Below, piece after piece: positions 1-64,000 of a stretch of DNA of 64,000 nucleotides. This DNA comes from Thermoanaerobaculia bacterium (GTDB taxonomy: Bacteria; Acidobacteriota; Thermoanaerobaculia; Multivoradales; J023), in assembly GCA_028066595.1 (NCBI GenBank), contig JALCBJ010000005.1:107933-171932 (forward strand), given 5' to 3'. Every line of letters begins with the position of its first letter. The stretch's first letter is position 1. The notes beneath the pieces are model-generated. The model was not told the origin of the DNA. It saw only the letters and a program-made list of their open reading frames with translations, and did not search any database. The position numbers were made by a program, and so were the translations under genes.

Positions 1-281
1 TTGGGCTCACCCTCGAGTTGACTGAGCCGGTAGCGAGGACCCATGAGGTCGACGATGACAGGAACGAATCGCCCCAACTCGCCGGCGATACGACGGACTC
101 TGCGCAGGATTGCGCCGTGAAACTCGTGGTCTCCATGGGAGAGGTTCAGACGGACGACATCGACTCCGGCCTCCAACAACTGACGCAGCATGGGCTCGTC
201 GCCGCTGGCCGGGCCGACGGTAGCCACGATCTTGGCGCGGCGCGGATGGGCGTTGGTTCGTTGCGCGGCTCGATGGGGCAT
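1..281 (-). CDS. pyk: Pyruvate kinase, N-terminal part (cut by window edge)
   Basis: Only the first 93 codons lie in the window, so the gene has no stop here and is missing from the ORF track. Reading from ATG at 281, the product opens MPHRAAQRTN and shows the pyruvate kinase strand 'KIVATVGPAS', then 'AGVDVVRLNLSHG' with the family Asn-x-Ser-His-Gly segment, then 'VIVDLMGPRYR', equivalent to the usual D-x-x-GPxxR strand. In characterised enzymes these segments contribute to the phosphoenolpyruvate, ADP and K+ sites. The enzyme would make ATP and pyruvate from PEP in the last step of glycolysis. A GGGAG sequence ends 11 nt before the ATG. The match over three consecutive blocks makes the family call firm; the rest of the gene cannot be judged. 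Confidence 0.88.
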   Translation of the reverse strand, partial: MPHRAAQRTNAHPRRAKIVATVGPASGDEPMLRQLLEAGVDVVRLNLSHGDHEFHGAILRRVRRIAGELGRFVPVIVDLMGPRYRLSQLEGEP

Positions 282-384
282 GTGGAAAGAAACTCCCGGG
301 GATGTAGATGGGCGGCCGTCAGTTTGCCGGTTCGCAGTGCTTTCTACCGATTCTTGCAGCTCGAGCCGAACTTCTGAATAAAGA

Positions 385-408
385 AACGGCGGGGATATCC
401 CCGCCGTT
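385..408 (-). terminator. Rho-independent terminator after the 447-770 lipoprotein
   Basis: A perfect 10-bp inverted repeat (aacggcgggg / ccccgccgtt) with an ATAT loop is followed on the minus strand by a T-rich stretch (TTTCTTTATT). It lies about 40 nt beyond the stop of the minus-strand lipoprotein gene and separates it from the pyruvate kinase gene further along the same strand. Confidence 0.8.
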
Positions 409-446
409 GCCAGACAAAGTGACGCCGATGGGGCGTCGGAACCCGA

Positions 447-770
447 TCAGCTGTCGCCTTCGCCCTCGGCGTCCTCTTCGGCCGTGGCTTCGCCTTCTCC
501 AGCCTCTCCGGCTTCCCCGGCTTCTCCTTCAGCTTCTTCTCCCATCGCCTCGGCTTCTTCGGCGACCGCTTCCGCAGCTCCTTCCGCAGCTTCCGCCACG
601 TCCTCCGCGGCTTCCTCCAAGGCGTCAGCAGCTTCAGCGGCGGTCTCTTCCACTGCCTCGGCGGCCGCTTCGGCCGGCTCGGCTGGTGGCGCGGACTCTC
701 CCGCGCAGGCGACCAGACCCAGGATCGTCAAGAGCGATGCGACGAGCAGCAGTGCCTTGATCTTCTTCAC
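447..770 (-). CDS. Ala/Glu-rich low-complexity lipoprotein
   Basis: A 107-residue protein with a GTG start 5 nt after a GGAGGA ribosome site. The first 22 residues form a lipoprotein signal (MKKIKALLLVASLLTILG, then lipobox LVAC), so the mature protein should begin with an acylated Cys. The rest is almost only Ala, Glu, Gly and Pro arranged in degenerate 'AEAAxEAxEE' units, strongly acidic and predicted to be an extended helix or disordered. The opposite strand encodes an equally repetitive Pro/Arg or Ser/Ala ORF, but only this strand has a ribosome site, a lipobox and a matched terminator. No family is recognised. Its role could be structural or as a periplasmic spacer or metal-binding polymer; this is not determined. 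Confidence 0.75.
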   Translation of the reverse strand: MKKIKALLLVASLLTILGLVACAGESAPPAEPAEAAAEAVEETAAEAADALEEAAEDVAEAAEGAAEAVAEEAEAMGEEAEGEAGEAGEAGEGEATAEEDAEGEGDS

Positions 771-1128
771 TTCTTCCTCCGGAGCTTTGTCAGTTCAGAT
801 CCAGCCGCCGGACGCTCCGGCAGCCCGTGTCCCTCATCGTCGGCCCACAGTGGGACAACAGACCCATAGGATGGAATCAGGGGCGAATCCTAGCGGATCA
901 GAGCGTGATGTCAAGACAGCGCGTGAACCGTCGGTGAAGTCGATGTCCAGGTGAGCCGTGGCAGTAGCCTGTCTCCGAGCGATGGCCGAAAACGCAGAAC
1001 CGCCGCGATCTGAAGGATCGCAGTGGTCTGCACGGTCACGGGCTTGTAGCCGAAGGCCTTTCTCGAGCTCGTCCGCCTCGGCGTCCTTCATCGGACGGCT
1101 CATGGGTCCGAAGTTAGAGCGCCCTCGA
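771..1128. other. Stretch without a confident gene (possible broken small ORF)
   Basis: No gene is clearly supported. The 89-codon minus-strand ORF at 834-1103 begins MSRPMKDAEADELEK in a plausible coding frame. If one G of the GG pair at 1057-1058 is removed, it continues as AFGYKPVTVQTTAILQIAAV with strongly G/C-ending codons. This could be a small frameshifted gene, but no family is recognised and no ribosome site stands out. Confidence 0.3.
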
Positions 1129-1690
1129 TCAGGCCGGAGGCGCGCTCGAGGAGCCCTTGCCCTCGATCTCCCCCTGCACTTTCGAGTAGATCTCCTTGAA
1201 CTTCACCGTCCAAAGGGTCATCAACTTGTTGATCTTGTCATCCGATCGGAAGGTGATCCGCTACCAGCCGATGGGTCTTCTCGCTCCACTCCAGAACGAG
1301 CGGTGCCGGGCTACCGTCGATCTCCTGCGGCTCCCGTAGCGTGACGCGGACGCCGCGGAAGTGGGTGCGTTGAAGGGCTGTCGCCTCGAGCGCTGCCCAC
1401 GGGAAGAAGAGCGTGGGATGGAAGGCCCGCAGCAACCAGATCGGATGCAACAGGAGGCCTTCGCCGGACACGCCGATCACCAGGATCCCGTGGAACGCGA
1501 AGCCGTTCATCACAGCAGTGCAAAAGTGAAACTTGCGACCCCGGAACCCGCCGCCATGGTCTCGCAACCGGTACGACTTCGCGAGCGTTTGCCACCCGTT
1601 ACGGTCGGCCGACATGAAGCTCATGTAGAGCAGGATGCCGACAGTCGTCACGGCGATGGTGGCGACTACTGTGGTGACGATGAGCTGCAT
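1129..1690 (-). pseudogene. Single-TM protein, frameshifted near its 3' end
   Basis: The ORF track shows 150 residues (1238-1690) with one N-terminal membrane segment (residues 4-25), a 'GWQTLAKSYR' motif, and a beta-rich domain ('GVSGEGLLLHPIWLL', 'FFPWAAL') like a widespread uncharacterised PH-like family. The natural end appears to lie in another frame: after 'SEKTHRLVA' the downstream sequence reads 'ITFRSDDKINKLMTLW..VKFKEIYSKVQ' to a TGA at 1129, with no stop, if one G of the GCGG at the junction is removed. The reconstructed span is 562 nt (3n+1), which fits a single inserted base. It may be a real lesion or an assembly error. The intact protein would be about 186 residues. Function is unknown; the neighbouring TonB receptor gene lies just upstream on the same strand. 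Confidence 0.65.
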
Positions 1691-1719
1691 GGCGGCGGGA
1701 AGTATATGGGGATGTCAGC

Positions 1720-3858
1720 TCAGAAATCCCATCCGAAGGCCAGGCGGAACGACCGACCGGGCTCGCTGATCCGCTCCCTTGTGAACGGGTTCGGTGAGTT
1801 GAGGTGGCTGGCATACGCCTCGTCCGTGACGTTGTCCACGAAAAGCGCCAAGGAAACGCCCTTTCCGGTTCGAAGGCCGGCCCCGATGTCGAAGACCTCG
1901 TATCCCGGCGTCACCTGTTCGAATCGCGAGACCGCAACACGATCCTGCCGATCGACCCAGCGTACGACACCGTCGATCCACCAACTATCGTTGGGTGTCA
2001 AGCGCAGACCCAGCTCGGCGCGTAGCGGTGAGATGCCCAGAACCGGTTCGTTCAGCTCCTCGTCCTCGGCTCGAACCCAGCTCATGGACGCACGCCACCC
2101 GACGACGTCGTTCGTCTGGTGGCGGATCGACACCTCGCCGCCGAAGTAGATGGCCCGGTCACCGTTGACGTAGCGATAGACCAGGGGTGGACTGAGCGGC
2201 AGGCGCTTCGGCAGCTCCGGGTCTGGCGACACTGTGATGTATTCGTCGATGCGGCGGTAGAACCCACCCACTTCGAGATAGAGGTCACCGTAGCGCGCTC
2301 GGGCGCCCCCGTCGAGCTCGAGACTCGTTTCCGGATCGACCAGAGGATTGCCCATGAACTCGGCCGCGAGCTGGAACTTGGTAGCCGGGAATCGGTCGGA
2401 GTAGCGCTCCAGGACGGTAGCGGACCGAACGGCCCGCCCGAGACCGAATTCGAGGGTCCAGTGCTTGCCCGCCTCGACGATGGCATTCACCGCAGCGCTG
2501 AGATTTGTTTCGCTCTGGTCAGAGGCACCTACCGTATTGGCCGCGAAGAAGTCGGACACGTCTCCTGTCGAGGCCTCGACCCGATCGGCACGAACCGTGG
2601 CGCCATAGCGGACGCGGTTGCGCCGGGTCACGACCTGCGCCCAGCCGCCTAGGTTTTGGATCACGGCATCGGGCCAGACTTGATCGGTGAAGATCACGAG
2701 GTCGTTGCTCCGTCGCGAGATGGTCCGGGTGGCGGTTTGCTCGACGCGGTATTGGTCGAGGCCAAACGAGAACTTCGTGTCGCCGTGGGACGCGAGGTCG
2801 AGACGCAGCCTGCCACCGGAGGTGTTCGATTCCGTGGGCAGGTCGATGCGTAGGCCGAACGGCGGAATACGTCCCGGCATGTCCGATGCCGTCGGCTTTC
2901 CCTCGTTGTTCATAAGGTGATCTTTGCGATTGGAGTAGAGCTCCGCGGTAAACCCCTCGATCCGGTCGCGGCCTGCCCATCGCAATTCGAAAGCGTGGGA
3001 ACGAGTATCGAAGTACGTTGCGTCGAGGATCCGACCCGGATAGTCCAGGTCGTCCTGCTCTTGGAAACCACCGCTGTAGTCGATCGTCAAGTTTTGAGAC
3101 GGTCGGAATCCCAGTCTCCAACGTAGGTCGTGGGACCTGTAACCGCCGGGAACCGACGCTCCTCTTCCGTCTTCGTATTCCTCGCCGGATCGGCGGCCGA
3201 GACCGAGATGGAAGCGGAGCCGATCCGTCGCTGCGGAAACGGAGCCGTAGGTGTCTGCCGTGTCACCGTTTTCGCCCCATACGGCATCCAGTCGGCCCTG
3301 CCAGACAAGGCCGCTGGACGGTTCGGAGAAATCGGGTCTCACGGTGACCAGCCGAATTGCGGACAGCGTCCCTGAGCCCCAGGTCAGAGCATAGGGGCCT
3401 TTTACGACCTCCAAGCTCTGGACGGACCGGGGGCCGACATGGGATAGATCGGAGTCCATGCGTGCGGGACCGGCTGCGAAGGTTCGCGTACCGTCGACGA
3501 ACATGGCGATTTGAGATTCCTGGAGTCCACGGATCGCGGGTTCCAGGTTGATGGTGCCTCGGCGGACCGCGTCGAGACCGGCGATGTACCGCAGATGGTC
3601 CACCACGTCTTGCGATCCGCCGTTCGTCAGATCTGAACCCGGGATCCGCAGTGATGTAGCTAGCTCGGGGAGGCTCGAAGTCACGGTGATCTCAGCACGT
3701 ACTGTGTGGCGATCTTCTTGGTCAGGCGCCGACTCGTTCGGCGGTGTGTCGGTCGTCGACTCCGAGGCGACGGCGGGGGGGAGCGTCAGGACGGTTGATA
3801 GGAAGAGCGGAGTCAGGTAGACCGTGGCGTTGCGAAGGGCTTGAAATCGTTGTTTCAT
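1720..3858 (-). CDS. TonB-dependent outer-membrane receptor
   Basis: A 712-residue TonB-dependent receptor counted from the ATG at 3858, which follows a GAGAGA ribosome site; the ORF track start at 3924 is 22 codons too early. It has a signal peptide (MKQRFQ... to about residue 31). The TonB box region is probably near 'EITVTSS'. The plug domain carries 'IRGLQESQIAMFVDGTR' and 'VQSLEVVKGPYALTWGSG', and a beta-barrel ends in the C-terminal aromatic signature 'FRLAFGWDF'. Such receptors import chelated metals or other scarce ligands using TonB-ExbBD energy. The plug lacks the N-terminal carboxypeptidase-like domain of the second receptor in this window. The Cys-cluster protein immediately upstream on the same strand may share its transcript and hints at a metal substrate; the actual ligand cannot be read from the sequence. 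Confidence 0.88.
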   Translation of the reverse strand: MKQRFQALRNATVYLTPLFLSTVLTLPPAVASESTTDTPPNESAPDQEDRHTVRAEITVTSSLPELATSLRIPGSDLTNGGSQDVVDHLRYIAGLDAVRRGTINLEPAIRGLQESQIAMFVDGTRTFAAGPARMDSDLSHVGPRSVQSLEVVKGPYALTWGSGTLSAIRLVTVRPDFSEPSSGLVWQGRLDAVWGENGDTADTYGSVSAATDRLRFHLGLGRRSGEEYEDGRGASVPGGYRSHDLRWRLGFRPSQNLTIDYSGGFQEQDDLDYPGRILDATYFDTRSHAFELRWAGRDRIEGFTAELYSNRKDHLMNNEGKPTASDMPGRIPPFGLRIDLPTESNTSGGRLRLDLASHGDTKFSFGLDQYRVEQTATRTISRRSNDLVIFTDQVWPDAVIQNLGGWAQVVTRRNRVRYGATVRADRVEASTGDVSDFFAANTVGASDQSETNLSAAVNAIVEAGKHWTLEFGLGRAVRSATVLERYSDRFPATKFQLAAEFMGNPLVDPETSLELDGGARARYGDLYLEVGGFYRRIDEYITVSPDPELPKRLPLSPPLVYRYVNGDRAIYFGGEVSIRHQTNDVVGWRASMSWVRAEDEELNEPVLGISPLRAELGLRLTPNDSWWIDGVVRWVDRQDRVAVSRFEQVTPGYEVFDIGAGLRTGKGVSLALFVDNVTDEAYASHLNSPNPFTRERISEPGRSFRLAFGWDF

Positions 3859-4026
3859 CAATCTCTCTCGTAGGCTCTGGGGATTTTTGACACGCGAAAA
3901 GCCATCGGTACCGATACGTGGCACCGACGCTCTTTCGCGCGAAGCGAGCGGCAGGCGATCGAGGTCGGCGGCGGGCTATCACGTGGCACCGCAGCGTTCC
4001 GATGGACCCGATCGGGGAGCGAGAAG

Positions 4027-4503
4027 CTACAAGAGAGAGTTCGGCGGGGGCCGCGGGAGCAGGTTTGGATCCTGCGTGGGTATCCCGCGCAGTGCATCGA
4101 CCGAACGGCTGATCGGTTCCGCTGAATATGATCCGGCCTCTGAGCGGTAGGGCGGTGGTCCTACCCACGGCGGCTTCGGGGCGGTATCGCGGACGGCTCC
4201 CGGACACGGGCTGGAGAGCGCCCGGTCGACCGGGTGGCGTTGTAGTCCGCGCCCGGTGGTGCCGACCGCAACGAGGGGACGACCGTCGGAACGAGCGAGC
4301 AGCATGCAGCAGCAGCTCTCGTTCTCAACGCTGCACGCCATGGTGCAGAAACTCGTCGACGATTGGACGGCCGCGATGGCGGGCGATACGACGCCATAGG
4401 CCAGCCAGAGCGCTAGCGCCGCAGCGAGCATCTGCGTCCGCCCTTGTCTCCGAAGCTGCAGGTGGCGTGGAGTCGTCATCGGTTCGTCCGCTGCGTGCCT
4501 CAC
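4027..4503 (-). CDS. Small exported protein with a Cys cluster
   Basis: A 158-residue ORF with a GTG start at 4503; ATG at 4479 is an alternative and neither has a strong ribosome site. A hydrophobic segment (MLAAALALWLAYGVVSPAIA) looks like a signal peptide, followed by 'SFCTMACSVENESCCCM', five Cys in 13 residues, then a Pro/Arg-rich low-complexity tail. It lies 168 nt upstream of the TonB receptor on the same strand, and diverges from the AhpD-like gene at 4588. Short Cys-cluster exported proteins beside TonB receptors often belong to metal (for example copper) systems, but that is inference from context; no named family is recognised. The tail composition is weak evidence for coding, so the 3' end is less certain than the 5' half. 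Confidence 0.5.
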   Translation of the reverse strand: MRHAADEPMTTPRHLQLRRQGRTQMLAAALALWLAYGVVSPAIAAVQSSTSFCTMACSVENESCCCMLLARSDGRPLVAVGTTGRGLQRHPVDRALSSPCPGAVRDTAPKPPWVGPPPYRSEAGSYSAEPISRSVDALRGIPTQDPNLLPRPPPNSLL

Positions 4504-4541
4504 CCTATCTCAATAGCCTCTACTAGATTTGAGGGTTCTTA

Positions 4542-4573
4542 GATCTGGGAGTCTCTTGGATCTGGGAGTCTCT
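4542..4573. repeat. Direct 15-bp repeat in divergent intergenic region
   Basis: The 15-mer gatctgggagtctct occurs at 4542-4556 and again at 4559-4573, 17 bp start to start, in the 84-bp gap between the divergent Cys-cluster gene and the AhpD-like gene. Two nearby copies in a divergent promoter region suggest a binding site for a regulator of one or both genes. Confidence 0.55.
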
Positions 4574-4587
4574 GCTATCTTTCGCCG

Positions 4588-5172
4588 GTGTCCTTTCTCA
4601 AATCTCTTTCCGGACAGGCAGTTCTGTTCGACGTCCTGGAGGCATTCCCCGAGAGCGCGCGGCCGTTGATGGATTTCCACGACGTGGTGCTGCGAGGCCC
4701 GTCTCCCCTGGGTGTAGAACAGCGCGAGTTGATCGCTGCCTATGTCTCCGGGCTCAACGCATGCCACTGGTGTCATCGGATCCACACTCGCGTAGCGGCG
4801 GCTTTCGGCGTGGATCGAGATCTGCTGGAGCAGGTGGTCGACGACGTGGATTCGAGTGCTGTGGCGGAGGAGATGAAGCCGCTGCTGCGGTTGGTGCGCA
4901 AGCTGACGCTGACTCCCGGTCGCATGACCCGAGCCGACGCCGAGGCCGTTTTCGCCGTCGGTTGGGACGACCGGGCCTTGCACGACACGGTGTCGATCTG
5001 TGCGCTCTTCAATTTCATGAATCGGCTGGTGGAAGGTCTGGGAATCGGTGGTGACACCGAAGATCTCGACATCGCGGCTCGGCGAATCTACGAGCGAGGA
5101 TACGGAGCTCTGGTGAGCCGGCCGGATCTCGAGTCCGCCTCAGACGTCGGTCAGCCGGACGACGAGGAGTAG
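4588..5172 (+). CDS. AhpD/carboxymuconolactone decarboxylase-like peroxidase-related protein
   Basis: A 194-residue protein with a GTG start. The centre carries the AhpD-type CxxC redox motif inside 'ACHWCHRIHTRVA', followed by helices typical of the carboxymuconolactone decarboxylase fold ('DDRALHDTVSICALFNFMNRLVEG'). In the family, the two Cys and nearby His act in peroxide reduction with help of a lipoyl or thiol partner; many members are only annotated as peroxidase-related enzymes. The next gene (yjjX) starts 4 nt after the stop, so the two are likely co-transcribed. The upstream direct repeat at 4542-4573 is a candidate control site. Cytoplasmic; no signal peptide. The superfamily is confident, the exact substrate unknown. 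Confidence 0.8.
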   Translation: MSFLKSLSGQAVLFDVLEAFPESARPLMDFHDVVLRGPSPLGVEQRELIAAYVSGLNACHWCHRIHTRVAAAFGVDRDLLEQVVDDVDSSAVAEEMKPLLRLVRKLTLTPGRMTRADAEAVFAVGWDDRALHDTVSICALFNFMNRLVEGLGIGGDTEDLDIAARRIYERGYGALVSRPDLESASDVGQPDDEE

Positions 5173-5176
5173 GCGC

Positions 5177-5761
5177 GTGACGCGCGCGGTGCGTCTTCGA
5201 GCCGTTGTCGGCTCCCTCAATCCGGTCAAGATCGAAGCGGCGAGGACGGGAGTGCAGCGCGCCTTCCCTGGAGCGGAAGTAGACGTACGGGGAGTGGCGG
5301 TGCCGTCGGGCGTGTCGGACCAGCCTATGGACGATGAGGAAACCCGCCGCGGTGCTTTAGGGCGTGTCGAGGCTGCCGCCCGCGCCCTTCCCGATGCGGA
5401 CCTTTGGATCGGCATGGAAGGCGGGCTCGAGCAGATGCAAGGTTCCTCCGGTCCGACGCCCGATCGCCTTTTCGCCTACGCGTGGGTCGTGGTCCGGCGT
5501 GATGGGCCAGATGGCTCCGGACGGCGCGGTGAGAGCCGTACGGCGAACTTCGAGCTTCCCCCGGAGGTCGTCGAGTTGGTGCGTGCCGGCATGGAGCTGG
5601 GAGAGGCCGACGATCGGGTGTTCGGACGCAGGAATTCGAAGTCCGAGGAAGGGGCGGTCGGTCTGCTCACCCGCGGCCTGGTAACACGCGCCGAGCTATA
5701 TGCACCGGCGGTGCTACTGGCGTTGGTGCCGTTCCTCCGACGGGACCTCTTCCCTCAATAG
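5177..5761 (+). CDS. yjjX: Inosine/xanthosine triphosphatase (YjjX family, DUF84)
   Basis: A 194-residue protein with a GTG start 4 nt after the preceding stop. It opens 'VVGSLNPVKIEAAR', the nucleotide-binding start of the YjjX/DUF84 NTPase family. It then shows 'SGVSDQPMDDEETRRGA' (family consensus S-G-V-x-x-Q-P), 'GMEGGLE' and the end block 'NSKSEEGAVGLLTRGLVTR' with 'LALVPF'. The enzyme hydrolyses ITP and XTP to monophosphates, removing deaminated purines before they enter nucleic acids. Length matches the family. Grouping with an AhpD-like peroxidase-related protein suggests a small damage-protection operon, which is inference. Confidence 0.88.
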   Translation: MTRAVRLRAVVGSLNPVKIEAARTGVQRAFPGAEVDVRGVAVPSGVSDQPMDDEETRRGALGRVEAAARALPDADLWIGMEGGLEQMQGSSGPTPDRLFAYAWVVVRRDGPDGSGRRGESRTANFELPPEVVELVRAGMELGEADDRVFGRRNSKSEEGAVGLLTRGLVTRAELYAPAVLLALVPFLRRDLFPQ

Positions 5762-5823
5762 GCGGTCGCTGGAGCCTGCCTCTTCGCCTCATCCGCCTCG
5801 ATGTCACTTATGCGCCTTGCGGC

Positions 5824-7023
5824 CTATCGTCGCTCCAGCAGCAACGCCGTCCAGTCGTCCTCCAACTCCTCTTGCGTCGCTTCTCGAAGTTCCTCGAAGA
5901 GTCCGTCGAGCCAGGGACGCGATGGGTCGACTTCCGTTCTACGTACTACCTCCTCCAGAGCTTCATAGCCCAAGGGCTCTCCCTCGGACGCGGGAGCCTC
6001 GGGCAAACCATCGGTGAGCAGCAGAAGTCGTTCCCCCGGTTCCAGACGGGCGGTCACGATGCCGTAGCTCAACTCGGAGCGCAGGCCCAGAGGCAGTCTG
6101 GGTTGGGGCGCCACCAGCGAGCGTATTTCACCTCCGGGGCCGAGAACGTACGGGTCCGGTAAACCGGCGTTGGCCAGCTCGACTCGACCTTCCGGATCGA
6201 CCGCTGCCAGAGCTAGGGCAACGAACTCTCGCCGATCGAGAAAGCCAGCGAGCCGCCGGTTGAGATCGCCGAGTGTCTCGGTCACCGAGCGGTCCACGGC
6301 CACCAACGGAAGCACGGCTTTGACTGCGGCCATGATCAAGCTCGCCGCGACCCCTTTTCCTGCCACGTCGGCGACTGCGATGCGCAGGCTGCCGTCGGGT
6401 AGCGAGAAATAGTCGTAGAAGTCGCCGGCCACTCCGCGGGCTGCCAAGTTGCGCGCCGTCAGGCGGAAACGGTCGCCTCGGTGATCGGGCGCCGGTAGGA
6501 GGCGATGCTGGAGGCCCCGGGCGATCTCGAGCTCCTGAAGTGCCAGCTCTTGCCGCCGCTGTGCTTCCATCACTTGCTTCTCGGCGTCGTGCGACGTGCG
6601 CACCGCCAGGTACACATAGGCTGCAGCTGCCGCCTGCAGGTAGACCACCACACCGACGGCGAAGAACAACGCGGGTACGTGCGCCAACAGCTCCTGAGCG
6701 TCTCGCAAAGCGTTCGTGCGAGACAACAACCACGCCCAGCCGCCCGCCGCTAGCTGCCACAAGGAACTGGTCAACAGGGCGCCGATGAAGTGACTGGTGA
6801 TGGATTGCCACAGGTGGGTGCGGTCCAGCGGTGCTGATTGTGCCGGGAACCAGGCTGCCAAGCAGAGGAAGCCGAGCACCACCGTCAGTGGGACGGCGAG
6901 GGCCAGGGCGACCGGCCAGCGGACGTCGTTCTGCTGGACCACCGCGGCGAGGAGCAGCCCGGCCGGACCGAAGAGTGCTAGATAGGCGAGCAGTCGGCCC
7001 CGCTTCCCCAGGATCGGGTGCAT
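5824..7023 (-). CDS. Membrane-anchored PP2C/SpoIIE-type phosphatase
   Basis: A 399-residue protein with about five hydrophobic segments in residues 10-155, a short linking coiled-coil ('EKQVMEAQRRQELALQELEIARGLQ') and a SpoIIE-like PP2C domain from about residue 185 to the end. The phosphatase motifs 'GVAGDFYDYF', 'AVADVAGKGVAASL', 'LLLTDGLPEA' and a final 'DDWTALLLER' with metal-binding Asp residues are present. SpoIIE phosphatases typically dephosphorylate STAS anti-anti-sigma proteins and so release a sigma factor. The motif 'QHRLLPAP' before the domain is typical of sensor-linked members. No anti-sigma or STAS gene is adjacent; two further SpoIIE proteins lie at 36571 and 61231. Convergent with yjjX. 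Confidence 0.88.
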   Translation of the reverse strand: MHPILGKRGRLLAYLALFGPAGLLLAAVVQQNDVRWPVALALAVPLTVVLGFLCLAAWFPAQSAPLDRTHLWQSITSHFIGALLTSSLWQLAAGGWAWLLSRTNALRDAQELLAHVPALFFAVGVVVYLQAAAAAYVYLAVRTSHDAEKQVMEAQRRQELALQELEIARGLQHRLLPAPDHRGDRFRLTARNLAARGVAGDFYDYFSLPDGSLRIAVADVAGKGVAASLIMAAVKAVLPLVAVDRSVTETLGDLNRRLAGFLDRREFVALALAAVDPEGRVELANAGLPDPYVLGPGGEIRSLVAPQPRLPLGLRSELSYGIVTARLEPGERLLLLTDGLPEAPASEGEPLGYEALEEVVRRTEVDPSRPWLDGLFEELREATQEELEDDWTALLLERR

Positions 7024-7187
7024 CGATCAGGAAGCGGTTCGTACGCGGGTCCGCGGCGCGGAGCCGAGGCAACGGATCCGACTCCTGCGGCGCCTACACG
7101 GCGTGTCTCTGCGCCGTGGGTCGTTCGGAGCGCGGAGATGCTCTCTCTGCGTGAACGCCGGGCTGGGGGTTCGTGACACGCGGGCCC

Positions 7188-7925
7188 CTAGTAGGTGATT
7201 TCCAGTCCGCCCATGACCACGAATCCACGGATCAAGAGACGGGGCGCGTCCGCCGAAACGGGACGGCCGCTGCGGCTCTTTTCATCGAACCCACCCATGA
7301 ATGGGATCACCCGTACATCGACGGCCCAGTTGTCGGGCAGGCGGATCTCGACGCCACCCCAGAAGCTGAAGACATCGACGACGGCGCCTTCCGCGGCCAG
7401 CTCGGTATCGTTCAGGTCGAGCGTGTAGGCGCCGACGAAGGCCGTCGCCTGATCGCCTCGGTAGGACTGGCTCCGCGGACGCCACACGATCGTCCGAAAG
7501 ATGGCCATCGATCCCGGGTGGCTTCCGTTCTCACCCTCGCTCTCACCTCGCTTGCTGCCAGGCTCCGGCAAGAAAGAACGGATCACCGTCCAGATGCCGA
7601 TGGCGACCAAGAACAGCGGCCACTGGGACAAGATGTCGGTGATGCTGATGTCGGGGCGTATCTTCGGTAGAAAGAAGACAGCTCCCAGAGCGGTGAACAC
7701 CAAGAAGCCACCGAAATCGAGCTTCGACAGCGAAACGAATGCCAGGATGAAGAAGATCAGAGGCCAGAGCTCACCGATGTGTAGCTCGACGGGCAGCAGA
7801 TCTAGTCGAGAAAGAAGCAGCAGACCGCCGATAGTCGTCAGCACGAGGCCGAAGACGATACGAGGTACGTCTCGGGGTAAGGCAGCGTCGGGGGCGCTCG
7901 ATTGGATGGGATCACTCGATGTCAT
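7188..7925 (-). CDS. LiaF-like / DUF5668 membrane protein
   Basis: A 245-residue protein counted from ATG at 7925, which follows GAGGA; the ORF track start (8222) adds 99 residues with no coding character. The N-terminal half has 'VFGLVLTTIGGLLLLSRLDLL' and three more short membrane segments arranged as in DUF5668. The C-terminal half ('VDVFSFWGGVEIRLPDNWAV', 'VIPFMGGFDEK') has the repeated G-G-V-x-I/L beta pattern of the LiaF-like C-terminal domain, ending 'VVMGGLEITY'. LiaF proteins in Firmicutes restrain the LiaRS cell-envelope stress system; distant homologues elsewhere are mostly uncharacterised. No LiaRS pair is nearby, so a specific role is not claimed. Confidence 0.8.
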   Translation of the reverse strand: MTSSDPIQSSAPDAALPRDVPRIVFGLVLTTIGGLLLLSRLDLLPVELHIGELWPLIFFILAFVSLSKLDFGGFLVFTALGAVFFLPKIRPDISITDILSQWPLFLVAIGIWTVIRSFLPEPGSKRGESEGENGSHPGSMAIFRTIVWRPRSQSYRGDQATAFVGAYTLDLNDTELAAEGAVVDVFSFWGGVEIRLPDNWAVDVRVIPFMGGFDEKSRSGRPVSADAPRLLIRGFVVMGGLEITY

Positions 7926-8071
7926 GTCGTCCTCTTCGCGGTTCTCGTCTCCTGGCCAGGGATACGTGGGCGACTCGGGCAGGATATAGGAAACCCCACC
8001 AGCGTCCTGTGAGGATCGGTGAATGGCGGTCGCGATGGGGTAGGCGAGTCCGTCGGCACGGGCCCCTACCG

Positions 8072-9028
8072 CTACCAGGGAAGTCGGTCGAGGTCGACGT
8101 TCCCCCCGGAGATCAAGATGCCGACAGCCTTGCCTCGCACGTCGATCTTGCCGTCGAGTAGAGCCGCGACCGGCACGGCGCTGGAGGGTTCGATGACCAG
8201 CTTCATTCGCTGCCAAACCCATCGCATGGCGCGAATGATCGCTTCGTCGTCGACCGTGATCAGATCTTCCAGATTTGCACGGAGTATTCCGAAGGTCAGT
8301 TCGGATAGCGGGGTTCGCAGGCCGTCAGCGATCGTGTCGACCACGCCGACCGGCTGCCGGCTGCCGCTGCGGAACGAACGCGCAGCGTCGTCAGCTCCCT
8401 CGGGTTCGACACCGACCACCGCAGTCGTCCGGCCGAGGTGGCGGGTCGCCAAACAGGCGCCGGACATCAAGCCACCACCGCCCACCGGGCCTAGCAGCAG
8501 ATCCAAAGGTTCCGGAGCATCCTCGTGCATCTCACGGGCGGCGGTCGATTGCCCGGCGATGATGCGTCCGTCGTCGAACGGGTGGATGAGCGTCCCGCCT
8601 GTCTCGCGCAGCACTGCGGCAGCAGCCTCCTCTCGCGCGGTATGGGTGGGCGCACAGCGTGTGAGGTGGGCGCCATAGCCGCGCACCGCTTCGACCTTGA
8701 CCTCGGCCGCGCCCTCGGGCATCACCACGTGCGCGGCGACTCCCAGCAGACGTGCCGCCAGAGCCACGGCCTGGCCGTGATTACCCGACGAGTGTGTGAC
8801 TACACCGCGACCGCGGTCCTCGTCGCCGAGGCCAGAGATCGTGACGTAGGCGCCACGGAACTTGAAAGCCCCGATCCGCTGCAGGTTCTCGCACTTCAGA
8901 TACACGCGCCCACCGACTCCCTCGTCGAGGCTCGACGAGGTGAGGATCGGCGTGCGATGTGCGTGTCCGGCCAAACACGCCGCTGCAGCATCGAGATCCG
9001 CCGGGCCGGGTGCCGACCGAGTCGTCAG
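8072..9028 (-). CDS. Threonine/serine dehydratase-like PLP enzyme (CTG start proposed)
   Basis: A fold-type II PLP enzyme. Motifs are 'NLQRIGAFKFRGA' with the PLP lysine, 'THSSGNHGQAVALAA' (cofactor-binding S-x-G-N-H-G), 'GPVGGGGLMSG' (phosphate-binding glycine loop) and C-terminal 'GILISGGNVD'. It would deaminate Thr/Ser to 2-oxoacids or racemise Ser. The ORF track starts at TTG 8974, but the frame stays open upstream and reads 'TTRSAPGPADLDAAAACLAGHAHRTP', the expected N-terminal helix. The only plausible start is CTG at 9028, overlapping the TerB stop as CTGA, with GGAG 8 nt before it. This gives 318 residues, the usual family length. No ACT domain is present, so it is the catabolic or serine racemase-like type. 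Confidence 0.82.
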   Translation of the reverse strand: MTTRSAPGPADLDAAAACLAGHAHRTPILTSSSLDEGVGGRVYLKCENLQRIGAFKFRGAYVTISGLGDEDRGRGVVTHSSGNHGQAVALAARLLGVAAHVVMPEGAAEVKVEAVRGYGAHLTRCAPTHTAREEAAAAVLRETGGTLIHPFDDGRIIAGQSTAAREMHEDAPEPLDLLLGPVGGGGLMSGACLATRHLGRTTAVVGVEPEGADDAARSFRSGSRQPVGVVDTIADGLRTPLSELTFGILRANLEDLITVDDEAIIRAMRWVWQRMKLVIEPSSAVPVAALLDGKIDVRGKAVGILISGGNVDLDRLPW

Positions 9029-9579
9029 CGCTCGTTCTCCGCTGTGTTGCCCATGGATTTGACGACGCTGCGCTTGTCGTTGAACTCGCGGCGGGCTTCG
9101 ACGAACTCGGCATGGCTCAGTGCCAGCTCGTCGGCGATCTTGCGGATCTCTTGTTCTTCGACACCACTGATCTCGTCATCGGCCGCGGATACGGCGAAGA
9201 GGCAGCGCAGGAGATCCAAGCGCTCCTGCTTGCCCGTGATGTCACGGAACTCACGGGCGACCTGAAAGTTCTCTGTGTGGCCTAGAAGACGCGATTGCAT
9301 CTTCGCGACTTGAACCACCAAGATCGCCTGTTCCTCCGGCATGTCGGTCAGTTCGCGGACGATGCGCTCCATGGCGCCGGTTTCCTCGTCGGAAATGTCG
9401 AGATCGGCATGGGCCACCCTCGACAAGAGGTAGGCAAACGCGGCCACGAAACGTGCCCGGTCCGGCGGCAGCTGTTCCAGCTTGCCTACGATGCGCCGTA
9501 CCGTGGCCGTGTCGCCGCCGGAGGAAGGTTCCCCGGACTCCTGGGTGGACAGGCCGAGGAACTCGAAAAGGGAACGCAC
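9025..9579 (-). CDS. TerB-family protein
   Basis: A 184-residue all-helical protein with the TerB pattern: 'FVAAFAYLLSRVAHADLDISDEE' (repeating acidic residues of the first metal-binding-like helix pair) and 'LLRCLFAVSAADDEISGVEEQEIRKIADEL' (second pair). TerB proteins are linked to tellurite resistance and general envelope or metal stress, but most chromosomal members have no known function. It sits between infC (12 nt upstream) and the dehydratase (stop overlaps the proposed CTG start), so the three probably form one transcript. Cytoplasmic; no signal peptide. No other ter genes are nearby, so a tellurite role should not be assumed. Confidence 0.82.
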   Translation of the reverse strand: MRSLFEFLGLSTQESGEPSSGGDTATVRRIVGKLEQLPPDRARFVAAFAYLLSRVAHADLDISDEETGAMERIVRELTDMPEEQAILVVQVAKMQSRLLGHTENFQVAREFRDITGKQERLDLLRCLFAVSAADDEISGVEEQEIRKIADELALSHAEFVEARREFNDKRSVVKSMGNTAENER

Positions 9580-9591
9580 CGTATCCCCCGA

Positions 9592-10134
9592 TCAGTGCGA
9601 TTCGGGGGACAGAATCATCGTCATCTGGCGGCCCTCCAGGCGCGATCTCGAATCGACATTCGCCTGTTCCGCCAACTGCTCTTGAACCTTGTCGAGAATC
9701 TCTTCGCCCAACTCGGGCCGCCGCAACTGGCGATAGCGGAAGAAGACGGTGACCTTCACCTTGTTTCCCTTCTTCAAAAAGCGCTCGGCCCGCTTGACCT
9801 TGATGTCGAAGTCGTGCTCGTCGATGGTGGGCCGGAACTTGACTTCCTTGACCTCGATGGTGACGGCATTCTTCTTGGCTTCTTTGGCCTTCTTGTCGCG
9901 CTCGAACTTGGCCTTGCCCCAATCCATGATCTTGACCACGGGAGGATCGGCCTTCGCTCCCACCTCGACCAAGTCGAGACTTTGCTTGCGGGCGCGCTCT
10001 CGGGCATCCTCCACCGGCACGATGCCGACTTGGGTGCCATCGGCGTCGATGAGGCGTACTGGACTCTTTCGGATACGTTCGTTGATGCGGGGCTCGTCGA
10101 CGTTGCGCCGCACCGGTCTAGGCGGTCTACGAAT
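9592..10134 (-). CDS. infC: Translation initiation factor IF-3 (ATT start)
   Basis: A 180-residue IF-3 with the two classic domains: N-terminal 'NVDEPRINERIR..PVRLIDADG' and 'LVEVGAKADPPVVKIMDWGKAKFE', then the basic linker and C-terminal 'KEVKFRPTIDEHDFDIKVKRAERFLKKG' through 'MTMILSPE'. IF-3 binds the 30S subunit, blocks premature 50S joining and rejects wrong starts. The start is read as ATT at 10134, six nt after a perfect AGGAGG (10141-10146); the ORF track start (10182) lies upstream without a site. A non-AUG start is known to let IF-3 limit its own synthesis. Unusually, rpmI and rplT do not follow; TerB and a dehydratase do. Confidence 0.95.
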   Translation of the reverse strand: MRRPPRPVRRNVDEPRINERIRKSPVRLIDADGTQVGIVPVEDARERARKQSLDLVEVGAKADPPVVKIMDWGKAKFERDKKAKEAKKNAVTIEVKEVKFRPTIDEHDFDIKVKRAERFLKKGNKVKVTVFFRYRQLRRPELGEEILDKVQEQLAEQANVDSRSRLEGRQMTMILSPESH

Positions 10135-10146
10135 GGGGAACCTCCT
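10132..10146 (-). promoter_or_regulatory. infC: infC Shine-Dalgarno and ATT start (autoregulation site)
   Basis: AGGAGG at 10141-10146, spacer TTCCCC, then ATT at 10134-10132 in the IF-3 frame. Rare AUU starts on infC are an established autoregulatory device because IF-3 discriminates against them; the very strong ribosome site here compensates for the weak codon. Confidence 0.85.
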
Positions 10147-10398
10147 GTCGGCTCGAAGGCCGAGGACGTGAAATGCACGCACGACGAACGACTCGCCGTG
10201 TCGGGCGGAGAGTGATGGTGAAGGGGGCGGCCGCCATCATGCACGCGGAGCGCACACCCAGCCGGTCGGCTCGGTGTTCACGCATCGCGATCTGGCATCA
10301 TGGCGCCGGTCTCGACAAGTGAGGCGTTTCGGGTCGGATTTCGGCCATCCGCCCGCAGTGTAGCAGAAGACCGAACCTTGTACCGTCGATCGGTTCGG

Positions 10399-12963
10399 TC
10401 ACTCGGGGCCCAGCTCCTCGTCGAAGAGATGGTAGATCCGGCGGTACTCGTGCAGCCACCCCGAAGGGCGTCGGAACCCGTGCGGCTCGATCGGAAACAG
10501 CGCGACTTCGAAGCTCGTCTTGTCCAGCTCGATCAGCTTCTGCACCAAGCGCACCACGTCTTGGAACAGGACGTTGTCGTCGAGCATGGGCGCGCAGATG
10601 AGGAGCGGATCCTCCAGGCCGTCAGCGAACTCGATGGGGGAGCTGCGGGCGTAGGCCTCGGGGTCGACGGCAGGCGTGTTGAGGATGTTGGACGTATAGC
10701 CGTGGTTGTAATGGGCCCAGTCGGTCACGGGCCGCAGCGCAGCGCCTGCCGCGAAGGCTCCCGGCTCCTTGAAAAGGGCCATCATCACCATGAATCCGCC
10801 GTAGGAGCCGCCGTAGATTCCCACCCTCTCGGGGTCGACGTCGTGCTCCGAAGCGAGCCACGATCGGCCGTCGAGCAGGTCTTCTAGCTCGGGCTGACCC
10901 ATGTGACGATAGATGGCCTGACGCCATTCAGCTCCATAGCCCTTGGATCCGCGATAGTCGACGTCGAGAACGGCGTAGCCGCGTTCCGCCAGGAACGTGT
11001 GGAACATGAACTCGCGGAAGTAGCCCGACCAGCCCTCGTGAGCGTTCTGCAGGTATCCTGCTCCGTGGACGAAGATCACAGCGGGGATCTTTCCGTCCGG
11101 ACCGCGAAGGAGATCGGGGTTCTTGGGTGGATAGTACCTGCCCCAGATCGGACGATCGTGATGGCTGGAGGGGACCTGAACGATCTCCGGTGCAATGAAC
11201 GGCAGGGACTCGAACGGTTCGCTCGTGGTATCCGTCAGCTGCCGCACCTCGGAACCCGGTGTGACCGCCTGCAAGAACAACTCGGGCGGTTCCAAGAGCT
11301 GAGAGTTCCGCAGGAGCAGTTGGGAGCCGTCCGGCGACAACTCGAACTGAACTGTGCCGCCCGTTTCGGTGACGCGTTGGAGGCTGCCTCCCCGTGAGCC
11401 GACGCGATAGACGTCGTAAGACGTGGGCCGCTCCGGGTTGGCTGTGACGTAGAAGTTCTCACCCGCGGGATCGTGCTGTGGATCGGAAACCACGAACTCT
11501 CCCGACGTCAGCGCTGTCGTCTCGCCGTTCTCCGGGTCGTACACATAGAGGTGGGAATACCCGCTCTCCTCCGAGAGAAAGTAGAGTCGCCCGTCGGGCA
11601 GCCAGCCGAAGTCGTTGTGAGACCAATTGATCCAGCCGTTCATCGTCAGACGGTGGATCGTCTCGGGTTCGGGATCGTCGCGCGACAAGGAGACGAGCCA
11701 GCGGTCCTTGTTGTCGCGGCTCCGCACCAGGAAAGCGACATGTGAGCCGTCTGGGCTCCATTCGAATCCGAAGATCCGTACGTGGCGCGGCTTGGTGTCG
11801 TCTTTTTTTCCGGTGTCTTCTTCGTCTGCTTGCTTCGATGCGTCGGAATTCTCCGGCGAAGGCTCGCTCTCGGCTGCCCGGTCATCGGCTTCGGCCTTCT
11901 TGGCCGCTTCGGTCGCCGCCTTGAGATCTGCGAGGGGGTCTTCGTCGATTCCCGGTAGTACAGACAGGTCGACTTTATGCAGCTCGTGGTCCACGAGATC
12001 GAGAAACACGAGACTGTGCGTGTAGTCACCTCCGACCCCGACCTTTCGACGGACCTCTTCGATCTCCACGTAGCCGTCGGCACCGACGTAGTTCGGCATC
12101 TTGTCCTGGCGACCCTCGTCCCGGTTCTCAGGAGCCATCAACAAGAGTTGGGCCTCCCCTGAAGGCGACAGGGTGCTGCGGAGAGTCTCCCGACCTTTTC
12201 CCAGGTAGAAGGGCGACGGTACGGAATGGGGATCGACGCGACGGCGTTCGCGCCGACGCTCGGCGCGTCGATCCTCGGTCGCTCGATCCTCCCGAACGAC
12301 TTCGAACAGCCGACGCTGCTGCTCCGAGAGATAGTCGTCGTCGGGTTCTTTTTCGGCCGGATCGTCACCAGCGATCACGTCGGCGGGCTGGAACTCCAGA
12401 CCGGTCTCGAGTTCGCGGACGTACCAGGTTCCGCCTCGTGAGAATGCGACACGGTCATCGCCGCTGAGGAAACGAGGGCCGCTCTCTCTCGCGGACGTTC
12501 GGGTGAGCTGCCGCCTCTGGCCCATCGTGACGTCGATCAGGTAGACGTCGCCGTTGAGTGCGTAGACCCTCCGTGTTCGGTCCTCGCTCCAGTCGCCGGA
12601 AAACGGTTCGACCGAGCTGAGCTCGGCCAGCGGGACCTCCGTCATCTCGCCACTGGCGATGTCGAGACGCCACCAGCGATCGTCGTCGTCTTCCAGATCG
12701 GCCGGGTCCCGGTCGAAGAAGACGGTCGACCCGTCGGAGGACCAATAGAATCCCTGTGGCGCTCCGCCGAGCCAGTCGGTGTCGGCCATGATGCGCTCGA
12801 GAGTGATGCCCGATGAGGTGTCGGCCTGGGAGGCAGGAGGTGTCGAGTCCGCTGCGGACGTCGACGCCAGAACCAGGAGAGCCGAGGCCATCAGCGTCAG
12901 CAGACGTGGCTCGGTGCACAGCAGTCGGTCCGCTGGGCTTCTCGAGGTGTCTCGGCGCGACAT
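10399..12963 (-). CDS. Exported S9-family (prolyl oligopeptidase/DPP-IV-like) peptidase
   Basis: An 854-residue protein with a signal-like N-terminus (hydrophobic 'LLTLMASALLVLASTSAADS' around residues 21-40), a beta-propeller region of WD40-like/PD40 repeats (for example 'FEWSPDGSHVAFL', 'FELSPDGSQLLL') and a C-terminal alpha/beta hydrolase. The oxyanion-region motif is 'VIFVHGAGYLQN'; the catalytic Ser is in 'GGSYGGF' (about S720), Asp in 'APMLDDNV' (795 or 796) and His in 'IEPHGF' (about 828). It probably trims Pro-containing peptides in the periplasm. It is longer than typical members (about 700) because of an acidic Lys/Asp/Glu-rich insertion near residues 345-395. The upstream lipoprotein gene ends 3 nt before its start, so the two form an operon. 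Confidence 0.9.
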   Translation of the reverse strand: MSRRDTSRSPADRLLCTEPRLLTLMASALLVLASTSAADSTPPASQADTSSGITLERIMADTDWLGGAPQGFYWSSDGSTVFFDRDPADLEDDDDRWWRLDIASGEMTEVPLAELSSVEPFSGDWSEDRTRRVYALNGDVYLIDVTMGQRRQLTRTSARESGPRFLSGDDRVAFSRGGTWYVRELETGLEFQPADVIAGDDPAEKEPDDDYLSEQQRRLFEVVREDRATEDRRAERRRERRRVDPHSVPSPFYLGKGRETLRSTLSPSGEAQLLLMAPENRDEGRQDKMPNYVGADGYVEIEEVRRKVGVGGDYTHSLVFLDLVDHELHKVDLSVLPGIDEDPLADLKAATEAAKKAEADDRAAESEPSPENSDASKQADEEDTGKKDDTKPRHVRIFGFEWSPDGSHVAFLVRSRDNKDRWLVSLSRDDPEPETIHRLTMNGWINWSHNDFGWLPDGRLYFLSEESGYSHLYVYDPENGETTALTSGEFVVSDPQHDPAGENFYVTANPERPTSYDVYRVGSRGGSLQRVTETGGTVQFELSPDGSQLLLRNSQLLEPPELFLQAVTPGSEVRQLTDTTSEPFESLPFIAPEIVQVPSSHHDRPIWGRYYPPKNPDLLRGPDGKIPAVIFVHGAGYLQNAHEGWSGYFREFMFHTFLAERGYAVLDVDYRGSKGYGAEWRQAIYRHMGQPELEDLLDGRSWLASEHDVDPERVGIYGGSYGGFMVMMALFKEPGAFAAGAALRPVTDWAHYNHGYTSNILNTPAVDPEAYARSSPIEFADGLEDPLLICAPMLDDNVLFQDVVRLVQKLIELDKTSFEVALFPIEPHGFRRPSGWLHEYRRIYHLFDEELGPE

Positions 12964-12966
12964 GAA

Positions 12967-13719
12967 TCAGGCGCTCGGCTTCAGACTATGGAGCATGGAG
13001 AAAAAGGCGTCCCGCTGAGCATCCAACGTCGCCGACGGCCCGGTAGCCTTGAAGAACCACGGACCCTGCGGGCCCTCGACCACCGCGCCCTGCAAGCGGG
13101 AACCAGGCTGGGGTTCCGTGGGTCCGGTGCCCATCACGCTCGCCCTCAGCGTTCCTGTCACCTCGATCCAATGAGCCACCAGCCCTCCTTCGAGGTCCAT
13201 GCGAATCCGACGCGGCAAGCTACCCGGATCGAGCTCGACTTGACCCACCCAGCGGTCGATGTTGGCGTCGACCCCGCCACCGCCGCCCGGTCCGAAATAG
13301 AAGACCGTCAACTGGCCGTCACCCGATTCCCCGGGAATCGAAGCCTGGGCCATGCGCATGCTCGACGACGGCGTCTCGTTGCGCCACTCCGCGGGAAGGT
13401 GGAAAGAGACTCCCGGCGCCTGGATCGATGTGCCGCCAGCCGGTGCGATGTCGGTCGGTAGACTGCCTTCTTCCTCTCCTTCGGATCGGGAGGTGACGGG
13501 CTCGAAGCTGTCCGCTCCGCCCGTGTCGGCAGACGGCGTGCTCGGCGCAGACTCCTTGTCTGTCGCAGACGCGTCATCCTGCGATCCCTGACCACCGCTA
13601 CAGGCGACGGCGCCGAACACAGTGCAGAGCACCGTGAGTACGAGCAGAACCGTTCGCGTCGTGTGGGACGTATTCCGGGAGTATGAGTTGCGGAGCGAGA
13701 GGGAGGTAGGCGAGGTCAT
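12967..13719 (-). CDS. Lipoprotein, uncharacterised
   Basis: A 250-residue protein from ATG at 13719, which follows GAGGAG; the ORF track start is 24 codons too early. A membrane segment (TVLLVLTVLCTVFGAVAC) ends at a lipobox cysteine ('AVAC|SGG'), followed by a Ser/Thr/Asp-rich linker (residues 45-90) and a folded domain starting 'IQAPGVSFHLPAEW'. That block resembles small proteins annotated as having a PsbP/MOG1-like lipid- or surface-exposed fold ('FHLPAEWR', 'MRMAQASIPG', 'FYFGPGGGGG'). Probably anchored in the outer membrane facing the periplasm. It is co-transcribed with the S9 peptidase. The fold suggestion is a weak inference; the lipoprotein call is firm. Confidence 0.78.
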   Translation of the reverse strand: MTSPTSLSLRNSYSRNTSHTTRTVLLVLTVLCTVFGAVACSGGQGSQDDASATDKESAPSTPSADTGGADSFEPVTSRSEGEEEGSLPTDIAPAGGTSIQAPGVSFHLPAEWRNETPSSSMRMAQASIPGESGDGQLTVFYFGPGGGGGVDANIDRWVGQVELDPGSLPRRIRMDLEGGLVAHWIEVTGTLRASVMGTGPTEPQPGSRLQGAVVEGPQGPWFFKATGPSATLDAQRDAFFSMLHSLKPSA

Positions 13720-13880
13720 GGGGGACTCCTCGGGAGATCGCGTGGACGAACGGCTGTTTGTGCTGCCGGCACGGCCGGGAGACGTTACCACGCAGGTCTG
13801 GGTGAGTCCGGCTCCGGTAGTCTCGAATCAGACATCGACCGCGGGCTGTTCGGCCCGCCTCAACATACAAGGAAGAACCG

Positions 13881-14240
13881 ATGGCACAGATCACCAAGCT
13901 CGAATCTCAGGAGGCGCTCGACGCCGCATTCACCGAGTCCCAGGACCAGACCGTGGTGCTGTTCAAGCACAGTCTGATTTGCCCGACATCCAGCCGGGCC
14001 TTCGACGTGTTCCAGAGCTTCGTCTCGGACCAACTGGACGAGCGGGCCAGTTTCAAGTTGATCGAGATCCAGCGTCAGCGAGCCCTCTCCCGTGAGGTGG
14101 AACAGCGAACGGAGGTCAAGCACGAGTCGCCGCAGGTTCTGGTCCTGCAAGACGGCCAAGTGATTTGGCACGACAGTCACTGGCGCATCACCGCGGAGGC
14201 TCTGGAGGACGCGGTTCCAACAGCAGTTGCGAGCTCGTAG
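13881..14240 (+). CDS. YtxJ-like monothiol thioredoxin-fold protein
   Basis: A 119-residue thioredoxin-like protein whose active site is 'FKHSLICPTSSRA', matching the monothiol C-P-x-S pattern of YtxJ (DUF2847), a protein linked to the bacillithiol redox system. Later 'HESPQVLVLQDGQVIWHDSH' corresponds to the cis-Pro strand and the family C-terminal block. A ribosome site AAGGAAG precedes the ATG. It would reduce or exchange low-molecular-weight thiol mixed disulphides in the cytoplasm. It is divergent from the lipoprotein/S9 operon. Bacillithiol is known from Acidobacteriota and other non-Firmicutes lineages, so the presence is plausible; no bacillithiol synthesis gene lies in the window. 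Confidence 0.85.
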   Translation: MAQITKLESQEALDAAFTESQDQTVVLFKHSLICPTSSRAFDVFQSFVSDQLDERASFKLIEIQRQRALSREVEQRTEVKHESPQVLVLQDGQVIWHDSHWRITAEALEDAVPTAVASS

Positions 14241-14354
14241 GAGCGGTTGGGAAGAGGCTCACCTCCGGCCACTCTAGCCGTAGATCGTCGGATCGACGGC
14301 GTGATCGGTGCACTCGTCGGTTCCCGCCTCGGCGAATAAGATCGCAGGAGACCG

Positions 14355-15659
14355 ATGACCCTCCTCGGACTCAGATCTGTGTTGTGCCGAAGATCCTCCG
14401 TATCGGCCGCGGCCGTCCTGGCCGGGATCCATATCGTCGCTGCACCGTGCGCGGCCGACGAGCTGCCGACCGGGCCTCCAGCTGTGGGTCATGCCGTGCC
14501 GTACACCGTCGCGCCGGGCCCCACTGCGTTGGCCGCCGCCGCTCAGGGCGTCTGGAGCGAGACGGTTCAGATGCCCGGCGCAACGTTTATCAAGCCACAT
14601 TTCGTCGGGCTCGAGCTGGAAGCAGGAGATGAGCTGGTCGTGCGCAGCGCGTCGGGGCGGGTGGTGGAGAGACTGACCGGCCGAGGTCCGAAGGATCGAG
14701 GCACGTTCTGGGGTCTGTCGGGGTTCGGAGACCTGCTGACCCTCGAGTTTCGATTCCGTGGTGAGTACGACGAGCTTCCGTTTCGCATCGACCAGGTGAT
14801 CGTAGGGGACCGGGATCTCTGGGGAGGGAACGGTGGTTCCGGGCTCGGCAAGAGCGTCTGCGCTCCAGCGGATTTCGACGACGTCGCTTGCTATGACGAC
14901 GATCCGGTCAAATGGGCGAACGCTCGCGCCACGGTCGGAGTGCTGACAGTGAGCGGCGATCCCGCGGTGGCCATCTTCTGCTCCGGCTCCAACGTCTCGC
15001 CTGATAGCTACGTGCTGACCAACGATCACTGTCTCAGCGGGACCGGCACCTGCCCACAGTTCGGAAGCTGCGCCGCCGCCGAGTTCATCTTCCGCTACTA
15101 CCGCGCAGGCTGCAACGATGGCTCGCCGATCGGCTACTGGGAGAGTTTTCACTGCGACGAAGTCGTCGCCAGCTCTCCCTGTGTGGATTGCGACTCGGGC
15201 CTGGGCGACCTCGACTTCGCCCTCGCATCTGTGATCGGCGATCCGGCGTCGACCTACGGCTGGATTCAGCCGGATCCGGTGCCACTTACCGACGGTGAGG
15301 CGATCTACGTGATCCAGCATCCGAACGGTCGCCCACAGGAGATCGCGCATGGCAGTGGTGCGGACGTCGACGTCGACGGTACAGTGATTCGGTACTACGG
15401 CACCCTCGATACTCAACCAGGAAGCTCCGGCTCACCTGTGCTCCGCGAGTCCGACGGCAAGATGGTCGGACTGCACCATTGCGGCGGCTGCGAGACGGCG
15501 TCGGGCAATCGCGGGGTGGCGATGTCGGACATCTTTCCCCACATAGCACCGTGGGTAGTCGACCCGACCTCTATTTTCGAGGACGGTTTCGAGTCCGGCG
15601 ACACCACATTCTGGTCAGTGCTCGTTGATCGGGCGCTCAGAGATTCGCCGACACGTTAG
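14355..15659 (+). CDS. Exported trypsin-like serine protease with DGFESGD tail
   Basis: A 434-residue secreted protein; AGGAG precedes the ATG and a signal peptide covers residues 1-34. A roughly 150-residue N-terminal beta domain ('VGLELEAGDELVVRSASGRVV') precedes the protease. The catalytic triad is visible as His in 'YVLTNDHCLSG', Asp in 'DLDFALASV' and Ser in 'TQPGSSGSPVL', followed by 'MVGLHHCGGC'. Several Cys pairs suggest disulphides in the periplasm or outside. The end is 'IFEDGFESGDTTFWS', the same tail found on the unrelated FG-GAP protein at 46303-48018. Substrate unknown. Acidic and Cys-rich loops make it look like an extracellular scavenging protease. Confidence 0.9.
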   Translation: MTLLGLRSVLCRRSSVSAAAVLAGIHIVAAPCAADELPTGPPAVGHAVPYTVAPGPTALAAAAQGVWSETVQMPGATFIKPHFVGLELEAGDELVVRSASGRVVERLTGRGPKDRGTFWGLSGFGDLLTLEFRFRGEYDELPFRIDQVIVGDRDLWGGNGGSGLGKSVCAPADFDDVACYDDDPVKWANARATVGVLTVSGDPAVAIFCSGSNVSPDSYVLTNDHCLSGTGTCPQFGSCAAAEFIFRYYRAGCNDGSPIGYWESFHCDEVVASSPCVDCDSGLGDLDFALASVIGDPASTYGWIQPDPVPLTDGEAIYVIQHPNGRPQEIAHGSGADVDVDGTVIRYYGTLDTQPGSSGSPVLRESDGKMVGLHHCGGCETASGNRGVAMSDIFPHIAPWVVDPTSIFEDGFESGDTTFWSVLVDRALRDSPTR

Positions 15660-15692
15660 CTCGCACGCCGAAGCGTCAGCGAGATGGTGGGA

Positions 15693-15721
15693 TTGTTTTT
15701 ACAGATTTATGTCTGTAATAT
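15693..15721 (+). promoter_or_regulatory. Promoter with palindromic operator before the diheme cytochrome
   Basis: TTGTTT (15693-15698), 17 bp, TAATAT (15716-15721) is a good sigma-70-type promoter in an AT-rich gap. The spacer is filled by a 7-bp inverted repeat TTACAGA-N6-TCTGTAA (15699-15718), placed where a repressor would block RNA polymerase. Confidence 0.6.
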
Positions 15722-15779
15722 TTGAATAAAGTCAAAGAGATCCGGACTCGCCCCGTTCCACCGACTTGGAGACACTTCC

Positions 15780-17114
15780 ATGGACCACTGTTCAGCTCGA
15801 CTCTCCCTTGTCTGTTTGTTACTCGCGACCTGCCTTGCAGCTGCCGCGACAGCCGAATCCCCATCGCCGATCGACCTGAAGACCGGCGAGCTCGAAGTCT
15901 CGACATCCTTCTCTCATCTCGATCCGGTGGTCACCCACGCTGTGAGCTCCATCGAGCGCGGTAGAACGTGGTTTCGATACGACCCCTTCGGAAGCCGGCT
16001 GTTCTTCACAGACGCGCTCCGGCTGAACGAGGTTCTGGCCGGCGTCACACCCCGTCAGGCGCTGGCGTTGGGCGTGAAGGTCGATTCCGACAATCTTCCC
16101 GGTTCGGTCCGAGATGCGCTCCGACGCGGTGAGGTGGACCTCGACGATCCTGCGGTGACCCGTTTCCTCTTTCAACGATTCGCGGTGGTCGGCGTTGTGG
16201 CCGAAGTGACGGACGACGGTAAGCTCGAGAACCTCGGTATTACCTGCGCACTCTGCCATTCGACAGTCGATGACTCGCTGGCTCCAGGTGTCGGGCGCCG
16301 GTTGGACGGTTGGGCCAATCGCGATCTCGACGTTGGAACCATTCTCTCGCTGGCGCCCAATCTCCAGCCCTTCGCGGATCTACTGGGCGTCCCGGTAGAT
16401 ACGGTCCGCGCCGTGTTGCAGAGCTGGGGGCCAGGCCGGTTCGATGCGCACCTCAATCTCGACGGCAAGGCGTTTCGGCCTGACGGTGCGTCGGGTTCTG
16501 TATTGATACCGCCTGCGTTCGGCTTGGCGGGTGTCAACCTCCATACCTATGAAGGTTGGGGTTCCGTGACGTATTGGAATGCGTTCGTCGCTGGACACGA
16601 AATGAACGGTTTGGGCCGTTTCTACGATCCGAGATTGGCAGATGCGGAGAAGTACCCGATCGCTGCTGCAGCCGGACTGGACGATGTCCGGGAAGTACCT
16701 GATCTGGTGACTCGTCGCTTGGCGGACCTCCATCTCTACCAGCTGGCGATGCCGGCGCCGACACCTCCGGAAGGCAGCTTCGACCCGGAAGCTGCCGCGC
16801 GTGGCGGCACCCTGTTTCTGGGCAAGGCGGCCTGTGCTGACTGTCACGTGCCACCCTTGTTCACCGAGCCTGGATGGAATCTGCATACGCCGGAGGAGAT
16901 CGGGATCGACTCGTTCCAGGCGGATAGAGGTCCGGAAGGGCGCTATCGGACGACTCCGCTGAAAGGACTCTGGAGTCACATGCGCGGTGGCTTCTACCAC
17001 GATGGTCGGTTCGAGACCCTTCTGGAGGTCATCGAACACTACGACCAACACTTCGACCTCGAGCTGACGGATGCCGAGAAGGCCGATCTCACCGAATATT
17101 TGAAGTCTCTCTAG
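15780..17114 (+). CDS. Diheme c-type cytochrome (cytochrome c peroxidase-like)
   Basis: A 444-residue exported protein with a signal peptide (about residues 1-23, ending in Ala-rich 'CLAAAATAES'). Two haem c sites are visible, 'CALCH' near residue 157 and 'CADCH' near residue 354, the latter in 'FLGKAACADCHVPPLF'. The C-terminal block 'YRTTPLKGLWSHMRGGFYHDGRFETLLEVIEHYDQHF' matches the di-haem cytochrome c peroxidase/MauG superfamily, where it carries the distal ligand region. It would act in the periplasm, taking electrons from a small cytochrome to reduce peroxide or oxidise a substrate. A promoter with a palindrome lies upstream; the SufR-like regulator gene is convergent downstream. Confidence 0.87.
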   Translation: MDHCSARLSLVCLLLATCLAAAATAESPSPIDLKTGELEVSTSFSHLDPVVTHAVSSIERGRTWFRYDPFGSRLFFTDALRLNEVLAGVTPRQALALGVKVDSDNLPGSVRDALRRGEVDLDDPAVTRFLFQRFAVVGVVAEVTDDGKLENLGITCALCHSTVDDSLAPGVGRRLDGWANRDLDVGTILSLAPNLQPFADLLGVPVDTVRAVLQSWGPGRFDAHLNLDGKAFRPDGASGSVLIPPAFGLAGVNLHTYEGWGSVTYWNAFVAGHEMNGLGRFYDPRLADAEKYPIAAAAGLDDVREVPDLVTRRLADLHLYQLAMPAPTPPEGSFDPEAAARGGTLFLGKAACADCHVPPLFTEPGWNLHTPEEIGIDSFQADRGPEGRYRTTPLKGLWSHMRGGFYHDGRFETLLEVIEHYDQHFDLELTDAEKADLTEYLKSL

Positions 17115-17158
17115 CGGACCCTGCCAGCGCGCCCCGGCTCTGCTAGACCGGTCAGAAT

Positions 17159-17917
17159 CTAGTCGTCGTTTTCGGGTTCCCACGCGAAGAGAGCGTCGGA
17201 GACCGATTCCAGACGCCGGTCGAGTACTGTGAATACGCACCGACCGTCACCTGCCTGGAAGCGCTCGGTGCGTACGACGTCGCGCTGCAGCAGGCGGCGT
17301 AAGACGGAGACCGTGACGCTGCACAGCGCCGGCCGCCGTTTCGCCACCTCGAGATAGGGGCAGTTCATTTCGACGAGTCGCACCTCGTCGCCGTCGCCGT
17401 ATTCGACACGGCAGAACGGATCGTCGGTCTTGTAAATGTTACGAAGCGCCGCGAGTCGTTCGTCCAGAGACTTGCCGTCGATCTGTGGTAGCAGCTGCTC
17501 TACCTTCTTCGACGCGATCTCCTCGAGAAGACTGTGGAGCGCTTCGGGACCCAGACGGTCGGCCGCCGCATCGATCAGAGCGACCGCCAACTCGTCATAC
17601 TCCTTTGGAAAGAGGTGGTCTCCGGCCGCGGTCAGGTGGTAGACGGACCGAGGCCGTCCGGGGCCGGGAGCGCTGCGGTCGATCTGTCTCGCGATCCAGC
17701 CATCCGCCTCGAGCCGTCCCAGTTGCTGACGCGCGGCTTCGTATGTGATTCCGTTGCGTTCGGCGATCTCCGCGACGCCTGCCGCCCGGTCGCGCTTGAG
17801 TGCGATCAGAATCGAGCGCCGGGGCTCGCCTAGCGTGTCGAGGGTTTGTGATCCCTCGTTCTCGGTCCCGTTCCGCGCCGACTCTGTCTTCACATCGGTC
17901 TCCTCATGCGAGCCCAT
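17159..17917 (-). CDS. SufR/DeoR-like Fe-S transcriptional regulator lacking one Cys
   Basis: A 252-residue regulator. A winged helix-turn-helix at residues 30-90 ('VAEIAERNGITYEAARQQLG..EADGWI') is followed by a domain with 'EMNCPYLEVAKRRPALCSVT' and 'AGDGRCVFTV'. This is the C-x12-C...C pattern of SufR, which binds an Fe-S cluster and represses the suf operon. Typical relatives have another Cys seven residues before the last one; here that place is Phe ('ERFQAGDGRC'). The ORF track start (18022) would lie inside the divergent promoter and adds 35 domain-less residues, so ATG 17917 is preferred although no strong ribosome site is seen. It sits between two cytochrome genes and may sense redox or iron. 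Confidence 0.8.
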   Translation of the reverse strand: MGSHEETDVKTESARNGTENEGSQTLDTLGEPRRSILIALKRDRAAGVAEIAERNGITYEAARQQLGRLEADGWIARQIDRSAPGPGRPRSVYHLTAAGDHLFPKEYDELAVALIDAAADRLGPEALHSLLEEIASKKVEQLLPQIDGKSLDERLAALRNIYKTDDPFCRVEYGDGDEVRLVEMNCPYLEVAKRRPALCSVTVSVLRRLLQRDVVRTERFQAGDGRCVFTVLDRRLESVSDALFAWEPENDD

Positions 17918-18011
17918 GGTAGCGAGTTCGGCGGATTGGCGCACGTTGGGCTCCGCTGGATGACTTGCCGAGTGGGCCGAAACGGGATGTAGAGGTGTCG
18001 GACACTGTGCA

Positions 18012-18053
18012 TTGACGTACATCGCTCTAGCAGATAGATTGGCAATAGTATCT
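18012..18053 (+). promoter_or_regulatory. Promoter and palindrome between SufR-like gene and cytochrome lipoprotein
   Basis: TTGACG (18012-18017), 17-bp spacer, TAGATT (18035-18040) is a good promoter for the gene at 18095. An inverted repeat AGATA-N12-TATCT (18032-18053) covers the -10 box and the expected start point. It is a likely operator for the divergently encoded SufR-like regulator. Confidence 0.6.
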
Positions 18054-18094
18054 CGAAAAGCTACCGATTTCGGCAGGATGAAAGGAGTCGGATA

Positions 18095-20167
18095 ATGTGC
18101 TCATCCCTGCCTGCGATACGAAGATTCGCCATAGGGTCCGTCTCGATATCGTTCGCCTGCGTGCTCGGTTGTGGCGGACAAGGCACGACATCGGAGCCGC
18201 AGGCGGCGGATCGTGAGCTGCTGTCGGCCGGATCGGCCGTGGTGTGTGACAACACGGCTCCACCGGTCACCCTGCAACTCGACTGCCCCGCGTTGCCGAA
18301 CACCGTCGCGTCGGGTCAGATGCAGTCGTCGTCGGCTGGCGAAGTGCTCGACTACGATCTCTTTGCCTGGAACTCGTTCATCGCGCTCAACTGGCCGGCG
18401 ATCGTACCGAGCGCGGCCAACGGGTATCGGCGCGGTTTCCCCGACACGTCGCGCAGCTTTGCTGCTGCGCAGGCTGCGGATCTGACGGTCTGGGAGACCC
18501 TGAAGGAGAAGCGGGAGATCTTCCTCGCAGACCCGTTCACCGGTGAGATCACGCCGGATCCGCAGGTCAGTCCTTGGAACGCGGCGCCGGTCTATGGGCC
18601 AGCAGATCAACAAGTTCCGCTGTGCGAGGACGTGAAGGCGCAGGACCTGGCGATGAGTCGCGAGATCGTCTTCGCCGTCAAGGGCAACCTCTTCGATACG
18701 CAGGACGAAACCGCCGAGGTTGCTTCAGAGGCCCGAGAGACCGATGCCGTGCTGTGCAAGGGGCACGATCCAAACTGTGGGATCTCGGGGACCGCGGTCG
18801 GTCCGCGCGTGTGGAAGGGGCAGCCGAATGACCAGGGCGTGCCGGTGGTCTACGAGGTGAAGGTCAATTGGGACTTCTATGACTACCTGCAGAACTTCGA
18901 GGCCGGGCCTTTGTGGAACCAGCCGATCGCCCGGCAGGCCGCGACGCGAGGCGACATCCGTTTGCCCGCTCGCACCAGTGCAGGGGAGGCAGCCTATGTA
19001 CCGGCTGGATCCCACGTATCGAGTCCTGCGTCCGGGCAGCAAGTACGCGGACCGAATCCCCTGGTCGCGGGCTACTCTGCCGAATCCTGTTTGACAGGAA
19101 GTCGCGAGACTCCGTGTCCCGTGGGTTCGATTCACCTCAAGGCAGCATGGTTGCCGATCAGTGAGGCCGATGCCGACTCGGGCAAGTACCACGTGGCCGA
19201 AGCCTTCTACTACCGAAATTCCGGGGCTGAGAAATGCAGGGCTCCGCAGCTCTTCGGATTGATCGGTTTGCACATCATCCAGAGGATCCACCAGCAGGAG
19301 TTCGAGGGCGGCCAGGCGCAGGAACCGGCCCGCCCTGCCGGCGGGACCTTCGTATTCGCCACTTGGGAGCATGTGGACAACGACGAGCAGGGTCTCACCT
19401 ACGCCAATCTCGGACCCACGCAGTTCGACGGCGAGCCAGTGGACGATCCGATGCCGTATCCCAACGTCGACGCAGGAGAAGACGCCATCGATTTGCGTCG
19501 TGTGTACGATCTTCTGCCTTCGACGAAGGCTGCCAATCAATTGGTACATGATGCGTTGGGATGCTCCGGATCGCAGCCGAGCGTCTGGTGTAACTATGAG
19601 CTCATCGGTACCCAGTATCGGGCAACGAACTTGCCGTCGCCGGCACCCACGCTGCTGACGGTGATTCCCGATCAGCCACTTCCCAACGTCGAGAGCCCGG
19701 CCGGTTCGGGTCAGCCCTACTACCTGGCGAATCTCGTGATCGAAAGCAATCTGGGACTTCAACAGTTCCAGGGAGTGCCGCCGGCGTTTGCGCCGGTCGC
19801 GCACTTCACCTCGCCGAAGCCGCCGCCGGGGACCAGTGGTCGCACACGTGGTCAAGGCGGAGGAGCGCCGGAGATCCTGGCGAACTCGGACGACTTTCAT
19901 TTCCAGCACGGCTACAACAACCTCGCGTGGCGTATCGCCCCGCGGGTCAAGGATGCCGAACCCAAGAGCGACATCGACAACAACGGCGGAACGTTCGCGG
20001 GCAGCAAGCGCGGAGCGTTCAACATGGGTGGATGCATGGGCTGCCACGGCGTTGCTCAGACGCAGGGATACTCGTTCAGTTTCGTGCTGCTCGACAACCA
20101 GGCGGGTGGCAGCCCCGACACCCAGACCGAGGTAGTGATTCCGCCGTTGCCACTCGGTGCCGAGTAG
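18095..20167 (+). CDS. Large lipoprotein with a C-terminal haem c site
   Basis: A 690-residue protein with AGGAG 8 nt before the ATG. The N-terminus (FAIGSVSISFACVLGC) is a lipoprotein signal with lipobox VLGC. Two Asp/Pro-rich halves contain 'YDLFAWNSFIALNWPA' and 'LIGLHIIQRI..FVFATWEHVDN', blocks seen in large uncharacterised bacterial cytochrome-associated proteins. A single haem site 'GGCMGCHGVAQ' lies 34 residues before the end. It is expected on the outer or inner membrane facing the periplasm and could pass electrons to or from the diheme cytochrome at 15780. Probably controlled by the divergent SufR-like protein through the palindrome at 18032. The function beyond haem binding is not known. 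Confidence 0.8.
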   Translation: MCSSLPAIRRFAIGSVSISFACVLGCGGQGTTSEPQAADRELLSAGSAVVCDNTAPPVTLQLDCPALPNTVASGQMQSSSAGEVLDYDLFAWNSFIALNWPAIVPSAANGYRRGFPDTSRSFAAAQAADLTVWETLKEKREIFLADPFTGEITPDPQVSPWNAAPVYGPADQQVPLCEDVKAQDLAMSREIVFAVKGNLFDTQDETAEVASEARETDAVLCKGHDPNCGISGTAVGPRVWKGQPNDQGVPVVYEVKVNWDFYDYLQNFEAGPLWNQPIARQAATRGDIRLPARTSAGEAAYVPAGSHVSSPASGQQVRGPNPLVAGYSAESCLTGSRETPCPVGSIHLKAAWLPISEADADSGKYHVAEAFYYRNSGAEKCRAPQLFGLIGLHIIQRIHQQEFEGGQAQEPARPAGGTFVFATWEHVDNDEQGLTYANLGPTQFDGEPVDDPMPYPNVDAGEDAIDLRRVYDLLPSTKAANQLVHDALGCSGSQPSVWCNYELIGTQYRATNLPSPAPTLLTVIPDQPLPNVESPAGSGQPYYLANLVIESNLGLQQFQGVPPAFAPVAHFTSPKPPPGTSGRTRGQGGGAPEILANSDDFHFQHGYNNLAWRIAPRVKDAEPKSDIDNNGGTFAGSKRGAFNMGGCMGCHGVAQTQGYSFSFVLLDNQAGGSPDTQTEVVIPPLPLGAE

Positions 20168-20433
20168 CTCGAACGAGCGGTCCCCGCAGCGGAAGCCCGG
20201 CCGCGGGGGGGGGGCGGCTCCGCCGAGGCGTGTCTACGCGAGTCCGATCGGCAGGGCTCCTTGATTCCGAGGAAGAGCAAGTCGTCTCCGGTCGCCGCGC
20301 GGTGGCATGAGGGTCCTGATCGGCTCGATCGACCCTCAGTTTGATTTCGGATCTTGGACAGTATCTTCCGATCTGAAAGATGGTCTTTCTGTGACACGAT
20401 GAGGTTATTGGACAGGCAGAAAGCGAGAATTCG
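20168..20433. other. Intergenic region with poly-G tract and inverted repeat
   Basis: No gene is seen. A run of ten G lies at 20205-20214. Near the cupin gene an inverted repeat GAAAGA-TGG-TCTTTC (20376-20390) lies about 45 nt upstream of the start codon and could be an operator or a leader hairpin. Confidence 0.4.
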
Positions 20434-20889
20434 ATGAATCAGCCTACGGCTATGCCGTTTCCACCGGAGCTTTTCCAGCTCCGCCAGGACACGAATTCGG
20501 TTCGGTCGGTGATTGACCAGTTGCAGCCCCTCGGTCTGCAGTGGCAGGTCGAGGAAGACGCAGATCGGGATCGAGTCCGCGCTCTGGCACCGCTCTTCGT
20601 CGACTCCGAGGCCGGTGAGATCTGGGCCGTCGCGGCGGTAGAGAACTGGGGCTCACCTCGGCACGAACACAACGACGGTGGGATCTACGGTGAGCTGGTG
20701 ATCACCATGGCTGGCGCGCTCGACGACGTCACCGACGACGGACGAGCAGTGCAATGTCTACCGGGCACTGTGTTGTGGCATGCCGGTGGTACCGTTCACC
20801 AGGCCACGGGGGAGTTCTGGGTCGGGATCTACCATCAACCCAGAGGCTCAACACCGCGGCCTATCGAGGACGATCCGGATACCCTCTGA
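20434..20889 (+). CDS. Cupin-domain protein
   Basis: A 151-residue protein. The two cupin motifs are visible: 'PRHEHNDGGIYGELVITMAG' (H-x-H with a Glu later, motif 1) and 'LPGTVLWHAGGTVHQATG' (P-G with two His, motif 2), so it probably binds one metal ion. The residues 'WAVAAVENWGS' before motif 1 and 'GIYHQPRG' at the end resemble small cupins of the anti-sigma ChrR C-terminal or AraC-sensor type. No catalytic class can be named. It lies 20 nt before the broken VOC gene, which has its own ribosome site overlapping the end region, so they were probably co-transcribed. Confidence 0.72.
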   Translation: MNQPTAMPFPPELFQLRQDTNSVRSVIDQLQPLGLQWQVEEDADRDRVRALAPLFVDSEAGEIWAVAAVENWGSPRHEHNDGGIYGELVITMAGALDDVTDDGRAVQCLPGTVLWHAGGTVHQATGEFWVGIYHQPRGSTPRPIEDDPDTL

Positions 20890-20908
20890 CTTCGTCTGGA
20901 GGCCGACC

Positions 20909-21308
20909 ATGCCGAAGCTCTTTCGCGTTCTGTTGCCCGTTTCGGATATCGAGCGGGCTGCGTCCTTTTACGCGGCGGTGCTTGGCCAGCAGGGGTATCG
21001 GGTGTCGCCCGGCCGCCACTACTTCGACTGTGAGGGAACGATCCTCGCGTGCTACGACCCGGCCGCCGACGGCGACGGCGGAGAGGCCGTGCCGCTGACC
21101 GAGTCGTTGTACTTGGCGGTCGACGATCTGAAGGACGGAACAACGAGCACGCGACGCGGGCGCCAGCTTCAGTACGCACGTCGTGCCCGATGTCGGTCCT
21201 CTGGGCGAGATCGCGGATCGCCCCTGGGGCGAACGCTCGGTGTATTGCGAAGATCCGTTCGGCAACCCGCTGTGTTTCGTCGCTCGCGGAACGGAGTTCG
21301 TCGGCTGA
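20909..21308 (+). pseudogene. VOC/glyoxalase-family protein, frameshifted
   Basis: The ATG at 20909 follows GGAGG. The first 78 or so residues ('FRVLLPVSDIERAASFYAAVLG', 'HYFDCEGTILACYDP') are a clear vicinal-oxygen-chelate domain. After 'LYLAVDDLKD' the track ORF turns into Arg-rich nonsense. In the next frame the coding resumes as 'EQRARDAGASFSTHVVPD' and ends 'ERSVYCEDPFGNPLCFVARG', the expected metal-binding Glu/'DPFGN' end. Removing one G at about 21139 joins the halves into a normal protein of about 132 residues; the span is 400 nt (3n+1). It could be assembly error or a real lesion. The role of the intact protein is unknown (glyoxalase, dioxygenase or resistance type). Confidence 0.8.
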
Positions 21309-21368
21309 AGGGCTGGCACCGTGCCGCCTTCAACCAATGGAAGGAGACTCGGACTCTCGGTACGCCCT

Positions 21369-21432
21369 GATCCCGCCTCGATACGTTGATCCCGTCTCGA
21401 TGCGTTGATCCCGTCTCGATACGTTGATCCCG
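21369..21432. repeat. 19-bp tandem repeat, 3.3 copies
   Basis: Unit gatcccgtctcgatacgtt, with one or two changes between copies, at 21369-21387, 21388-21406 and 21407-21425, plus a partial copy to 21432. It lies between the converging VOC and lipase genes, ending just at the lipase stop. Confidence 0.8.
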
Positions 21433-21435
21433 GCG

Positions 21436-23472
21436 CTAACCGAACATCGCCTCGGTCCCCTCGGCGTTGGGTTCGCCGGCGACACACCAAGCCGTGAGAT
21501 GCGCCATCAGGTTCAGCTCGGTTGCTGTGAGATGGGTCTTGAACGTGGAGTAGTTCGGGAACCCCGAATAGGAGTTGGGGTCGTCGAAGTCGCCGAGGAT
21601 CGCCTGGACTTCGGGCTGCAGCTGGTCGTACCAGTCGCGGACCCGGTCGAGGTAGAACCAAAGGATCTCGATCTGGCGTTGCGACCCGTCTGCCCGGGTT
21701 CCGTGGACGTGAAACCAGGTGTTGTCGACCACCCGCAGGGTCTGTCGTACGCGAGGTGTGGACTGCTTCACGCCGGGTTTTCCAGGCCCCAGATCCTCCG
21801 GGTCGACGGTATTGCCCATCGCTTTCCACAGACCGGTGAGGAACTCGACGAAGCCGCTCGACTCGAAGACGTGGCTGTGGGCGTAGACCGGCTTCTCGGG
21901 ATCCTCGTCTCCCGCGTACAGAACGTAGCCTTTGTCCTTATCGTAGGGCTGGTAACCGAAGAGCGGCGGAATCTGTGCGGAGACCACGATGCGGGTGCCG
22001 GGTGCCTCTGTGGTACCTCCTGAGCCGTCGGGCACCATGACGCCACGAGCTCCGGTCATCAACGGCTCCGACGAGTTGACGAAAGCGAGAACCCGATCGA
22101 CGTCGTCGTAGCTCAGCGCGTTGGCGACGCCGGTGTTCTCCAGGTTTCCCCCGTCGGCGAATCGGGTTGCCTTCAGATCTGGCTCCGGAGAGGCGCCCTG
22201 GACCGGCCAATAGAAATACTCGGGGATCAGATCCTTCAGATCGCCGATTACGCCCAGGAAGTCTCCGACCAGCGGTGCCAGATGCGCCTTGGCGTCACGA
22301 AACGGCTCGAGAGCTTCGTCCTCGAGACGATGCAGGACCCGGTGCGCGGCGGAGGCCTTGAGATGACGTCGAGCCATGGCGCGGGTTTCCTCGCGATGCT
22401 CCAGCGCGGCAGCGACGAGTTGGGAAGGGTCGTCGTGCCACTGCGTGAACAGGTTCTGAAGGACTTCGGCGAAGAAGGCGCTGCTGGATCCCACCGCGTC
22501 GGTGAGCGACCACTGGCGGCTCTGGCCTACGGAGGCATCGCGACCTGAAATTGCCAACAGCGAGCAGTTGAAGGCGAAGCACGTCAGCCCGCCGCCGCCC
22601 GCCTGCCGGCCGTTGGCGTCGGCACCATCCGGGTGGCTTACGATCCCCGACCAAAACGGCGTGCATTGCACCGGCGCCAGGAGCTGGAAAGCCTGATTTG
22701 TTCGTTGCAGGAACATCGAGGTATTGCAGACGAGGTACGGACGGCGGCTGTGCTCCGGGTCGTTGGCCGTGACCAGATGGGCCGTTTCCCCCGTCAGGGA
22801 AGGATTGGGGGCCAACACGTCGCGCTGCAGCACGGCTTCGTCATACGAGAACAGGGACGTCGGTGCAGCGTCCTCGCCACCTTCGTAGAGTCCGTAGGGC
22901 TCGAGGAGGTGGATTCCGACCAAGGTCTGCCACACACTGTGCGCCGGTACGCCGCCGAATAAGTGGAGCATCAGAGCTTTCAGTGCCAATCCTGCGGGCG
23001 CGAAGCTCCTGGCCGCGATCGCCAGGCCAATGTTGCCTTCGGGTAGCTCGTCGAGGGTTTCGGCCATGGAATGATCTTGAGTTTTCGTCGGCACCAACCG
23101 TCCGGGATCGGCGACGAATCGATTCAAGTAGTCGTCGTCGGGGGTGGAAGAGGGAAGATAGGTCCACGTGGTGCCGAGCCACGATCCACCCGAGACCGTC
23201 GACAGGGCACGCGCCAGGGAGACCAAGTCGCGGTCGGCCGACGTGAGGGCCCGAAGCGCCCTCATCTGGCCCATCCCTGCGGTGAGCGCACGAGAGCCTC
23301 CTCCCGAAAGGCAGATCGCGACGTCGCCCGGGGTATCTCCGAGCTCCACGAAGTCGGAAGTCTCGAGTCGCGAGCCCTCGGGAGTAGGGATGACTCGAGC
23401 GTCGAGGGTTTGTGGGGTCGTCGAGGGCTCGGGCGACTTGGACCCTGAGCTGTGCGAGTGGTGGCCAGGCAT
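21436..23472 (-). CDS. Patatin/cytosolic PLA2-like lipase
   Basis: A 678-residue protein from ATG at 23472, preceded by GAGG; the track ORF adds 62 upstream residues without support. The lipase core shows 'ICLSGGGSRALTAGMGQMRAL' (oxyanion GGGxR, about residues 57-61), 'ALSTVSGGSWLGTTW' (nucleophile, likely S94) and 'RFADGGNLENTGVANAL' (catalytic Asp in DGG). This is the Ser-Asp dyad of patatin and cPLA2-type acyl hydrolases. The S-G-G-S-W form is nearer to fungal phospholipase B/cPLA2 than to bacterial patatins. No signal peptide is seen; the N-terminal 40 residues are His/Ser/Pro-rich. It would cleave fatty acids from phospholipids. It is divergent from the Ser/Thr kinase. Confidence 0.85.
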   Translation of the reverse strand: MPGHHSHSSGSKSPEPSTTPQTLDARVIPTPEGSRLETSDFVELGDTPGDVAICLSGGGSRALTAGMGQMRALRALTSADRDLVSLARALSTVSGGSWLGTTWTYLPSSTPDDDYLNRFVADPGRLVPTKTQDHSMAETLDELPEGNIGLAIAARSFAPAGLALKALMLHLFGGVPAHSVWQTLVGIHLLEPYGLYEGGEDAAPTSLFSYDEAVLQRDVLAPNPSLTGETAHLVTANDPEHSRRPYLVCNTSMFLQRTNQAFQLLAPVQCTPFWSGIVSHPDGADANGRQAGGGGLTCFAFNCSLLAISGRDASVGQSRQWSLTDAVGSSSAFFAEVLQNLFTQWHDDPSQLVAAALEHREETRAMARRHLKASAAHRVLHRLEDEALEPFRDAKAHLAPLVGDFLGVIGDLKDLIPEYFYWPVQGASPEPDLKATRFADGGNLENTGVANALSYDDVDRVLAFVNSSEPLMTGARGVMVPDGSGGTTEAPGTRIVVSAQIPPLFGYQPYDKDKGYVLYAGDEDPEKPVYAHSHVFESSGFVEFLTGLWKAMGNTVDPEDLGPGKPGVKQSTPRVRQTLRVVDNTWFHVHGTRADGSQRQIEILWFYLDRVRDWYDQLQPEVQAILGDFDDPNSYSGFPNYSTFKTHLTATELNLMAHLTAWCVAGEPNAEGTEAMFG

Positions 23473-23767
23473 AGGTGTTTCCTCGAGGGTGCGCCAGCGC
23501 ACGCGGCTAGGCGAGCCACGTACGCCAAGATCTTTGGTGCGCGTGACCGAAATCATCGGCTCCGCGGCGCCAAAGTAGAGTTGAATCAGCCGTTTTGGGC
23601 AGTGTATCTCGATCCGGGGATTGATCGCATGGAAAAACCGTTCTTTTCTGGCGGTCATCCCAGCTCGCTTTCGTAGTCATATTGACGAGTCGGGGAGGCG
23701 ATAAACTCTCCCCACCAGCCGACTAGCTCCTTCTTGGTCCACCTCGCCCCCCGCGGACCCGCACCTC

Positions 23768-26062
23768 ATGGCTTCGCCCATTGCCGACATCGAAGGCAAG
23801 TACGAGATCCTCGCCAAGCTGAGCGAAGGCGGGATGGGTGCGATCTACCAGGTTCGCCATCGGCTGCTGGAGGAGATCCGTGTGGTCAAGGTGCTGCGCC
23901 AGCAACATGCCGGAGACGACGAGCTGCGCCTCCGATTCGCCCACGAGGCACGAGCTGCCATCCGCTTGCGCCACCCCAACGTCGTGCAGATCTTCGACTT
24001 CTCCGTCGACGACCAAGGCAACGGGCTGATCGTGATGGAGAATATCGACGGGATCGACTTCGAGAAGCTGGTGCGCAGCCACTATGCGCCTTCGATGGCC
24101 TTGGGCCTCGAGATGGCCCGCCAGGCTCTTCGCGCCTTGGGCTTCTTGCACCAGCACGGGTTCGTCCACCGGGACGTTTCCCCGGACAACCTGATGCTTA
24201 CCCTCGATGTCGATCGTCGGCCTCTGGTCAAGCTCATCGATCTGGGAATCGCCAAGCGCGTCGACGCCGAGCGTCAGCTGACCACCCGAGGCTCTTTCTT
24301 GGGCAAGTTCCGCTACGCTTCGCCCGAGCATTTCGGAGCAGCTGGGCATGACGGCATCGAGCCCCGCAGCGATCTCTACAGTTTCGGTGTCGTTCTCTAT
24401 GAGCTCTTGACCAAGAGCTTTCCGATGTCGGCGGCCACCACTTCTCAACTGATCGCCGCCCATCTGATGAGGCCGCCGCGCGATTTCGCCGAGACCGATC
24501 CGGAGAATCGGTTGCCGCACGACGTACGGCAGATGCTCCTGCGCTCCCTGGCGAAGGGTCCGGAAGGCCGTTTCCAGGATGCCGAGTCCTGGATTGCCGC
24601 GCTCGACGAGCTTCGTTCGCAGGTCGAGCCCGCCGACGTTGCGAAAGAGGCGTCGGAGTGGTTGGCGAAGGCTCCGCCGGAGACGGGGCAGACGCCGGGA
24701 AGCGCGACCCAAGGACGCTTCGATCACATCTTCGGAATGGAGACAACCCCGAGGCCGACCAGCCAGATCGAGCGGGAGCCGGCGCGGACGACACCAGGCG
24801 GTGATCTCGACGCGCTCGTGTCAGGGGCGCGAACGCTTTTCGAGCTCGGGCAGACCAAAGCAGCACGGCGGCAGCTGGAGACGCTCCTGGGTATCGCACC
24901 AGACCATCCTGACGCCACACGTCTTCTGTCGGAGTTCGAGACCGGTGGGCAGGAAGCTCCGACGGCCTCCGAAGCTGCCGATCCAGAGAAGTCAGCCGCG
25001 ATCGAGGTGTCGACTGAGCCGGAAGAAACGGAAAGGGAGGCCGTCGCGGTTTCGGAGAAGCGAGAACCCGACGAGCCGGACGCCGATCGCATCGGGGCCG
25101 GATCTGCGCTGCCTGAAGAATCCGAGACCGTTGACGACCAGCTGGCTTCGGAGATCTCCGACATCGAGCGGCTGATCGGGGAGGGGCGGCTCACGGAAGC
25201 CGATCGTCACCTTTTTCAGCTTGCCGAAGAGCACCCTGATGCTCCTCAGTTTCGGCCGTTGCAGGAGCGTCTCCAGGCTGCGTTCGATGGTGGTTTGGAA
25301 GTCCAGCTCCAGGCCTTGTTGGCCGAAGCCGAGTCGAAGATCGAGAACGACGACTATCCCGCGGCGCTCGCGCTGATTCAGAAGGCGGAGATCATGGCTC
25401 CGGAGGAGCGGGAGATCCGGCGGAAACACCTCCAGGGCGTCGCTCGACTCAAGGCCGAGATCGATGCACGCGAGAGCCGCCGGGGGTTGGAACAGATCGA
25501 GCGCCACGTGGTCCGCAGGATCCAATCCGGCAAGCTGGCCGGCTTGCGCGACGAGCTGGCGCGCGCCAAAGCATCCTACGGTCAGGCGGACGGCGAGGCG
25601 GGAGAGATGCTGGACCATCTGGACCGCCTTGTCGACCGCACGGTGCGCGATCGACTGGGAACCTACGTGGCGGAGGCAGGCGTGGCGTTGGAGAACGGTC
25701 GCGTGGCTGCTGCTGTGAGTCAGCTGCGCGACGCGTCGGAGCTGGCACCAGACGACCCGTGGATCGCGCGCCAGCTGGCTGCGGCCGAGAAGCAGCTGGC
25801 GGCACAGCGGGCTCGAGACGAGGCCGACGCATCGCTGGTGGGTAGGTTGGTCGCAACGGCCGACGGCGAAGGAAACCCGACGCCGTCCGATCTGCCGCCC
25901 AACCTCGTCAGTACCCTGGCAGCCATCGAGCAGCTACGCCTGGACGGCGACAACCTCGGCGCTTGGAAACAGATGCTGAGGGCGCTGGAGCGGTTCGGCG
26001 AGATCGAAGTGCTCTTGGAGGCTCGTCGTTCCCTGGCCGAGTCGATCCTCGATCGAGAGTGA
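23768..26062 (+). CDS. Ser/Thr protein kinase with C-terminal helical repeats
   Basis: A 764-residue protein. The kinase domain spans residues 9-285: glycine loop 'LSEGGMGAIYQV', catalytic Lys K41 in 'VVKVLR', 'VHRDVSPDNLM' (HRD 134-136) and 'IDLGIAK' at the Mg-binding place. Both are variants: Ser replaces the usual Lys after HRDx, and DLG replaces DFG, as in some myxobacterial-type kinases. The rest has TPR-like and coiled helices ('ARTLFELGQTKAARRQLETL', 'AALALIQKAEIMAPEEREIR') with an acidic Glu/Pro-rich stretch near residues 395-450. There is no membrane segment, so it is cytoplasmic. The next gene starts 48 nt later and may be co-transcribed. Substrates unknown. Confidence 0.9.
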   Translation: MASPIADIEGKYEILAKLSEGGMGAIYQVRHRLLEEIRVVKVLRQQHAGDDELRLRFAHEARAAIRLRHPNVVQIFDFSVDDQGNGLIVMENIDGIDFEKLVRSHYAPSMALGLEMARQALRALGFLHQHGFVHRDVSPDNLMLTLDVDRRPLVKLIDLGIAKRVDAERQLTTRGSFLGKFRYASPEHFGAAGHDGIEPRSDLYSFGVVLYELLTKSFPMSAATTSQLIAAHLMRPPRDFAETDPENRLPHDVRQMLLRSLAKGPEGRFQDAESWIAALDELRSQVEPADVAKEASEWLAKAPPETGQTPGSATQGRFDHIFGMETTPRPTSQIEREPARTTPGGDLDALVSGARTLFELGQTKAARRQLETLLGIAPDHPDATRLLSEFETGGQEAPTASEAADPEKSAAIEVSTEPEETEREAVAVSEKREPDEPDADRIGAGSALPEESETVDDQLASEISDIERLIGEGRLTEADRHLFQLAEEHPDAPQFRPLQERLQAAFDGGLEVQLQALLAEAESKIENDDYPAALALIQKAEIMAPEEREIRRKHLQGVARLKAEIDARESRRGLEQIERHVVRRIQSGKLAGLRDELARAKASYGQADGEAGEMLDHLDRLVDRTVRDRLGTYVAEAGVALENGRVAAAVSQLRDASELAPDDPWIARQLAAAEKQLAAQRARDEADASLVGRLVATADGEGNPTPSDLPPNLVSTLAAIEQLRLDGDNLGAWKQMLRALERFGEIEVLLEARRSLAESILDRE

Positions 26063-26110
26063 CGATACCGGGATACGCTGTAGGTCCGTTCCGACCTTTT
26101 GGAGAATTCG

Positions 26111-27634
26111 GTGAGCAGAATCCTGGGTTTCGGTCTTCTTTGCCTTTGGGCGACTTCGATCGCCGGCGAACAACCTGCCGAGGTGGACTCCGATTCCGTA
26201 CCGATTCCTTCGTCGTTCCATGAAGAGACGGACGTGGTCGCCATCGATCGTATGGTGGGTCTGGAAGGCACGGCGGGCTGGCTACGAGGTGGCAAGCTGC
26301 CGAGGAGGCTCGGCTTGGGCGAGTTCGAAGCCTGGGTGCTACCCCTGGAAGAAGACCAACGGAGCCGGACCGCCCTCACCCCCGTGGTGGTGGAACGGGT
26401 CGTCCGCGGCCTTCCCGAGCGAGCCGAACCCTGGAGCGTCGTGGTGTTGCTCGATGCCATGACGGCGTCGACCCGTACGGTGCGCTGGGCGGTCGGCCTG
26501 TTGGCGGATCATGCCGAGGAACTGACGTCTCTGGGCCCGGTCACGGTGTGGATGAGCTCTGCGGACGGTGGACTGAAAACGTTGCTGTTGCCTTCGGAAG
26601 AGACCCAGCGGGTGAAGGAGCTCCTATCGCGGCTGGCGTTGCTGACGGAGGGCGAAGATTCGGTCTTGCAACGGCGCTGGGATTGGGTGGAGGACGGGGA
26701 GAACGAGATGCTGGCAGCGGGCATCGCCCAGGAAGAGACGGTATCCCTACGTCGCGCGCTGGATGCGCGCCTGTTGCACCTTCGTGAGCAAGCAAGGACG
26801 TCCGGACCCCGCCGTCTCTTGCTTTGGGTGACCGACGGGTTCGATCTGTCTCCCTCGGATTTCTACGGTGTCGAGATGGAGCAGCCCGACGCGCTGGCCG
26901 GCCACTTCGAGGACGCCATCCACGCCTTGGCAGCGGACGGCTGGATCGCGGCAGCGCTGCGTCCGCCCGACGAAGATCCGTACCGGGGGAAGGCGCGAGG
27001 CGTACGCATCGGCAAGTGGCGTTTCGTCGGGATCCCTCCCTTTCTGGTCTACGGTGCGTACGAGGCGGAGCGTGATCCCGAGAAGTCGGAAGCGCTCCTG
27101 GAGTTGGGGGATCAACGGCTGGCAGCCGACGACATAGAAGGTGCAGCGGATGCCTATTCCCGTGCCTTCTACCATTTCTGGGGCGATCCCAAAACAGCCG
27201 ACCGACAGTCCGTCGCCTTGCTACGCCTGTCCGACTGCCTGGAGATCCTAGGCGATCGGAGCGGTGCTCGCAGGGCCCGTGGCCTGGCCGCAGAACTGGA
27301 TCCGGTGACGGCGGAACGGCATCTGGCACGGACGATGGACCCCGGCAACCATGCCTCCGTGGCTCGGCTGCTCGATCCGCTGGAGCCCCTGAACCTTCTC
27401 GCGGAGGCGACATCGGGCGTGGTCATCGCCGAGGCATCCGAGCTGGACGATGCTCTGTTCGAGTGGCAGCGCCGCCTGCATCTGACCCTCCAGCTTCCGG
27501 CTGGGCTGGAACCCGGGATTCACCGCGTGGAAGTTCGTTGGCGGGGCGAGACGGCGAGGGTTCCCGGCTGGGTGCGGTTCGGCGAAGCGCCGGCCGTCGA
27601 CGAAGCTGAGATCCGCCGAGGTCGGCGTCCATGA
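26111..27634 (+). CDS. Exported VWFA-like protein
   Basis: A 507-residue protein; GGAG lies 6 nt before GTG at 26111, which is chosen over the track TTG at 26099. A signal peptide (about residues 1-20, 'GFGLLCLWATSIAGE') is followed by a domain with 'EPWSVVVLLDAMTASTRTVRWAVGLLA' and 'RRLLLWVTDGFDLSPSDFY'. That resembles the VWFA-related module common in Acidobacteriota, although the usual DxSxS metal motif is degraded to D-x-M-T-A. The C-terminal third has a TPR-like pair ('LELGDQRLAADDIEGAADAYSRAF') and a beta domain. Likely a periplasmic adhesion or scaffold protein. The downstream TlpA-like ORF runs antisense into its 3' end. Confidence 0.72.
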   Translation: MSRILGFGLLCLWATSIAGEQPAEVDSDSVPIPSSFHEETDVVAIDRMVGLEGTAGWLRGGKLPRRLGLGEFEAWVLPLEEDQRSRTALTPVVVERVVRGLPERAEPWSVVVLLDAMTASTRTVRWAVGLLADHAEELTSLGPVTVWMSSADGGLKTLLLPSEETQRVKELLSRLALLTEGEDSVLQRRWDWVEDGENEMLAAGIAQEETVSLRRALDARLLHLREQARTSGPRRLLLWVTDGFDLSPSDFYGVEMEQPDALAGHFEDAIHALAADGWIAAALRPPDEDPYRGKARGVRIGKWRFVGIPPFLVYGAYEAERDPEKSEALLELGDQRLAADDIEGAADAYSRAFYHFWGDPKTADRQSVALLRLSDCLEILGDRSGARRARGLAAELDPVTAERHLARTMDPGNHASVARLLDPLEPLNLLAEATSGVVIAEASELDDALFEWQRRLHLTLQLPAGLEPGIHRVEVRWRGETARVPGWVRFGEAPAVDEAEIRRGRRP

Positions 27635-28246
27635 TCTGGCGCTGAGCCGCAAAGTAGCCTTCCGCCTATCGTGGTTGCTGCAGTGAACGTGCGATGTCTC
27701 TCGTTCACCGAGCCTTTTCGGTGGGATTCTTCGCTGCCACAGCTCCAGCAGCGATCGAATCGCTGCATCGAGTGCTGGTCCGCGGAGATCCCGCGCGACG
27801 ATCCTGCCTTTGGGATCGACCACGAACAGGGTCGGCACGGTCTGCACGTCGAAGCGCCGAGCCGCAACACCCTCGACGCCGGCGGGTTGGTGGACCTGCG
27901 GCCAGTCGATGCCGTGGCGACGGAGGAAAGAGAGCAGCCGTCGTCGATCGATCGCATCGAGCGCCACGCCGAGAATCAGCAGATCCTCGTCTTCATGCTG
28001 CTCGCGAAGGGATCGGAGATGGGGCAGCTCGGCCAGGCACGGTGCGCACCAGGTGGCCCAGAAATCGAGCACGACGACCCGGCCGAGCAGGGAATCGGCA
28101 GTCCAGGTCCGACCGTCGAGATCGATCCAATCGATGGCTTGCCAGATACCGGTGTTCGCCGACTCTTCTTGTGTATGTGATGGTTGGACCGCAATGCAAC
28201 TCGCCGAGACGACGAGCACCACGATCAGCTGCAGTCGGACGCTCAC
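27248..28246 (-). CDS. TlpA/ResA-like exported thioredoxin (ORF with long antisense tail)
   Basis: The GTG start at 28246 overlaps the TonB receptor stop by 4 nt (GTGA), so translation is coupled. A signal peptide (about residues 1-20, possible lipobox 'VSASC') is followed by a thioredoxin domain with 'VVVLDFWATWCAPCLAELPHL' (CxxC active site) and the cis-Pro region 'FDVQTVPTLFVVDPKG', ending by about residue 170. The ORF then stays open for some 160 more residues, the last 387 nt lying antisense to the VWFA-like gene. That tail has no domain and is probably not conserved; a normal protein would be about 170 residues. The domain reduces disulphides in the periplasm, perhaps the CxxC motif of the partner receptor. 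Confidence 0.82.
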   Translation of the reverse strand: MSVRLQLIVVLVVSASCIAVQPSHTQEESANTGIWQAIDWIDLDGRTWTADSLLGRVVVLDFWATWCAPCLAELPHLRSLREQHEDEDLLILGVALDAIDRRRLLSFLRRHGIDWPQVHQPAGVEGVAARRFDVQTVPTLFVVDPKGRIVARDLRGPALDAAIRSLLELWQRRIPPKRLGERETSHVHCSNHDRRKATLRLSARSWTPTSADLSFVDGRRFAEPHPAGNPRRLAPPTNFHAVNPGFQPSRKLEGQMQAALPLEQSIVQLGCLGDDHARCRLREKVQGLQRIEQPSHGGMVAGVHRPCQMPFRRHRIQFCGQATGPASTAPIA

Positions 28247-30558
28247 AGATCCCAGCGTAGTCCGAAATGCGCCGTACGCGGTAGGCGCGGCCCGTAGACG
28301 TAGTTCGAGTCGCGATCCGGGCCGCGGTCGAGATCCGGTTGATACTCGTCGGTCAGGTTCTTGACGCCGGCCGTCACGGTCAACTGATGGCCAGCCACCT
28401 CGAAGGTACGCGAAAGATTGAGGTCGAGCTCGAGGAAGGTCTGCGTACGCTCCAGCCGATCCTCGTCGATGAATCCAGCATAGTGAGGCGCGATCATGGA
28501 GCCGGTGTAGCGTCCGCCGAAGAAGAGATTCAATTCGCCGGGTAGAGCCACCTGCAGGTTCAGGGTGCCGTGCTCGTCCGGGGAGCGGAAGAACCGCAGG
28601 CTGCCGAAGTCAGGCTCGGCCGTTTCGAACCGGGAGCTCTGAACCACGTAGCCCAGCTGCGCGGTCCAGCGGGAGCCCCAGCGCACGGACGCCGACAGCT
28701 CCACACCCTCCACGCGAGCACCTTGCGCGTTGACGCGCAGGAATTCACGGCGGTTGGGAGTGGCCGGGTCGTCGGCCTCCACGACGTCGAATAGGTTCTC
28801 CAGGTCGGTACGGAACAGCGCGGCTTCCAGTGAGGCGCTTCCTTTCCGAACGCCACCGTTCCAGCTGAAGGTCGGTCGCCATTCAGCCGAGGCAAGCCAA
28901 GCGCGGGATGTTTCCTCCACCAGTCCAGGTGCTCGCGACACCACCCTCGCGTCGCCGCCGGCCAGCTCGATGTGTAGATCCTCGTCGAAGATCTCAGGCG
29001 CCCGAAACCCCTCGGCGAAGGACACGCGGAAGGTCAGGCTCGGTCGAGGCGAGATCATCCAGGCCATTCGCGGCGACACCACCGGATCGTCCAGCGCCGA
29101 GTGGCGATCCACCCGAAGGCCGTAGACGACGCTGGCTCGTTGTCCGAGACTTCGATCCTCTTGCAGGAACAAGCCCGTCTCTTCCTGTGTTTCCGCCAGC
29201 TCTCGACCGTAGCCGGGTTGGCTGTCGGACAGGTCCTCATGGCTATGACTGAGGCCGGCGCTCGTGGTGACGCCATCACGGTAGAGATTCAGCTGACCGT
29301 CTACCAACCAAAGTGGATCGTCGGTTCGACCGTAGGCAGCAGGGTCGAAGCCAGCGCCATAGTAGGAACCGCGATCGGTATCGGCCCAAGAAGCCGCCAG
29401 CCGATAGTCGAGCTTCGACGACACGGTGTGCAACCACGAGGTACCGAAGGCTAGGCGCTGGGTGTCGATCTCCTCCGTCAGCGCCGTCTCCTCCGGCAAG
29501 AGATCGATACCCGCGAGGTCGCCTCCGCGGCGGTAGGCGTCGGTGTAGTTGACTTCGGCTGTGAGGCGGGCCGCATCAGAGAGAACATAGCCCTCGCCGC
29601 GCAAAGCGAAGGTCGTCAGATCTCGGCTCGTGATCTCGGTAAATCCGTCATGGTCGCGATCCGAGGGCTCGACACGATCGTCCTGAGCCAGCAGGGAGAG
29701 GCCGGCGCGACCGTTACGAGGACTCCAGTCGATGAGCGCCGACAGGCTATGACCCGGCTCGTTCCCCGTCTCCAAGAACCTGCCGTCGAGCGTCACGTGG
29801 GTGTCGAGAGGTGCGTGGGGGATCAGATTGATCACTCCGCCCACCGCTCCAGCTCCGTAGATTGCGGCGCCGCCGCCCTTGACGACTTCCACCGTGTCGA
29901 GCATACGGGCAGGAAACTGTTCGATGCCGTAGACCATGGCCAGCGACGACACCATCGGCTGGCCGTCGATCAAGATCTGAGAGTAGGGGCCTTCGAGGCC
30001 CAACATCCGTACCTGGGAGAAGTTGCAGTTCTGGCAGTTGCTCTCGATGCGAACGCCTGGTGTGAGCTCCACGGCGTCAGCCAGAGTGCGAGCCGCGGCG
30101 GCTTCGATGGCCTGGCGGTCCACCTGCTGTACATGGACCGGTGAGTCGAGGAGCTTCTGCGCCACGCGAGTGCCGGTGACCACGAGTTCCTCGCCGAAGG
30201 CTGGTGCCAGCTGTACACGGAATTCATCTCCCACGTCCCCGCCTACATCGAAGATCGCGTCGAGCACTGCAAAGCCTTCGGCCACCACGATGGCGACGTG
30301 CCGGCCAGCGGCGAGGCTCGCGATACAGATCCTGCCTTCGGCATCCGTCGTGTAGACCTCCTCGTTTGAGGACAAGAATCGGACTTGCGCATCCGTCACG
30401 GCGCGGTCTAGAGGTCCGACCACTTGGATCTCGAGGTTGCACGGCTCAGCGCCACAGGGAAGAGCGACGAGCAGTGCCCCGGTGAGCGATGCGGCCAGTA
30501 GGCCGCTCGAAACAAGGCTCCGTAGGGAGCGAGTCCGTGTCTGTGCTGAGGTGAACAT
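28243..30558 (-). CDS. TonB-dependent receptor with CxxC motif in the plug
   Basis: A 771-residue receptor. After the signal peptide comes a small carboxypeptidase-regulatory-like beta domain ('LEIQVVGPLDRAVTDAQVRF'). The plug has 'GEELVVTGTRVAQKLLDSPV' (TonB-box area), 'ESNCQNCNFSQVRMLGLEG' and 'YSQILIDGQPMVSSLAMVYG', and the barrel ends 'TAHFGLRWDL'. The N-C-Q-N-C-N segment with paired Cys is known in a subset of receptors, best seen in Bacteroidota; the two Cys could bind a metal or form a redox disulphide. The coupled thioredoxin gene downstream supports a redox or copper/haem-linked role, but the ligand is not known. A clear promoter lies upstream at 30595-30623. Confidence 0.9.
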   Translation of the reverse strand: MFTSAQTRTRSLRSLVSSGLLAASLTGALLVALPCGAEPCNLEIQVVGPLDRAVTDAQVRFLSSNEEVYTTDAEGRICIASLAAGRHVAIVVAEGFAVLDAIFDVGGDVGDEFRVQLAPAFGEELVVTGTRVAQKLLDSPVHVQQVDRQAIEAAAARTLADAVELTPGVRIESNCQNCNFSQVRMLGLEGPYSQILIDGQPMVSSLAMVYGIEQFPARMLDTVEVVKGGGAAIYGAGAVGGVINLIPHAPLDTHVTLDGRFLETGNEPGHSLSALIDWSPRNGRAGLSLLAQDDRVEPSDRDHDGFTEITSRDLTTFALRGEGYVLSDAARLTAEVNYTDAYRRGGDLAGIDLLPEETALTEEIDTQRLAFGTSWLHTVSSKLDYRLAASWADTDRGSYYGAGFDPAAYGRTDDPLWLVDGQLNLYRDGVTTSAGLSHSHEDLSDSQPGYGRELAETQEETGLFLQEDRSLGQRASVVYGLRVDRHSALDDPVVSPRMAWMISPRPSLTFRVSFAEGFRAPEIFDEDLHIELAGGDARVVSRAPGLVEETSRAWLASAEWRPTFSWNGGVRKGSASLEAALFRTDLENLFDVVEADDPATPNRREFLRVNAQGARVEGVELSASVRWGSRWTAQLGYVVQSSRFETAEPDFGSLRFFRSPDEHGTLNLQVALPGELNLFFGGRYTGSMIAPHYAGFIDEDRLERTQTFLELDLNLSRTFEVAGHQLTVTAGVKNLTDEYQPDLDRGPDRDSNYVYGPRLPRTAHFGLRWDL

Positions 30559-30594
30559 CGGCAGATCCTCGTGGGTTCCATGTGTGGAATCTGA

Positions 30595-30623
30595 ATTTTA
30601 GACTAATCAAAAACTAAAATCAA
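30595..30623 (-). promoter_or_regulatory. Promoter of the CxxC TonB receptor, with inverted repeat
   Basis: On the minus strand TTGATT (30618-30623), 17-bp spacer, TAAAAT (30595-30600) is a near-consensus sigma-70-type promoter in an AT-rich gap. An inverted repeat TTTTAG ... CTAAAA spans the spacer and the -10 box, a plausible site for a metal-responsive repressor. Confidence 0.6.
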
Positions 30624-30667
30624 GATAGTCGAGAATCAAGATGAGTGTGGGATGGTAACCTCGCTCG

Positions 30668-30958
30668 ATGAGCATCGGACGAAACGACCCTTGTCCCTGC
30701 GGAAGCGGGAGAAAGTACAAGCGCTGTTGTCTGGGCAAAGGGGATCCCGAGGTGCAGGCGCGCAACCGGAAGTTCATAGTCCTGACCGCTCTGGTGCTGG
30801 CGGCCGGGTTGGCCTGCGGTATCTTCATCTCCCGAGAGGTGGGCATTCTCGTGAGCGGTGTCGGCTTGGCGGTTGTGGCTGTCGCTGTCTGGCTCAGCAC
30901 GCCGCCGCCCAAGTCGAGTGGCGGAGCGGATCCGAGCGCCATCAATTTCGGACGCTGA
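30668..30958 (+). CDS. Small membrane protein with N-terminal SEC-C motif
   Basis: A 96-residue protein. The N-terminus '[19 protein letters not shown]' is the SEC-C zinc-binding motif (C-x-C-x8-C-C), known from the end of SecA and from many small proteins where it contacts SecB or ribosomal partners. Two membrane segments follow (about residues 38-55 and 59-76), then a Ser/Pro/Gly tail. A SEC-C motif placed before membrane helices is less common than at a C-terminus. It is divergent from the TonB receptor; the propeller gene follows 111 nt later on the same strand. Function unknown. Confidence 0.8.
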
Positions 30959-31069
30959 GTACCGAATTCGGCGCGCAGGGTCGCCGTACGTGGATCACTG
31001 AACGAGACAACGGACAACGCCGTCGGCCGGGAAGGACCCGCACGACGCCTAGCTGAGAGAGGCTCGATC

Positions 31070-32986
31070 ATGACTCGCGAAGAACTCGACGGCTCTACAC
31101 CTACCTACCGGTTGTGGCCCGGGATCGTGATCGTCGTGCTGCAGTGGCTGGCGACGTTCGGCACCGGAAAGATCGTGCCGGCGTCGATGGTGCAATTTTT
31201 TGCCATGGTGGGAGCACCGCTGCTCGGCTTCTTGATCCTTTTCGGGTGGTGGATGAAGGTGTCGGGTGAGTCTTGGAGCCGCAGGCTACTGGTTTTCTTT
31301 CTGCCGATCCTGCTGTTCGTCGGTTCGGTGTCGCTGTCCGATCCGTCGGTCTACCAGGCGTCCTACATCTATGGCTTGCCAGCAATCTGCATCGCGTTCG
31401 TCGTCTGGTTGATCTGGTGCCGCGTCGCGTCGGTCTCCCGCCCGATCTGGGTGTGGCTGGTGATGTTGGTCGTCGTGTGCGGAGCCTGGATGGCTTTGAA
31501 GACTACCGGCGTCGATGGCGACATGGCGTACCACTTCGAGCCGCGATGGAGCAAGGCACCGGAAGACGACCTGCTTCTGGCACCGCTGGCGACGGTGGAG
31601 ACGGTGGAGACGGTGGAGACGGTGGAGACGGTGGAGAGTCCAGCGCCAGAGACGACGACGTCCGCGGTGGAAGACGCGGATCCGCAGACCGAGCAGGACG
31701 GCGAGAGCGACCTGGCCGACCCGAGGGCTGGCGGGGCGGAAGGAGAGACGCCGGACGGTGAGGCGCTCGCCGATGCCGCTCAGGCCGAAGGCGAAATCCT
31801 CACCGCGGCCATCCCGACTGCCGAGCCACCAGCGTGGCCCGGCATGCGCGGCGCTCGTCGCGACGGCGTGGTTTCCGGTGTGGGCATCGCGTCCGATTGG
31901 TCGGCGACCCCGCCGGAAATACTCTGGAAGCGTCCGGTGGGTCCTGGATGGGGTTCCTTCGCTATCGACGGTGACGTCATCTACACCCAGGAGCAGCGTG
32001 GAGAGCGCGAAGTTGTCTCGGCCTATTCAACCTCGACGGGAGAACCGATCTGGCAGCACGCTGACGAAGCCCGGTTCTGGGAAGCCATGGCAGGTGCGGG
32101 TCCACGCGCCACGCCGACCCTCGCAGACGGTACGGTCTACAGTCTCGGCGCCACCGGCATCCTCCAGGCGCTCGAAGCCGAGATGGGGCGTGAGCTCTGG
32201 CAGCGCAACCTGGCCGACGACACCGGTGCGGAGATTCCGATCTGGGGATTCTCGTCTTCGCCTTTGGTGGTGGACGACCTCCTGGTGGTCCACAGTGGCG
32301 CTCCCGACGGCAAGGGGCTGGTCGCTTACGACAGGAAGACCGGCGAGCCTGCCTGGTTTGCGCAAGCGGGGCAGCTCAGCTACTGCTCCGTACACGAGGC
32401 GGAGCTGGACGGTGTTCGCCAGCTCCTTGTCGCCACTGGATATGGCGTGAGCAGTGTGTCTCCAACAGGAAAGTTGCTCTGGACGCACGTGTGGCCGGCA
32501 CCGGGCGGCGCCCGAGTTGTGCAACCAGCTATCACGGAGGACGGTGACGTTTTGGTGGGCACCAGCTTCGGTCTGGGTACACGCCGCTTCAAGGTCGAGA
32601 AGTTGCGCGACACCTGGACCACTCGAGAGGTTTGGACGTCGACCGGAATGAAGCCGTACTACAACGACATCGTGGTCCACGAAGGCTACGTCTACGGGTT
32701 CGACAACCGCATCCTCGCGGCGCTCGATCTGGAGACCGGTGAGCGCGCCTGGAAAGGCGGGCGATATGGCAACGGCCAGCTGCTGCTGCTGGCGGATCAA
32801 GATCTCTTGCTGGTGGTGTCAGATCGCGGCGAGCTGGCCTTGGTGCGCGCCGCGCCTGACGGCTACGAAGAGCTGGGCACCTTCCAAGCTATCGAAGGCA
32901 AGACCTGGAATCACCTCGCCCTGGCCAACGGCATCCTGTTCGTACGCAATGCAGAAGAGATGGCCGCGGTACGCCTCCCCACTTAG
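31070..32986 (+). CDS. Membrane protein with PQQ-type beta-propeller
   Basis: A 638-residue protein. Four or five membrane helices lie in residues 16-145, then an acidic Glu/Thr/Ala-rich linker (165-250) holding a TVE tandem repeat, then a PQQ-like propeller with repeats such as '[13 protein letters not shown]', '[16 protein letters not shown]', '[14 protein letters not shown]' and '[16 protein letters not shown]'. The propeller is predicted to face the periplasm. Proteins of this layout are often annotated as PQQ-binding-like or pyrrolo-quinoline quinone proteins without a known enzyme activity; the catalytic Asp/Glu of true dehydrogenases is not evident. Its end overlaps the start of the DUF255 lipoprotein gene by 38 nt, so the two are probably made together. 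Confidence 0.82.
31592..31636 (+). repeat. 9-bp in-frame tandem repeat (acggtggag x5)
   Basis: Five perfect copies of acggtggag encode Thr-Val-Glu repeats in the linker of the propeller protein. Because the unit is a multiple of three, slippage would change linker length without breaking the frame. Confidence 0.9.
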
Positions 32987-35399
32987 GGCGGTTGTCGCGC
33001 TGGGGCTCGTCTGGAGCGCCGCGTGCCAAGGGACGGAGGAGGACTTCGACTCCCCCGATCAGAGTGTTGCGTCCGTTGGGACCTTGCTCCACGGTCCGCC
33101 TGGTGCCGAGCCCTATCCGAAGGCTCTGGCCGAGCGGCTCTGGACTGCGTACGAGGCCCGCGGGCGCGACTACGAGCCGCGCACCGAGCATCTGCACGAG
33201 GACGGCCAGCCGGTCTACGTCAATCGACTGATCCTCGAGGACTCTCCCTACCTGATCCAGCACGCCCACAACCCGGTGGACTGGTACCCGTGGGGAGCCG
33301 AGGCTTTCGAGAAAGCCCAGCGCGAAGACAAACCGATCTTCTTGTCGATCGGCTATTCGACATGCCATTGGTGTCACGTGATGGAGCGGGAGAGCTTCGA
33401 CAACGAGGACGTGGCGCGACGACTGAACGAGGGTTTCGTCAGCATCAAGGTCGACCGCGAACAGCGTCCGGACGTGGACCAGGTTTATATGACCGCGGTG
33501 CATGTCCTCGGCCAGCGTGGCGGCTGGCCCATGTCGAGTTTCCTGACCCCCGACGGCCACTCGTTCTTTGGCGGTACCTACTATCCGCGGGAGAGCTTCG
33601 TCCAGCTGTTGGACGCTGTGGCAAATGCCTGGGACGTCGACCGGCAGCGTGTGCTGACCCAGGCGCATCGTATTTCCGACGTCGTCCGCGATGTCATGAC
33701 CGCGGCACAGGAGGCAGCGCAGGTCGATGAGGAGGTGTTGCGCGCCGCGGTGGACGAGATCCTGTCTCGGTTCGACCCCTACAAGGGAGGGTTCTCGCCG
33801 GCACCGAAGTTCCCACACGAGCCGGAGCTGCTCTTCCTTCTCGGGCGAGCTGCGCGCAGCGGCGACGAGCGCGTCCTAAACGCCGTTTCGGCCACCCTCG
33901 ACCACATGGCGCGGGGTGGCATCTACGATCAAGTCGGTGGCGGTTTCCATCGCTATTCGACGGATGCAGATTGGCTGGTGCCTCACTTCGAGAAGATGCT
34001 CTACAACCAGGCTCACCTGGCCCGTGCCTATCTCGAAGCATCTCGACTCGTCGGTGACCCATTCTTCGAGCGGGTAGCCCGTCAGACCCTGGACTACGTG
34101 TTGCGGGACATGACCTCGCCGCAGGGCGGGTTCTACTCGGCGACGGACGCGGACAGCGAGGGGCGGGAGGGAGAGTTCTTCGTCTGGACAGTCGGTGAGA
34201 TCCGGTCGACCCTGTCATCCGAGGAGGCCGACCTCGCTCTCCGGCTTTTCGGTGCCACCTCCTCCGGCAACTTCGAAGGCAAGAACATTCTTCATTTACC
34301 GGCTCCACTGAAACAGCAGGCGGAGGAGCTCGGACTCTCGTTGCAAGGGCTCCTCGTCCGCCTCGACCGCATTCGCCACCGCCTATACAACGCACGCGAG
34401 GAGCGGCCCCGTCCTCTGCGCGACGACAAGATCGTCACGGCGTGGAACGCCATGATGATCACGACCTTGGCCCGAGCGAGCACCTCATTGCGGGAGGATC
34501 GATATGCCGAGGCGGCGGTCGGTGCAGCGGAGTTCCTGTGGCGCCACAGCCGTCGACAGGACGGGCGATTGTGGCGCGCGGTGCTGCAGGGAACCGGCTC
34601 CGTGTCGGCAACTCAGAACGACCACGCGTACATGTTGGAAGCATTCGCGGCTCTCTACGACGCTACGGGTGACGAGCGATGGCTCGATCGGGCCGGCGAG
34701 CTGGCCGATTCGATGGTCGAAGGATTCTGGGATGACGACGATGGCGGGTTCTTCCTCGGTGAAGACGACTACGAGGGCAGGCTGCCGGCCCGACCGAAGA
34801 GCTCCACCGACGGAGCGATTCCATCGGGCAACGCAGTGGCTGCGCGCGCTTTCGCGCAACTCGCGGAGCGGACGGGTGACGCCGTGTTCCGGCAGCGGGC
34901 CGAAGCCACGCTCGCTGCATTCTCGGGCCGGGTCCGAGGCCAGCCGTCAGCCTTCTCCTACCTGTTGCTGGCAGCGGACGAGCTACTCCACGGTGCGGCG
35001 GGGCCGCTGGCCCATGGCGCGCGTGGCGCGGTGAAGGCCGAGGCCTCGGTCAGCGCTGGCGGACGCTTGCAGGTACGGGTCGAGCTTGCCGAAGGGTGGC
35101 ATCTGAACTCCGACCAGCCTCTGCAGCAGAACCTGATGCCGACCCGAATGGACGTCTCTGACGGCTGGCAACTCGCGAACGTGAACTACCCGGACGCCGA
35201 GACCGTGACGCTGGGTTTTCAGGAGGAGCCGCTCGCTGTCTTCCAAGGAAGTTTTACGATCCATGGCGTCGTCAAACGGGTCGAAGAGACCGGGCCGGTC
35301 GTCCCGGTGCGGCTCTCGGTGCAGGCTTGTGACGAACGCAAGTGCCTCCGGCCCGAGGAACTCACGCTAGAGATCCCGTGGCCGAAGGCAGGACACTAG
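32949..35399 (+). CDS. DUF255 thioredoxin-like lipoprotein fused to a DsbD-alpha domain
   Basis: An 816-residue protein from ATG 32949 (track ORF start 32739 is too early). A lipoprotein signal ([12 protein letters not shown]) comes first. A DUF255 thioredoxin-like domain follows ('[10 protein letters not shown]', '[21 protein letters not shown]', '[16 protein letters not shown]'), then an (alpha/alpha)6-barrel region with '[25 protein letters not shown]', as in YyaL/SSP411 proteins. The last 130 residues are not part of that family. They read '[20 protein letters not shown]' and end '[19 protein letters not shown]', the form of the DsbD N-terminal periplasmic domain with its Cys pair. Periplasmic thiol-disulphide exchange is the simplest reading. 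The gene overlaps the propeller gene by 38 nt, with no strong ribosome site. Confidence 0.85.
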
Positions 35400-35956
35400 G
35401 TATAAGCCTGCAACAGAAAGAAGATGACGACGCCCGTGACCGATACATAGAGCCAGGTCGGTAGGGTCCAGCGTGCGATCTTCTTGTGACTGGCGAAGCG
35501 CTTCCGGGAAGCGAAGAAGAGAGTCGAGAGGATCATCGGCAACATGACCACCGACAGCACGATGTGGCTGATGAGGAGGGAAAAATAGAACGGGCGAATC
35601 CAGCCCTGGCCCGGGAATGGAGTGTCGCCTTGGTAGTGGTGGTAGACGAGGTAGCTGGCGAGGAACAGGACGGAGAAACCGACGCCTGTCAGCATGAGCT
35701 TCGGATGTAGCTGACGCCGTCCTTGGCGAATCGCCCACCATCCGGCCACCATGAAGGCTGCCGCCAGCGTGTTGAACGTGGCGTTGACGGCCGGTAACGC
35801 AGAGATCCATCCAGCGTCCGACGCCCCCGGGGTCTTGAAGTAGATCCACCAGATGAGAAATGCCGCCGTCGCGGCGGATACTCCGAGGATGGAGCCCAGG
35901 GGTGTGCGGGCCTTGGGCTCGCCGCCCGAGCCCAAGGCTAGGGAGTCGTTGCTCAC
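35396..35956 (-). CDS. DUF420 membrane protein (cytochrome oxidase assembly-like)
   Basis: A 186-residue protein with five membrane helices, matching DUF420: '[35 protein letters not shown]' and the closing '[21 protein letters not shown]'. DUF420 proteins often cluster with cytochrome c oxidase genes (the CtaM-type role in haem oxidase assembly), but no oxidase gene is in this window. The start is GTG at 35956, 9 nt after the NiSOD stop, so both are in one operon. The stop shares the CTAG palindrome with the stop of the DUF255 gene on the other strand. Confidence 0.85.
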
Positions 35957-35965
35957 GGGGGAAGC

Positions 35966-36451
35966 TCAGCCGCCGTGCTCTTCACCCAGGTACGAATGCC
36001 TGAACTCGTGGATCAACTTCCGGAGGGCCTCGACGTGCGCGAGGTCTGCGGTCTGCTTGGCCTTCATGGCATGGACCATGATCTTGTGCAGCAGACTCAG
36101 CTCCCGGACGTATTTGGCCTGGGTAGCCTCGTCGGCTCCGTGCGCGGGCGGCTTGATGCGCTGCGCCATGAAGTAGTACGTCACGATCTCGGTCAGCTCA
36201 TCGGCGTGGTCTTCTTTGTTGTTCACCCAGCGGACGAGCTGATTCCAGTCCGGTGACTCGGCAGCGCCGATCTCGCCGATCTGCTTCATCGACTTCTCGA
36301 TGGTCTGGACGTGCTCGATCATCATGTCGATGCGCATGGGGTCGCCGTAGATTCCGCAAGGGATCTGGCAATGGGCAAAGGCGGCGGGCGCGAGCGTTGC
36401 GAGGACGAGAGTTGCGCTCAGCAGAAGGCTCAGGCGGCGGATGGAGCTCAT
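35966..36451 (-). CDS. sodN: Nickel superoxide dismutase, Sec-exported
   Basis: A 161-residue protein from ATG 36451, preceded by GGAGGA; the track ORF start (36532) is not supported. Residues 1-26 are a signal peptide (ending 'APAAFA') directly followed by 'HCQIPCGIYGD', the NiSOD hook with His1, Cys2 and Cys6 as Ni ligands and Asp/Tyr in the usual places. The remainder is the four-helix bundle ('MMIEHVQTIEKSMKQIGE', 'LSLLHKIMVHAMKAKQ'). NiSOD needs a free N-terminal His. In Streptomyces a leader is removed by a dedicated protease, but here signal peptidase cleavage after Ala-Phe-Ala would do it. It detoxifies superoxide in the periplasm and is followed by the DUF420 gene. Confidence 0.92.
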   Translation of the reverse strand: MSSIRRLSLLLSATLVLATLAPAAFAHCQIPCGIYGDPMRIDMMIEHVQTIEKSMKQIGEIGAAESPDWNQLVRWVNNKEDHADELTEIVTYYFMAQRIKPPAHGADEATQAKYVRELSLLHKIMVHAMKAKQTADLAHVEALRKLIHEFRHSYLGEEHGG

Positions 36452-36570
36452 GAATTCCTCCGGGGGTCTGGCTGGACGTGTGGAATGAGGTCGAGAGCTG
36501 GTGGCAGCAAGGCTCTGGGCGGACGTTATCACCGGCCCGCCTGTGGGACCCGGGCCAAGACCGGGAGGGC

Positions 36571-38622
36571 TTACGGCTCCTCGCTCGCCTCGGCGGAGGC
36601 GGGGACCAGCTGCGGCGGCACGTCGTCCTCTGAGCTCTCTTCGGCCTCGCTCCGACTGCCCCAGCGCATCACCACCAGCGTCAGGTCGTCGTCGAGATGC
36701 CCACCGTCACCGTAGTGGCTGGCGACCGCGGCCAGCAGTGCAGAGCGCACCTCTTCGATGTCGTCCGAGTGACCCTCGAGGGTCTCCACGACCCTTCGAT
36801 AGCCGAACAACTCGTCGTCGCGATCGGTGGCTTCCAGCAGTCCGTCCGACAGCCACACCAAGACGTCACCTTCTCGGAGTCTGGCCTGGTGCAAGGGAAA
36901 TGCCGGCTGAAGTAGTCCCAGAGGTGAGCCGTGAAGCTCGACCTCGGTCACGTCGCCGTTCCGCAGGAGATAGGTCGGCGGATGACCCGCGTTGACGATC
37001 TCGATCTCGCCCGTGGCACGGTCGATGGCGGTGATCGTCGCGGTGACGAAGAAGCGCCGCTGCTCGGAGCTTTGTAGCCGTTCCTGCAGGAGATCGTGGA
37101 GACGCCCCAGAAGAGTTGTCGGATCGGACTCCTCTTCCGACAAGAGCTCGAAGGCGGACTTCACCATCGCCATGCGCAGCCCAGCGGCGAGCCCATGTCC
37201 CGACACGTCGGCCACGACCACGGCACAACGTCCATCCGCGAGCGTCAGCACGTCGTAGTAGTCGCCGCCGAGGGCTGCGCTGGGTCGGAAGTAGGTAGAG
37301 AACTCGAGTGGCTCGGGAGCCTGCAACGTGTCTGGCAGGAGGCTGCGTTGCATCTCGTGGGCCAACGACATCTCGCGTTCCCAGATCTCCTTCTGGGCTG
37401 TATCGCGAACCAGCCGTTCGAGATTCTCGGCCATACCGTTGAAGCTTCTCTGGAGCGCGCCCACCTGATCACGCCGGCGCACCGCGATACGGGTCGCAAA
37501 GTCGCCGCTCTGGATGCGTTGAGTAGCGTTCGACAACCGGTTGACCGCCCTGCTGAGCCCGACGATCATGGTGACAGCCATGACGACCGCCACCAGGTAG
37601 AGGTCGAACGTGACCAGGAAGACCACGAGGAAGATGAGGTAGACGAAGAAGCCCACTTCCGGAGACTGCGGCACGATGTGGTCGGACAGCGATCGGACCG
37701 TGGCCGACATCGTCGCCGTCAGATACTCGTCAGCGGTCGTGCCGCCATCGAGCAAAAGATACGGGCGCGACAGCTCGACCCAGACGAGCCAGGGTTCGTC
37801 GAGCCAGCCGGGATCCGCTCGTTCCGTAAAGTGTTTGCGGATGATCTCCGGATCTTCCACTGGTTCCAGGGCATGGATCGGGTACTCACGGCCGAAGAGC
37901 TTGAAGGTCACCCTTTCGCCGACGTGTGCCCCCGGGCGCGCTAGCTCGACCCAGAGACCGGTACGACGGGACAGATAGGGCGCCAGTTCTTCACCGTGGC
38001 GAGCGAGGATGGCGAAGCGTCCCGCCCGGGCTGCTCCGAACACCTCCGGCTGTCCATCGATTCCCTGGACCATCGGTAGCTGTCCCGTGCGTGCGTCGAG
38101 CCGTGCGTCGGTCCACCATTCCTGCCATCGTTTGGGTGCATCACGGGCTCCCAACCAGAGCTCGCCGTCTCGGTACAGGGTGAAGGCGACGTCCAGGTCG
38201 GGAGGAGGCGGTTCTTCCGCCAGCTGGCCGCGTAGCACCAGGTCGAGCTGGCGTGCTGCGAGGGACTCCAGCTGGGCCTGGAGGTCGTAGACCGCATCGC
38301 GGAAGAGATATCCCTGGTAGAAGCCGGCCAGGACGTAGAAGATCAGCGAAACCAGGATCGCCAACAGCGGGATCGGTACGATGCCGATGAGGAAATAGGA
38401 GAACGCGAGACGTCGTCCGACGCTCCACAGCAGTTTCCCGATGGCGACCCCGGCCAGCCAGACGAGCATCGTCACCAGCCACAAAAGGGTCCAGGCGCGT
38501 AGCCACCATTCGAGTACGCCGGCGCCGTCTCCGGGCCACAGGCCGAACCACACCGCCAAACCCGCGATAGCGGGTAGGCTCGTGGCACAGACGAGAAACG
38601 TGCGCAGACTGGGCAGCTTCAA
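36571..38622 (-). CDS. HAMP-SpoIIE membrane phosphatase
   Basis: A 683-residue protein with a TTG start at 38622. N-terminal membrane helices lie around residues 9-60 and 75-105, then a large extracytoplasmic domain (110-300, 'LARHGEELAPYLSRRTGLWVE'), a further helix pair (about 330-365), a HAMP linker ('GLSRAVNRLSNATQRIQSGDF') and a SpoIIE domain. That domain has 'QRSLLPDTLQAPEPLEF', 'ALGGDYYDVL', 'VVVADVSGHGLAAGLRMAM' and 'DDDLTLVVMRW'. It would sense an outside signal and dephosphorylate a partner protein, typically a STAS anti-anti-sigma factor. No such partner is adjacent. The end has a Ser/Glu-rich tail after the phosphatase. Confidence 0.9.
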   Translation of the reverse strand: MKLPSLRTFLVCATSLPAIAGLAVWFGLWPGDGAGVLEWWLRAWTLLWLVTMLVWLAGVAIGKLLWSVGRRLAFSYFLIGIVPIPLLAILVSLIFYVLAGFYQGYLFRDAVYDLQAQLESLAARQLDLVLRGQLAEEPPPPDLDVAFTLYRDGELWLGARDAPKRWQEWWTDARLDARTGQLPMVQGIDGQPEVFGAARAGRFAILARHGEELAPYLSRRTGLWVELARPGAHVGERVTFKLFGREYPIHALEPVEDPEIIRKHFTERADPGWLDEPWLVWVELSRPYLLLDGGTTADEYLTATMSATVRSLSDHIVPQSPEVGFFVYLIFLVVFLVTFDLYLVAVVMAVTMIVGLSRAVNRLSNATQRIQSGDFATRIAVRRRDQVGALQRSFNGMAENLERLVRDTAQKEIWEREMSLAHEMQRSLLPDTLQAPEPLEFSTYFRPSAALGGDYYDVLTLADGRCAVVVADVSGHGLAAGLRMAMVKSAFELLSEEESDPTTLLGRLHDLLQERLQSSEQRRFFVTATITAIDRATGEIEIVNAGHPPTYLLRNGDVTEVELHGSPLGLLQPAFPLHQARLREGDVLVWLSDGLLEATDRDDELFGYRRVVETLEGHSDDIEEVRSALLAAVASHYGDGGHLDDDLTLVVMRWGSRSEAEESSEDDVPPQLVPASAEASEEP

Positions 38623-39141
38623 AGGGGGTTCCGGCGAGAAAGGTGAAGGCGGTGCCGAGGCGGGTCAGACCGACCACGGCTCGCCGGTCAGCACTGCTAC
38701 CTACGATAACGAACGCGTGGTGTTGTCGTTGACCGACGTCAGAAAAACTCTAGAGAAGCTCTCGAGCGCATCCATGGACCGCCCCAGTTCAGAAAGATCC
38801 GTTGCTTCCTCGTGCGAAGGAGCACCAGACCGATCGAATCCTCTCCTGGAGAGCCGTCTCGAGCCGGGAAGCGCTCTGCGAGGGATCCAGAAATCGTCGT
38901 CCGCGACCAGCGAAAGGGTCTGCTAGCATCCTTGGAAGGGGCCCGAACGAACGGCCCTTTTTCCGTACCAGCTGGGCCACGGCGAGGCAGGCTCGCAGGT
39001 CCGCACTCCTACGATGCTCAGCTCGGTCTCACGTGTCCGACTCGCTGCAGGAAGCCTTCGAGGCGCGGCGGGCTCGGTCGTATCGGAACCGCTCGCAGGC
39101 TCTAGATTCAGCTCGGATTCCCAGAAAGGTCGAACAAGCCG
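38623..39141. other. 519-bp gap before korAB: no gene; promoter-like element and terminator
   Basis: No coding ORF is convincing on either strand; the track ORFs here are shadows or Arg/Ser-rich. The one structured element is an extended -10-like TGCTAGCAT (38921-38929) followed at once by a hairpin and T-run (38934-38964). The korA ribosome site (AGAAAGG) lies just before 39142. Confidence 0.5.
38934..38964 (+). terminator. Terminator hairpin upstream of korAB
   Basis: GGAAGGGGCC, loop CGAACGAAC, then GGCCCTTTTTCC: a stem of about 7 bp with one bulged G, followed by five T. Because no plus-strand gene ends nearby, it may end a very short leader transcript and act as an attenuator for korAB, or close an unseen small RNA. 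Confidence 0.5.
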
Positions 39142-41019
39142 ATGACCACTCCCGCCGTTTCGGACTCTGTTTCCGAACGTCAGCACGAAAAGCTGCACGA
39201 TGTCGTGATTCGATTCGCTGGCGACAGCGGAGACGGCATGCAGCTGACCGGCACGCAGTTCACCAATACATCGGCTGTGCTCGGCAACGATCTTTCCACG
39301 TTGCCGGATTTCCCGGCGGAGATCCGCGCTCCTGCCGGCACGCTTCCGGGCGTCTCCGCGTTTCAGGTACGGATCGCCGACTACGACATCCATACGCCGG
39401 GGGACGTGCCCGACGTGCTGGTGGCGATGAATCCGGCGGCACTGAAGACCAACCTCGGGGACTTGGTGCCGAACGGCATCGTGATTCTCAACGTCAACGA
39501 GTTCAACAAGCGCAATCTGGGCAAGGCCCACTACGATGTGGATCCGAGGGAAGATGGCTCCCTCGAGGGGTTCCGGTTATTCGAAGTCGAGCTGACCCGG
39601 TTGACCTTGGAAGCGCTGCAGGAGCTCGAGCTCGACAATCGTAGCCGTGGGCGCTGCAAGAATTTCTTCGCCCTGGGCATGGTGTACTGGATGTACAGCC
39701 GCCCCCTCGACAACACGATCGAGTACCTCTACAAGAAGTTCGCCAAGAAGCCGATCTTGGCCGAGGCCAACGAGAAGGCACTACGAGCCGGCTACAACTA
39801 TTGCGACATCACCGGCGCTTTTCAGGTCCGCTACGAGGTGGAGCCAGCGCAGCTGGAGCCGGGCCTGTACCGGAACATCAACGGCAACTCGGCTCTGGCA
39901 CTGGGCTTCGTTGCCGCGAGCCGGCGAAGCGGCCTGCCGCTGTTCCTGGGCTCGTACCCGATCACCCCGGCTTCTTCGGTGTTGCACGAGCTCGCCAAGT
40001 ACAAGCAGTACAACGTCACGACATTTCAGGCAGAGGACGAGATCGCTGCAGTTTGCGCCGCCATCGGTGCATCGTTCGGTGGGTCGCTGGCGATCACGTC
40101 CACCAGCGGCCCGGGGATCGCTCTGAAGTCCGAGGGCATGAACCTGGCATTGATGACTGAGCTTCCGCTGGTGGTGATCAACGTGCAACGAGCCGGTCCT
40201 TCTACCGGCATGCCGACGAAGACCGAGCAAAGTGACCTCCTTCAGGTGATGTTTGGGCGCAACGGCGAGGCACCCATGCCTGTCATCGCACCGTCGTCGC
40301 CAGCCGACTGCTTCTTTGCGGCTCTCGAAGCGAGTCGGATGGCCGTGCATCACATGGTCCCCGTGATCCTGATCTCCGATGGCTACCTGGCGAACGGGTC
40401 GGAGCCGTGGAGGCTACCCTCGGTCGAGGATCTGCCCGATCTGACGGTGGACTTCTACGGCGGTGAGAACACCGATCCAGAGGTTGGATTCTTGCCCTAC
40501 CGTCGCAGTTCCGAAACCTTGGCTCGCCCTTGGGCGGTGCCGGGCACACCGGGTCTGGAGCACCGCATCGGGGGCCTGGAGAAGCAGGACGGTACGGGAA
40601 ACGTGTCCTACGACCCGGAGAATCACGAGCACATGACCCGGTTGCGTGCCGAGAAAGTGGAGCGCATCGCGAACACCATCCCTGAGCTGGAGGTGGTGGG
40701 CGACGAGGACGCTGAGCTATTGGTGGTGGGGTGGGGGTCGACTCTGGGCGCCATCACTGGCGCCGTGAACCTGGCCAGGCGCCAGGGATACAAGGTGGCG
40801 CGGACTCATTTCCGGCATATTCACCCACTACCGCGCAACACCGAGGAGGTGCTACGGCAGTTCCCGAACGTACTGATGCCCGAGCTGAACACGGGGCAGA
40901 TGGCCATGCTGCTGCGCTCCCACTTCCTGATCGACGTCCAAACCTATTCGAAAGTCCAAGGGAAGCCGTTTACCCGTAGCGAGATTCTCGATCGCATCGT
41001 CGAGATGCTGGAGACATGA
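39142..41019 (+). CDS. korA: 2-oxoglutarate:ferredoxin oxidoreductase, alpha (fused gamma-alpha) subunit
   Basis: A 625-residue subunit. The N-terminal gamma domain opens 'VIRFAGDSGDGMQLTGTQFTN' and 'PDFPAEIRAPAGTLPGVSAFQ'; the alpha domain carries 'LFLGSYPITPASSVLHELAKY', 'FQAEDEIAAVCAAIGASFGG', 'TSTSGPGIALKSEGMNLA' and 'QRAGPSTGMPTKTEQSDLL'. With KorB it forms a thiamine-diphosphate enzyme that decarboxylates 2-oxoglutarate (or a related 2-oxoacid) to the acyl-CoA and reduces ferredoxin. Fused gamma-alpha with a separate beta is the usual two-gene KorAB form, and the length fits. The stop is one nt before korB. A hairpin with a T-run lies upstream. Confidence 0.92.
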   Translation: MTTPAVSDSVSERQHEKLHDVVIRFAGDSGDGMQLTGTQFTNTSAVLGNDLSTLPDFPAEIRAPAGTLPGVSAFQVRIADYDIHTPGDVPDVLVAMNPAALKTNLGDLVPNGIVILNVNEFNKRNLGKAHYDVDPREDGSLEGFRLFEVELTRLTLEALQELELDNRSRGRCKNFFALGMVYWMYSRPLDNTIEYLYKKFAKKPILAEANEKALRAGYNYCDITGAFQVRYEVEPAQLEPGLYRNINGNSALALGFVAASRRSGLPLFLGSYPITPASSVLHELAKYKQYNVTTFQAEDEIAAVCAAIGASFGGSLAITSTSGPGIALKSEGMNLALMTELPLVVINVQRAGPSTGMPTKTEQSDLLQVMFGRNGEAPMPVIAPSSPADCFFAALEASRMAVHHMVPVILISDGYLANGSEPWRLPSVEDLPDLTVDFYGGENTDPEVGFLPYRRSSETLARPWAVPGTPGLEHRIGGLEKQDGTGNVSYDPENHEHMTRLRAEKVERIANTIPELEVVGDEDAELLVVGWGSTLGAITGAVNLARRQGYKVARTHFRHIHPLPRNTEEVLRQFPNVLMPELNTGQMAMLLRSHFLIDVQTYSKVQGKPFTRSEILDRIVEMLET

Positions 41020-41020
41020 G

Positions 41021-42028
41021 ATGACCGAGCAAGCGACACTCACCCGCAGCGATTTCCAATCCGATCAGGAAGTCCGTTGGTGTCCAGGTTGTGGCGACTA
41101 CGCCATCCTCAAGGCCGTGCAAGACGTGTTTCCGACGTTGGGGATACCGAAGGAGAAGTTCGTCATCGTCTCGGGTATCGGCTGCTCCAGCCGGTTCCCC
41201 TATTACATGGATACCTACGGATTTCACACGATTCACGGTCGTGCGCCTGCCATCGCCACAGGGCTCAAGGTCAGTCGACCGGATCTGGAAGTGTGGGTGG
41301 TCACGGGAGATGGTGACGCCCTGTCGATCGGTGGCAACCATCTGATCCACGCGCTGCGCCGCAACGTCGGGCTGAAGATCATGCTCTTCAACAACCGGAT
41401 CTACGGACTGACCAAAGGCCAGTACTCGCCCACGTCCGAGGTCGGAAAACGCACCTCGTCTACGCCGTATGGCTCGATCGACGCACCTTTCAATCCTTTG
41501 GCCATCGCGCTCGGTGCCGGGGCGAGTTTCGTGGCTCGCGGTGTCGACGTCTTCCTGCCACACCTCAAGTCGATCCTGCAGCGAGCCTCGGCGCATCAGG
41601 GCACCGCGTTCGTCGAGATCTACCAGAATTGCAACATCTTCAACGACGGCGCGTTTCAAGCAGTGACGTCGAAGGAGCATCGCAAGGCCGACGTGATCTA
41701 CCTAGAGCATGGGCAGCCGGTGACATTCGGCGACGATCGGGAGCTTGGAATTCAGATGGACGGTGCGCAGTTGAAGGTGGTGGAGTTGGGGGACGGCCTC
41801 ACCGCGGACGACTGTCTCGTCTGGGACGAGACCGATCGGAATCTGGCCTGGGCCATGGCCCAGATGGAGGCACCGGCGTTCCCGACTCCGATCGGGATTC
41901 TTCGCTCCGTCGAGCGCCCGTCTTTCGAGAGCCAGGTCGTTGCACAGATCCAACACGAAATCGACATCAAAGGAAGCGGCAGCCTCGACGAGCTGGTCCG
42001 TTCCGGCGATACTTGGACCGTCACCTGA
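41021..42028 (+). CDS. korB: 2-oxoglutarate:ferredoxin oxidoreductase, beta subunit
   Basis: A 335-residue subunit starting 1 nt after the korA stop. It has the Fe-S/TPP motifs 'RWCPGCGDYAILKAV' and 'GIGCSSRFPYYMDTYGFHTIHGR' and the thiamine-diphosphate block 'VTGDGDALSIGGNHLIHALRRNVGL' with 'NNRIYGLTKGQYSPTS'. It holds the TPP and one [4Fe-4S] cluster. It closes with a KorB-type C-terminal part ('DETDRNLAWAMAQMEAP'). Together with KorA it may run an oxidative or reductive TCA branch. The following 130 bp hold degenerate tandem repeats before lepB. Confidence 0.93.
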   Translation: MTEQATLTRSDFQSDQEVRWCPGCGDYAILKAVQDVFPTLGIPKEKFVIVSGIGCSSRFPYYMDTYGFHTIHGRAPAIATGLKVSRPDLEVWVVTGDGDALSIGGNHLIHALRRNVGLKIMLFNNRIYGLTKGQYSPTSEVGKRTSSTPYGSIDAPFNPLAIALGAGASFVARGVDVFLPHLKSILQRASAHQGTAFVEIYQNCNIFNDGAFQAVTSKEHRKADVIYLEHGQPVTFGDDRELGIQMDGAQLKVVELGDGLTADDCLVWDETDRNLAWAMAQMEAPAFPTPIGILRSVERPSFESQVVAQIQHEIDIKGSGSLDELVRSGDTWTVT

Positions 42029-42042
42029 GAGTACGAGAGACG

Positions 42043-42150
42043 CGACGATCGCACCGGACACCACGATCGCACCAGAGACACAACGGTCGCGCCGTATACA
42101 CGACAACCGTACGAGAGACACGACAACCGTACGAGAGCCACGACGATCCG
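42043..42150. repeat. Degenerate 20-bp tandem repeats between korB and lepB
   Basis: About six units based on cgacaaccgtacgagagaca; the two best copies (42101-42120 and 42121-42140) differ at one base, while the flanking copies are diverged. The array fills most of the gap between the korB stop and the lepB start. No ORF across it is credible. Confidence 0.75.
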
Positions 42151-42159
42151 CTTTGATTC

Positions 42160-42963
42160 ATGACTGACCACAGCGAACGTCACGACAGCTACGCCCCGGA
42201 GGACGCCGCGGGATCGAGCATCGCGGAGCCACCTCGGGCCCGTGACGGTGCCGAGTCCGGAACGGTGGAAGTCGAGGGCTGGAAGGGCAAGAGCCATGCC
42301 TTCTGGCGCGAGTGGATCAAGCCTCTCCTGATCATCGGGCTCGTGATGTTCTCGTTTCGCTCGGCCGTCGCCGATTGGAACGATGTACCCACCGGTTCCA
42401 TGAAGCCGACCATTCTCGAAGGCGATCGCATCTTCATCAACAAGATTGCCTACGACTTGAAGGTGCCGTTTACGACGATTCGGGTCGCGGAGTGGGATGA
42501 TCCGGAGTGGGGTGACGTGGTGGTATTGCTGTCACCGGAAGACGGCAAGCGGTTGGTGAAGCGGGTAGTGGGACTCCCGGGCGATACGGTCGAGATCGAC
42601 GGGCCGTTCCTTTATCGCAACGGTGAGCGGGCCGCGTACGACATCCTCGATCCGTACTATGTGAACCAGATCGACAGTCACGAGCAGGCTCGCTATCACT
42701 TTGCAGCAGAGGAGCTGGACGGTTTACGACATCCCATCATGACCCGCGTCGGACGGCTGGATTCGCCGACCGGCCCGTTCGTCATTCCTGACGATCATTT
42801 CTTCGTGATGGGCGACAACCGCGGCAACTCTCGTGATTCCCGCTATTTCGGCACCGTCCACCGCGACGAGATCTTGGGTCGCGCCACAGCCGTTGCTCTG
42901 TCGCTGGACCGAGAGAACTACTTCAAGCCTCGCTGGCACCGCTTCTTCACGAAGCTTCCCTGA
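42160..42963 (+). CDS. lepB: Signal peptidase I
   Basis: A 267-residue S26 peptidase. An N-terminal cytoplasmic extension of about 50 residues is followed by one membrane helix ('PLLIIGLVMFSFRSAVA'). The catalytic Ser80 lies in 'DVPTGSMKPTILEGDR' and the general-base Lys134 in 'RLVKRVVGLPGDTVEI'. The conserved end box is 'FFVMGDNRGNSRDSRYFG'. It cleaves signal peptides of exported proteins on the outer face of the inner membrane. The many secreted proteins and lipoproteins in this window are its likely clients (lipoproteins use Lsp instead). The stop lies just before the converging kinase gene, 12 nt away. Confidence 0.95.
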   Translation: MTDHSERHDSYAPEDAAGSSIAEPPRARDGAESGTVEVEGWKGKSHAFWREWIKPLLIIGLVMFSFRSAVADWNDVPTGSMKPTILEGDRIFINKIAYDLKVPFTTIRVAEWDDPEWGDVVVLLSPEDGKRLVKRVVGLPGDTVEIDGPFLYRNGERAAYDILDPYYVNQIDSHEQARYHFAAEELDGLRHPIMTRVGRLDSPTGPFVIPDDHFFVMGDNRGNSRDSRYFGTVHRDEILGRATAVALSLDRENYFKPRWHRFFTKLP

Positions 42964-42975
42964 GCGGGCCCGAGC

Positions 42976-45564
42976 TCAGGCCGGGCACCTGCCGAGCGCA
43001 TCCCGTGCCCGATCCAGGGCCGGTGCGGTGGCATCGTCTTCGTCTGGATTTCCCAGGAGAGGTGCGAATTCCTCGCGGGCGATCCGACATGCTCCGCTCT
43101 CTGCCAGCATCATGACCCAGACCGCCCGAGCGCGCCGGGTCCTGGCGTGGTGCGTTCCCAAGGACCGCTCGAAAACTTCGACCGCTTGCCGCGCCTGGTC
43201 GCGGGCTTCCGGTCCACGGCCCACCTGGAGTAGCACCTGAGCCAGCTGAGTCCGCGCATGCGCGATCTCAGGATGGTCCGGCGGCAATGTCTGGATCATC
43301 CAGTCGATAGCCTGCCGAAATCCCTGGACCGCTTCGCCGTGCTTCCCCGCGTATGACCGAAGGACCGAGAGATTGATCAGCACGGCTGCTAGGTCTGGAT
43401 GCCCCGGATCCAAGGTGCGGTTCCACATGTCGAACGCCTCCGCGTGGAAGGTCTCGGCTTTCTCCAGATCACCTCGGTGATACCAGTAGGCTCCCAAATT
43501 GTTGAGTGCCTGCGCCACCTCCGGGTGGTCCGCAGCGTATAGCCGCCTGCGCATCGAGAGGGCCTCGCGATAGAAGGGCTCTGCTTGTTCGAGCTCTCCC
43601 TTGATACGCAGAAGGTAGGCCAGGTTGGTCATCGCCGATGCTGCGTGCGAGGAGTCGCGGCCCAGGACGCTCTGAAAGACGCTCAAGCTCTCCCTCAGCA
43701 GGGGCTCGGCCTCCGCCAACTCGCCAAGAGATGAATGGACCGAAGCCAAGTTGCTCGAGGTGCGTGCAATCTCGAGGCGGATCTGGCCGGTGGCCTCGAG
43801 CCGCTGCAAGATCTCCAGCGAGCGAAGGAAGCTCGATCGAGCGGCCGGAAATCGACCCTCGTCGGACTCGATCAGGCCCAAGCCGTTGTATGCGGCGGCC
43901 GCGATACGTCCGTCGGTTTCTCCCCGCCGCTCCAAGCGATTCAACAGCTGTTGGTAGTGGTCGACCGCCTCCTGGAACTGAGCACTGAGTCGGGCGAGCT
44001 CCCCGAGTTCCAGCAAAAGTTCGTCGGGTTGGTGCTCGTCGTCGAGGCCGCCGAGCTGAACGCTGCGCGTCAACTGTTCGCGCGCATCCTCCAGGCGTCC
44101 GAGACGAATGTAGGCACTGCCCAGCACGCGAAACAGCTCGATCTGAAGATCGGGTTGTTGTTCGAACTGCTCGTCGACTTGTCGTACTCCCTGGTCCAGG
44201 AGGTCGCCCGCATCGATGATCTGTCCAGGCGACTCGTTCGGGGTCGAGAGATCGAATAGTCCGAGGAGCAACTCGGAGACCACCTGGGCCTTGCGAGTCT
44301 CTTGCTCTGCAGTACGCTGGCCATGGAGGGAGATGACGAAGCCGACGAGAAGAGAACCGGCCAGGAGTGCGCTCATCAGCGAGCCGAACCAGTGGCGTCG
44401 AAGTGCTCGGTGAGCTCGGTAGGCCCATGAGTCCGCGCGGGCCCGAATCGGCAACGCACTGCGGTGGCGCCGAATGTCCTCCAGGAGCTCTCGAACCGAA
44501 CCGTAGCGGCGGGATGCATGGCTCCGCAGCGCCGTGAAGCAGATCGTATCGAGGTCGCCCACCAATGCCCGACGTAGGCGTGACGGCGTCGTTCCGCGAG
44601 TGCTGGCGATGGAGTGATCGAGATCTCGCTTCGAAGGTAGCGCGGCGCCTTCCTCTCGAACGCGACGCAACATGTCCAGTGGCCCCGAGCCTCGTGGATC
44701 GAACGGGCGGTGGCCGCAGAGCAAGCGATACAGCAAGATGCCCAGCGAGTAGACGTCGGCACTGGTACCACTACTGCGACCCTCCAAGATCTCGGGAGCT
44801 GCGCATTCGAGACTGAGGAACCTCGCGCTGGTTCGGGTCGTCTCGAAGCCCGCACCGAGTCCGTCGTCCTGCAGCGCCCTGGCGATCCCGAAGTCGAGCA
44901 ACTTGACGACGCCATCCGGGGTCACGAGGATGTTCGACGGTTTGAGGTCCCGGTGGACCACCAAGCTCTGATGCGCTGCGGCCACGGCTGCGCCAATGGT
45001 GTGGAAGAGATCGAGCCTCTGGTCGAGAGTTGCCTGGTGTGCGTCGCAGTACGACAAGACATCCTGTCCCGGCACGTGTTCCATCGCCAGCCACGGGACG
45101 CCGTTGGCGGTCATGCCACTGTCGAGAAAACGGGCGATGTTGGGATGATCGAGTCTCGCCAGAATTCGCGTTTCGCTGATCAGGCGGCGAACCAGGCTCG
45201 GACTGAACCCCTCGACGATCTTCAGCGCAACCTGTTGCGAGAACTCGGCATGCTCTTTGACAGCGAGATATACGACGCCCATACCCCCACGCCCGAGGAT
45301 CTCCTCGATGCGATAGGGACCGATTTCCTGCCCGGCCGGGAGGCATGTCTCCACTCTGCCCCCGTCGAGAAGGCTCGGTCTCTCCAGCATCGACGGTGGG
45401 TCGCGGAAAGCCTCGACCAGGCTCCTCACTTCCCGACGTAGCTCGATCTGCTGGCCACAAGCCTCTTCGAGAAACGGCTCCAGCTCTTCCGGCGATCGGG
45501 CGAGCGCCTCGTGCAACAGGCCCTCGACGGTCGTCCAGGAATAGTCTAGATCCGGGCGCGTCAC
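42976..45564 (-). CDS. Ser/Thr kinase with membrane helix and TPR repeats
   Basis: An 862-residue protein with a GTG start overlapping the sigma-factor stop (GTGA). After a roughly 80-residue N-terminal region comes the kinase: 'LGRGGMGVVYLAV', catalytic Lys115 in 'VALKIVE', 'VVHRDLKPSNILV' (D206) and 'LLDFGIARAL' (224-226), all intact. One membrane helix ('LMSALLAGSLLVGFVISLHG') near residue 400 is followed by about ten TPR-like units, for example 'ARSSFLRSLEILQRLEATGQ' and 'AEPFYREALSMRRRLYAADHPEVA'. Such kinases are typical beside ECF sigma factors in Acidobacteriota and Planctomycetes. The TPR part is outside the cytoplasm and may sense ligands. It probably controls the upstream sigma factor. 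Confidence 0.92.
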   Translation of the reverse strand: MTRPDLDYSWTTVEGLLHEALARSPEELEPFLEEACGQQIELRREVRSLVEAFRDPPSMLERPSLLDGGRVETCLPAGQEIGPYRIEEILGRGGMGVVYLAVKEHAEFSQQVALKIVEGFSPSLVRRLISETRILARLDHPNIARFLDSGMTANGVPWLAMEHVPGQDVLSYCDAHQATLDQRLDLFHTIGAAVAAAHQSLVVHRDLKPSNILVTPDGVVKLLDFGIARALQDDGLGAGFETTRTSARFLSLECAAPEILEGRSSGTSADVYSLGILLYRLLCGHRPFDPRGSGPLDMLRRVREEGAALPSKRDLDHSIASTRGTTPSRLRRALVGDLDTICFTALRSHASRRYGSVRELLEDIRRHRSALPIRARADSWAYRAHRALRRHWFGSLMSALLAGSLLVGFVISLHGQRTAEQETRKAQVVSELLLGLFDLSTPNESPGQIIDAGDLLDQGVRQVDEQFEQQPDLQIELFRVLGSAYIRLGRLEDAREQLTRSVQLGGLDDEHQPDELLLELGELARLSAQFQEAVDHYQQLLNRLERRGETDGRIAAAAYNGLGLIESDEGRFPAARSSFLRSLEILQRLEATGQIRLEIARTSSNLASVHSSLGELAEAEPLLRESLSVFQSVLGRDSSHAASAMTNLAYLLRIKGELEQAEPFYREALSMRRRLYAADHPEVAQALNNLGAYWYHRGDLEKAETFHAEAFDMWNRTLDPGHPDLAAVLINLSVLRSYAGKHGEAVQGFRQAIDWMIQTLPPDHPEIAHARTQLAQVLLQVGRGPEARDQARQAVEVFERSLGTHHARTRRARAVWVMMLAESGACRIAREEFAPLLGNPDEDDATAPALDRARDALGRCPA

Positions 45565-46208
45565 TCGACGCCGACCCCTCGATCCTCGCCATCATCCGGC
45601 CCGCTCTTCAATTCTCGGGCCAGAAGCGCTTTGGCGCTGATCCAGTCCCGTTTGATGGTCATGCCCGACACTCCGAGGGCCGAGGCGGTTTCCTCGACGC
45701 TCAGGCCGACGATGAAGCGGCATTCCACGACTCGGGCCAGCCGCTGACTGGTTTCCGCCAGACGCTCCAAGGCCTGGTCGAGGGACAAGATGTCTTCCAG
45801 CATCTGGTCCATCGACGGATCTCTGGGTACTTGGGGGTCGTCGAGAGAAACCGGCTTCTCGGTGCCACCTCGTTTTGCGCGGTGGTGAGCTCTGGCGTAG
45901 TCCACGAACGCGAAACGCATGGCGCGAGCGACCAACGCCAGGAAATGATCCCGATCGTTCCAGCGAACGCTGTCTCGCCCCTGGAGTCTGAGATAGGCCT
46001 CGTTGACCAGAGCGGTGGTATTCATCGTGGCATCGCGGCGCCACGGTGCCATACCGCTACGAAGCGTCCGGCGGGCCACCAGGCGCGCCTCCTCATAGAG
46101 ATCAGCAAAAGTCTCGTCAAGGTCGGCGCGGGTCGCCGACGAAAGTCCGGCGGGGTGTGGCTCGCCTCGGAGCGCCACCTTCTCCATGTCTCCTCGTTCG
46201 CCAGCCAT
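45561..46208 (-). CDS. ECF sigma factor (Sigma70_ECF / TIGR02999-type)
   Basis: A 215-residue sigma factor with AAAGGA before the ATG at 46208. Region 2 is visible as 'MNTTALVNEAYLRLQG..VRWNDRDHFLALVARAMRFAFVDYAR' and region 4 as 'CRFIVGLSVEETASALGVSGMTIKRDWISAKALL', in the style of the Sigma70_ECF (TIGR02999) group. The end overlaps the kinase start by 4 nt. No anti-sigma gene is seen, so activity may be set by phosphorylation from the coupled kinase, as proposed for similar pairs. It would direct RNA polymerase to a small regulon. Confidence 0.9.
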   Translation of the reverse strand: MAGERGDMEKVALRGEPHPAGLSSATRADLDETFADLYEEARLVARRTLRSGMAPWRRDATMNTTALVNEAYLRLQGRDSVRWNDRDHFLALVARAMRFAFVDYARAHHRAKRGGTEKPVSLDDPQVPRDPSMDQMLEDILSLDQALERLAETSQRLARVVECRFIVGLSVEETASALGVSGMTIKRDWISAKALLARELKSGPDDGEDRGVGVE

Positions 46209-46302
46209 GTTCCTTTCCAGCTGCGGTTGACGATCATCTTAGTAGAGGGCCGGATCGGAGATCCGAGCGGCCTTCTTGCAACCACACAGAGGAGATCTGA
46301 TC

Positions 46303-48018
46303 GTGACAGGACTGAGAAGGATCGCTTGCGTGGCTGGCTACTTGGGTGCCTGGCTCTGGCTTGCTGTCTCAGCGGTGAGTCAAACCTGGATGGAGGAGGG
46401 TGATGCGATGAGCTTTCCCGATCAGGCAGCCCAGGTGACCAGGGGACAGGGCCAGTTGTCGATCGTCGAAGGAGCGACCGGGCTCGCAGACGCTCGGGAC
46501 GCCTACTGCATCCGGATCGACGAGTCTTTCTTCTTCCGAGCGACCACCGACCCGAACAGCCATCCCGAGGCGAGCGCCACATTCGACACCCGGCTCTTCC
46601 TGTTCGACGAATACGGCTGGCCGGTGCTGGCGAACGATGATTCGTCCGCGGGTGGAACGACTCTTTCGACCCTCGAACGGTCCGCGTCTGACGGTTCCGG
46701 ATTCGAGTTGGAACAGCGTGGGCGGTACACACTCGTCGTGGCCGGAGCCGCGGACTCGCCGCAAGATGTGACAGGTGCGGACCTCTTTGACTTCGGTGCA
46801 GGCGGAACCTTGACCCACTCGCCGGCAACAGGCGTCGGCGCCTTCGCAGAGTGGCAGGGCGGCGTGGTAGAGACGGGGAGCTATTCGCTGGCGCTCGAGG
46901 GTGCGAAGTTCTGCCAGGAGACACTATCTGCAGTCTTCACGACACCGGGAGACCCAGATCGAGTCTGTCGCCTGGAAGGCGGGGCACTATCCGGCTGTGC
47001 GGATCGACCGGACGACGGTGGGGCGGACAGCCAAGCCGCTGCGTTCGGCTACTTCGACTCCAATGCTCATCTCGACTTGGTGGTCGCGCTGGGAAGCAAT
47101 GAGCGAGACCAGATCTGCGCGGGTTCGGCGCAAGGCCTCGTTCTCTGTGTCGAGGCCTCCACTACCAGCCTCTCCACCCACGACGTCGCGGTCCGCGATC
47201 TCGACGGTGACTCGATTCTGGATGCCGTGTTCGCTCACCTCGGTACCGACAAGATTTGCTACGGCGATGGTGGAGGCCTTTTTGTCTCTTGCGACGACAT
47301 TTTCCAGCTGGTCGCTCCCAACGCCAGCTCGACAGGCGTCGCTATGGGACATCTGGACGGCGATGCTTTCTACGACGTCATTTTTTCGACCGATGGTGTC
47401 GGAGAGCTGAACTACGCCTGCCTGGGAGACGGTCTCGGCAACTTTGATACGTGTGAGGCAGTGGGGACGGTCGCGGTCGCGAGTCAGAGCGTCGCTCTCG
47501 GGCGTGTCGATGAAGATCTCCACCTCGATGCTGTCGTCGCCAACGCCCTTGCCTCTGACGAGATTTGCTTGGGCCTGGGCGACGGTACCTTCACCTGCTC
47601 GAGCATCGATGCTTCGGATACAGAGTCGTCGTTCGACGTCGAGCTGGGCTTCGTCGATGGAGATCAGGTTCTCGACGCCGTCTTTGCGCGCGGACCGGAA
47701 ACCGAGAATCTGGTCTGTCTCGGGGACGGTTTAGGTGGCTTTACCTGTTCTCAGGTGAGCTTCGACGATGACGATACTGCTGGTGTGGCTCTGGGATTCG
47801 TGGACGACGATCCATTCCTCGATGCGGTCTTCGCTGGCGACGTCGACAGAATCTGTCTGGGTGATGGCAGCGGCGACTTTACTTGCGCCGCTACTTTGGC
47901 TGCGAAGTCGTCCCCGGCTTCGACGAGCGTGATTCTTGGCCCGCTCGCCGACTCGTTTCTGTTCGGCGACGGATTCGAGTCCGGAGATCTACTGGCCTGG
48001 ACGCCTCTCGCGCCATAG
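46303..48018 (+). CDS. Secreted FG-GAP/VCBS-repeat protein with DGFESGD tail
   Basis: A 571-residue protein; GAGGAG precedes GTG at 46303. A signal peptide is followed by a beta-sandwich with 'FDTRLFLFDEYGWPVLANDD' and 'GRYTLVVAG' that resembles DVUA0089/PPC-like domains. Then come about six FG-GAP-like repeats, each with a D-x-D-x-D-x-x-L-D-A-V-F/V calcium-binding loop (for example 'AVRDLDGDSILDAVF', 'GFVDGDQVLDAVF') and paired Cys. The C-terminus is 'LFGDGFESGDLLAWTPLAP', the same tail as the protease at 14355. Probably exposed at the cell surface or outside. The repeats form a beta-propeller-like integrin fold; the ligand is unknown. Confidence 0.85.
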   Translation: MTGLRRIACVAGYLGAWLWLAVSAVSQTWMEEGDAMSFPDQAAQVTRGQGQLSIVEGATGLADARDAYCIRIDESFFFRATTDPNSHPEASATFDTRLFLFDEYGWPVLANDDSSAGGTTLSTLERSASDGSGFELEQRGRYTLVVAGAADSPQDVTGADLFDFGAGGTLTHSPATGVGAFAEWQGGVVETGSYSLALEGAKFCQETLSAVFTTPGDPDRVCRLEGGALSGCADRPDDGGADSQAAAFGYFDSNAHLDLVVALGSNERDQICAGSAQGLVLCVEASTTSLSTHDVAVRDLDGDSILDAVFAHLGTDKICYGDGGGLFVSCDDIFQLVAPNASSTGVAMGHLDGDAFYDVIFSTDGVGELNYACLGDGLGNFDTCEAVGTVAVASQSVALGRVDEDLHLDAVVANALASDEICLGLGDGTFTCSSIDASDTESSFDVELGFVDGDQVLDAVFARGPETENLVCLGDGLGGFTCSQVSFDDDDTAGVALGFVDDDPFLDAVFAGDVDRICLGDGSGDFTCAATLAAKSSPASTSVILGPLADSFLFGDGFESGDLLAWTPLAP

Positions 48019-48031
48019 GAGGCGAGGGCTG

Positions 48032-50317
48032 CTATGGTGCGGGTGGTGACCAGTCGAGGACGATCCGGATCCCTTGGGGTGTCTTCGTACGTCTGTCCTG
48101 GATCGCGAGAAATCCGTCTTTGGCGGGCTGGATCATCTCGAGTCCCAGATCGTGATCCAAGACCTTGGTCGGGCTGCCCGGCAGCACCTGGCCGTTGCGC
48201 CGGATCTCGACTTCTTGGAGTCCCTCCGCGTCGTGAAAGTAAAGGCGGGTCCCGTCCACGGACCAGAAGGGTGACCAACCCCCATCGGAGCTGATCTGCC
48301 AACGGGAGGAGAGAGACGGGAAGTCGAAGAGAAAAATCTGCCAGTCGCCGTTGACCGAAATGCCCGCAGCGAGCAAGTCCCCGTCTGGGGAGGGCGCTGC
48401 GGCCGACTCGAGGGCCTGCGATACGAAGATAGGACGTCTCTCACCGCCTTCCTTCCATAGCCACAGATCCCAGGCCGTCTCGGGGTGGGCCTCGGTGTAC
48501 AGAAGGTGTTCGCCATCCGGCATCCAGGCCCACGGGTAGGAATGATGCGGCCGTTCGAAGAGTAGGTCGGCATCGCCCCGCCCGTCGGCACTCTTGCGAT
48601 GGATCCCGTAGTGACCACCGCGATCTGAGGCGAACGTCACCGAGCGCCCGTCCGGCGTCCACACCGGCTCGATGTCGAAACCCTCGAATGTGAGGCGGCG
48701 GAGAGTGCCTTGTTCCAGATCGACGATCCATACATCCGACTCTCCCTCCTCCGCGATGGTTACTGCGGCTTGCGTGCCATCCGGGGAGACCTCCAGATTT
48801 CGGTAGAAGCGCGGCGGTGTCGGCAGTGGAGTCACCCGACCGGTGCGATCGATCCGTACGAGGCGTCGTCCGGCGGCTCGGACGGGGTCGGATCGATCGG
48901 TCTCGGGTAGGTATGCCATGGCCCCCCTGGGCGCCAGTGCCATGTGTAGCAGACCCGTGAACGGGCAGGGCTCCAGATCTGGGAGCACAGGAACCGGTGG
49001 GCCCAGATCGCCTGTCTCCGGGTCGTAGGTGGCGGCCGCCGTACCGTCGGGTCGGGAGAATATGAGGTGGCCGGGCATGCCCGGTTCGCGAGGTGCCAAC
49101 CACTTGGCACCGGCCGCCCCGGCGACTACCGTTCGACGCGTACCCGTGTCGGGGTCGAGCCGGATGATCGAGGCGGTACCGACCGTATTCGACCAGGCTG
49201 TGACCAGCAGATCGCCGTTCGGAAGATGCTGTGGCCAGATCAGGGCCACCTCGCCGGCCGACGGGTCGGCATGGGCCAGGATCTCGGGTTCCCCGCCGAT
49301 CGCGGGCACGCGGAGCAGTGTCGTTCCCGGATGGGGTGAGAAAACGATGGAGTCCGATCCCCAGCTGGCCCCGAGCGCTTTGGACGTTTCGCAGACGGCG
49401 ACGCGAGAGCCGTCCCTCGGATCGATCTTCCAAAGCCTTCGCTCCGCGAAGAAGCCGATCCACCGACCGTCCGGTGAGAAGAAAGGGGCCTGAGCTCCGC
49501 GAGGTACGGGGATCGAGGTCGGTTCGTATCGATCCAGGGATTGGTGAACGAGCATCGCGTTCTCGCCGCGAACCACGGTCCAAGCGAGTTGCCGACCATC
49601 GGCCGACATGGCCAAAACCGGGTATTTGGGATGGATCTCGTCACCCGGCACCCAAGGCAGGAGAAAGCGCGTCGGTTGGCGGGAGCGGGCCCCGCTTTCC
49701 ATGGCGCCCGAGCTCGCGACCAAAGCGCGAGTGTCTGTCTTGGAGCTCACCGGTCCGTCTCCGGAGCGCCCGAGCCAGAGAAGCAATGCCTGCACCGCGA
49801 CGATGGCGCCGAGGGACCAGATCAGCCATCTGGAACCCACCTCGGCGAAACCGCGGTGCGGTATCTCCGGAGCAGGATCTTTGCGTTCCGAGGTGACGGT
49901 CGGAAGCTCGTGCAGGAGCTCGACGGCTTGCGGCTCCGTCGGACCGGCCGGAGATACCTGGGCGACGAACCGGTAACCACGCCGATGCACCGTCCGGATG
50001 AACCTGGGTGTCTGGGGTGAGTCGCCGAGGGCTTGTCGCAACAGGCTGACGGCCTCGGTGATGGATGCATCGGCGACATGGGCTCCGTTCCAGACCTCCT
50101 CGATCAGCTTCTCCTTCGAGACGACGCTGCCCTGGCGCGCCAAGAGGGTGTCGAGGACGGCGAGTGCCCGTGGCGGCAAATCCACGTCTTCGCCATGTCG
50201 CTGGAGACGACGATCGCGCAAGTCGTACTCGAAGTCGCCGAATCCGATCCGCGTGGCGGCAGGATGTCGAGCGACGCTGAACTGCGAACTCTTGCGGATC
50301 TGGGTCGAGACGCTCAT
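48032..50317 (-). CDS. Membrane regulator: winged helix, TM and PD40/TolB-like propeller
   Basis: A 761-residue protein from ATG 50317; ATG 50341 is a second option and neither has a good ribosome site. An OmpR/CadC-type winged helix covers residues 20-125 ('DVDLPPRALAVLDTLLARQGSVVSKEKLIEEVW', 'IRTVHRRGYRFVAQV'). One membrane helix follows near residue 170 ('LIWSLGAIVAVQALLLWLG'), then a periplasmic propeller of PD40/WD40-like repeats ('PFFSPDGRWIGFFA', 'LEVSPDGTQAAVTI', 'EPVWTPDGRSVTFASDRGG'). This is the layout of CadC-like one-component regulators. It is divergent from the DUF5916 barrel gene, a likely target. The sensed ligand is unknown. Confidence 0.85.
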   Translation of the reverse strand: MSVSTQIRKSSQFSVARHPAATRIGFGDFEYDLRDRRLQRHGEDVDLPPRALAVLDTLLARQGSVVSKEKLIEEVWNGAHVADASITEAVSLLRQALGDSPQTPRFIRTVHRRGYRFVAQVSPAGPTEPQAVELLHELPTVTSERKDPAPEIPHRGFAEVGSRWLIWSLGAIVAVQALLLWLGRSGDGPVSSKTDTRALVASSGAMESGARSRQPTRFLLPWVPGDEIHPKYPVLAMSADGRQLAWTVVRGENAMLVHQSLDRYEPTSIPVPRGAQAPFFSPDGRWIGFFAERRLWKIDPRDGSRVAVCETSKALGASWGSDSIVFSPHPGTTLLRVPAIGGEPEILAHADPSAGEVALIWPQHLPNGDLLVTAWSNTVGTASIIRLDPDTGTRRTVVAGAAGAKWLAPREPGMPGHLIFSRPDGTAAATYDPETGDLGPPVPVLPDLEPCPFTGLLHMALAPRGAMAYLPETDRSDPVRAAGRRLVRIDRTGRVTPLPTPPRFYRNLEVSPDGTQAAVTIAEEGESDVWIVDLEQGTLRRLTFEGFDIEPVWTPDGRSVTFASDRGGHYGIHRKSADGRGDADLLFERPHHSYPWAWMPDGEHLLYTEAHPETAWDLWLWKEGGERRPIFVSQALESAAAPSPDGDLLAAGISVNGDWQIFLFDFPSLSSRWQISSDGGWSPFWSVDGTRLYFHDAEGLQEVEIRRNGQVLPGSPTKVLDHDLGLEMIQPAKDGFLAIQDRRTKTPQGIRIVLDWSPPAP

Positions 50318-50499
50318 CCTCGGACATGTTACGGCCGGCATCCGTAGGAGTTCGCGAGACTTTGGACGCTCTTGAGACTTTCCTTGGAAAAAGTTCCTTG
50401 TGTGTTGAGGACTGTAGAAGGCTCTTGGGGAACACTTCAAGACACTCGGAGCCTCGTTCCGAAGCTTCGATGCAAGAGACCAACCTATCGGGAGATTTC

Positions 50500-52806
50500 A
50501 TGATTCGATGCCACTTCGCGCGCTGGCGGTTCCTCCCTGTGCTTCTCTCTTTCCTGTTCTCCGTTTCGGTGCTCGTCGGTCCTCTCATGGCTCAGGAATC
50601 TCCGGTCCAGACCGCCGCCGAATCGCCAGAGCCTCTACCGATCTCCCGAGCCAGCTCTAGCATCGAAGTCGATGGCGTTCTCGATGAACCTGCCTGGGCC
50701 AATGCGCTGAAAATGACCATCGGCTATGAGTGGTTTCCCGGCGACAACGCCGAACCGCCGGTGGCTACGGACGTCTTCTTGACCTACGACGACGACGCCT
50801 TCTATGTCGGCTTCGTGGCCTACGATCCCGATCCCTCGGCCATCCGAGCTCATCTGATGGATCGCGACACGATCGGCACCTTCGTCCAGGACGATCACGT
50901 GACCTTCATGATCGACACGTTCAATGACGAGCGTCGCGCGTTCCAGTTCCGCATCAACCCTTTGGGGGTCCAGGCCGACGCGCTCTTCTCTCAGGTCGAG
51001 TTCATCGAAGACTTCTCGTGGGATGTGATCTGGGATTCGGCGGGACGCATCACCACGGAAGGGTACGTGGTGGAAGTGGCGCTGCCGCTCGATCAGATCC
51101 GTTTCCCAGAGACGGAAGGCCCGCAGACCTGGGGAGTCGAGTTGGGGCGATCGTATCCGCGAGACCGCCGCCATCGTATGAGCGCCAATCCCCGCGACCG
51201 CGATCGGACGTGCCTCTTGTGTCAGGTCGACAAAGTGCGGGGATTCGAGGGCATCGAGCCGGGCCGAAATCTGGAGGTCACTCCCACCGTTACCGGGCTG
51301 GTGGCCGAAGCGCGACCAGGATTCCCCGGGGGTGATTTCGAGACCGAGGAAGAGGACGGCGAGGTGGGGGTTTCCATGCGCTGGGGCATCACCCAGGCGC
51401 TGACTCTGAACGCCGCCTACAACCCCGACTTCTCCCAAGTAGAGGCCGACGCCGCGCAGCTGAACGTGAACGAGCGCTTTGCGCTCTTCTTCGAAGAGAA
51501 GCGGCCGTTCTTCTTGGAAGGAGTCGACTTCTTTGCAACGCCCATCAACGCGGTGTTCACTCGTACGGTCGTCGATCCGGAGTTCGGACTCAAGCTGACC
51601 GGCAAGCAGGGCGCGAACGCCGGAGGTGCCTTCGTCACTCGGGACGAAGTGAACTCCTTGGTCTTTCCGAGCAACCAGGGATCGCGCCAGACCTTGACCC
51701 GCGAAGCCGTGGACGGCGCCGTAGCTCGCTACCGCCGGGATATCGGCCAGGGTGGGGCGGTCGGCGTACTCCTGACGTCGCGATCGGCGGACGAATACGA
51801 AAACCAGGTAGCAGGGATCGACGGGTTTCTGCGCTTGGGGCAAGTCGACGAGCTACGATTCCAGTATCTGGCCTCGGAGAGTCGGTATGCCGACGACGTG
51901 GCTCTGAGCTTCGGACAGCCACTGGGGGACTTCAATGGCGATGCCTTCGAGGTCTCGTACGCACACAACGCGCGGAACTGGGCCTGGAACGCAAAGTACG
52001 AAGATCTCGAGCCAGGTTTTCGGGCCGATTTCGGCTTCGTCCCCAGGGTCGATCTGAGGCAGTTGAGCGGGGGGGTTCAACGAACCGTTTGGGGAGGCGA
52101 AGATGATGCCTACGATCAGCTGAATTTTGGTGGCAGTTGGGTACGGGCGGAAGATCACGAGGGCGATCTCACCGATCGGGAGATCGACATCTTCGCGAAT
52201 TTCCGCGGACCTCTCCAGAGCTTCGTCGAGGTGGCGACGTCCGAGCGGACGAGGGTGGTTCGCGGTGTTCGCCACGACGGGCTCCAGCTCTACGAGGCCG
52301 TGGGGCAATTCCAACCCGGTGCGATCGGCAAGGTGGTGCTCTTCGTGGCGGACGGGGAGACGGTGGATTTCTCGAACAACCGCCCGGCGGACATGACGAT
52401 CTGGAACCCGCAGCTCGAGATGAAGCTCGGTCGCCATTTCAACGCGCAGCTGTCCCACGTCCAGCAGACCCTCGATGCGCCGGAGGGCGAGATCCTCGAC
52501 GTCGGGTTGTCGGAGCTGAAAGTGGTCTGGAACTTCAGTCTTCGCTCGTTTCTACGAGCCATCGTCCAATACCAGAACCTGGATCGCAATCCGGAGCTCT
52601 TCGTGGTCCCGGTCGAAGAGAAGGTCGAGACGCTCTTCACCCAGCTGCTCTTCAGCTACAAGCTCAATCCCCAGACGGTGCTCTTCCTGGGCTACTCGGA
52701 CAATTCGCTCGGTGTCGAGGACTCCCGGTTCCCGCTGCAGAGCGTGTCGTTGACTCAGACGGACCGGACCCTGTTCTTCAAGCTCGGCTACGCGTTCACC
52801 TTCTAG
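50500..52806 (+). CDS. CBM9/DUF5916 outer-membrane barrel protein
   Basis: A 768-residue protein from ATG 50500 (ribosome site GGGAG), not the track start at 50326. A signal peptide (residues 1-31, ending 'PLMAQ') is followed by a CBM9-like sandwich ('[17 protein letters not shown]', '[21 protein letters not shown]', '[20 protein letters not shown]'). A long beta-barrel of the DUF5916 type comes next ('[20 protein letters not shown]', '[12 protein letters not shown]'), ending in aromatic 'LGYAFTF'. DUF5916 proteins are outer-membrane and often linked with sugar or peptide uptake in Bacteroidota and Acidobacteriota. The divergent winged-helix regulator may control it. The substrate is not known. 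Confidence 0.88.
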
Positions 52807-52936
52807 CTCTCCTCCCGGGCTCCGAGGTGGGTATAGGAATGCGATACCCTCTCGGTCCGATCGTTCCGGCGTGGCCGACTCGCCCTCGGGCGGCAAACGT
52901 CGCGTCGTCGAGATTCATCCGCTGCGAGGAGACACC

Positions 52937-53452
52937 ATGAGCAACCCGACCGCTGTGTTCGAGACCAGCCACGGAACCTTCAAGGCCGAGATCTTCGAAG
53001 ACAAGATGCCGAAGACTGCCGGCAACTTCATTCAGCTCGCCGAGGACGGTTTCTACGACGGTCTGCATTTCCATCGCGTGATCAAAGGCTTCATGTGCCA
53101 GTTCGGCTGCCCTCATTCCAAGGATCCGAGCAGCCCGCGTGCAGGCACCGGTGGACCGCCCCACGGCACTATCGAAGACGAGCATCCGGAGGACGCCAAG
53201 TTCTCCAACGAGCCCGGTACCCTGTCGATGGCCAACACCGGACGCCCCAACTCGGGCGGTTCGCAGTTCTTCATCAACACGGTACACAACACCTACCTCG
53301 ATTGGTTTTCTCCCGGACCGTCGAAGCACCCGGTCTTCGGCAAGGTCAGTGAAGGGATGGACGTCGTCCAGAAGATCGAGACGACGCCGACGGCGCGTGG
53401 CGATCGGCCGGAACCGCCGGTTCAGATGGTTCGGGTGACCATCGAGAGATAG
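52937..53452 (+). CDS. ppiB: Cyclophilin-type peptidyl-prolyl isomerase
   Basis: A 171-residue cyclophilin from ATG 52937 (GAGGAGACACC before it); the track start is 22 codons upstream. The active-site Arg and Gln are in '[17 protein letters not shown]', the family aromatic/Asn pattern in '[20 protein letters not shown]', and '[18 protein letters not shown]' closes the barrel. It has no signal peptide, so it is cytoplasmic. An insertion around '[19 protein letters not shown]' is normal for bacterial PpiB-type proteins. It speeds cis-trans turning of Pro peptide bonds during folding. Confidence 0.92.
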
Positions 53453-53533
53453 CGGCCGGGGAGTCGAGGGTGCGGCCTGCGGTTCGAGGTTCCCGGCGCA
53501 GCTAGCGATGCCGAGAATTATCGAGCCCTGCTG

Positions 53534-54973
53534 CTAGATCCGCGGGGCCGAGACGTCGGCCTCGTCGGCTCCTTCGAGCGCAGGCTCGATGACCTCGGAG
53601 AGGAACTCGTCCACCTGCTGCTCCGACCGACCGGTGAAACCGCCCGGATCGAGCCAAGGCTCGACCTCCTCTCGCGACAGTCGGAAGTCCGGGTCGCGGA
53701 CGATGCTCTCGATGAGCGGGTTTTCCGCGGCGCCGGCTTCCAGATCTTCCTGGGCTGCGAGGCTGTGCCCGCGGATTCTCTCGTGCAGGTGCTGACGGTC
53801 GCCGCCGCGCAGCACCGCTTCCATGAGAATCGTTTCCGTTGCCATGAAAGGCAGCTCACGCTCCACACGAGCTGCGATGGCGCGATCCTTGACCCGCAGA
53901 CCCGCCGCGATATGCGCGGCCAGGCCGAGAATGGCATCGGCGGTAAGAAACGCGTCTGGCAGCACCAGTCGCCGATTGGACGAGTCGTCGAGGCTTCGCT
54001 CGAGCCATTGCGTGGCGTGGTTGAGCGGCCCATTGAGGGCGTCGACCATCAGCTTTCGTGACAGTCCGCACAGTCGCTCGGAACGGATCGGATTGCGTTT
54101 GTAGGCCATCGCCGACGAGCCCACCTGCTTGTCGTCGAACGGCTCCGACAGCTCGCCCACGCCTTGTAGAAGGCGCAGATCGGTCCCCATCTTGTGGCAG
54201 CTCTCGGCGATGCCCGAGAGCGCCGCCAACACCTGGGAGTCTTGCTTGCGCGAGTAGGTCTGGCCGGTGAGGTCCATCGACGACTCGAAGCCGAGGCGCC
54301 GTGCGATGGCCCGATCGAGCTCCCGTACTTTGTCGCCGTTGCCACCGAACAGAGTCAGATAGGACGCCTGCGTTCCCGTCGTGCCTTTGGCGCCGCGACA
54401 ACGCAGGGTGGCCAAGCGGTGATCGATCTCTCCCAGATCGAGGAAGAAGTCCTGGAGCCAGAGTGTGGCCCGTTTTCCGACGGTCGTCAGCTGAGCGGGT
54501 TGAAAATGGGTGAAAGCCAAGCAGGGCACACCCTTTGTGCGTCGGGCGAAGTCTGCGAGATGGCGCATCGACGAAACGAGGCGGCTACGCAAGAGCCGCA
54601 GAGCATCACGGGTCAACACCACATCGGTGTTGTCGGTGATGAAGGCACTGGTCGCCCCGAGGTGGAGGATTCCCCCGGCACTGGGATGGATCTGGTCGGC
54701 CTGCTCGGCGTAGTGCCGGATATGAGCCACCACGTCGTGTCGGGTCTGTCGCTCGACCTCGGCCACGCGATCCAAATCGACGGAGTCCGCCGCGTTCCGC
54801 AACGCTCGGAGCTGTGCTTCTGTGATGTCCAGGCCCAGATCCCGCTGGCTCTCGGCCAAGGCGATCCACAGGCTGCGCCAGGTACGGAAGCGGTTGGCGG
54901 CGGAGAACAGGCCCGCCATCTCACGGGATGCATAGCGCTCGTGAAGTGGATTCTGGGGTGCGGCAGACGACAT
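53534..54973 (-). CDS. purB: Adenylosuccinate lyase
   Basis: A 479-residue enzyme of the fumarase/aspartase superfamily. It shows 'HLGATSAFITDNTD' (first active-site loop), 'AFTHFQPAQLTTVGKRATLW' (second region) and the signature 'GSSAMAYKRNPIRSERL'. It catalyses two steps of purine synthesis, making AICAR and AMP with release of fumarate. The start ATG lies 5 nt after the stop of the DUF4301 gene, which is upstream on the same strand, so the chain rfbB-rfbC-DUF4301-purB is probably one operon. The long form with this C-terminal helical part is close to the eukaryote-like type. Confidence 0.93.
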   Translation of the reverse strand: MSSAAPQNPLHERYASREMAGLFSAANRFRTWRSLWIALAESQRDLGLDITEAQLRALRNAADSVDLDRVAEVERQTRHDVVAHIRHYAEQADQIHPSAGGILHLGATSAFITDNTDVVLTRDALRLLRSRLVSSMRHLADFARRTKGVPCLAFTHFQPAQLTTVGKRATLWLQDFFLDLGEIDHRLATLRCRGAKGTTGTQASYLTLFGGNGDKVRELDRAIARRLGFESSMDLTGQTYSRKQDSQVLAALSGIAESCHKMGTDLRLLQGVGELSEPFDDKQVGSSAMAYKRNPIRSERLCGLSRKLMVDALNGPLNHATQWLERSLDDSSNRRLVLPDAFLTADAILGLAAHIAAGLRVKDRAIAARVERELPFMATETILMEAVLRGGDRQHLHERIRGHSLAAQEDLEAGAAENPLIESIVRDPDFRLSREEVEPWLDPGGFTGRSEQQVDEFLSEVIEPALEGADEADVSAPRI

Positions 54974-54978
54974 CGGAG

Positions 54979-56637
54979 CTACCTCGCGCTGGGCTGGTGG
55001 GCGGGTCGAAGAAGGTCGAAGACGGTTTTCACAGGCGCGAAGATCGAAGCCGGGATCTCCACGAAGACGGTATTCCAGCGCGCCATGGCGCCATTCCAGA
55101 GCCCCGGGCGTTCGAGCACTCGAATCGGTTGCCCTTGGTGGGACTTGTTGCTCAGGAAGACCGTGTCGGGGTCGACGAAAGACGCGAGGTCATAGGGATC
55201 GCCGCGGTGCGAGCGCAGGCGGCAGACCATATTCACAGGGTTGAAATGGGTGGCTGCTCCAGCGATGTCCGTTTGCTGCGGATCGCGACGATTCACTTGC
55301 GCCTGCTCGACGATCTGGGGGGTAGTGACCTGTCCGACCTCGGAATCGGAGGACACATGGCGTACCCAAAATGGGCCGCCGCCCGGCTCACCCTCGTTCT
55401 TCACCATGCCGCAGACCCGCAGCGGCCTGTCGAGCCGGTCCACCAACCAAGCATGCTTCACCCGTAGTGGACGGTCTAGGTAGTCGAGAGCGTGGGCCAG
55501 GTTCAGCCTTTCCGCGGCGAAGCGTAGGCCAGCGTCGACCTCGGACTCGCCCACGCTACCCGCGCGTTCGGCCCGTTCCAGTGCACCGAGGTGCTGCACG
55601 ATGCCTTGCTCCAGCTCCAACAGATAGCCTCCGAGAAGACGATTCCACAGCAGGACCTCGCGACGCTGCGCCGCCGGCAACACGTTGTCGATCGTCCGGA
55701 GGAAAACCAGGTCGGCGCCAGTCTCCTGTACTACCTCTCCGAGGTTCACCAGCAGGGCACCATGACCGCCTGGACGAAATAGCAGCCGCCCTTCCTCGTC
55801 GCGCAACGGTGCGGCGAGCTCAGAGCTTCCGTCTTCCGCCAGACGGACTGCCACGGTATCGGTCGATGGACGCTGGATCGAGCAACTCAGCTCGTAGCGT
55901 CCGCCGAGCCTCGCTTCGAGACGAGCCACGATGTCGCGGAAGGCCTGTCGGAACTCCAGCTCCCGGTGCTGGGGAATGGTGAAATGCACGCTGCAGACAC
56001 CATCGTGTGACCGTAAGTGCTCTGCTGCTTCCTCGACGTGCTCGTCGAGAGGGGTGCGGGGTCCGGAGTCCGTGGCGTGAAACGGAATCAGCGCCTTGGG
56101 ATACGAGCCAAACCCGAGAGCTGGTGCGTCGTCTGTCGCTTCGTCGAGGAGCGCTTCGAGAGCTGACTGGGCTTCGGCCTTTCGGGCCAGCTCGTCGAGT
56201 TCGAGGCCGCGCTCGTTTAGGACCTCGCTGAGGAGATCCCGGAACGGGAAGCGGCCCATCTCCGACAGAAACCGTTTCGCCTCGTCTGCCTCTGTGCTTC
56301 CTAGTTTCAGCGTCCCGGCGTTCCGCGCGGCGAGTAGCCCGCGGAACATTCGGGTTGCGGCCCCCGAGGCGGGCACGAATTTGGCAAATCGGCCCGCCGC
56401 TGCCGCCGCCTGGAACCGGTCCTGCAGCGCGGCGTGTCGCTGTTCGGACAATCTCAGGATCCCATCCCCGACCGTGCAGGGGCGATCGAGCTGAATCGGA
56501 GGCGGCTCGTGGCGGAGTAGTCGCAACTGACGGGACACTTCCGCCAGGTCTAGACCGTGGCGTTCGATCCGAGCTCGGTCGGTTTCGGTGAGTCCGTCCG
56601 GGAATGTTCCGTGCGGGCTGTGCTCGGATCCTGACAT
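54979..56637 (-). CDS. DUF4301 family protein (possible nucleotidyltransferase-like)
   Basis: A 552-residue protein. The signature block 'FAKFVPASGAATRMFRGLL' lies near residue 85-105 and is the hallmark of DUF4301. Its P-A-x-G-x-x-T-R pattern resembles the G-x-G-T-R phosphate loop of GT-A type nucleotidyltransferases. Later conserved-looking parts include 'LIPFHATDSGPRTPLDEHVEEA', 'VHFTIPQHRELEF' and 'KNEGEPGGGPFWV'. It lies 5 nt after rfbC and 5 nt before purB. Since rfbA is absent nearby, it is tempting to place it in nucleotide-sugar work, but this is only inference. Most members are uncharacterised. Confidence 0.82.
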   Translation of the reverse strand: MSGSEHSPHGTFPDGLTETDRARIERHGLDLAEVSRQLRLLRHEPPPIQLDRPCTVGDGILRLSEQRHAALQDRFQAAAAAGRFAKFVPASGAATRMFRGLLAARNAGTLKLGSTEADEAKRFLSEMGRFPFRDLLSEVLNERGLELDELARKAEAQSALEALLDEATDDAPALGFGSYPKALIPFHATDSGPRTPLDEHVEEAAEHLRSHDGVCSVHFTIPQHRELEFRQAFRDIVARLEARLGGRYELSCSIQRPSTDTVAVRLAEDGSSELAAPLRDEEGRLLFRPGGHGALLVNLGEVVQETGADLVFLRTIDNVLPAAQRREVLLWNRLLGGYLLELEQGIVQHLGALERAERAGSVGESEVDAGLRFAAERLNLAHALDYLDRPLRVKHAWLVDRLDRPLRVCGMVKNEGEPGGGPFWVRHVSSDSEVGQVTTPQIVEQAQVNRRDPQQTDIAGAATHFNPVNMVCRLRSHRGDPYDLASFVDPDTVFLSNKSHQGQPIRVLERPGLWNGAMARWNTVFVEIPASIFAPVKTVFDLLRPAHQPSAR

Positions 56638-56642
56638 CGACG

Positions 56643-57209
56643 TCAGTCCTCCGACCAGAGCGGAAGCCGGTCGCGCACCTCGGACAATGCCGCCGCCCCG
56701 GCGTCCTTGGCCGACAGAAGGGGAGCCCCGTCGAGAGGCCAGTCGATGCCGATCGCGGGGTCGTCCCAGGCGACCGTCAGTTGGTGCTCGGCGTCATAGA
56801 CATCGGTACATTTGTACTGCACCTCCGCTACCTCGGAGAGGACGTAGAAGCCGTGCAGGTAGACCGGCGGTATGTACAGTTGGTGATGATTCTCGGACGA
56901 GAGGTGGAATCCGACCCATTTGCCGAACGTCGGCGCTCCGATCCGCGTATCCACTGCGACGTCGAAGATCTCACCGGCCGAGCAGCGCACCAGCTTGCCT
57001 TGGGGCCTGCGATCCTGACCGTGGAGTCCCCGGAGGGTACCCTTCTTCGACTTCGAATGGTTGTCCTGAACGAACGTCGCTTCGAGTCCTAGCTCGGCGT
57101 ATTTCTCTGAGTGGTACGTCTCTACGAAGAACCCGCGATCGTCACCGTGTATCACGGGCTTCACCAACAGGACTCCGGGGAGGGACGTCTTCTCGATCTC
57201 CAGGGCCAT
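56643..57209 (-). CDS. rfbC: dTDP-4-dehydrorhamnose 3,5-epimerase
   Basis: A 188-residue enzyme from ATG 57209, preceded by GGGAG; the ORF track adds 29 residues. The start overlaps the rfbB stop (TGATG). Motifs are 'DDRGFFVETYHSEKYAELG', 'FVQDNHSKSKKGTLRGLHGQ' with the catalytic His, 'GKLVRCSAGEIFDVAVD', 'YIPPVYLHGFYVL' and 'WDDPAIGIDWP'. It epimerises C3 and C5 of the dTDP-4-keto-6-deoxyglucose made by RfbB, towards dTDP-rhamnose for cell-surface polysaccharide. rfbA and rfbD are not in the window. Confidence 0.94.
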   Translation of the reverse strand: MALEIEKTSLPGVLLVKPVIHGDDRGFFVETYHSEKYAELGLEATFVQDNHSKSKKGTLRGLHGQDRRPQGKLVRCSAGEIFDVAVDTRIGAPTFGKWVGFHLSSENHHQLYIPPVYLHGFYVLSEVAEVQYKCTDVYDAEHQLTVAWDDPAIGIDWPLDGAPLLSAKDAGAAALSEVRDRLPLWSED

Positions 57210-58321
57210 CAGCCGGAAGCTCCCGCTTCCTTTGTCTCGGATTGGCCCGAGCCCAGGCGCTGCCGATCGTATTTGTCGGCCAGAACCTTCTTGCACCAGT
57301 CCTGGTTGTCCAGGTACCAGCGTACGGTCTCGCGCAGGCCCGATTCAAAGTCGTGGCGTGCTGCCCATCCCAGTTCGGAGCGGATCTTCGAAGAGTCGAT
57401 GGCGTACCGCCAATCGTGCCCGGGCCGGTCGGTGACGAAGCTCTTCAAGTCGGTGTACGACGTCTTGCCGGCGGCCCGAAGTGTTGCGTTCTCTGCGGCG
57501 GGCAACTCCTCTTCCAGCACCTCGCAGATCCGGTCGACCACCTCGAGGTTGGTGCGTTCGTTGTGCCCACCAATGTTGTATTTCTCACCCACCCTACCCG
57601 AGGCGAGCGCGAGCAGGATGCCGCGGCAATGGTCGTCGACGTACAGCCAGTCGCGAACGTTCGAGCCATCGCCGTAGATGGGAAGGTTGCGGCCCTCGGT
57701 AGCGTTCAGGATCATCAACGGGATCAGTTTTTCGGGGAACTGAAACGGGCCATAGTTGTTGGAGCAGTTGGTGATCACTGCGGGCAAGCCGTAGGTATGG
57801 ACGTATGCGCGCACCAGATGGTCTGCCGCCGCTTTCGACGCAGCGTACGGCGAGTTGGGTGCGTACGCCGTCGTCTCTTCGAAGAGACCGGTCGGACCCA
57901 GGCTGCCGTAGACCTCGTCGGTGGAGACGTGGAGGAATCGAAATCGTTCCCGAGCCTCTTCGTCGAGGGACGCGAATCGGTGCCTGGCGGCCTCCAACAG
58001 CTCGAAGGTACCGACGATGTTGGTGCGTACGAAATCGCCCGGACCATCTATGGAGCGGTCGACGTGACTCTCCGCGGCGAAATTGACCAGTGCGCTCGGC
58101 GGCAGCTCGGCGAAGAGGGAGCGCACGTCCTCGCGCCGGGCGATGTCGCCTCGAACGAAGCGGAAACGTTCGTGACCTTCGACATCGCGAAGATTCTCCA
58201 GGCTGCCAGCGTATGTCAGCGCGTCGAACACAACCACCTCGGCCTCGGTCTCTGCGAGGGCCAAGCGGACGAAGTTGGAACCGATGAAGCCGGCTCCACC
58301 GGTGACGATCATGCGTTGCAT
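57209..58321 (-). CDS. rfbB: dTDP-glucose 4,6-dehydratase
   Basis: A 370-residue short-chain dehydrogenase/reductase from ATG 58321; the ORF track start adds 38 residues. The Rossmann motif is 'MIVTGGAGFIGSNFVRLAL'. 'HVSTDEVYGSLGPTGLFEETT' holds the active-site T-D-E, and 'YAPNSPYAASKAAADHLVRAY' has the catalytic Y-x3-K. 'NCSNNYGPFQFPEKLIPLMI', 'GDGSNVRDWLYVDDHCRGI' and the closing 'TDRPGHDWRYAID' complete the RfbB pattern. It makes dTDP-4-keto-6-deoxyglucose, the branch point to dTDP-rhamnose. It overlaps rfbC by one base. Confidence 0.95.
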   Translation of the reverse strand: MQRMIVTGGAGFIGSNFVRLALAETEAEVVVFDALTYAGSLENLRDVEGHERFRFVRGDIARREDVRSLFAELPPSALVNFAAESHVDRSIDGPGDFVRTNIVGTFELLEAARHRFASLDEEARERFRFLHVSTDEVYGSLGPTGLFEETTAYAPNSPYAASKAAADHLVRAYVHTYGLPAVITNCSNNYGPFQFPEKLIPLMILNATEGRNLPIYGDGSNVRDWLYVDDHCRGILLALASGRVGEKYNIGGHNERTNLEVVDRICEVLEEELPAAENATLRAAGKTSYTDLKSFVTDRPGHDWRYAIDSSKIRSELGWAARHDFESGLRETVRWYLDNQDWCKKVLADKYDRQRLGSGQSETKEAGASG

Positions 58322-58497
58322 CGAGAAGGTTCCGAGGAGGGAAGGGGACGGGGAGGAGTGGGCGGGTGACGCCGCAGGGTCGGGAGGATCGTAGACCATC
58401 CGACCTCGGCGCGGTCGCGAGTATACCGAGGCCATGACGGGTCTGTTGCAGGCATCTCGTCCAGGCCTGCGGTGAGATTCACGGCGCCGTACCCTGC

Positions 58498-58527
58498 TTG
58501 ACAGTTCGACCGACTGGTTGGTAGGCT
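58498..58527 (+). promoter_or_regulatory. Promoter of the candidate small RNA
   Basis: TTGACA at 58498-58503 (perfect -35), 18-bp spacer, TAGGCT at 58522-58527. No plus-strand gene follows within 1 kb; only the terminator at 58570-58600 does. Confidence 0.5.
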
Positions 58528-58533
58528 CGCTCC

Positions 58534-58600
58534 GCGAGGGGGCGAAATCCTCCTCTCATCCCTCCCAACGAGGGGCGCCAAAGCGCCCCTCCTTTTTTTT
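58534..58600 (+). ncRNA. Candidate small RNA, about 67 nt
   Basis: An orphan TTGACA-N18-TAGGCT promoter is followed 40 nt later by a very strong terminator: 9-bp stem GAGGGGCGC / GCGCCCCTC, loop CAAA, then a run of eight T. The transcript would begin near 58534 and carry an unpaired C/U-rich stretch 'TCCTCCTCTCATCCCTCCC', complementary to Shine-Dalgarno sequences. That is the usual form of a trans-acting repressor sRNA. The T-run is only on the plus strand, so the hairpin does not serve the minus-strand gene at 58625. No known RNA family is recognised. Confidence 0.45.
58570..58600 (+). terminator. Strong Rho-independent terminator
   Basis: A 9-bp GC-rich stem (58570-58578 with 58583-58591), CAAA loop, then CTTTTTTTT. 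It closes the candidate small RNA and also separates it from the converging gene at 58625. Confidence 0.85.
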
Positions 58601-58624
58601 GCCCGAACGAACCCAGGGACGGGG

Positions 58625-59671
58625 CTACGGCTTGACGCCGTAGGGCGCTAGAAGAGCTGCAGCCTCTCCGAGGTAGCCCTGGGTGCGGACCAAATGTTCT
58701 TGTGCCTGTTGCACTCGGGCGGCGTTACAGTCGACCGCGAGAGCCTGCATCTCGACGAAAGCCCGCCGCAGCGGCTCGACGACCTTTTTGTCCGGAGCTG
58801 AGGCGAACACCTGGGAGCTGTCTTTCAGAATCGGAATCACGGCCCGGCTCAGGTCGCGGCATGCCGATCCGACCCCACGATTTCTCTCGGCCTGTGCTCT
58901 CAGGTAGTCCGCCAGAGCTTGCTTGGCGGGTACGACGGCGGGTCGGTAGACCTCCTGATGCCAGTGCTGCATCAACTGGGTGAGAGTCGGCCCTTCCGGC
59001 TCGTCCGGTTCTTCTGTTTCCAGATAGTCCTGGTACTGACCTTCCGCTTCGACGGCCGCCATCTGGATGCCTGGCAGGTAAGGAGCGATGGCTTCGGCCT
59101 TTCGTTCGTCGTCTGACAGAACCAGTCTGCCCAGTTCGCGAACCTCTCTCTCGATCTTCTCGACCGTCTCCAAGACCTCGAGCTGAAAGCTGTCGAAGGG
59201 TGCTACCGGTACGGCCACCAGATCGCACAGCCGTCCCGAGTGTTCGGCCATGCGACGGAGAGATGCGCCGGCTTCGCGTCGGATTTTCGGTTGCAACTGG
59301 TCCAAAAGCTCATCGGCCACGTCACCGGCCTTGCGGAAGCTCGCCATTTCTCCGGTATGGCTCTGCAGAATCCAGTCGCGGATGCGCTGTTCTTGATGCT
59401 CATTGGTACCCGCCATTCGGTTCCAGCGGGTCGAGATGCCCTCGGACAGTTGCTGACACCCCTCGAACTGATAGTCGAGCAACGCCAGGATCGTGACCGC
59501 TTCCTTGCCTGCATCGGGCAGTGGCACCGAGGCGCCGAGCGCAGCTTGGGGCAAGGTGAAGGATCCGATGAGAGAGGCTGCGACCGCGACCCACGAGACG
59601 ACCCTCCCAGGATCTTGGGGTCGGGCGCGAAGTTCCGGGGCAGCGGCGGCGAAGGTGCAGACTGATTCCAT
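58625..59671 (-). CDS. Exported helical protein of unknown function
   Basis: A 348-residue ORF. The N-terminal 48 residues hold a signal-like hydrophobic stretch ('VVSWVAVAASLIGSFTLPQAALGAS'). The rest is nearly all helix with charged heptad-like runs ('ELLDQLQPKIRREAGASLRRMAEH', 'VEKIEREVRELGRLVLSDDERKAEAIAPYL') and four scattered Cys in the mature part. No domain is recognised. The start is uncertain; a later Met is possible but would remove the signal. It is divergent from the ANL-family gene by 79 bp. It probably folds as a helical bundle in the periplasm; no function is proposed. Confidence 0.65.
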   Translation of the reverse strand: MESVCTFAAAAPELRARPQDPGRVVSWVAVAASLIGSFTLPQAALGASVPLPDAGKEAVTILALLDYQFEGCQQLSEGISTRWNRMAGTNEHQEQRIRDWILQSHTGEMASFRKAGDVADELLDQLQPKIRREAGASLRRMAEHSGRLCDLVAVPVAPFDSFQLEVLETVEKIEREVRELGRLVLSDDERKAEAIAPYLPGIQMAAVEAEGQYQDYLETEEPDEPEGPTLTQLMQHWHQEVYRPAVVPAKQALADYLRAQAERNRGVGSACRDLSRAVIPILKDSSQVFASAPDKKVVEPLRRAFVEMQALAVDCNAARVQQAQEHLVRTQGYLGEAAALLAPYGVKP

Positions 59672-59750
59672 CTTCTAAGTATATCGAGGGACTTCGATGA
59701 GCCGATGAAGCGAAGTAGCATGGTACGTTCTCGCAGCCAAGAGACTCGAC

Positions 59751-61145
59751 TTGCGACCGGTGACTCCACTGCCATCGTCTTCTAACCCGCTCTTCGACGC
59801 ATTCGCGCGCCAGGTGCGCGATCGGGGCCGACAGGAAGCTTTGTGGTCGCGGGGAGAAGGGTTGCGCTTGAGCTTCGACGATCTCGAGGAGCGCATCGGA
59901 AGGCGGGTGTCGGAACTACGCGCCGCCGGCATCTCGAAGGCGGCGACCTTGGCGACGGGCAACAGCCTGGCGTTCGTCGAGGGCTATCTGGCGCTACGGC
60001 GGCTCGGCGTGACCGTGGTGGCCATGGATGGCTCGCTGCCGGAGCAGGACAAAGTCGCCATCTGCCGAGAGCTCGGCGTACGACATCTCCTCCAATCAGA
60101 CCGCACGATCACGGTCGATCTAGATGCACGGGAAGACAAACCCGCCGTGTCGGATTTGCCGGATGAAATCGGTCTGATCAAGCTCACCTCGGGCTCGACC
60201 GGACGCCCTGCTGGCGCCTGTTTCTCCGATGAAGAGCTTTTTCACGGAATCCGGCAGATCGCCGAAGGCATGGAGCTGGATTCGAGGCAGCGCGTCCTGT
60301 TGTGCATTCCGCTCTCTCATTCCTACGGTTTCGACAACGGCGTGCTATCGATGATCGTCGCGGGGACGCCTCTGATCTTGCAGCCGAGCATTTTCCCTGC
60401 GGATCTCCTGCGGGCTCTGGACGAGACTTCGGCGCACTTCCTTCCCTTGGTACCACCTCTGGTGCGCAGCTTGGGACGAGCCGTCTGGCCGAGTGGGCTG
60501 TCGTTGCGCCGGGTCATCTGCGCTGGCGGTGCGTTGCTGCCCGACGCTGCTCGACAGTTCCGCCAGGCCTCCGGTTTGCCGGTACACAATTTCTACGGCT
60601 CGACCGAGACGGGCGGTATCAGTTTCGAGACCGCTCCCGAGGAGACCGCCGCCCAGGGCACCGTGGGTCGCCCTCTTCCTGGCGTGCGTGTGGAGCTCGA
60701 CGAGTCGCACAGAGTCACGGTGCACTCGGCGGCCAATCTCGTCGCCCGGTGGGGACGCGATGGATTCTGTTCCTTGGACGATCGCCGGGTCCGGACAGGC
60801 GATACTGCGGAATGGACACCCGATGGGCGACTTCGTCTCACCGGCCGTTCGGCCGACGTGCTCAATATCGGCGGCCGCAAGATCGCCGCAGCCGAGGTAG
60901 AGCACGCGTTGCGAGCCTTGGCCGGAGTGCGCGACGCGGCGGTCGTCGGCGTCGAAGATCCGGTCCGTGGAGACCGAACCGTCGCCTTCCTCGTGGCGGA
61001 CGAGTGGCCGGTCGAGACGTCCGGTGTGCCGCCGAGGCTCGCTCCTCGGGAACTTCGCCGGGTAGAGTCGCTTCCTTATACGGTCCGAGGCAAGCTCGAT
61101 CGTCAGGCTTTGCGCGGCATGGCGCGCAGAGGGCTCGTCACGTAG
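59751..61145 (+). CDS. ANL-family adenylate-forming enzyme with altered A3 motif
   Basis: A 464-residue enzyme (TTG start at 59751; GTG at 59760 possible). Adenylation motifs are A3 'LIKLTSGSTGRPAGACFS', A5 'VHNFYGSTETGGISFE', A7 'RRVRTGDTAEWTPDG', A8 'GRSADVLNIGGRKIAAAEVE' and A10 'SLPYTVRGKLDRQALR' with the catalytic Lys. The A3 Lys of the family (T-G-x-P-K-G) is Ala here. It is shorter than acyl-CoA synthetases (about 550) and nearer the length of fatty acyl-AMP or O-succinylbenzoate-type ligases. It activates an unknown acid with ATP and may pass it to CoA or to a carrier protein. No carrier protein or synthase gene is adjacent. Confidence 0.82.
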   Translation: MRPVTPLPSSSNPLFDAFARQVRDRGRQEALWSRGEGLRLSFDDLEERIGRRVSELRAAGISKAATLATGNSLAFVEGYLALRRLGVTVVAMDGSLPEQDKVAICRELGVRHLLQSDRTITVDLDAREDKPAVSDLPDEIGLIKLTSGSTGRPAGACFSDEELFHGIRQIAEGMELDSRQRVLLCIPLSHSYGFDNGVLSMIVAGTPLILQPSIFPADLLRALDETSAHFLPLVPPLVRSLGRAVWPSGLSLRRVICAGGALLPDAARQFRQASGLPVHNFYGSTETGGISFETAPEETAAQGTVGRPLPGVRVELDESHRVTVHSAANLVARWGRDGFCSLDDRRVRTGDTAEWTPDGRLRLTGRSADVLNIGGRKIAAAEVEHALRALAGVRDAAVVGVEDPVRGDRTVAFLVADEWPVETSGVPPRLAPRELRRVESLPYTVRGKLDRQALRGMARRGLVT

Positions 61146-61230
61146 GCTCGGCGTGCTCCGCTCGCCCCCTCCGGGCATCAACTCCGGATCGCGAGCTTCG
61201 TAGCTAACGGGGGCGACCTTCACGATTCGT

Positions 61231-63897
61231 ATGAGCCTGCGACCCCATATCACCACACTGCTTCTGATCTTTGGTCTGTTGGCATTCGGCATCGCCGGCC
61301 TGTCGATCGCGGACATGTTCGTGCCCAGGCCGTACGACGGTGTCGTGTTGCGTCAGGCGGCCACGTCGGAAATCGTGGTCAGTGAGGTGCTTCCGGACTC
61401 GAGCGCGGAGAGGGCAGGCGTTTTGCCCGGAGACGAGATTCGCGGAATCGGCCGACAGGCGCTGGCCCATCCCCGCGATGCGGCCGAAGTGCTCGAGGAC
61501 TATCGGATCGGCCAGAGGGTGCCGTATCTCATCAAGCGGCCAGGGGAGAAGGTATTCGAGATCGAGGTCGAGCTCAGCCGGCGAAGTCTCGGCGACGGTA
61601 CCTACTTCTACATCTCCTTTCTCGGCTTTGCCTTTTTTTTCATCGGCTTCTTCGTGCTGGTACGCCAACCTGGTCTCGTGGCGAGCCAAGTGTTCTTTTT
61701 CATGGCTTGCCTTTTCCTGTTACTCCTCGTGTGCAGGCTCAGGCCGCTTTCCTATTCAGGCATCGACACCGCGATTCTGAGCGTCGGAACGGGCGCACTT
61801 CTCTTTCTGCCGTCCGCCTTCCTGCACTTCTTTCTGATCTTTCCGCGTCCAGTATGGCTTCGGGCCATGGCGTCCGAGGGCCGTTGGCGGCCACTGACCT
61901 GGTTGTTCTTGGGAGGTGGCTGGCCACTGGTATACATCCTTCCGCCTCTGGTCCTGGCGACGGCCCGTCTCTTCGCTCGCAAGACGGAAGGATCGTGGCT
62001 GACGGACGCGCCTCTCACCAGCTGGTGGCTGTTGGCGACCTTCGTCGGGCTGGGCTTCGCGGGCCTGGTGGCCAATGCGCGCCGGATTCAGAGCTCGCGA
62101 GAGCGGCGCGGCATGGTGCTGGTGCTGTTGGGCTCGGTGTTCGGCTTGACGCCGTTCGCCTTGGCCAGCGTAGTACTACCGAATCAGGCCTCGACCATGT
62201 TCTTCGTGCTCGGGGTCGTGCCTCTGGTGCTGGTGCCGATCACCTTCACATACGCCATCGTCCGATTTCAGCTGCTCGACATTCGCGTCATTCTGCGGCG
62301 CAGCCTCCTGTATACGGTGACCACGGCTCTCGTGACGAGCCTCTACGCTGGCGGGATCGCGATGTTCAACGCGTTTTTTCGCGACAGCGCCCTGGCGAGA
62401 GGTGGCTATTTCCCGATCGTCCTGGCGCTGGCGATCGTGGTCCTGTTCGACCCGGTGCGTCGACGAGTCCAAAACCTGATCGACCGCAGTTTCTTCGCCG
62501 AACGCTCGCGGTTACAGGATGCACTCAAAGAGTTGACCGAGGCAATGACCGCGCAGTCGGACCTTCAGGCCGTGGTGCGCGACCTGGCCGAGCGGTTACC
62601 GCAGATTCTGGATATTCGTTTCTGCGGTCTCTACATGGTGCGCCATGGCCAGTTGGAGAGGCTCGCGGGCCCGGCGGAGCTGCCGCCCCGGCTCGCTGCG
62701 TTGCCCGAGCTTCAGCGCTTCTTGGCCCGGCGGCGTGGTCTCCACCGGCTCGACCAACTCGGTTCGCTGCCGCTCCGTTCTCCGAAGGTAGCGCAACTGG
62801 TGGAGACTCTGGTGGACGCAGGGGTCGAGTCTTTGGCTGACCTCGCCTCGCGACGGCGTCAGATCGGTTTGGCCTTGTTCTCACCGCGCCAGGGACAGGC
62901 ACCACTGGAACCCGAGGAGCAGGAACTTCTGGAACGGCTCCTGGACCAGGCCTCCATCGCCCTCGAGACCGGTCTGCTGCTGGAAGAACGGACCCAGCAG
63001 GCCGAGCTGGAGCGAGAGATGGAGATCGCTGCATCGATCCAGGCGCGCCTGCTTCCGGATCGGCTACAGGTGGCGCCGGGTTGGCAGGTGGCTGCTCAGT
63101 GTCGACCGGCCCGGATCGTCGGCGGCGACTTCTTTACCCAGTTGCCGGCCATGGGCCACGATGGAGGCGGTGCCGTCGTCTACGGCGATGTGGCGGGCAA
63201 ATCGGTCTCCGGCGCGTTGATGATGATGGCGGCCCACGAGGCGCTCCACACCCTTTCCATGGCGATGGACGGATCGGATCCGGCCCGCCTCTTCGATCTC
63301 GCCAATCGTCGGGTGTATCAGCTCGGCAAGCGCAACTTCGTGGCCATGGCCTATCTGAGTGTCGGAGACGAACAGGGCTTGCTGCGCTACATGGTGGCCG
63401 GTCAACCGCCGCCGCTCCTGCGACGAGCGAGCGGAACGGTCGAGGAGCTGCCGATGGTCGGTCATCGCTTGCCCGTGGGTGCGTTCCGCCATGGCGGGTA
63501 CCAAGTATCGGAGGTTCGTCTGGAACCGGGTGACATCGTGCTCGGCTACAGCGATGGCGTGACCGAGGCGCGTTCGTCGGATGGAGACTTTTTCGGAGAA
63601 GATCGCTTGCTCGATGTCGTGGCCACGGCGGTGCACGCCGATCCGGAAGAGCTGGTGCGCGAGGTGTCGTTGGCTGTAGAGGCGTTCAGCGACAGCAACA
63701 CCCTCTACGACGACGTCACCTTGGTCGCGGTGGCGCGTACCGCATCCAGCATGTCGTCCGCACGAGATCCCGACGCAGCCGACCGGGCCCACCGAGCTAC
63801 CGGCTCCGACCTCGGACGAAACACTTCAGCCTCTCGATCGTCCAAGCAAGAGAGCCGATCCACCGGAAGCACCGGATCGGCCGGGAGAATCGAATGA
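61231..63897 (+). CDS. PDZ-membrane-GAF-SpoIIE phosphatase
   Basis: An 888-residue protein. One N-terminal helix (9-27) is followed by a PDZ domain in residues 40-110 ('IVVSEVLPDSSAERAGVLPGDEIRGI'). About seven to eight membrane helices lie in 128-425 ('FYISFLGFAFFFIGFFVLVRQ', 'MFFVLGVVPLVLVPITFTYAI'). A GAF-like domain covers about 440-590 ('ALKELTEAMTAQSDLQAVVRDL'), then a coiled linker 'TQQAELEREMEIAASIQARLL' and a SpoIIE phosphatase ('IVGGDFFTQL', 'GDVAGKSVSGALMMM', 'LGYSDGVTEA', 'YDDVTLVAVAR'). The PDZ would face the periplasm and may sense peptide ends. A Ser/Arg-rich tail follows. It overlaps the next gene by 4 nt (ATGA). Confidence 0.9.
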   Translation: MSLRPHITTLLLIFGLLAFGIAGLSIADMFVPRPYDGVVLRQAATSEIVVSEVLPDSSAERAGVLPGDEIRGIGRQALAHPRDAAEVLEDYRIGQRVPYLIKRPGEKVFEIEVELSRRSLGDGTYFYISFLGFAFFFIGFFVLVRQPGLVASQVFFFMACLFLLLLVCRLRPLSYSGIDTAILSVGTGALLFLPSAFLHFFLIFPRPVWLRAMASEGRWRPLTWLFLGGGWPLVYILPPLVLATARLFARKTEGSWLTDAPLTSWWLLATFVGLGFAGLVANARRIQSSRERRGMVLVLLGSVFGLTPFALASVVLPNQASTMFFVLGVVPLVLVPITFTYAIVRFQLLDIRVILRRSLLYTVTTALVTSLYAGGIAMFNAFFRDSALARGGYFPIVLALAIVVLFDPVRRRVQNLIDRSFFAERSRLQDALKELTEAMTAQSDLQAVVRDLAERLPQILDIRFCGLYMVRHGQLERLAGPAELPPRLAALPELQRFLARRRGLHRLDQLGSLPLRSPKVAQLVETLVDAGVESLADLASRRRQIGLALFSPRQGQAPLEPEEQELLERLLDQASIALETGLLLEERTQQAELEREMEIAASIQARLLPDRLQVAPGWQVAAQCRPARIVGGDFFTQLPAMGHDGGGAVVYGDVAGKSVSGALMMMAAHEALHTLSMAMDGSDPARLFDLANRRVYQLGKRNFVAMAYLSVGDEQGLLRYMVAGQPPPLLRRASGTVEELPMVGHRLPVGAFRHGGYQVSEVRLEPGDIVLGYSDGVTEARSSDGDFFGEDRLLDVVATAVHADPEELVREVSLAVEAFSDSNTLYDDVTLVAVARTASSMSSARDPDAADRAHRATGSDLGRNTSASRSSKQESRSTGSTGSAGRIE

Positions 63898-64000
63898 AAA
63901 CCGCTCTAGTCGTCTTGGCTCTTCTGCTGACAGTCTTTGCTCTGGTGGTGGGTGGCGCCTATCTATGGTCCACGGCACCGGATGAGGCACCTTGGACGGC
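63894..64000 (+). CDS. Exported protein, N-terminal part (cut by window edge)
   Basis: ATG at 63894 overlaps the stop of the SpoIIE gene (ATGA), with GGGAG a few nt before. The 35 residues present are a signal-peptide or membrane-anchor helix ('TALVVLALLLTVFALVVGGAYLW') followed by 'STAPDEAPW'. The rest lies outside the window, so no family can be named. Translational coupling suggests it works with the PDZ-SpoIIE phosphatase. Confidence 0.6.
   Translation, partial: MKTALVVLALLLTVFALVVGGAYLWSTAPDEAPWT

Follow-up and report, generated by a model that had tools for sequence, protein, structure and literature searches.

The window analysed here, a 64,000-nucleotide stretch of DNA from a Thermoanaerobaculia bacterium, contains a gene that very probably, judging from its sequence, encodes a nickel superoxide dismutase (NiSOD) of a distinct exported subfamily. 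The protein would be exported by the Sec route, have its His1 freed by signal peptidase I, and both load nickel and act as a superoxide dismutase in the periplasm. The predicted export feature is that of a large clade and extends beyond the window gene alone. With somewhat more reserve, we consider it likely that this large exported subfamily is separate from the SodX-dependent cytoplasmic one, that signal peptidase I replaces SodX in it, that nickel loading takes place outside the cytoplasm, with possible help from the His-rich C-terminal tails, and that the split of the family brought a joint change of processing route and compartment.

Identity and fold of the window gene

The sodN-like gene is located at 35966..36451 on the (-) strand and encodes a precursor of 161 aa. 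The open reading frame is real; its start codon is the ATG at 36451, and a Shine-Dalgarno-like GGAGG (36457..36461, (-)) is located 5 bases before it. When compared with the Pfam Sod_Ni model (PF09055) the protein scored 106 bits (cut-off 25, E 2.4e-30), and it was the only PF09055 gene in the window genome (7.5 Mb, 95% complete). With the NCBIfam sodN equivalog model TIGR02753 the score was 43 bits, which is below the cut-off of 90 and indicated that the protein is a divergent member of the family. The NiSOD identity given in the first-pass annotation was thus confirmed, as was its claim that a signal peptide ends exactly before HCQIPCGIY. The precursor reads MSSIRRLSLLLSATLVLATLAPAAFA followed by HCQIPCGIYGDPMR, where the first part is the putative 26-aa signal peptide (36374..36451, (-)) and the second is the mature part beginning with HCQIPCGIY. 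The leader has a positive n-region and a hydrophobic core and then A-F-A immediately before His1 (...LAPAAFA followed by HCQIPCGIY), and the predicted signal peptidase I site lies between A-F-A and H. The signal peptide call rests on the n-region, the hydrophobic core and the (-3,-1) site, together with the comparison with 99 other leaders.

The mature domain (135 aa, 35969..36373, (-)) was modelled with AF2, leaving the row of a plasmid sequence out of the alignment for the final model, and the model obtained was a four-helix bundle with a mean pLDDT of 93.5 and values of about 63 for hook residues 1-10. Given that a sequence search of the PDB with the window NiSOD (phmmer) gave only marginal matches (E 0.45 and worse), a fold search with the AF2 model (Foldseek) was used instead. 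The top 14 matches were all NiSOD crystal structures, with TM-scores of up to 0.81 by target length and a Foldseek probability of 1.00, at E-values of only about 0.01. The nickel hook HCQIPCGIY (36347..36373, (-)), with the ligand residues His1, Cys2 and Cys6, conforms to the pattern H1-C2-x-x-P-C6-G-x-Y9, and H1, C2, P5 and C6 were invariant in a 59-row alignment in which Tyr9 was either kept or replaced by Phe. In NiSOD the nickel ligands are the amine and imidazole of His1, the amide and thiolate of Cys2 and the thiolate of Cys6. Since nickel is bound through the His1 amine, a free His N-terminus is required.

The Streptomyces NiSOD (SodN; PDB 1T6U, 1Q0D) resembles the window protein in its PF09055 membership, its four-helix bundle and the hook residues His1, Cys2, Cys6 and Tyr9. 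However, the sequence similarity between the two is very low (phmmer E 0.45), and the Streptomyces enzyme has Asp3 and a short polar propeptide, whereas the window protein has Gln3 and a hydrophobic signal peptide and is encoded in a genome without sodX.

Leaders and predicted cut sites in two types of NiSOD

Relatives were collected from 23 loci on genome contigs, three phylum-wide PF09055 surveys and one Fusobacteriota plasmid. The surveys gave 15/297 positive genomes for the phylum of the window, 46/294 for the phylum of a Planctomycetota genome and 38/241 for the phylum of a Kiritimatiellales genome. Four matches that were broken off at contig ends were left out, and the resulting set of 119 distinct NiSODs with an intact hook was split by leader hydropathy and hook residues into 100 proteins of a leader type and 19 of a propeptide type. 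The leader type has a hydrophobic leader with a median length of 24 and the hook HC[QE][IV]PCGI[YF]xD, and the propeptide type has a short polar leader and the hook HCDxPCG[VI]YDP. Hook position 3 was Q or E in 99/100 leader-type proteins and D in 19/19 propeptide-type proteins. In a maximum-likelihood tree the leader type, with the exception of a single protein (L043), formed one side of a long branch with a support of 99/99. Its members include Acidobacteriota, Planctomycetota, Kiritimatiellota, Sumerlaeota, Armatimonadota and Omnitrophota, as well as an Ozemobacteraceae bacterium and the Fusobacteriota plasmid. Altogether the roughly 100 leader-type relatives appear to span at least seven bacterial phyla, and nearly all of them share a predicted signal that ends before His1.

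L043 (1510-1905, (+)) is a very divergent third type of NiSOD with the hook HCSLPCGYYDW and, like the others, a hydrophobic leader, and it may represent a second, independent export lineage. In another locus (L160, 48-1403, (-)) the leader-type NiSOD is extended at its C-terminus by about 300 aa.

The (-3,-1) rule was satisfied exactly at His1 in 94/100 leader-type homologues. With the cut shifted one residue upstream it was satisfied in 11/100, at the other upstream positions tested in at most 43/100, and one to eight residues downstream in 0/100. Position -1 was A, S or G in 94/100 and position -3 was A, V, L, I, S or G in 98/100, with position -2 being variable. A good site before His1 was absent from 5-6 of the 100 leaders (L152, L153, L156, L157, L175 and, marginally, L086). 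The leaders of L152, L156 and L157, which belong to one subclade, and of L153 have either a poor site or a stretch of several residues separating the probable cut from His1, and L175 has a Pro at -1. In these five cases another step may be needed, the start may be mis-assigned or the proteins may be non-functional.

The two types also differed at the other end of the protein. A C-terminal His-rich tail, defined as at least two His within the last 12 residues, was found in 68/98 leader-type and 0/19 propeptide-type proteins. Such tails (for example GHGHDHDHK; leader-type examples are L077, 1450-1875, and L036, 1507-1914, the latter ending in GEHGHHH) possibly serve nickel capture. The tail of the window protein is only weakly His-rich (FRHSYLGEEHGG).

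SodX, signal peptidase and the cellular compartment

The first-pass annotation had set a genome search for sodX as a check, and no gene in the window genome (7.5 Mb, 95% complete) reached the TIGR02754 cut-off of 63.25. The best TIGR02754 match in this whole-genome search was lepB, at 23.5 bits. The claim that no sodX gene is nearby is also true in the strict sense, as the nearest S26-family gene, 5.7 kb from sodN, is an ordinary signal peptidase I gene (lepB, 42160..42963, (+)) that scored 150 bits with TIGR02227 (cut-off 47) and 39.5 bits with TIGR02754. The idea that this gene is a disguised SodX was rejected, since its score with the signal peptidase I model exceeds the cut-off by about 100 bits and since in the nearest relative no such gene adjoins sodN, the S26 matches being on contigs C10 and C500 and sodN on C342. 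The lepB product is the probable maturation protease of the window NiSOD, and the closeness of the two genes is probably fortuitous. A second lepB of the window genome is located on another contig.

A sodX gene over the cut-off was present in 0/96 genomes that have only the leader type vs. 13/19 propeptide-type genomes (Fisher's exact test, p = 6e-13). This result supports the suggestion in the first-pass annotation that signal peptidase could replace the special SodX-type protease. When matches below the cut-off were included, an S26 gene was found 63-422 bp from 17/19 propeptide genes, and in the remaining two (G421 and G247) sodN is near a contig end. In the three genomes that carry both types (G419, G488 and G510) a SodX-like S26 gene adjoins the propeptide copy, scoring below the cut-off in G419. 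No S26 gene was found beside the leader-type genes, the nearest one being the window lepB. The single-contig genome of the leader-type L043 (G010) had no sodX over the cut-off. Since all leader-type proteins but L043 fall into one clade, the association with sodX amounts in essence to a single evolutionary contrast, to which the genomes with both types and L043 add some independence.

The other superoxide dismutases of the genomes were examined as a test of compartment that is independent of the leader sequence, apart from the sorting of the two types. A cytoplasmic propeptide type could replace Fe/Mn-SOD, whereas an exported leader type could not. Among the Planctomycetota, Fe/Mn-SOD (PF02777) was present in 185/248 (75%) genomes without NiSOD, 22/31 leader-only genomes and 0/11 propeptide-only genomes (propeptide vs. 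no NiSOD, p = 6e-7; leader vs. no NiSOD, p = 0.67; kinship and completeness uncorrected), and propeptide-type NiSOD and Fe/Mn-SOD were mutually exclusive in this phylum (G337, G346, G363, G371 and others). The corresponding numbers for SodC (PF00080), likewise uncorrected for kinship and completeness, were 47/248, 3/31 and 5/11, and SodC was over-represented in propeptide-type genomes (p = 0.047). In the window genome there is a single Fe/Mn-SOD, which starts with MPHTLPDLPYAFDALEPH and is leaderless, and no SodC (PF00080). As indirect evidence, these complements fit the two predicted compartments. Replacement of SodC by the leader-type NiSOD was also considered and was weakly supported, as the avoidance of SodC by leader-type genomes was not significant when compared with the Planctomycetota baseline (3/31 vs. 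47/248, p = 0.32).

For the window protein we infer the following course of events. The precursor would pass unfolded through Sec, and signal peptidase I would cleave it between Ala(-1) and His1, freeing the His N-terminus with no further factor, so that general export processing would take the place of SodX. The mature protein would then fold, oligomerise and load nickel in the periplasm, where it would remove superoxide in the way that SodC does in other bacteria. Removal of superoxide outside the cytoplasm would be a role in common with SodC, an exported Cu/Zn-SOD that differs in having an unrelated fold and other metals and in being absent from the window genome.

In marine cyanobacteria NiSOD is cytoplasmic and its preprotein is cleaved by SodX, and the absence of sodX has been read as a possible lack of function (PMC8346466). 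The window protein is comparable to this SodN-SodX system in that activity requires cleavage of the precursor in front of His1, but its genome is without SodX and its leader is a predicted signal peptide. Algal ubiquitin-NiSOD fusions (PMC6332867) are similar in that cutting off an N-terminal extension may stand in for the SodX step, which is our reading of a paper where His1 is not discussed; they differ in being eukaryotic and in carrying ubiquitin as the leader, with no signal for export. According to a 2025 study (PMC12537917, Table 1), the planctomycete Roseiconus lacunae has a NiSOD (WP_230780104.1) whose signal peptide ends before His, and this protein almost certainly belongs to the same exported subfamily. 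The study describes how a planctomycete NiSOD signal peptide ending in H was used as bait for other His1 metalloproteins, by which many NiSODs were retrieved, and its accessible part contains no discussion of NiSOD maturation, SodX or location. No description of an exported NiSOD class was found in the literature searched; subscription papers, e.g. Dupont et al. 2008, may mention one.

If the exported subfamily is real, the inference from an absent sodX to an unusable NiSOD (PMC8346466) is wrong for a large bacterial group. The absence of sodX together with a signal peptide would then point to another maturation route and another compartment, with the leader type telling which, and active NiSOD would be obtainable in an ordinary host through export alone. 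It would also pose a testable question, namely by what means nickel reaches a two-thiolate site in a compartment with competing copper and disulfide formation.

Alternative readings and gene neighbourhoods

Besides the exceptional leaders, the largely single evolutionary contrast and the non-significant avoidance of SodC mentioned above, the absence of Asp3 from the leader type counts against an exported NiSOD. A two-thiolate nickel site would also be poorly suited to a periplasm that is oxidising and exposed to copper. Alternatively, the protein might be exported and cut before His1 and yet be mainly a periplasmic copper or nickel binder, like other secreted His1 proteins, and an inefficient superoxide dismutase. 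The substitution of Q or E for the Asp3 of the characterised enzymes, the score below the TIGR02753 cut-off and the His-rich tails seen only among leader-type proteins are in line with this possibility, and PMC12537917 describes secreted His1 proteins as binding nickel or copper without notable catalysis. Nevertheless, we regard it as unlikely, given the invariant His1, Cys2, Pro5 and Cys6, the retention of Tyr9 or its replacement by Phe, the match to the NiSOD fold and the oxidative-stress genes among some of the neighbours. Furthermore, a two-thiolate redox hook would be superfluous for a plain metal chaperone.

The route across the membrane was named in the first-pass annotation as Sec. This part of the claim agrees with the strongly hydrophobic cores of the leaders, which are more typical of Sec, and with the finding of R-R near the start in only 5/100 leaders and not in the nearest relative L036, but the window leader itself has R-R at residues 5-6. 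Together with S-R-R-G-M-L in L008, this pair could suggest export by Tat, in which the protein would cross at least partly folded and then be cut by signal peptidase; we consider this quite improbable, and the hook would in any case be unable to bind nickel before cleavage. It is also very improbable that the initial cut by signal peptidase is followed by trimming to His1, done by a second protease or by a SodX analogue that escaped detection, or that the leader stays as an anchor. Such schemes would suit the leaders of L152, L153, L156 and L157, which extend several residues past the likely site with no A-X-A before His1, but the site directly before His1 in 94/100 leaders, the window leader included, makes trimming unnecessary, and beside the leader-type genes there is no S26 gene that could encode the second protease. 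In a lipobox the Cys has to be preceded by Gly, Ala or Ser. The Cys at +2 after a hydrophobic leader might be taken for that of a lipoprotein, cut by signal peptidase II before Cys2 and held by a lipid anchor, but the residue preceding Cys2 was His in 119/119 NiSODs and a lipid on Cys2 would abolish the nickel hook, and this reading was rejected as having next to no probability. Sec export followed by a signal peptidase I cut at His1 is the reading that we prefer.

No neighbouring gene was conserved across the whole leader-type clade, and only small recurring sets were observed. Close-packed neighbours on the same strand as some leader-type genes encode rubrerythrin and thiol peroxidase, and 2-oxoacid:ferredoxin oxidoreductase genes also occur among the same-strand neighbours; these genes are in keeping with a defence against oxygen in anaerobic or micro-aerobic organisms. 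In the window a gene for a DUF420 membrane protein (35396..35956, (-); PF04238, E 5.9e-44) is located directly downstream of sodN with a 9-base gap. A DUF420 gene adjoins the leader-type NiSOD in three Acidobacteriota (the window, L009 at 6558-7142 and L184 at 2038-2574), downstream of sodN in two of the three genomes and upstream in one. In three loci from Planctomycetota (L008, L018 and L028) the genes immediately after sodN encode 2-oxoacid:ferredoxin oxidoreductase, and the window has a korAB pair (39142-42028, (+)) about 3 kb from sodN on the opposite strand. In three further loci (L012, L014 and L020) sodN is followed by a peroxiredoxin (thiol peroxidase-like) gene and an FprA-like flavodiiron gene, an arrangement that resembles an oxygen-defence operon in Sedimentisphaerales.
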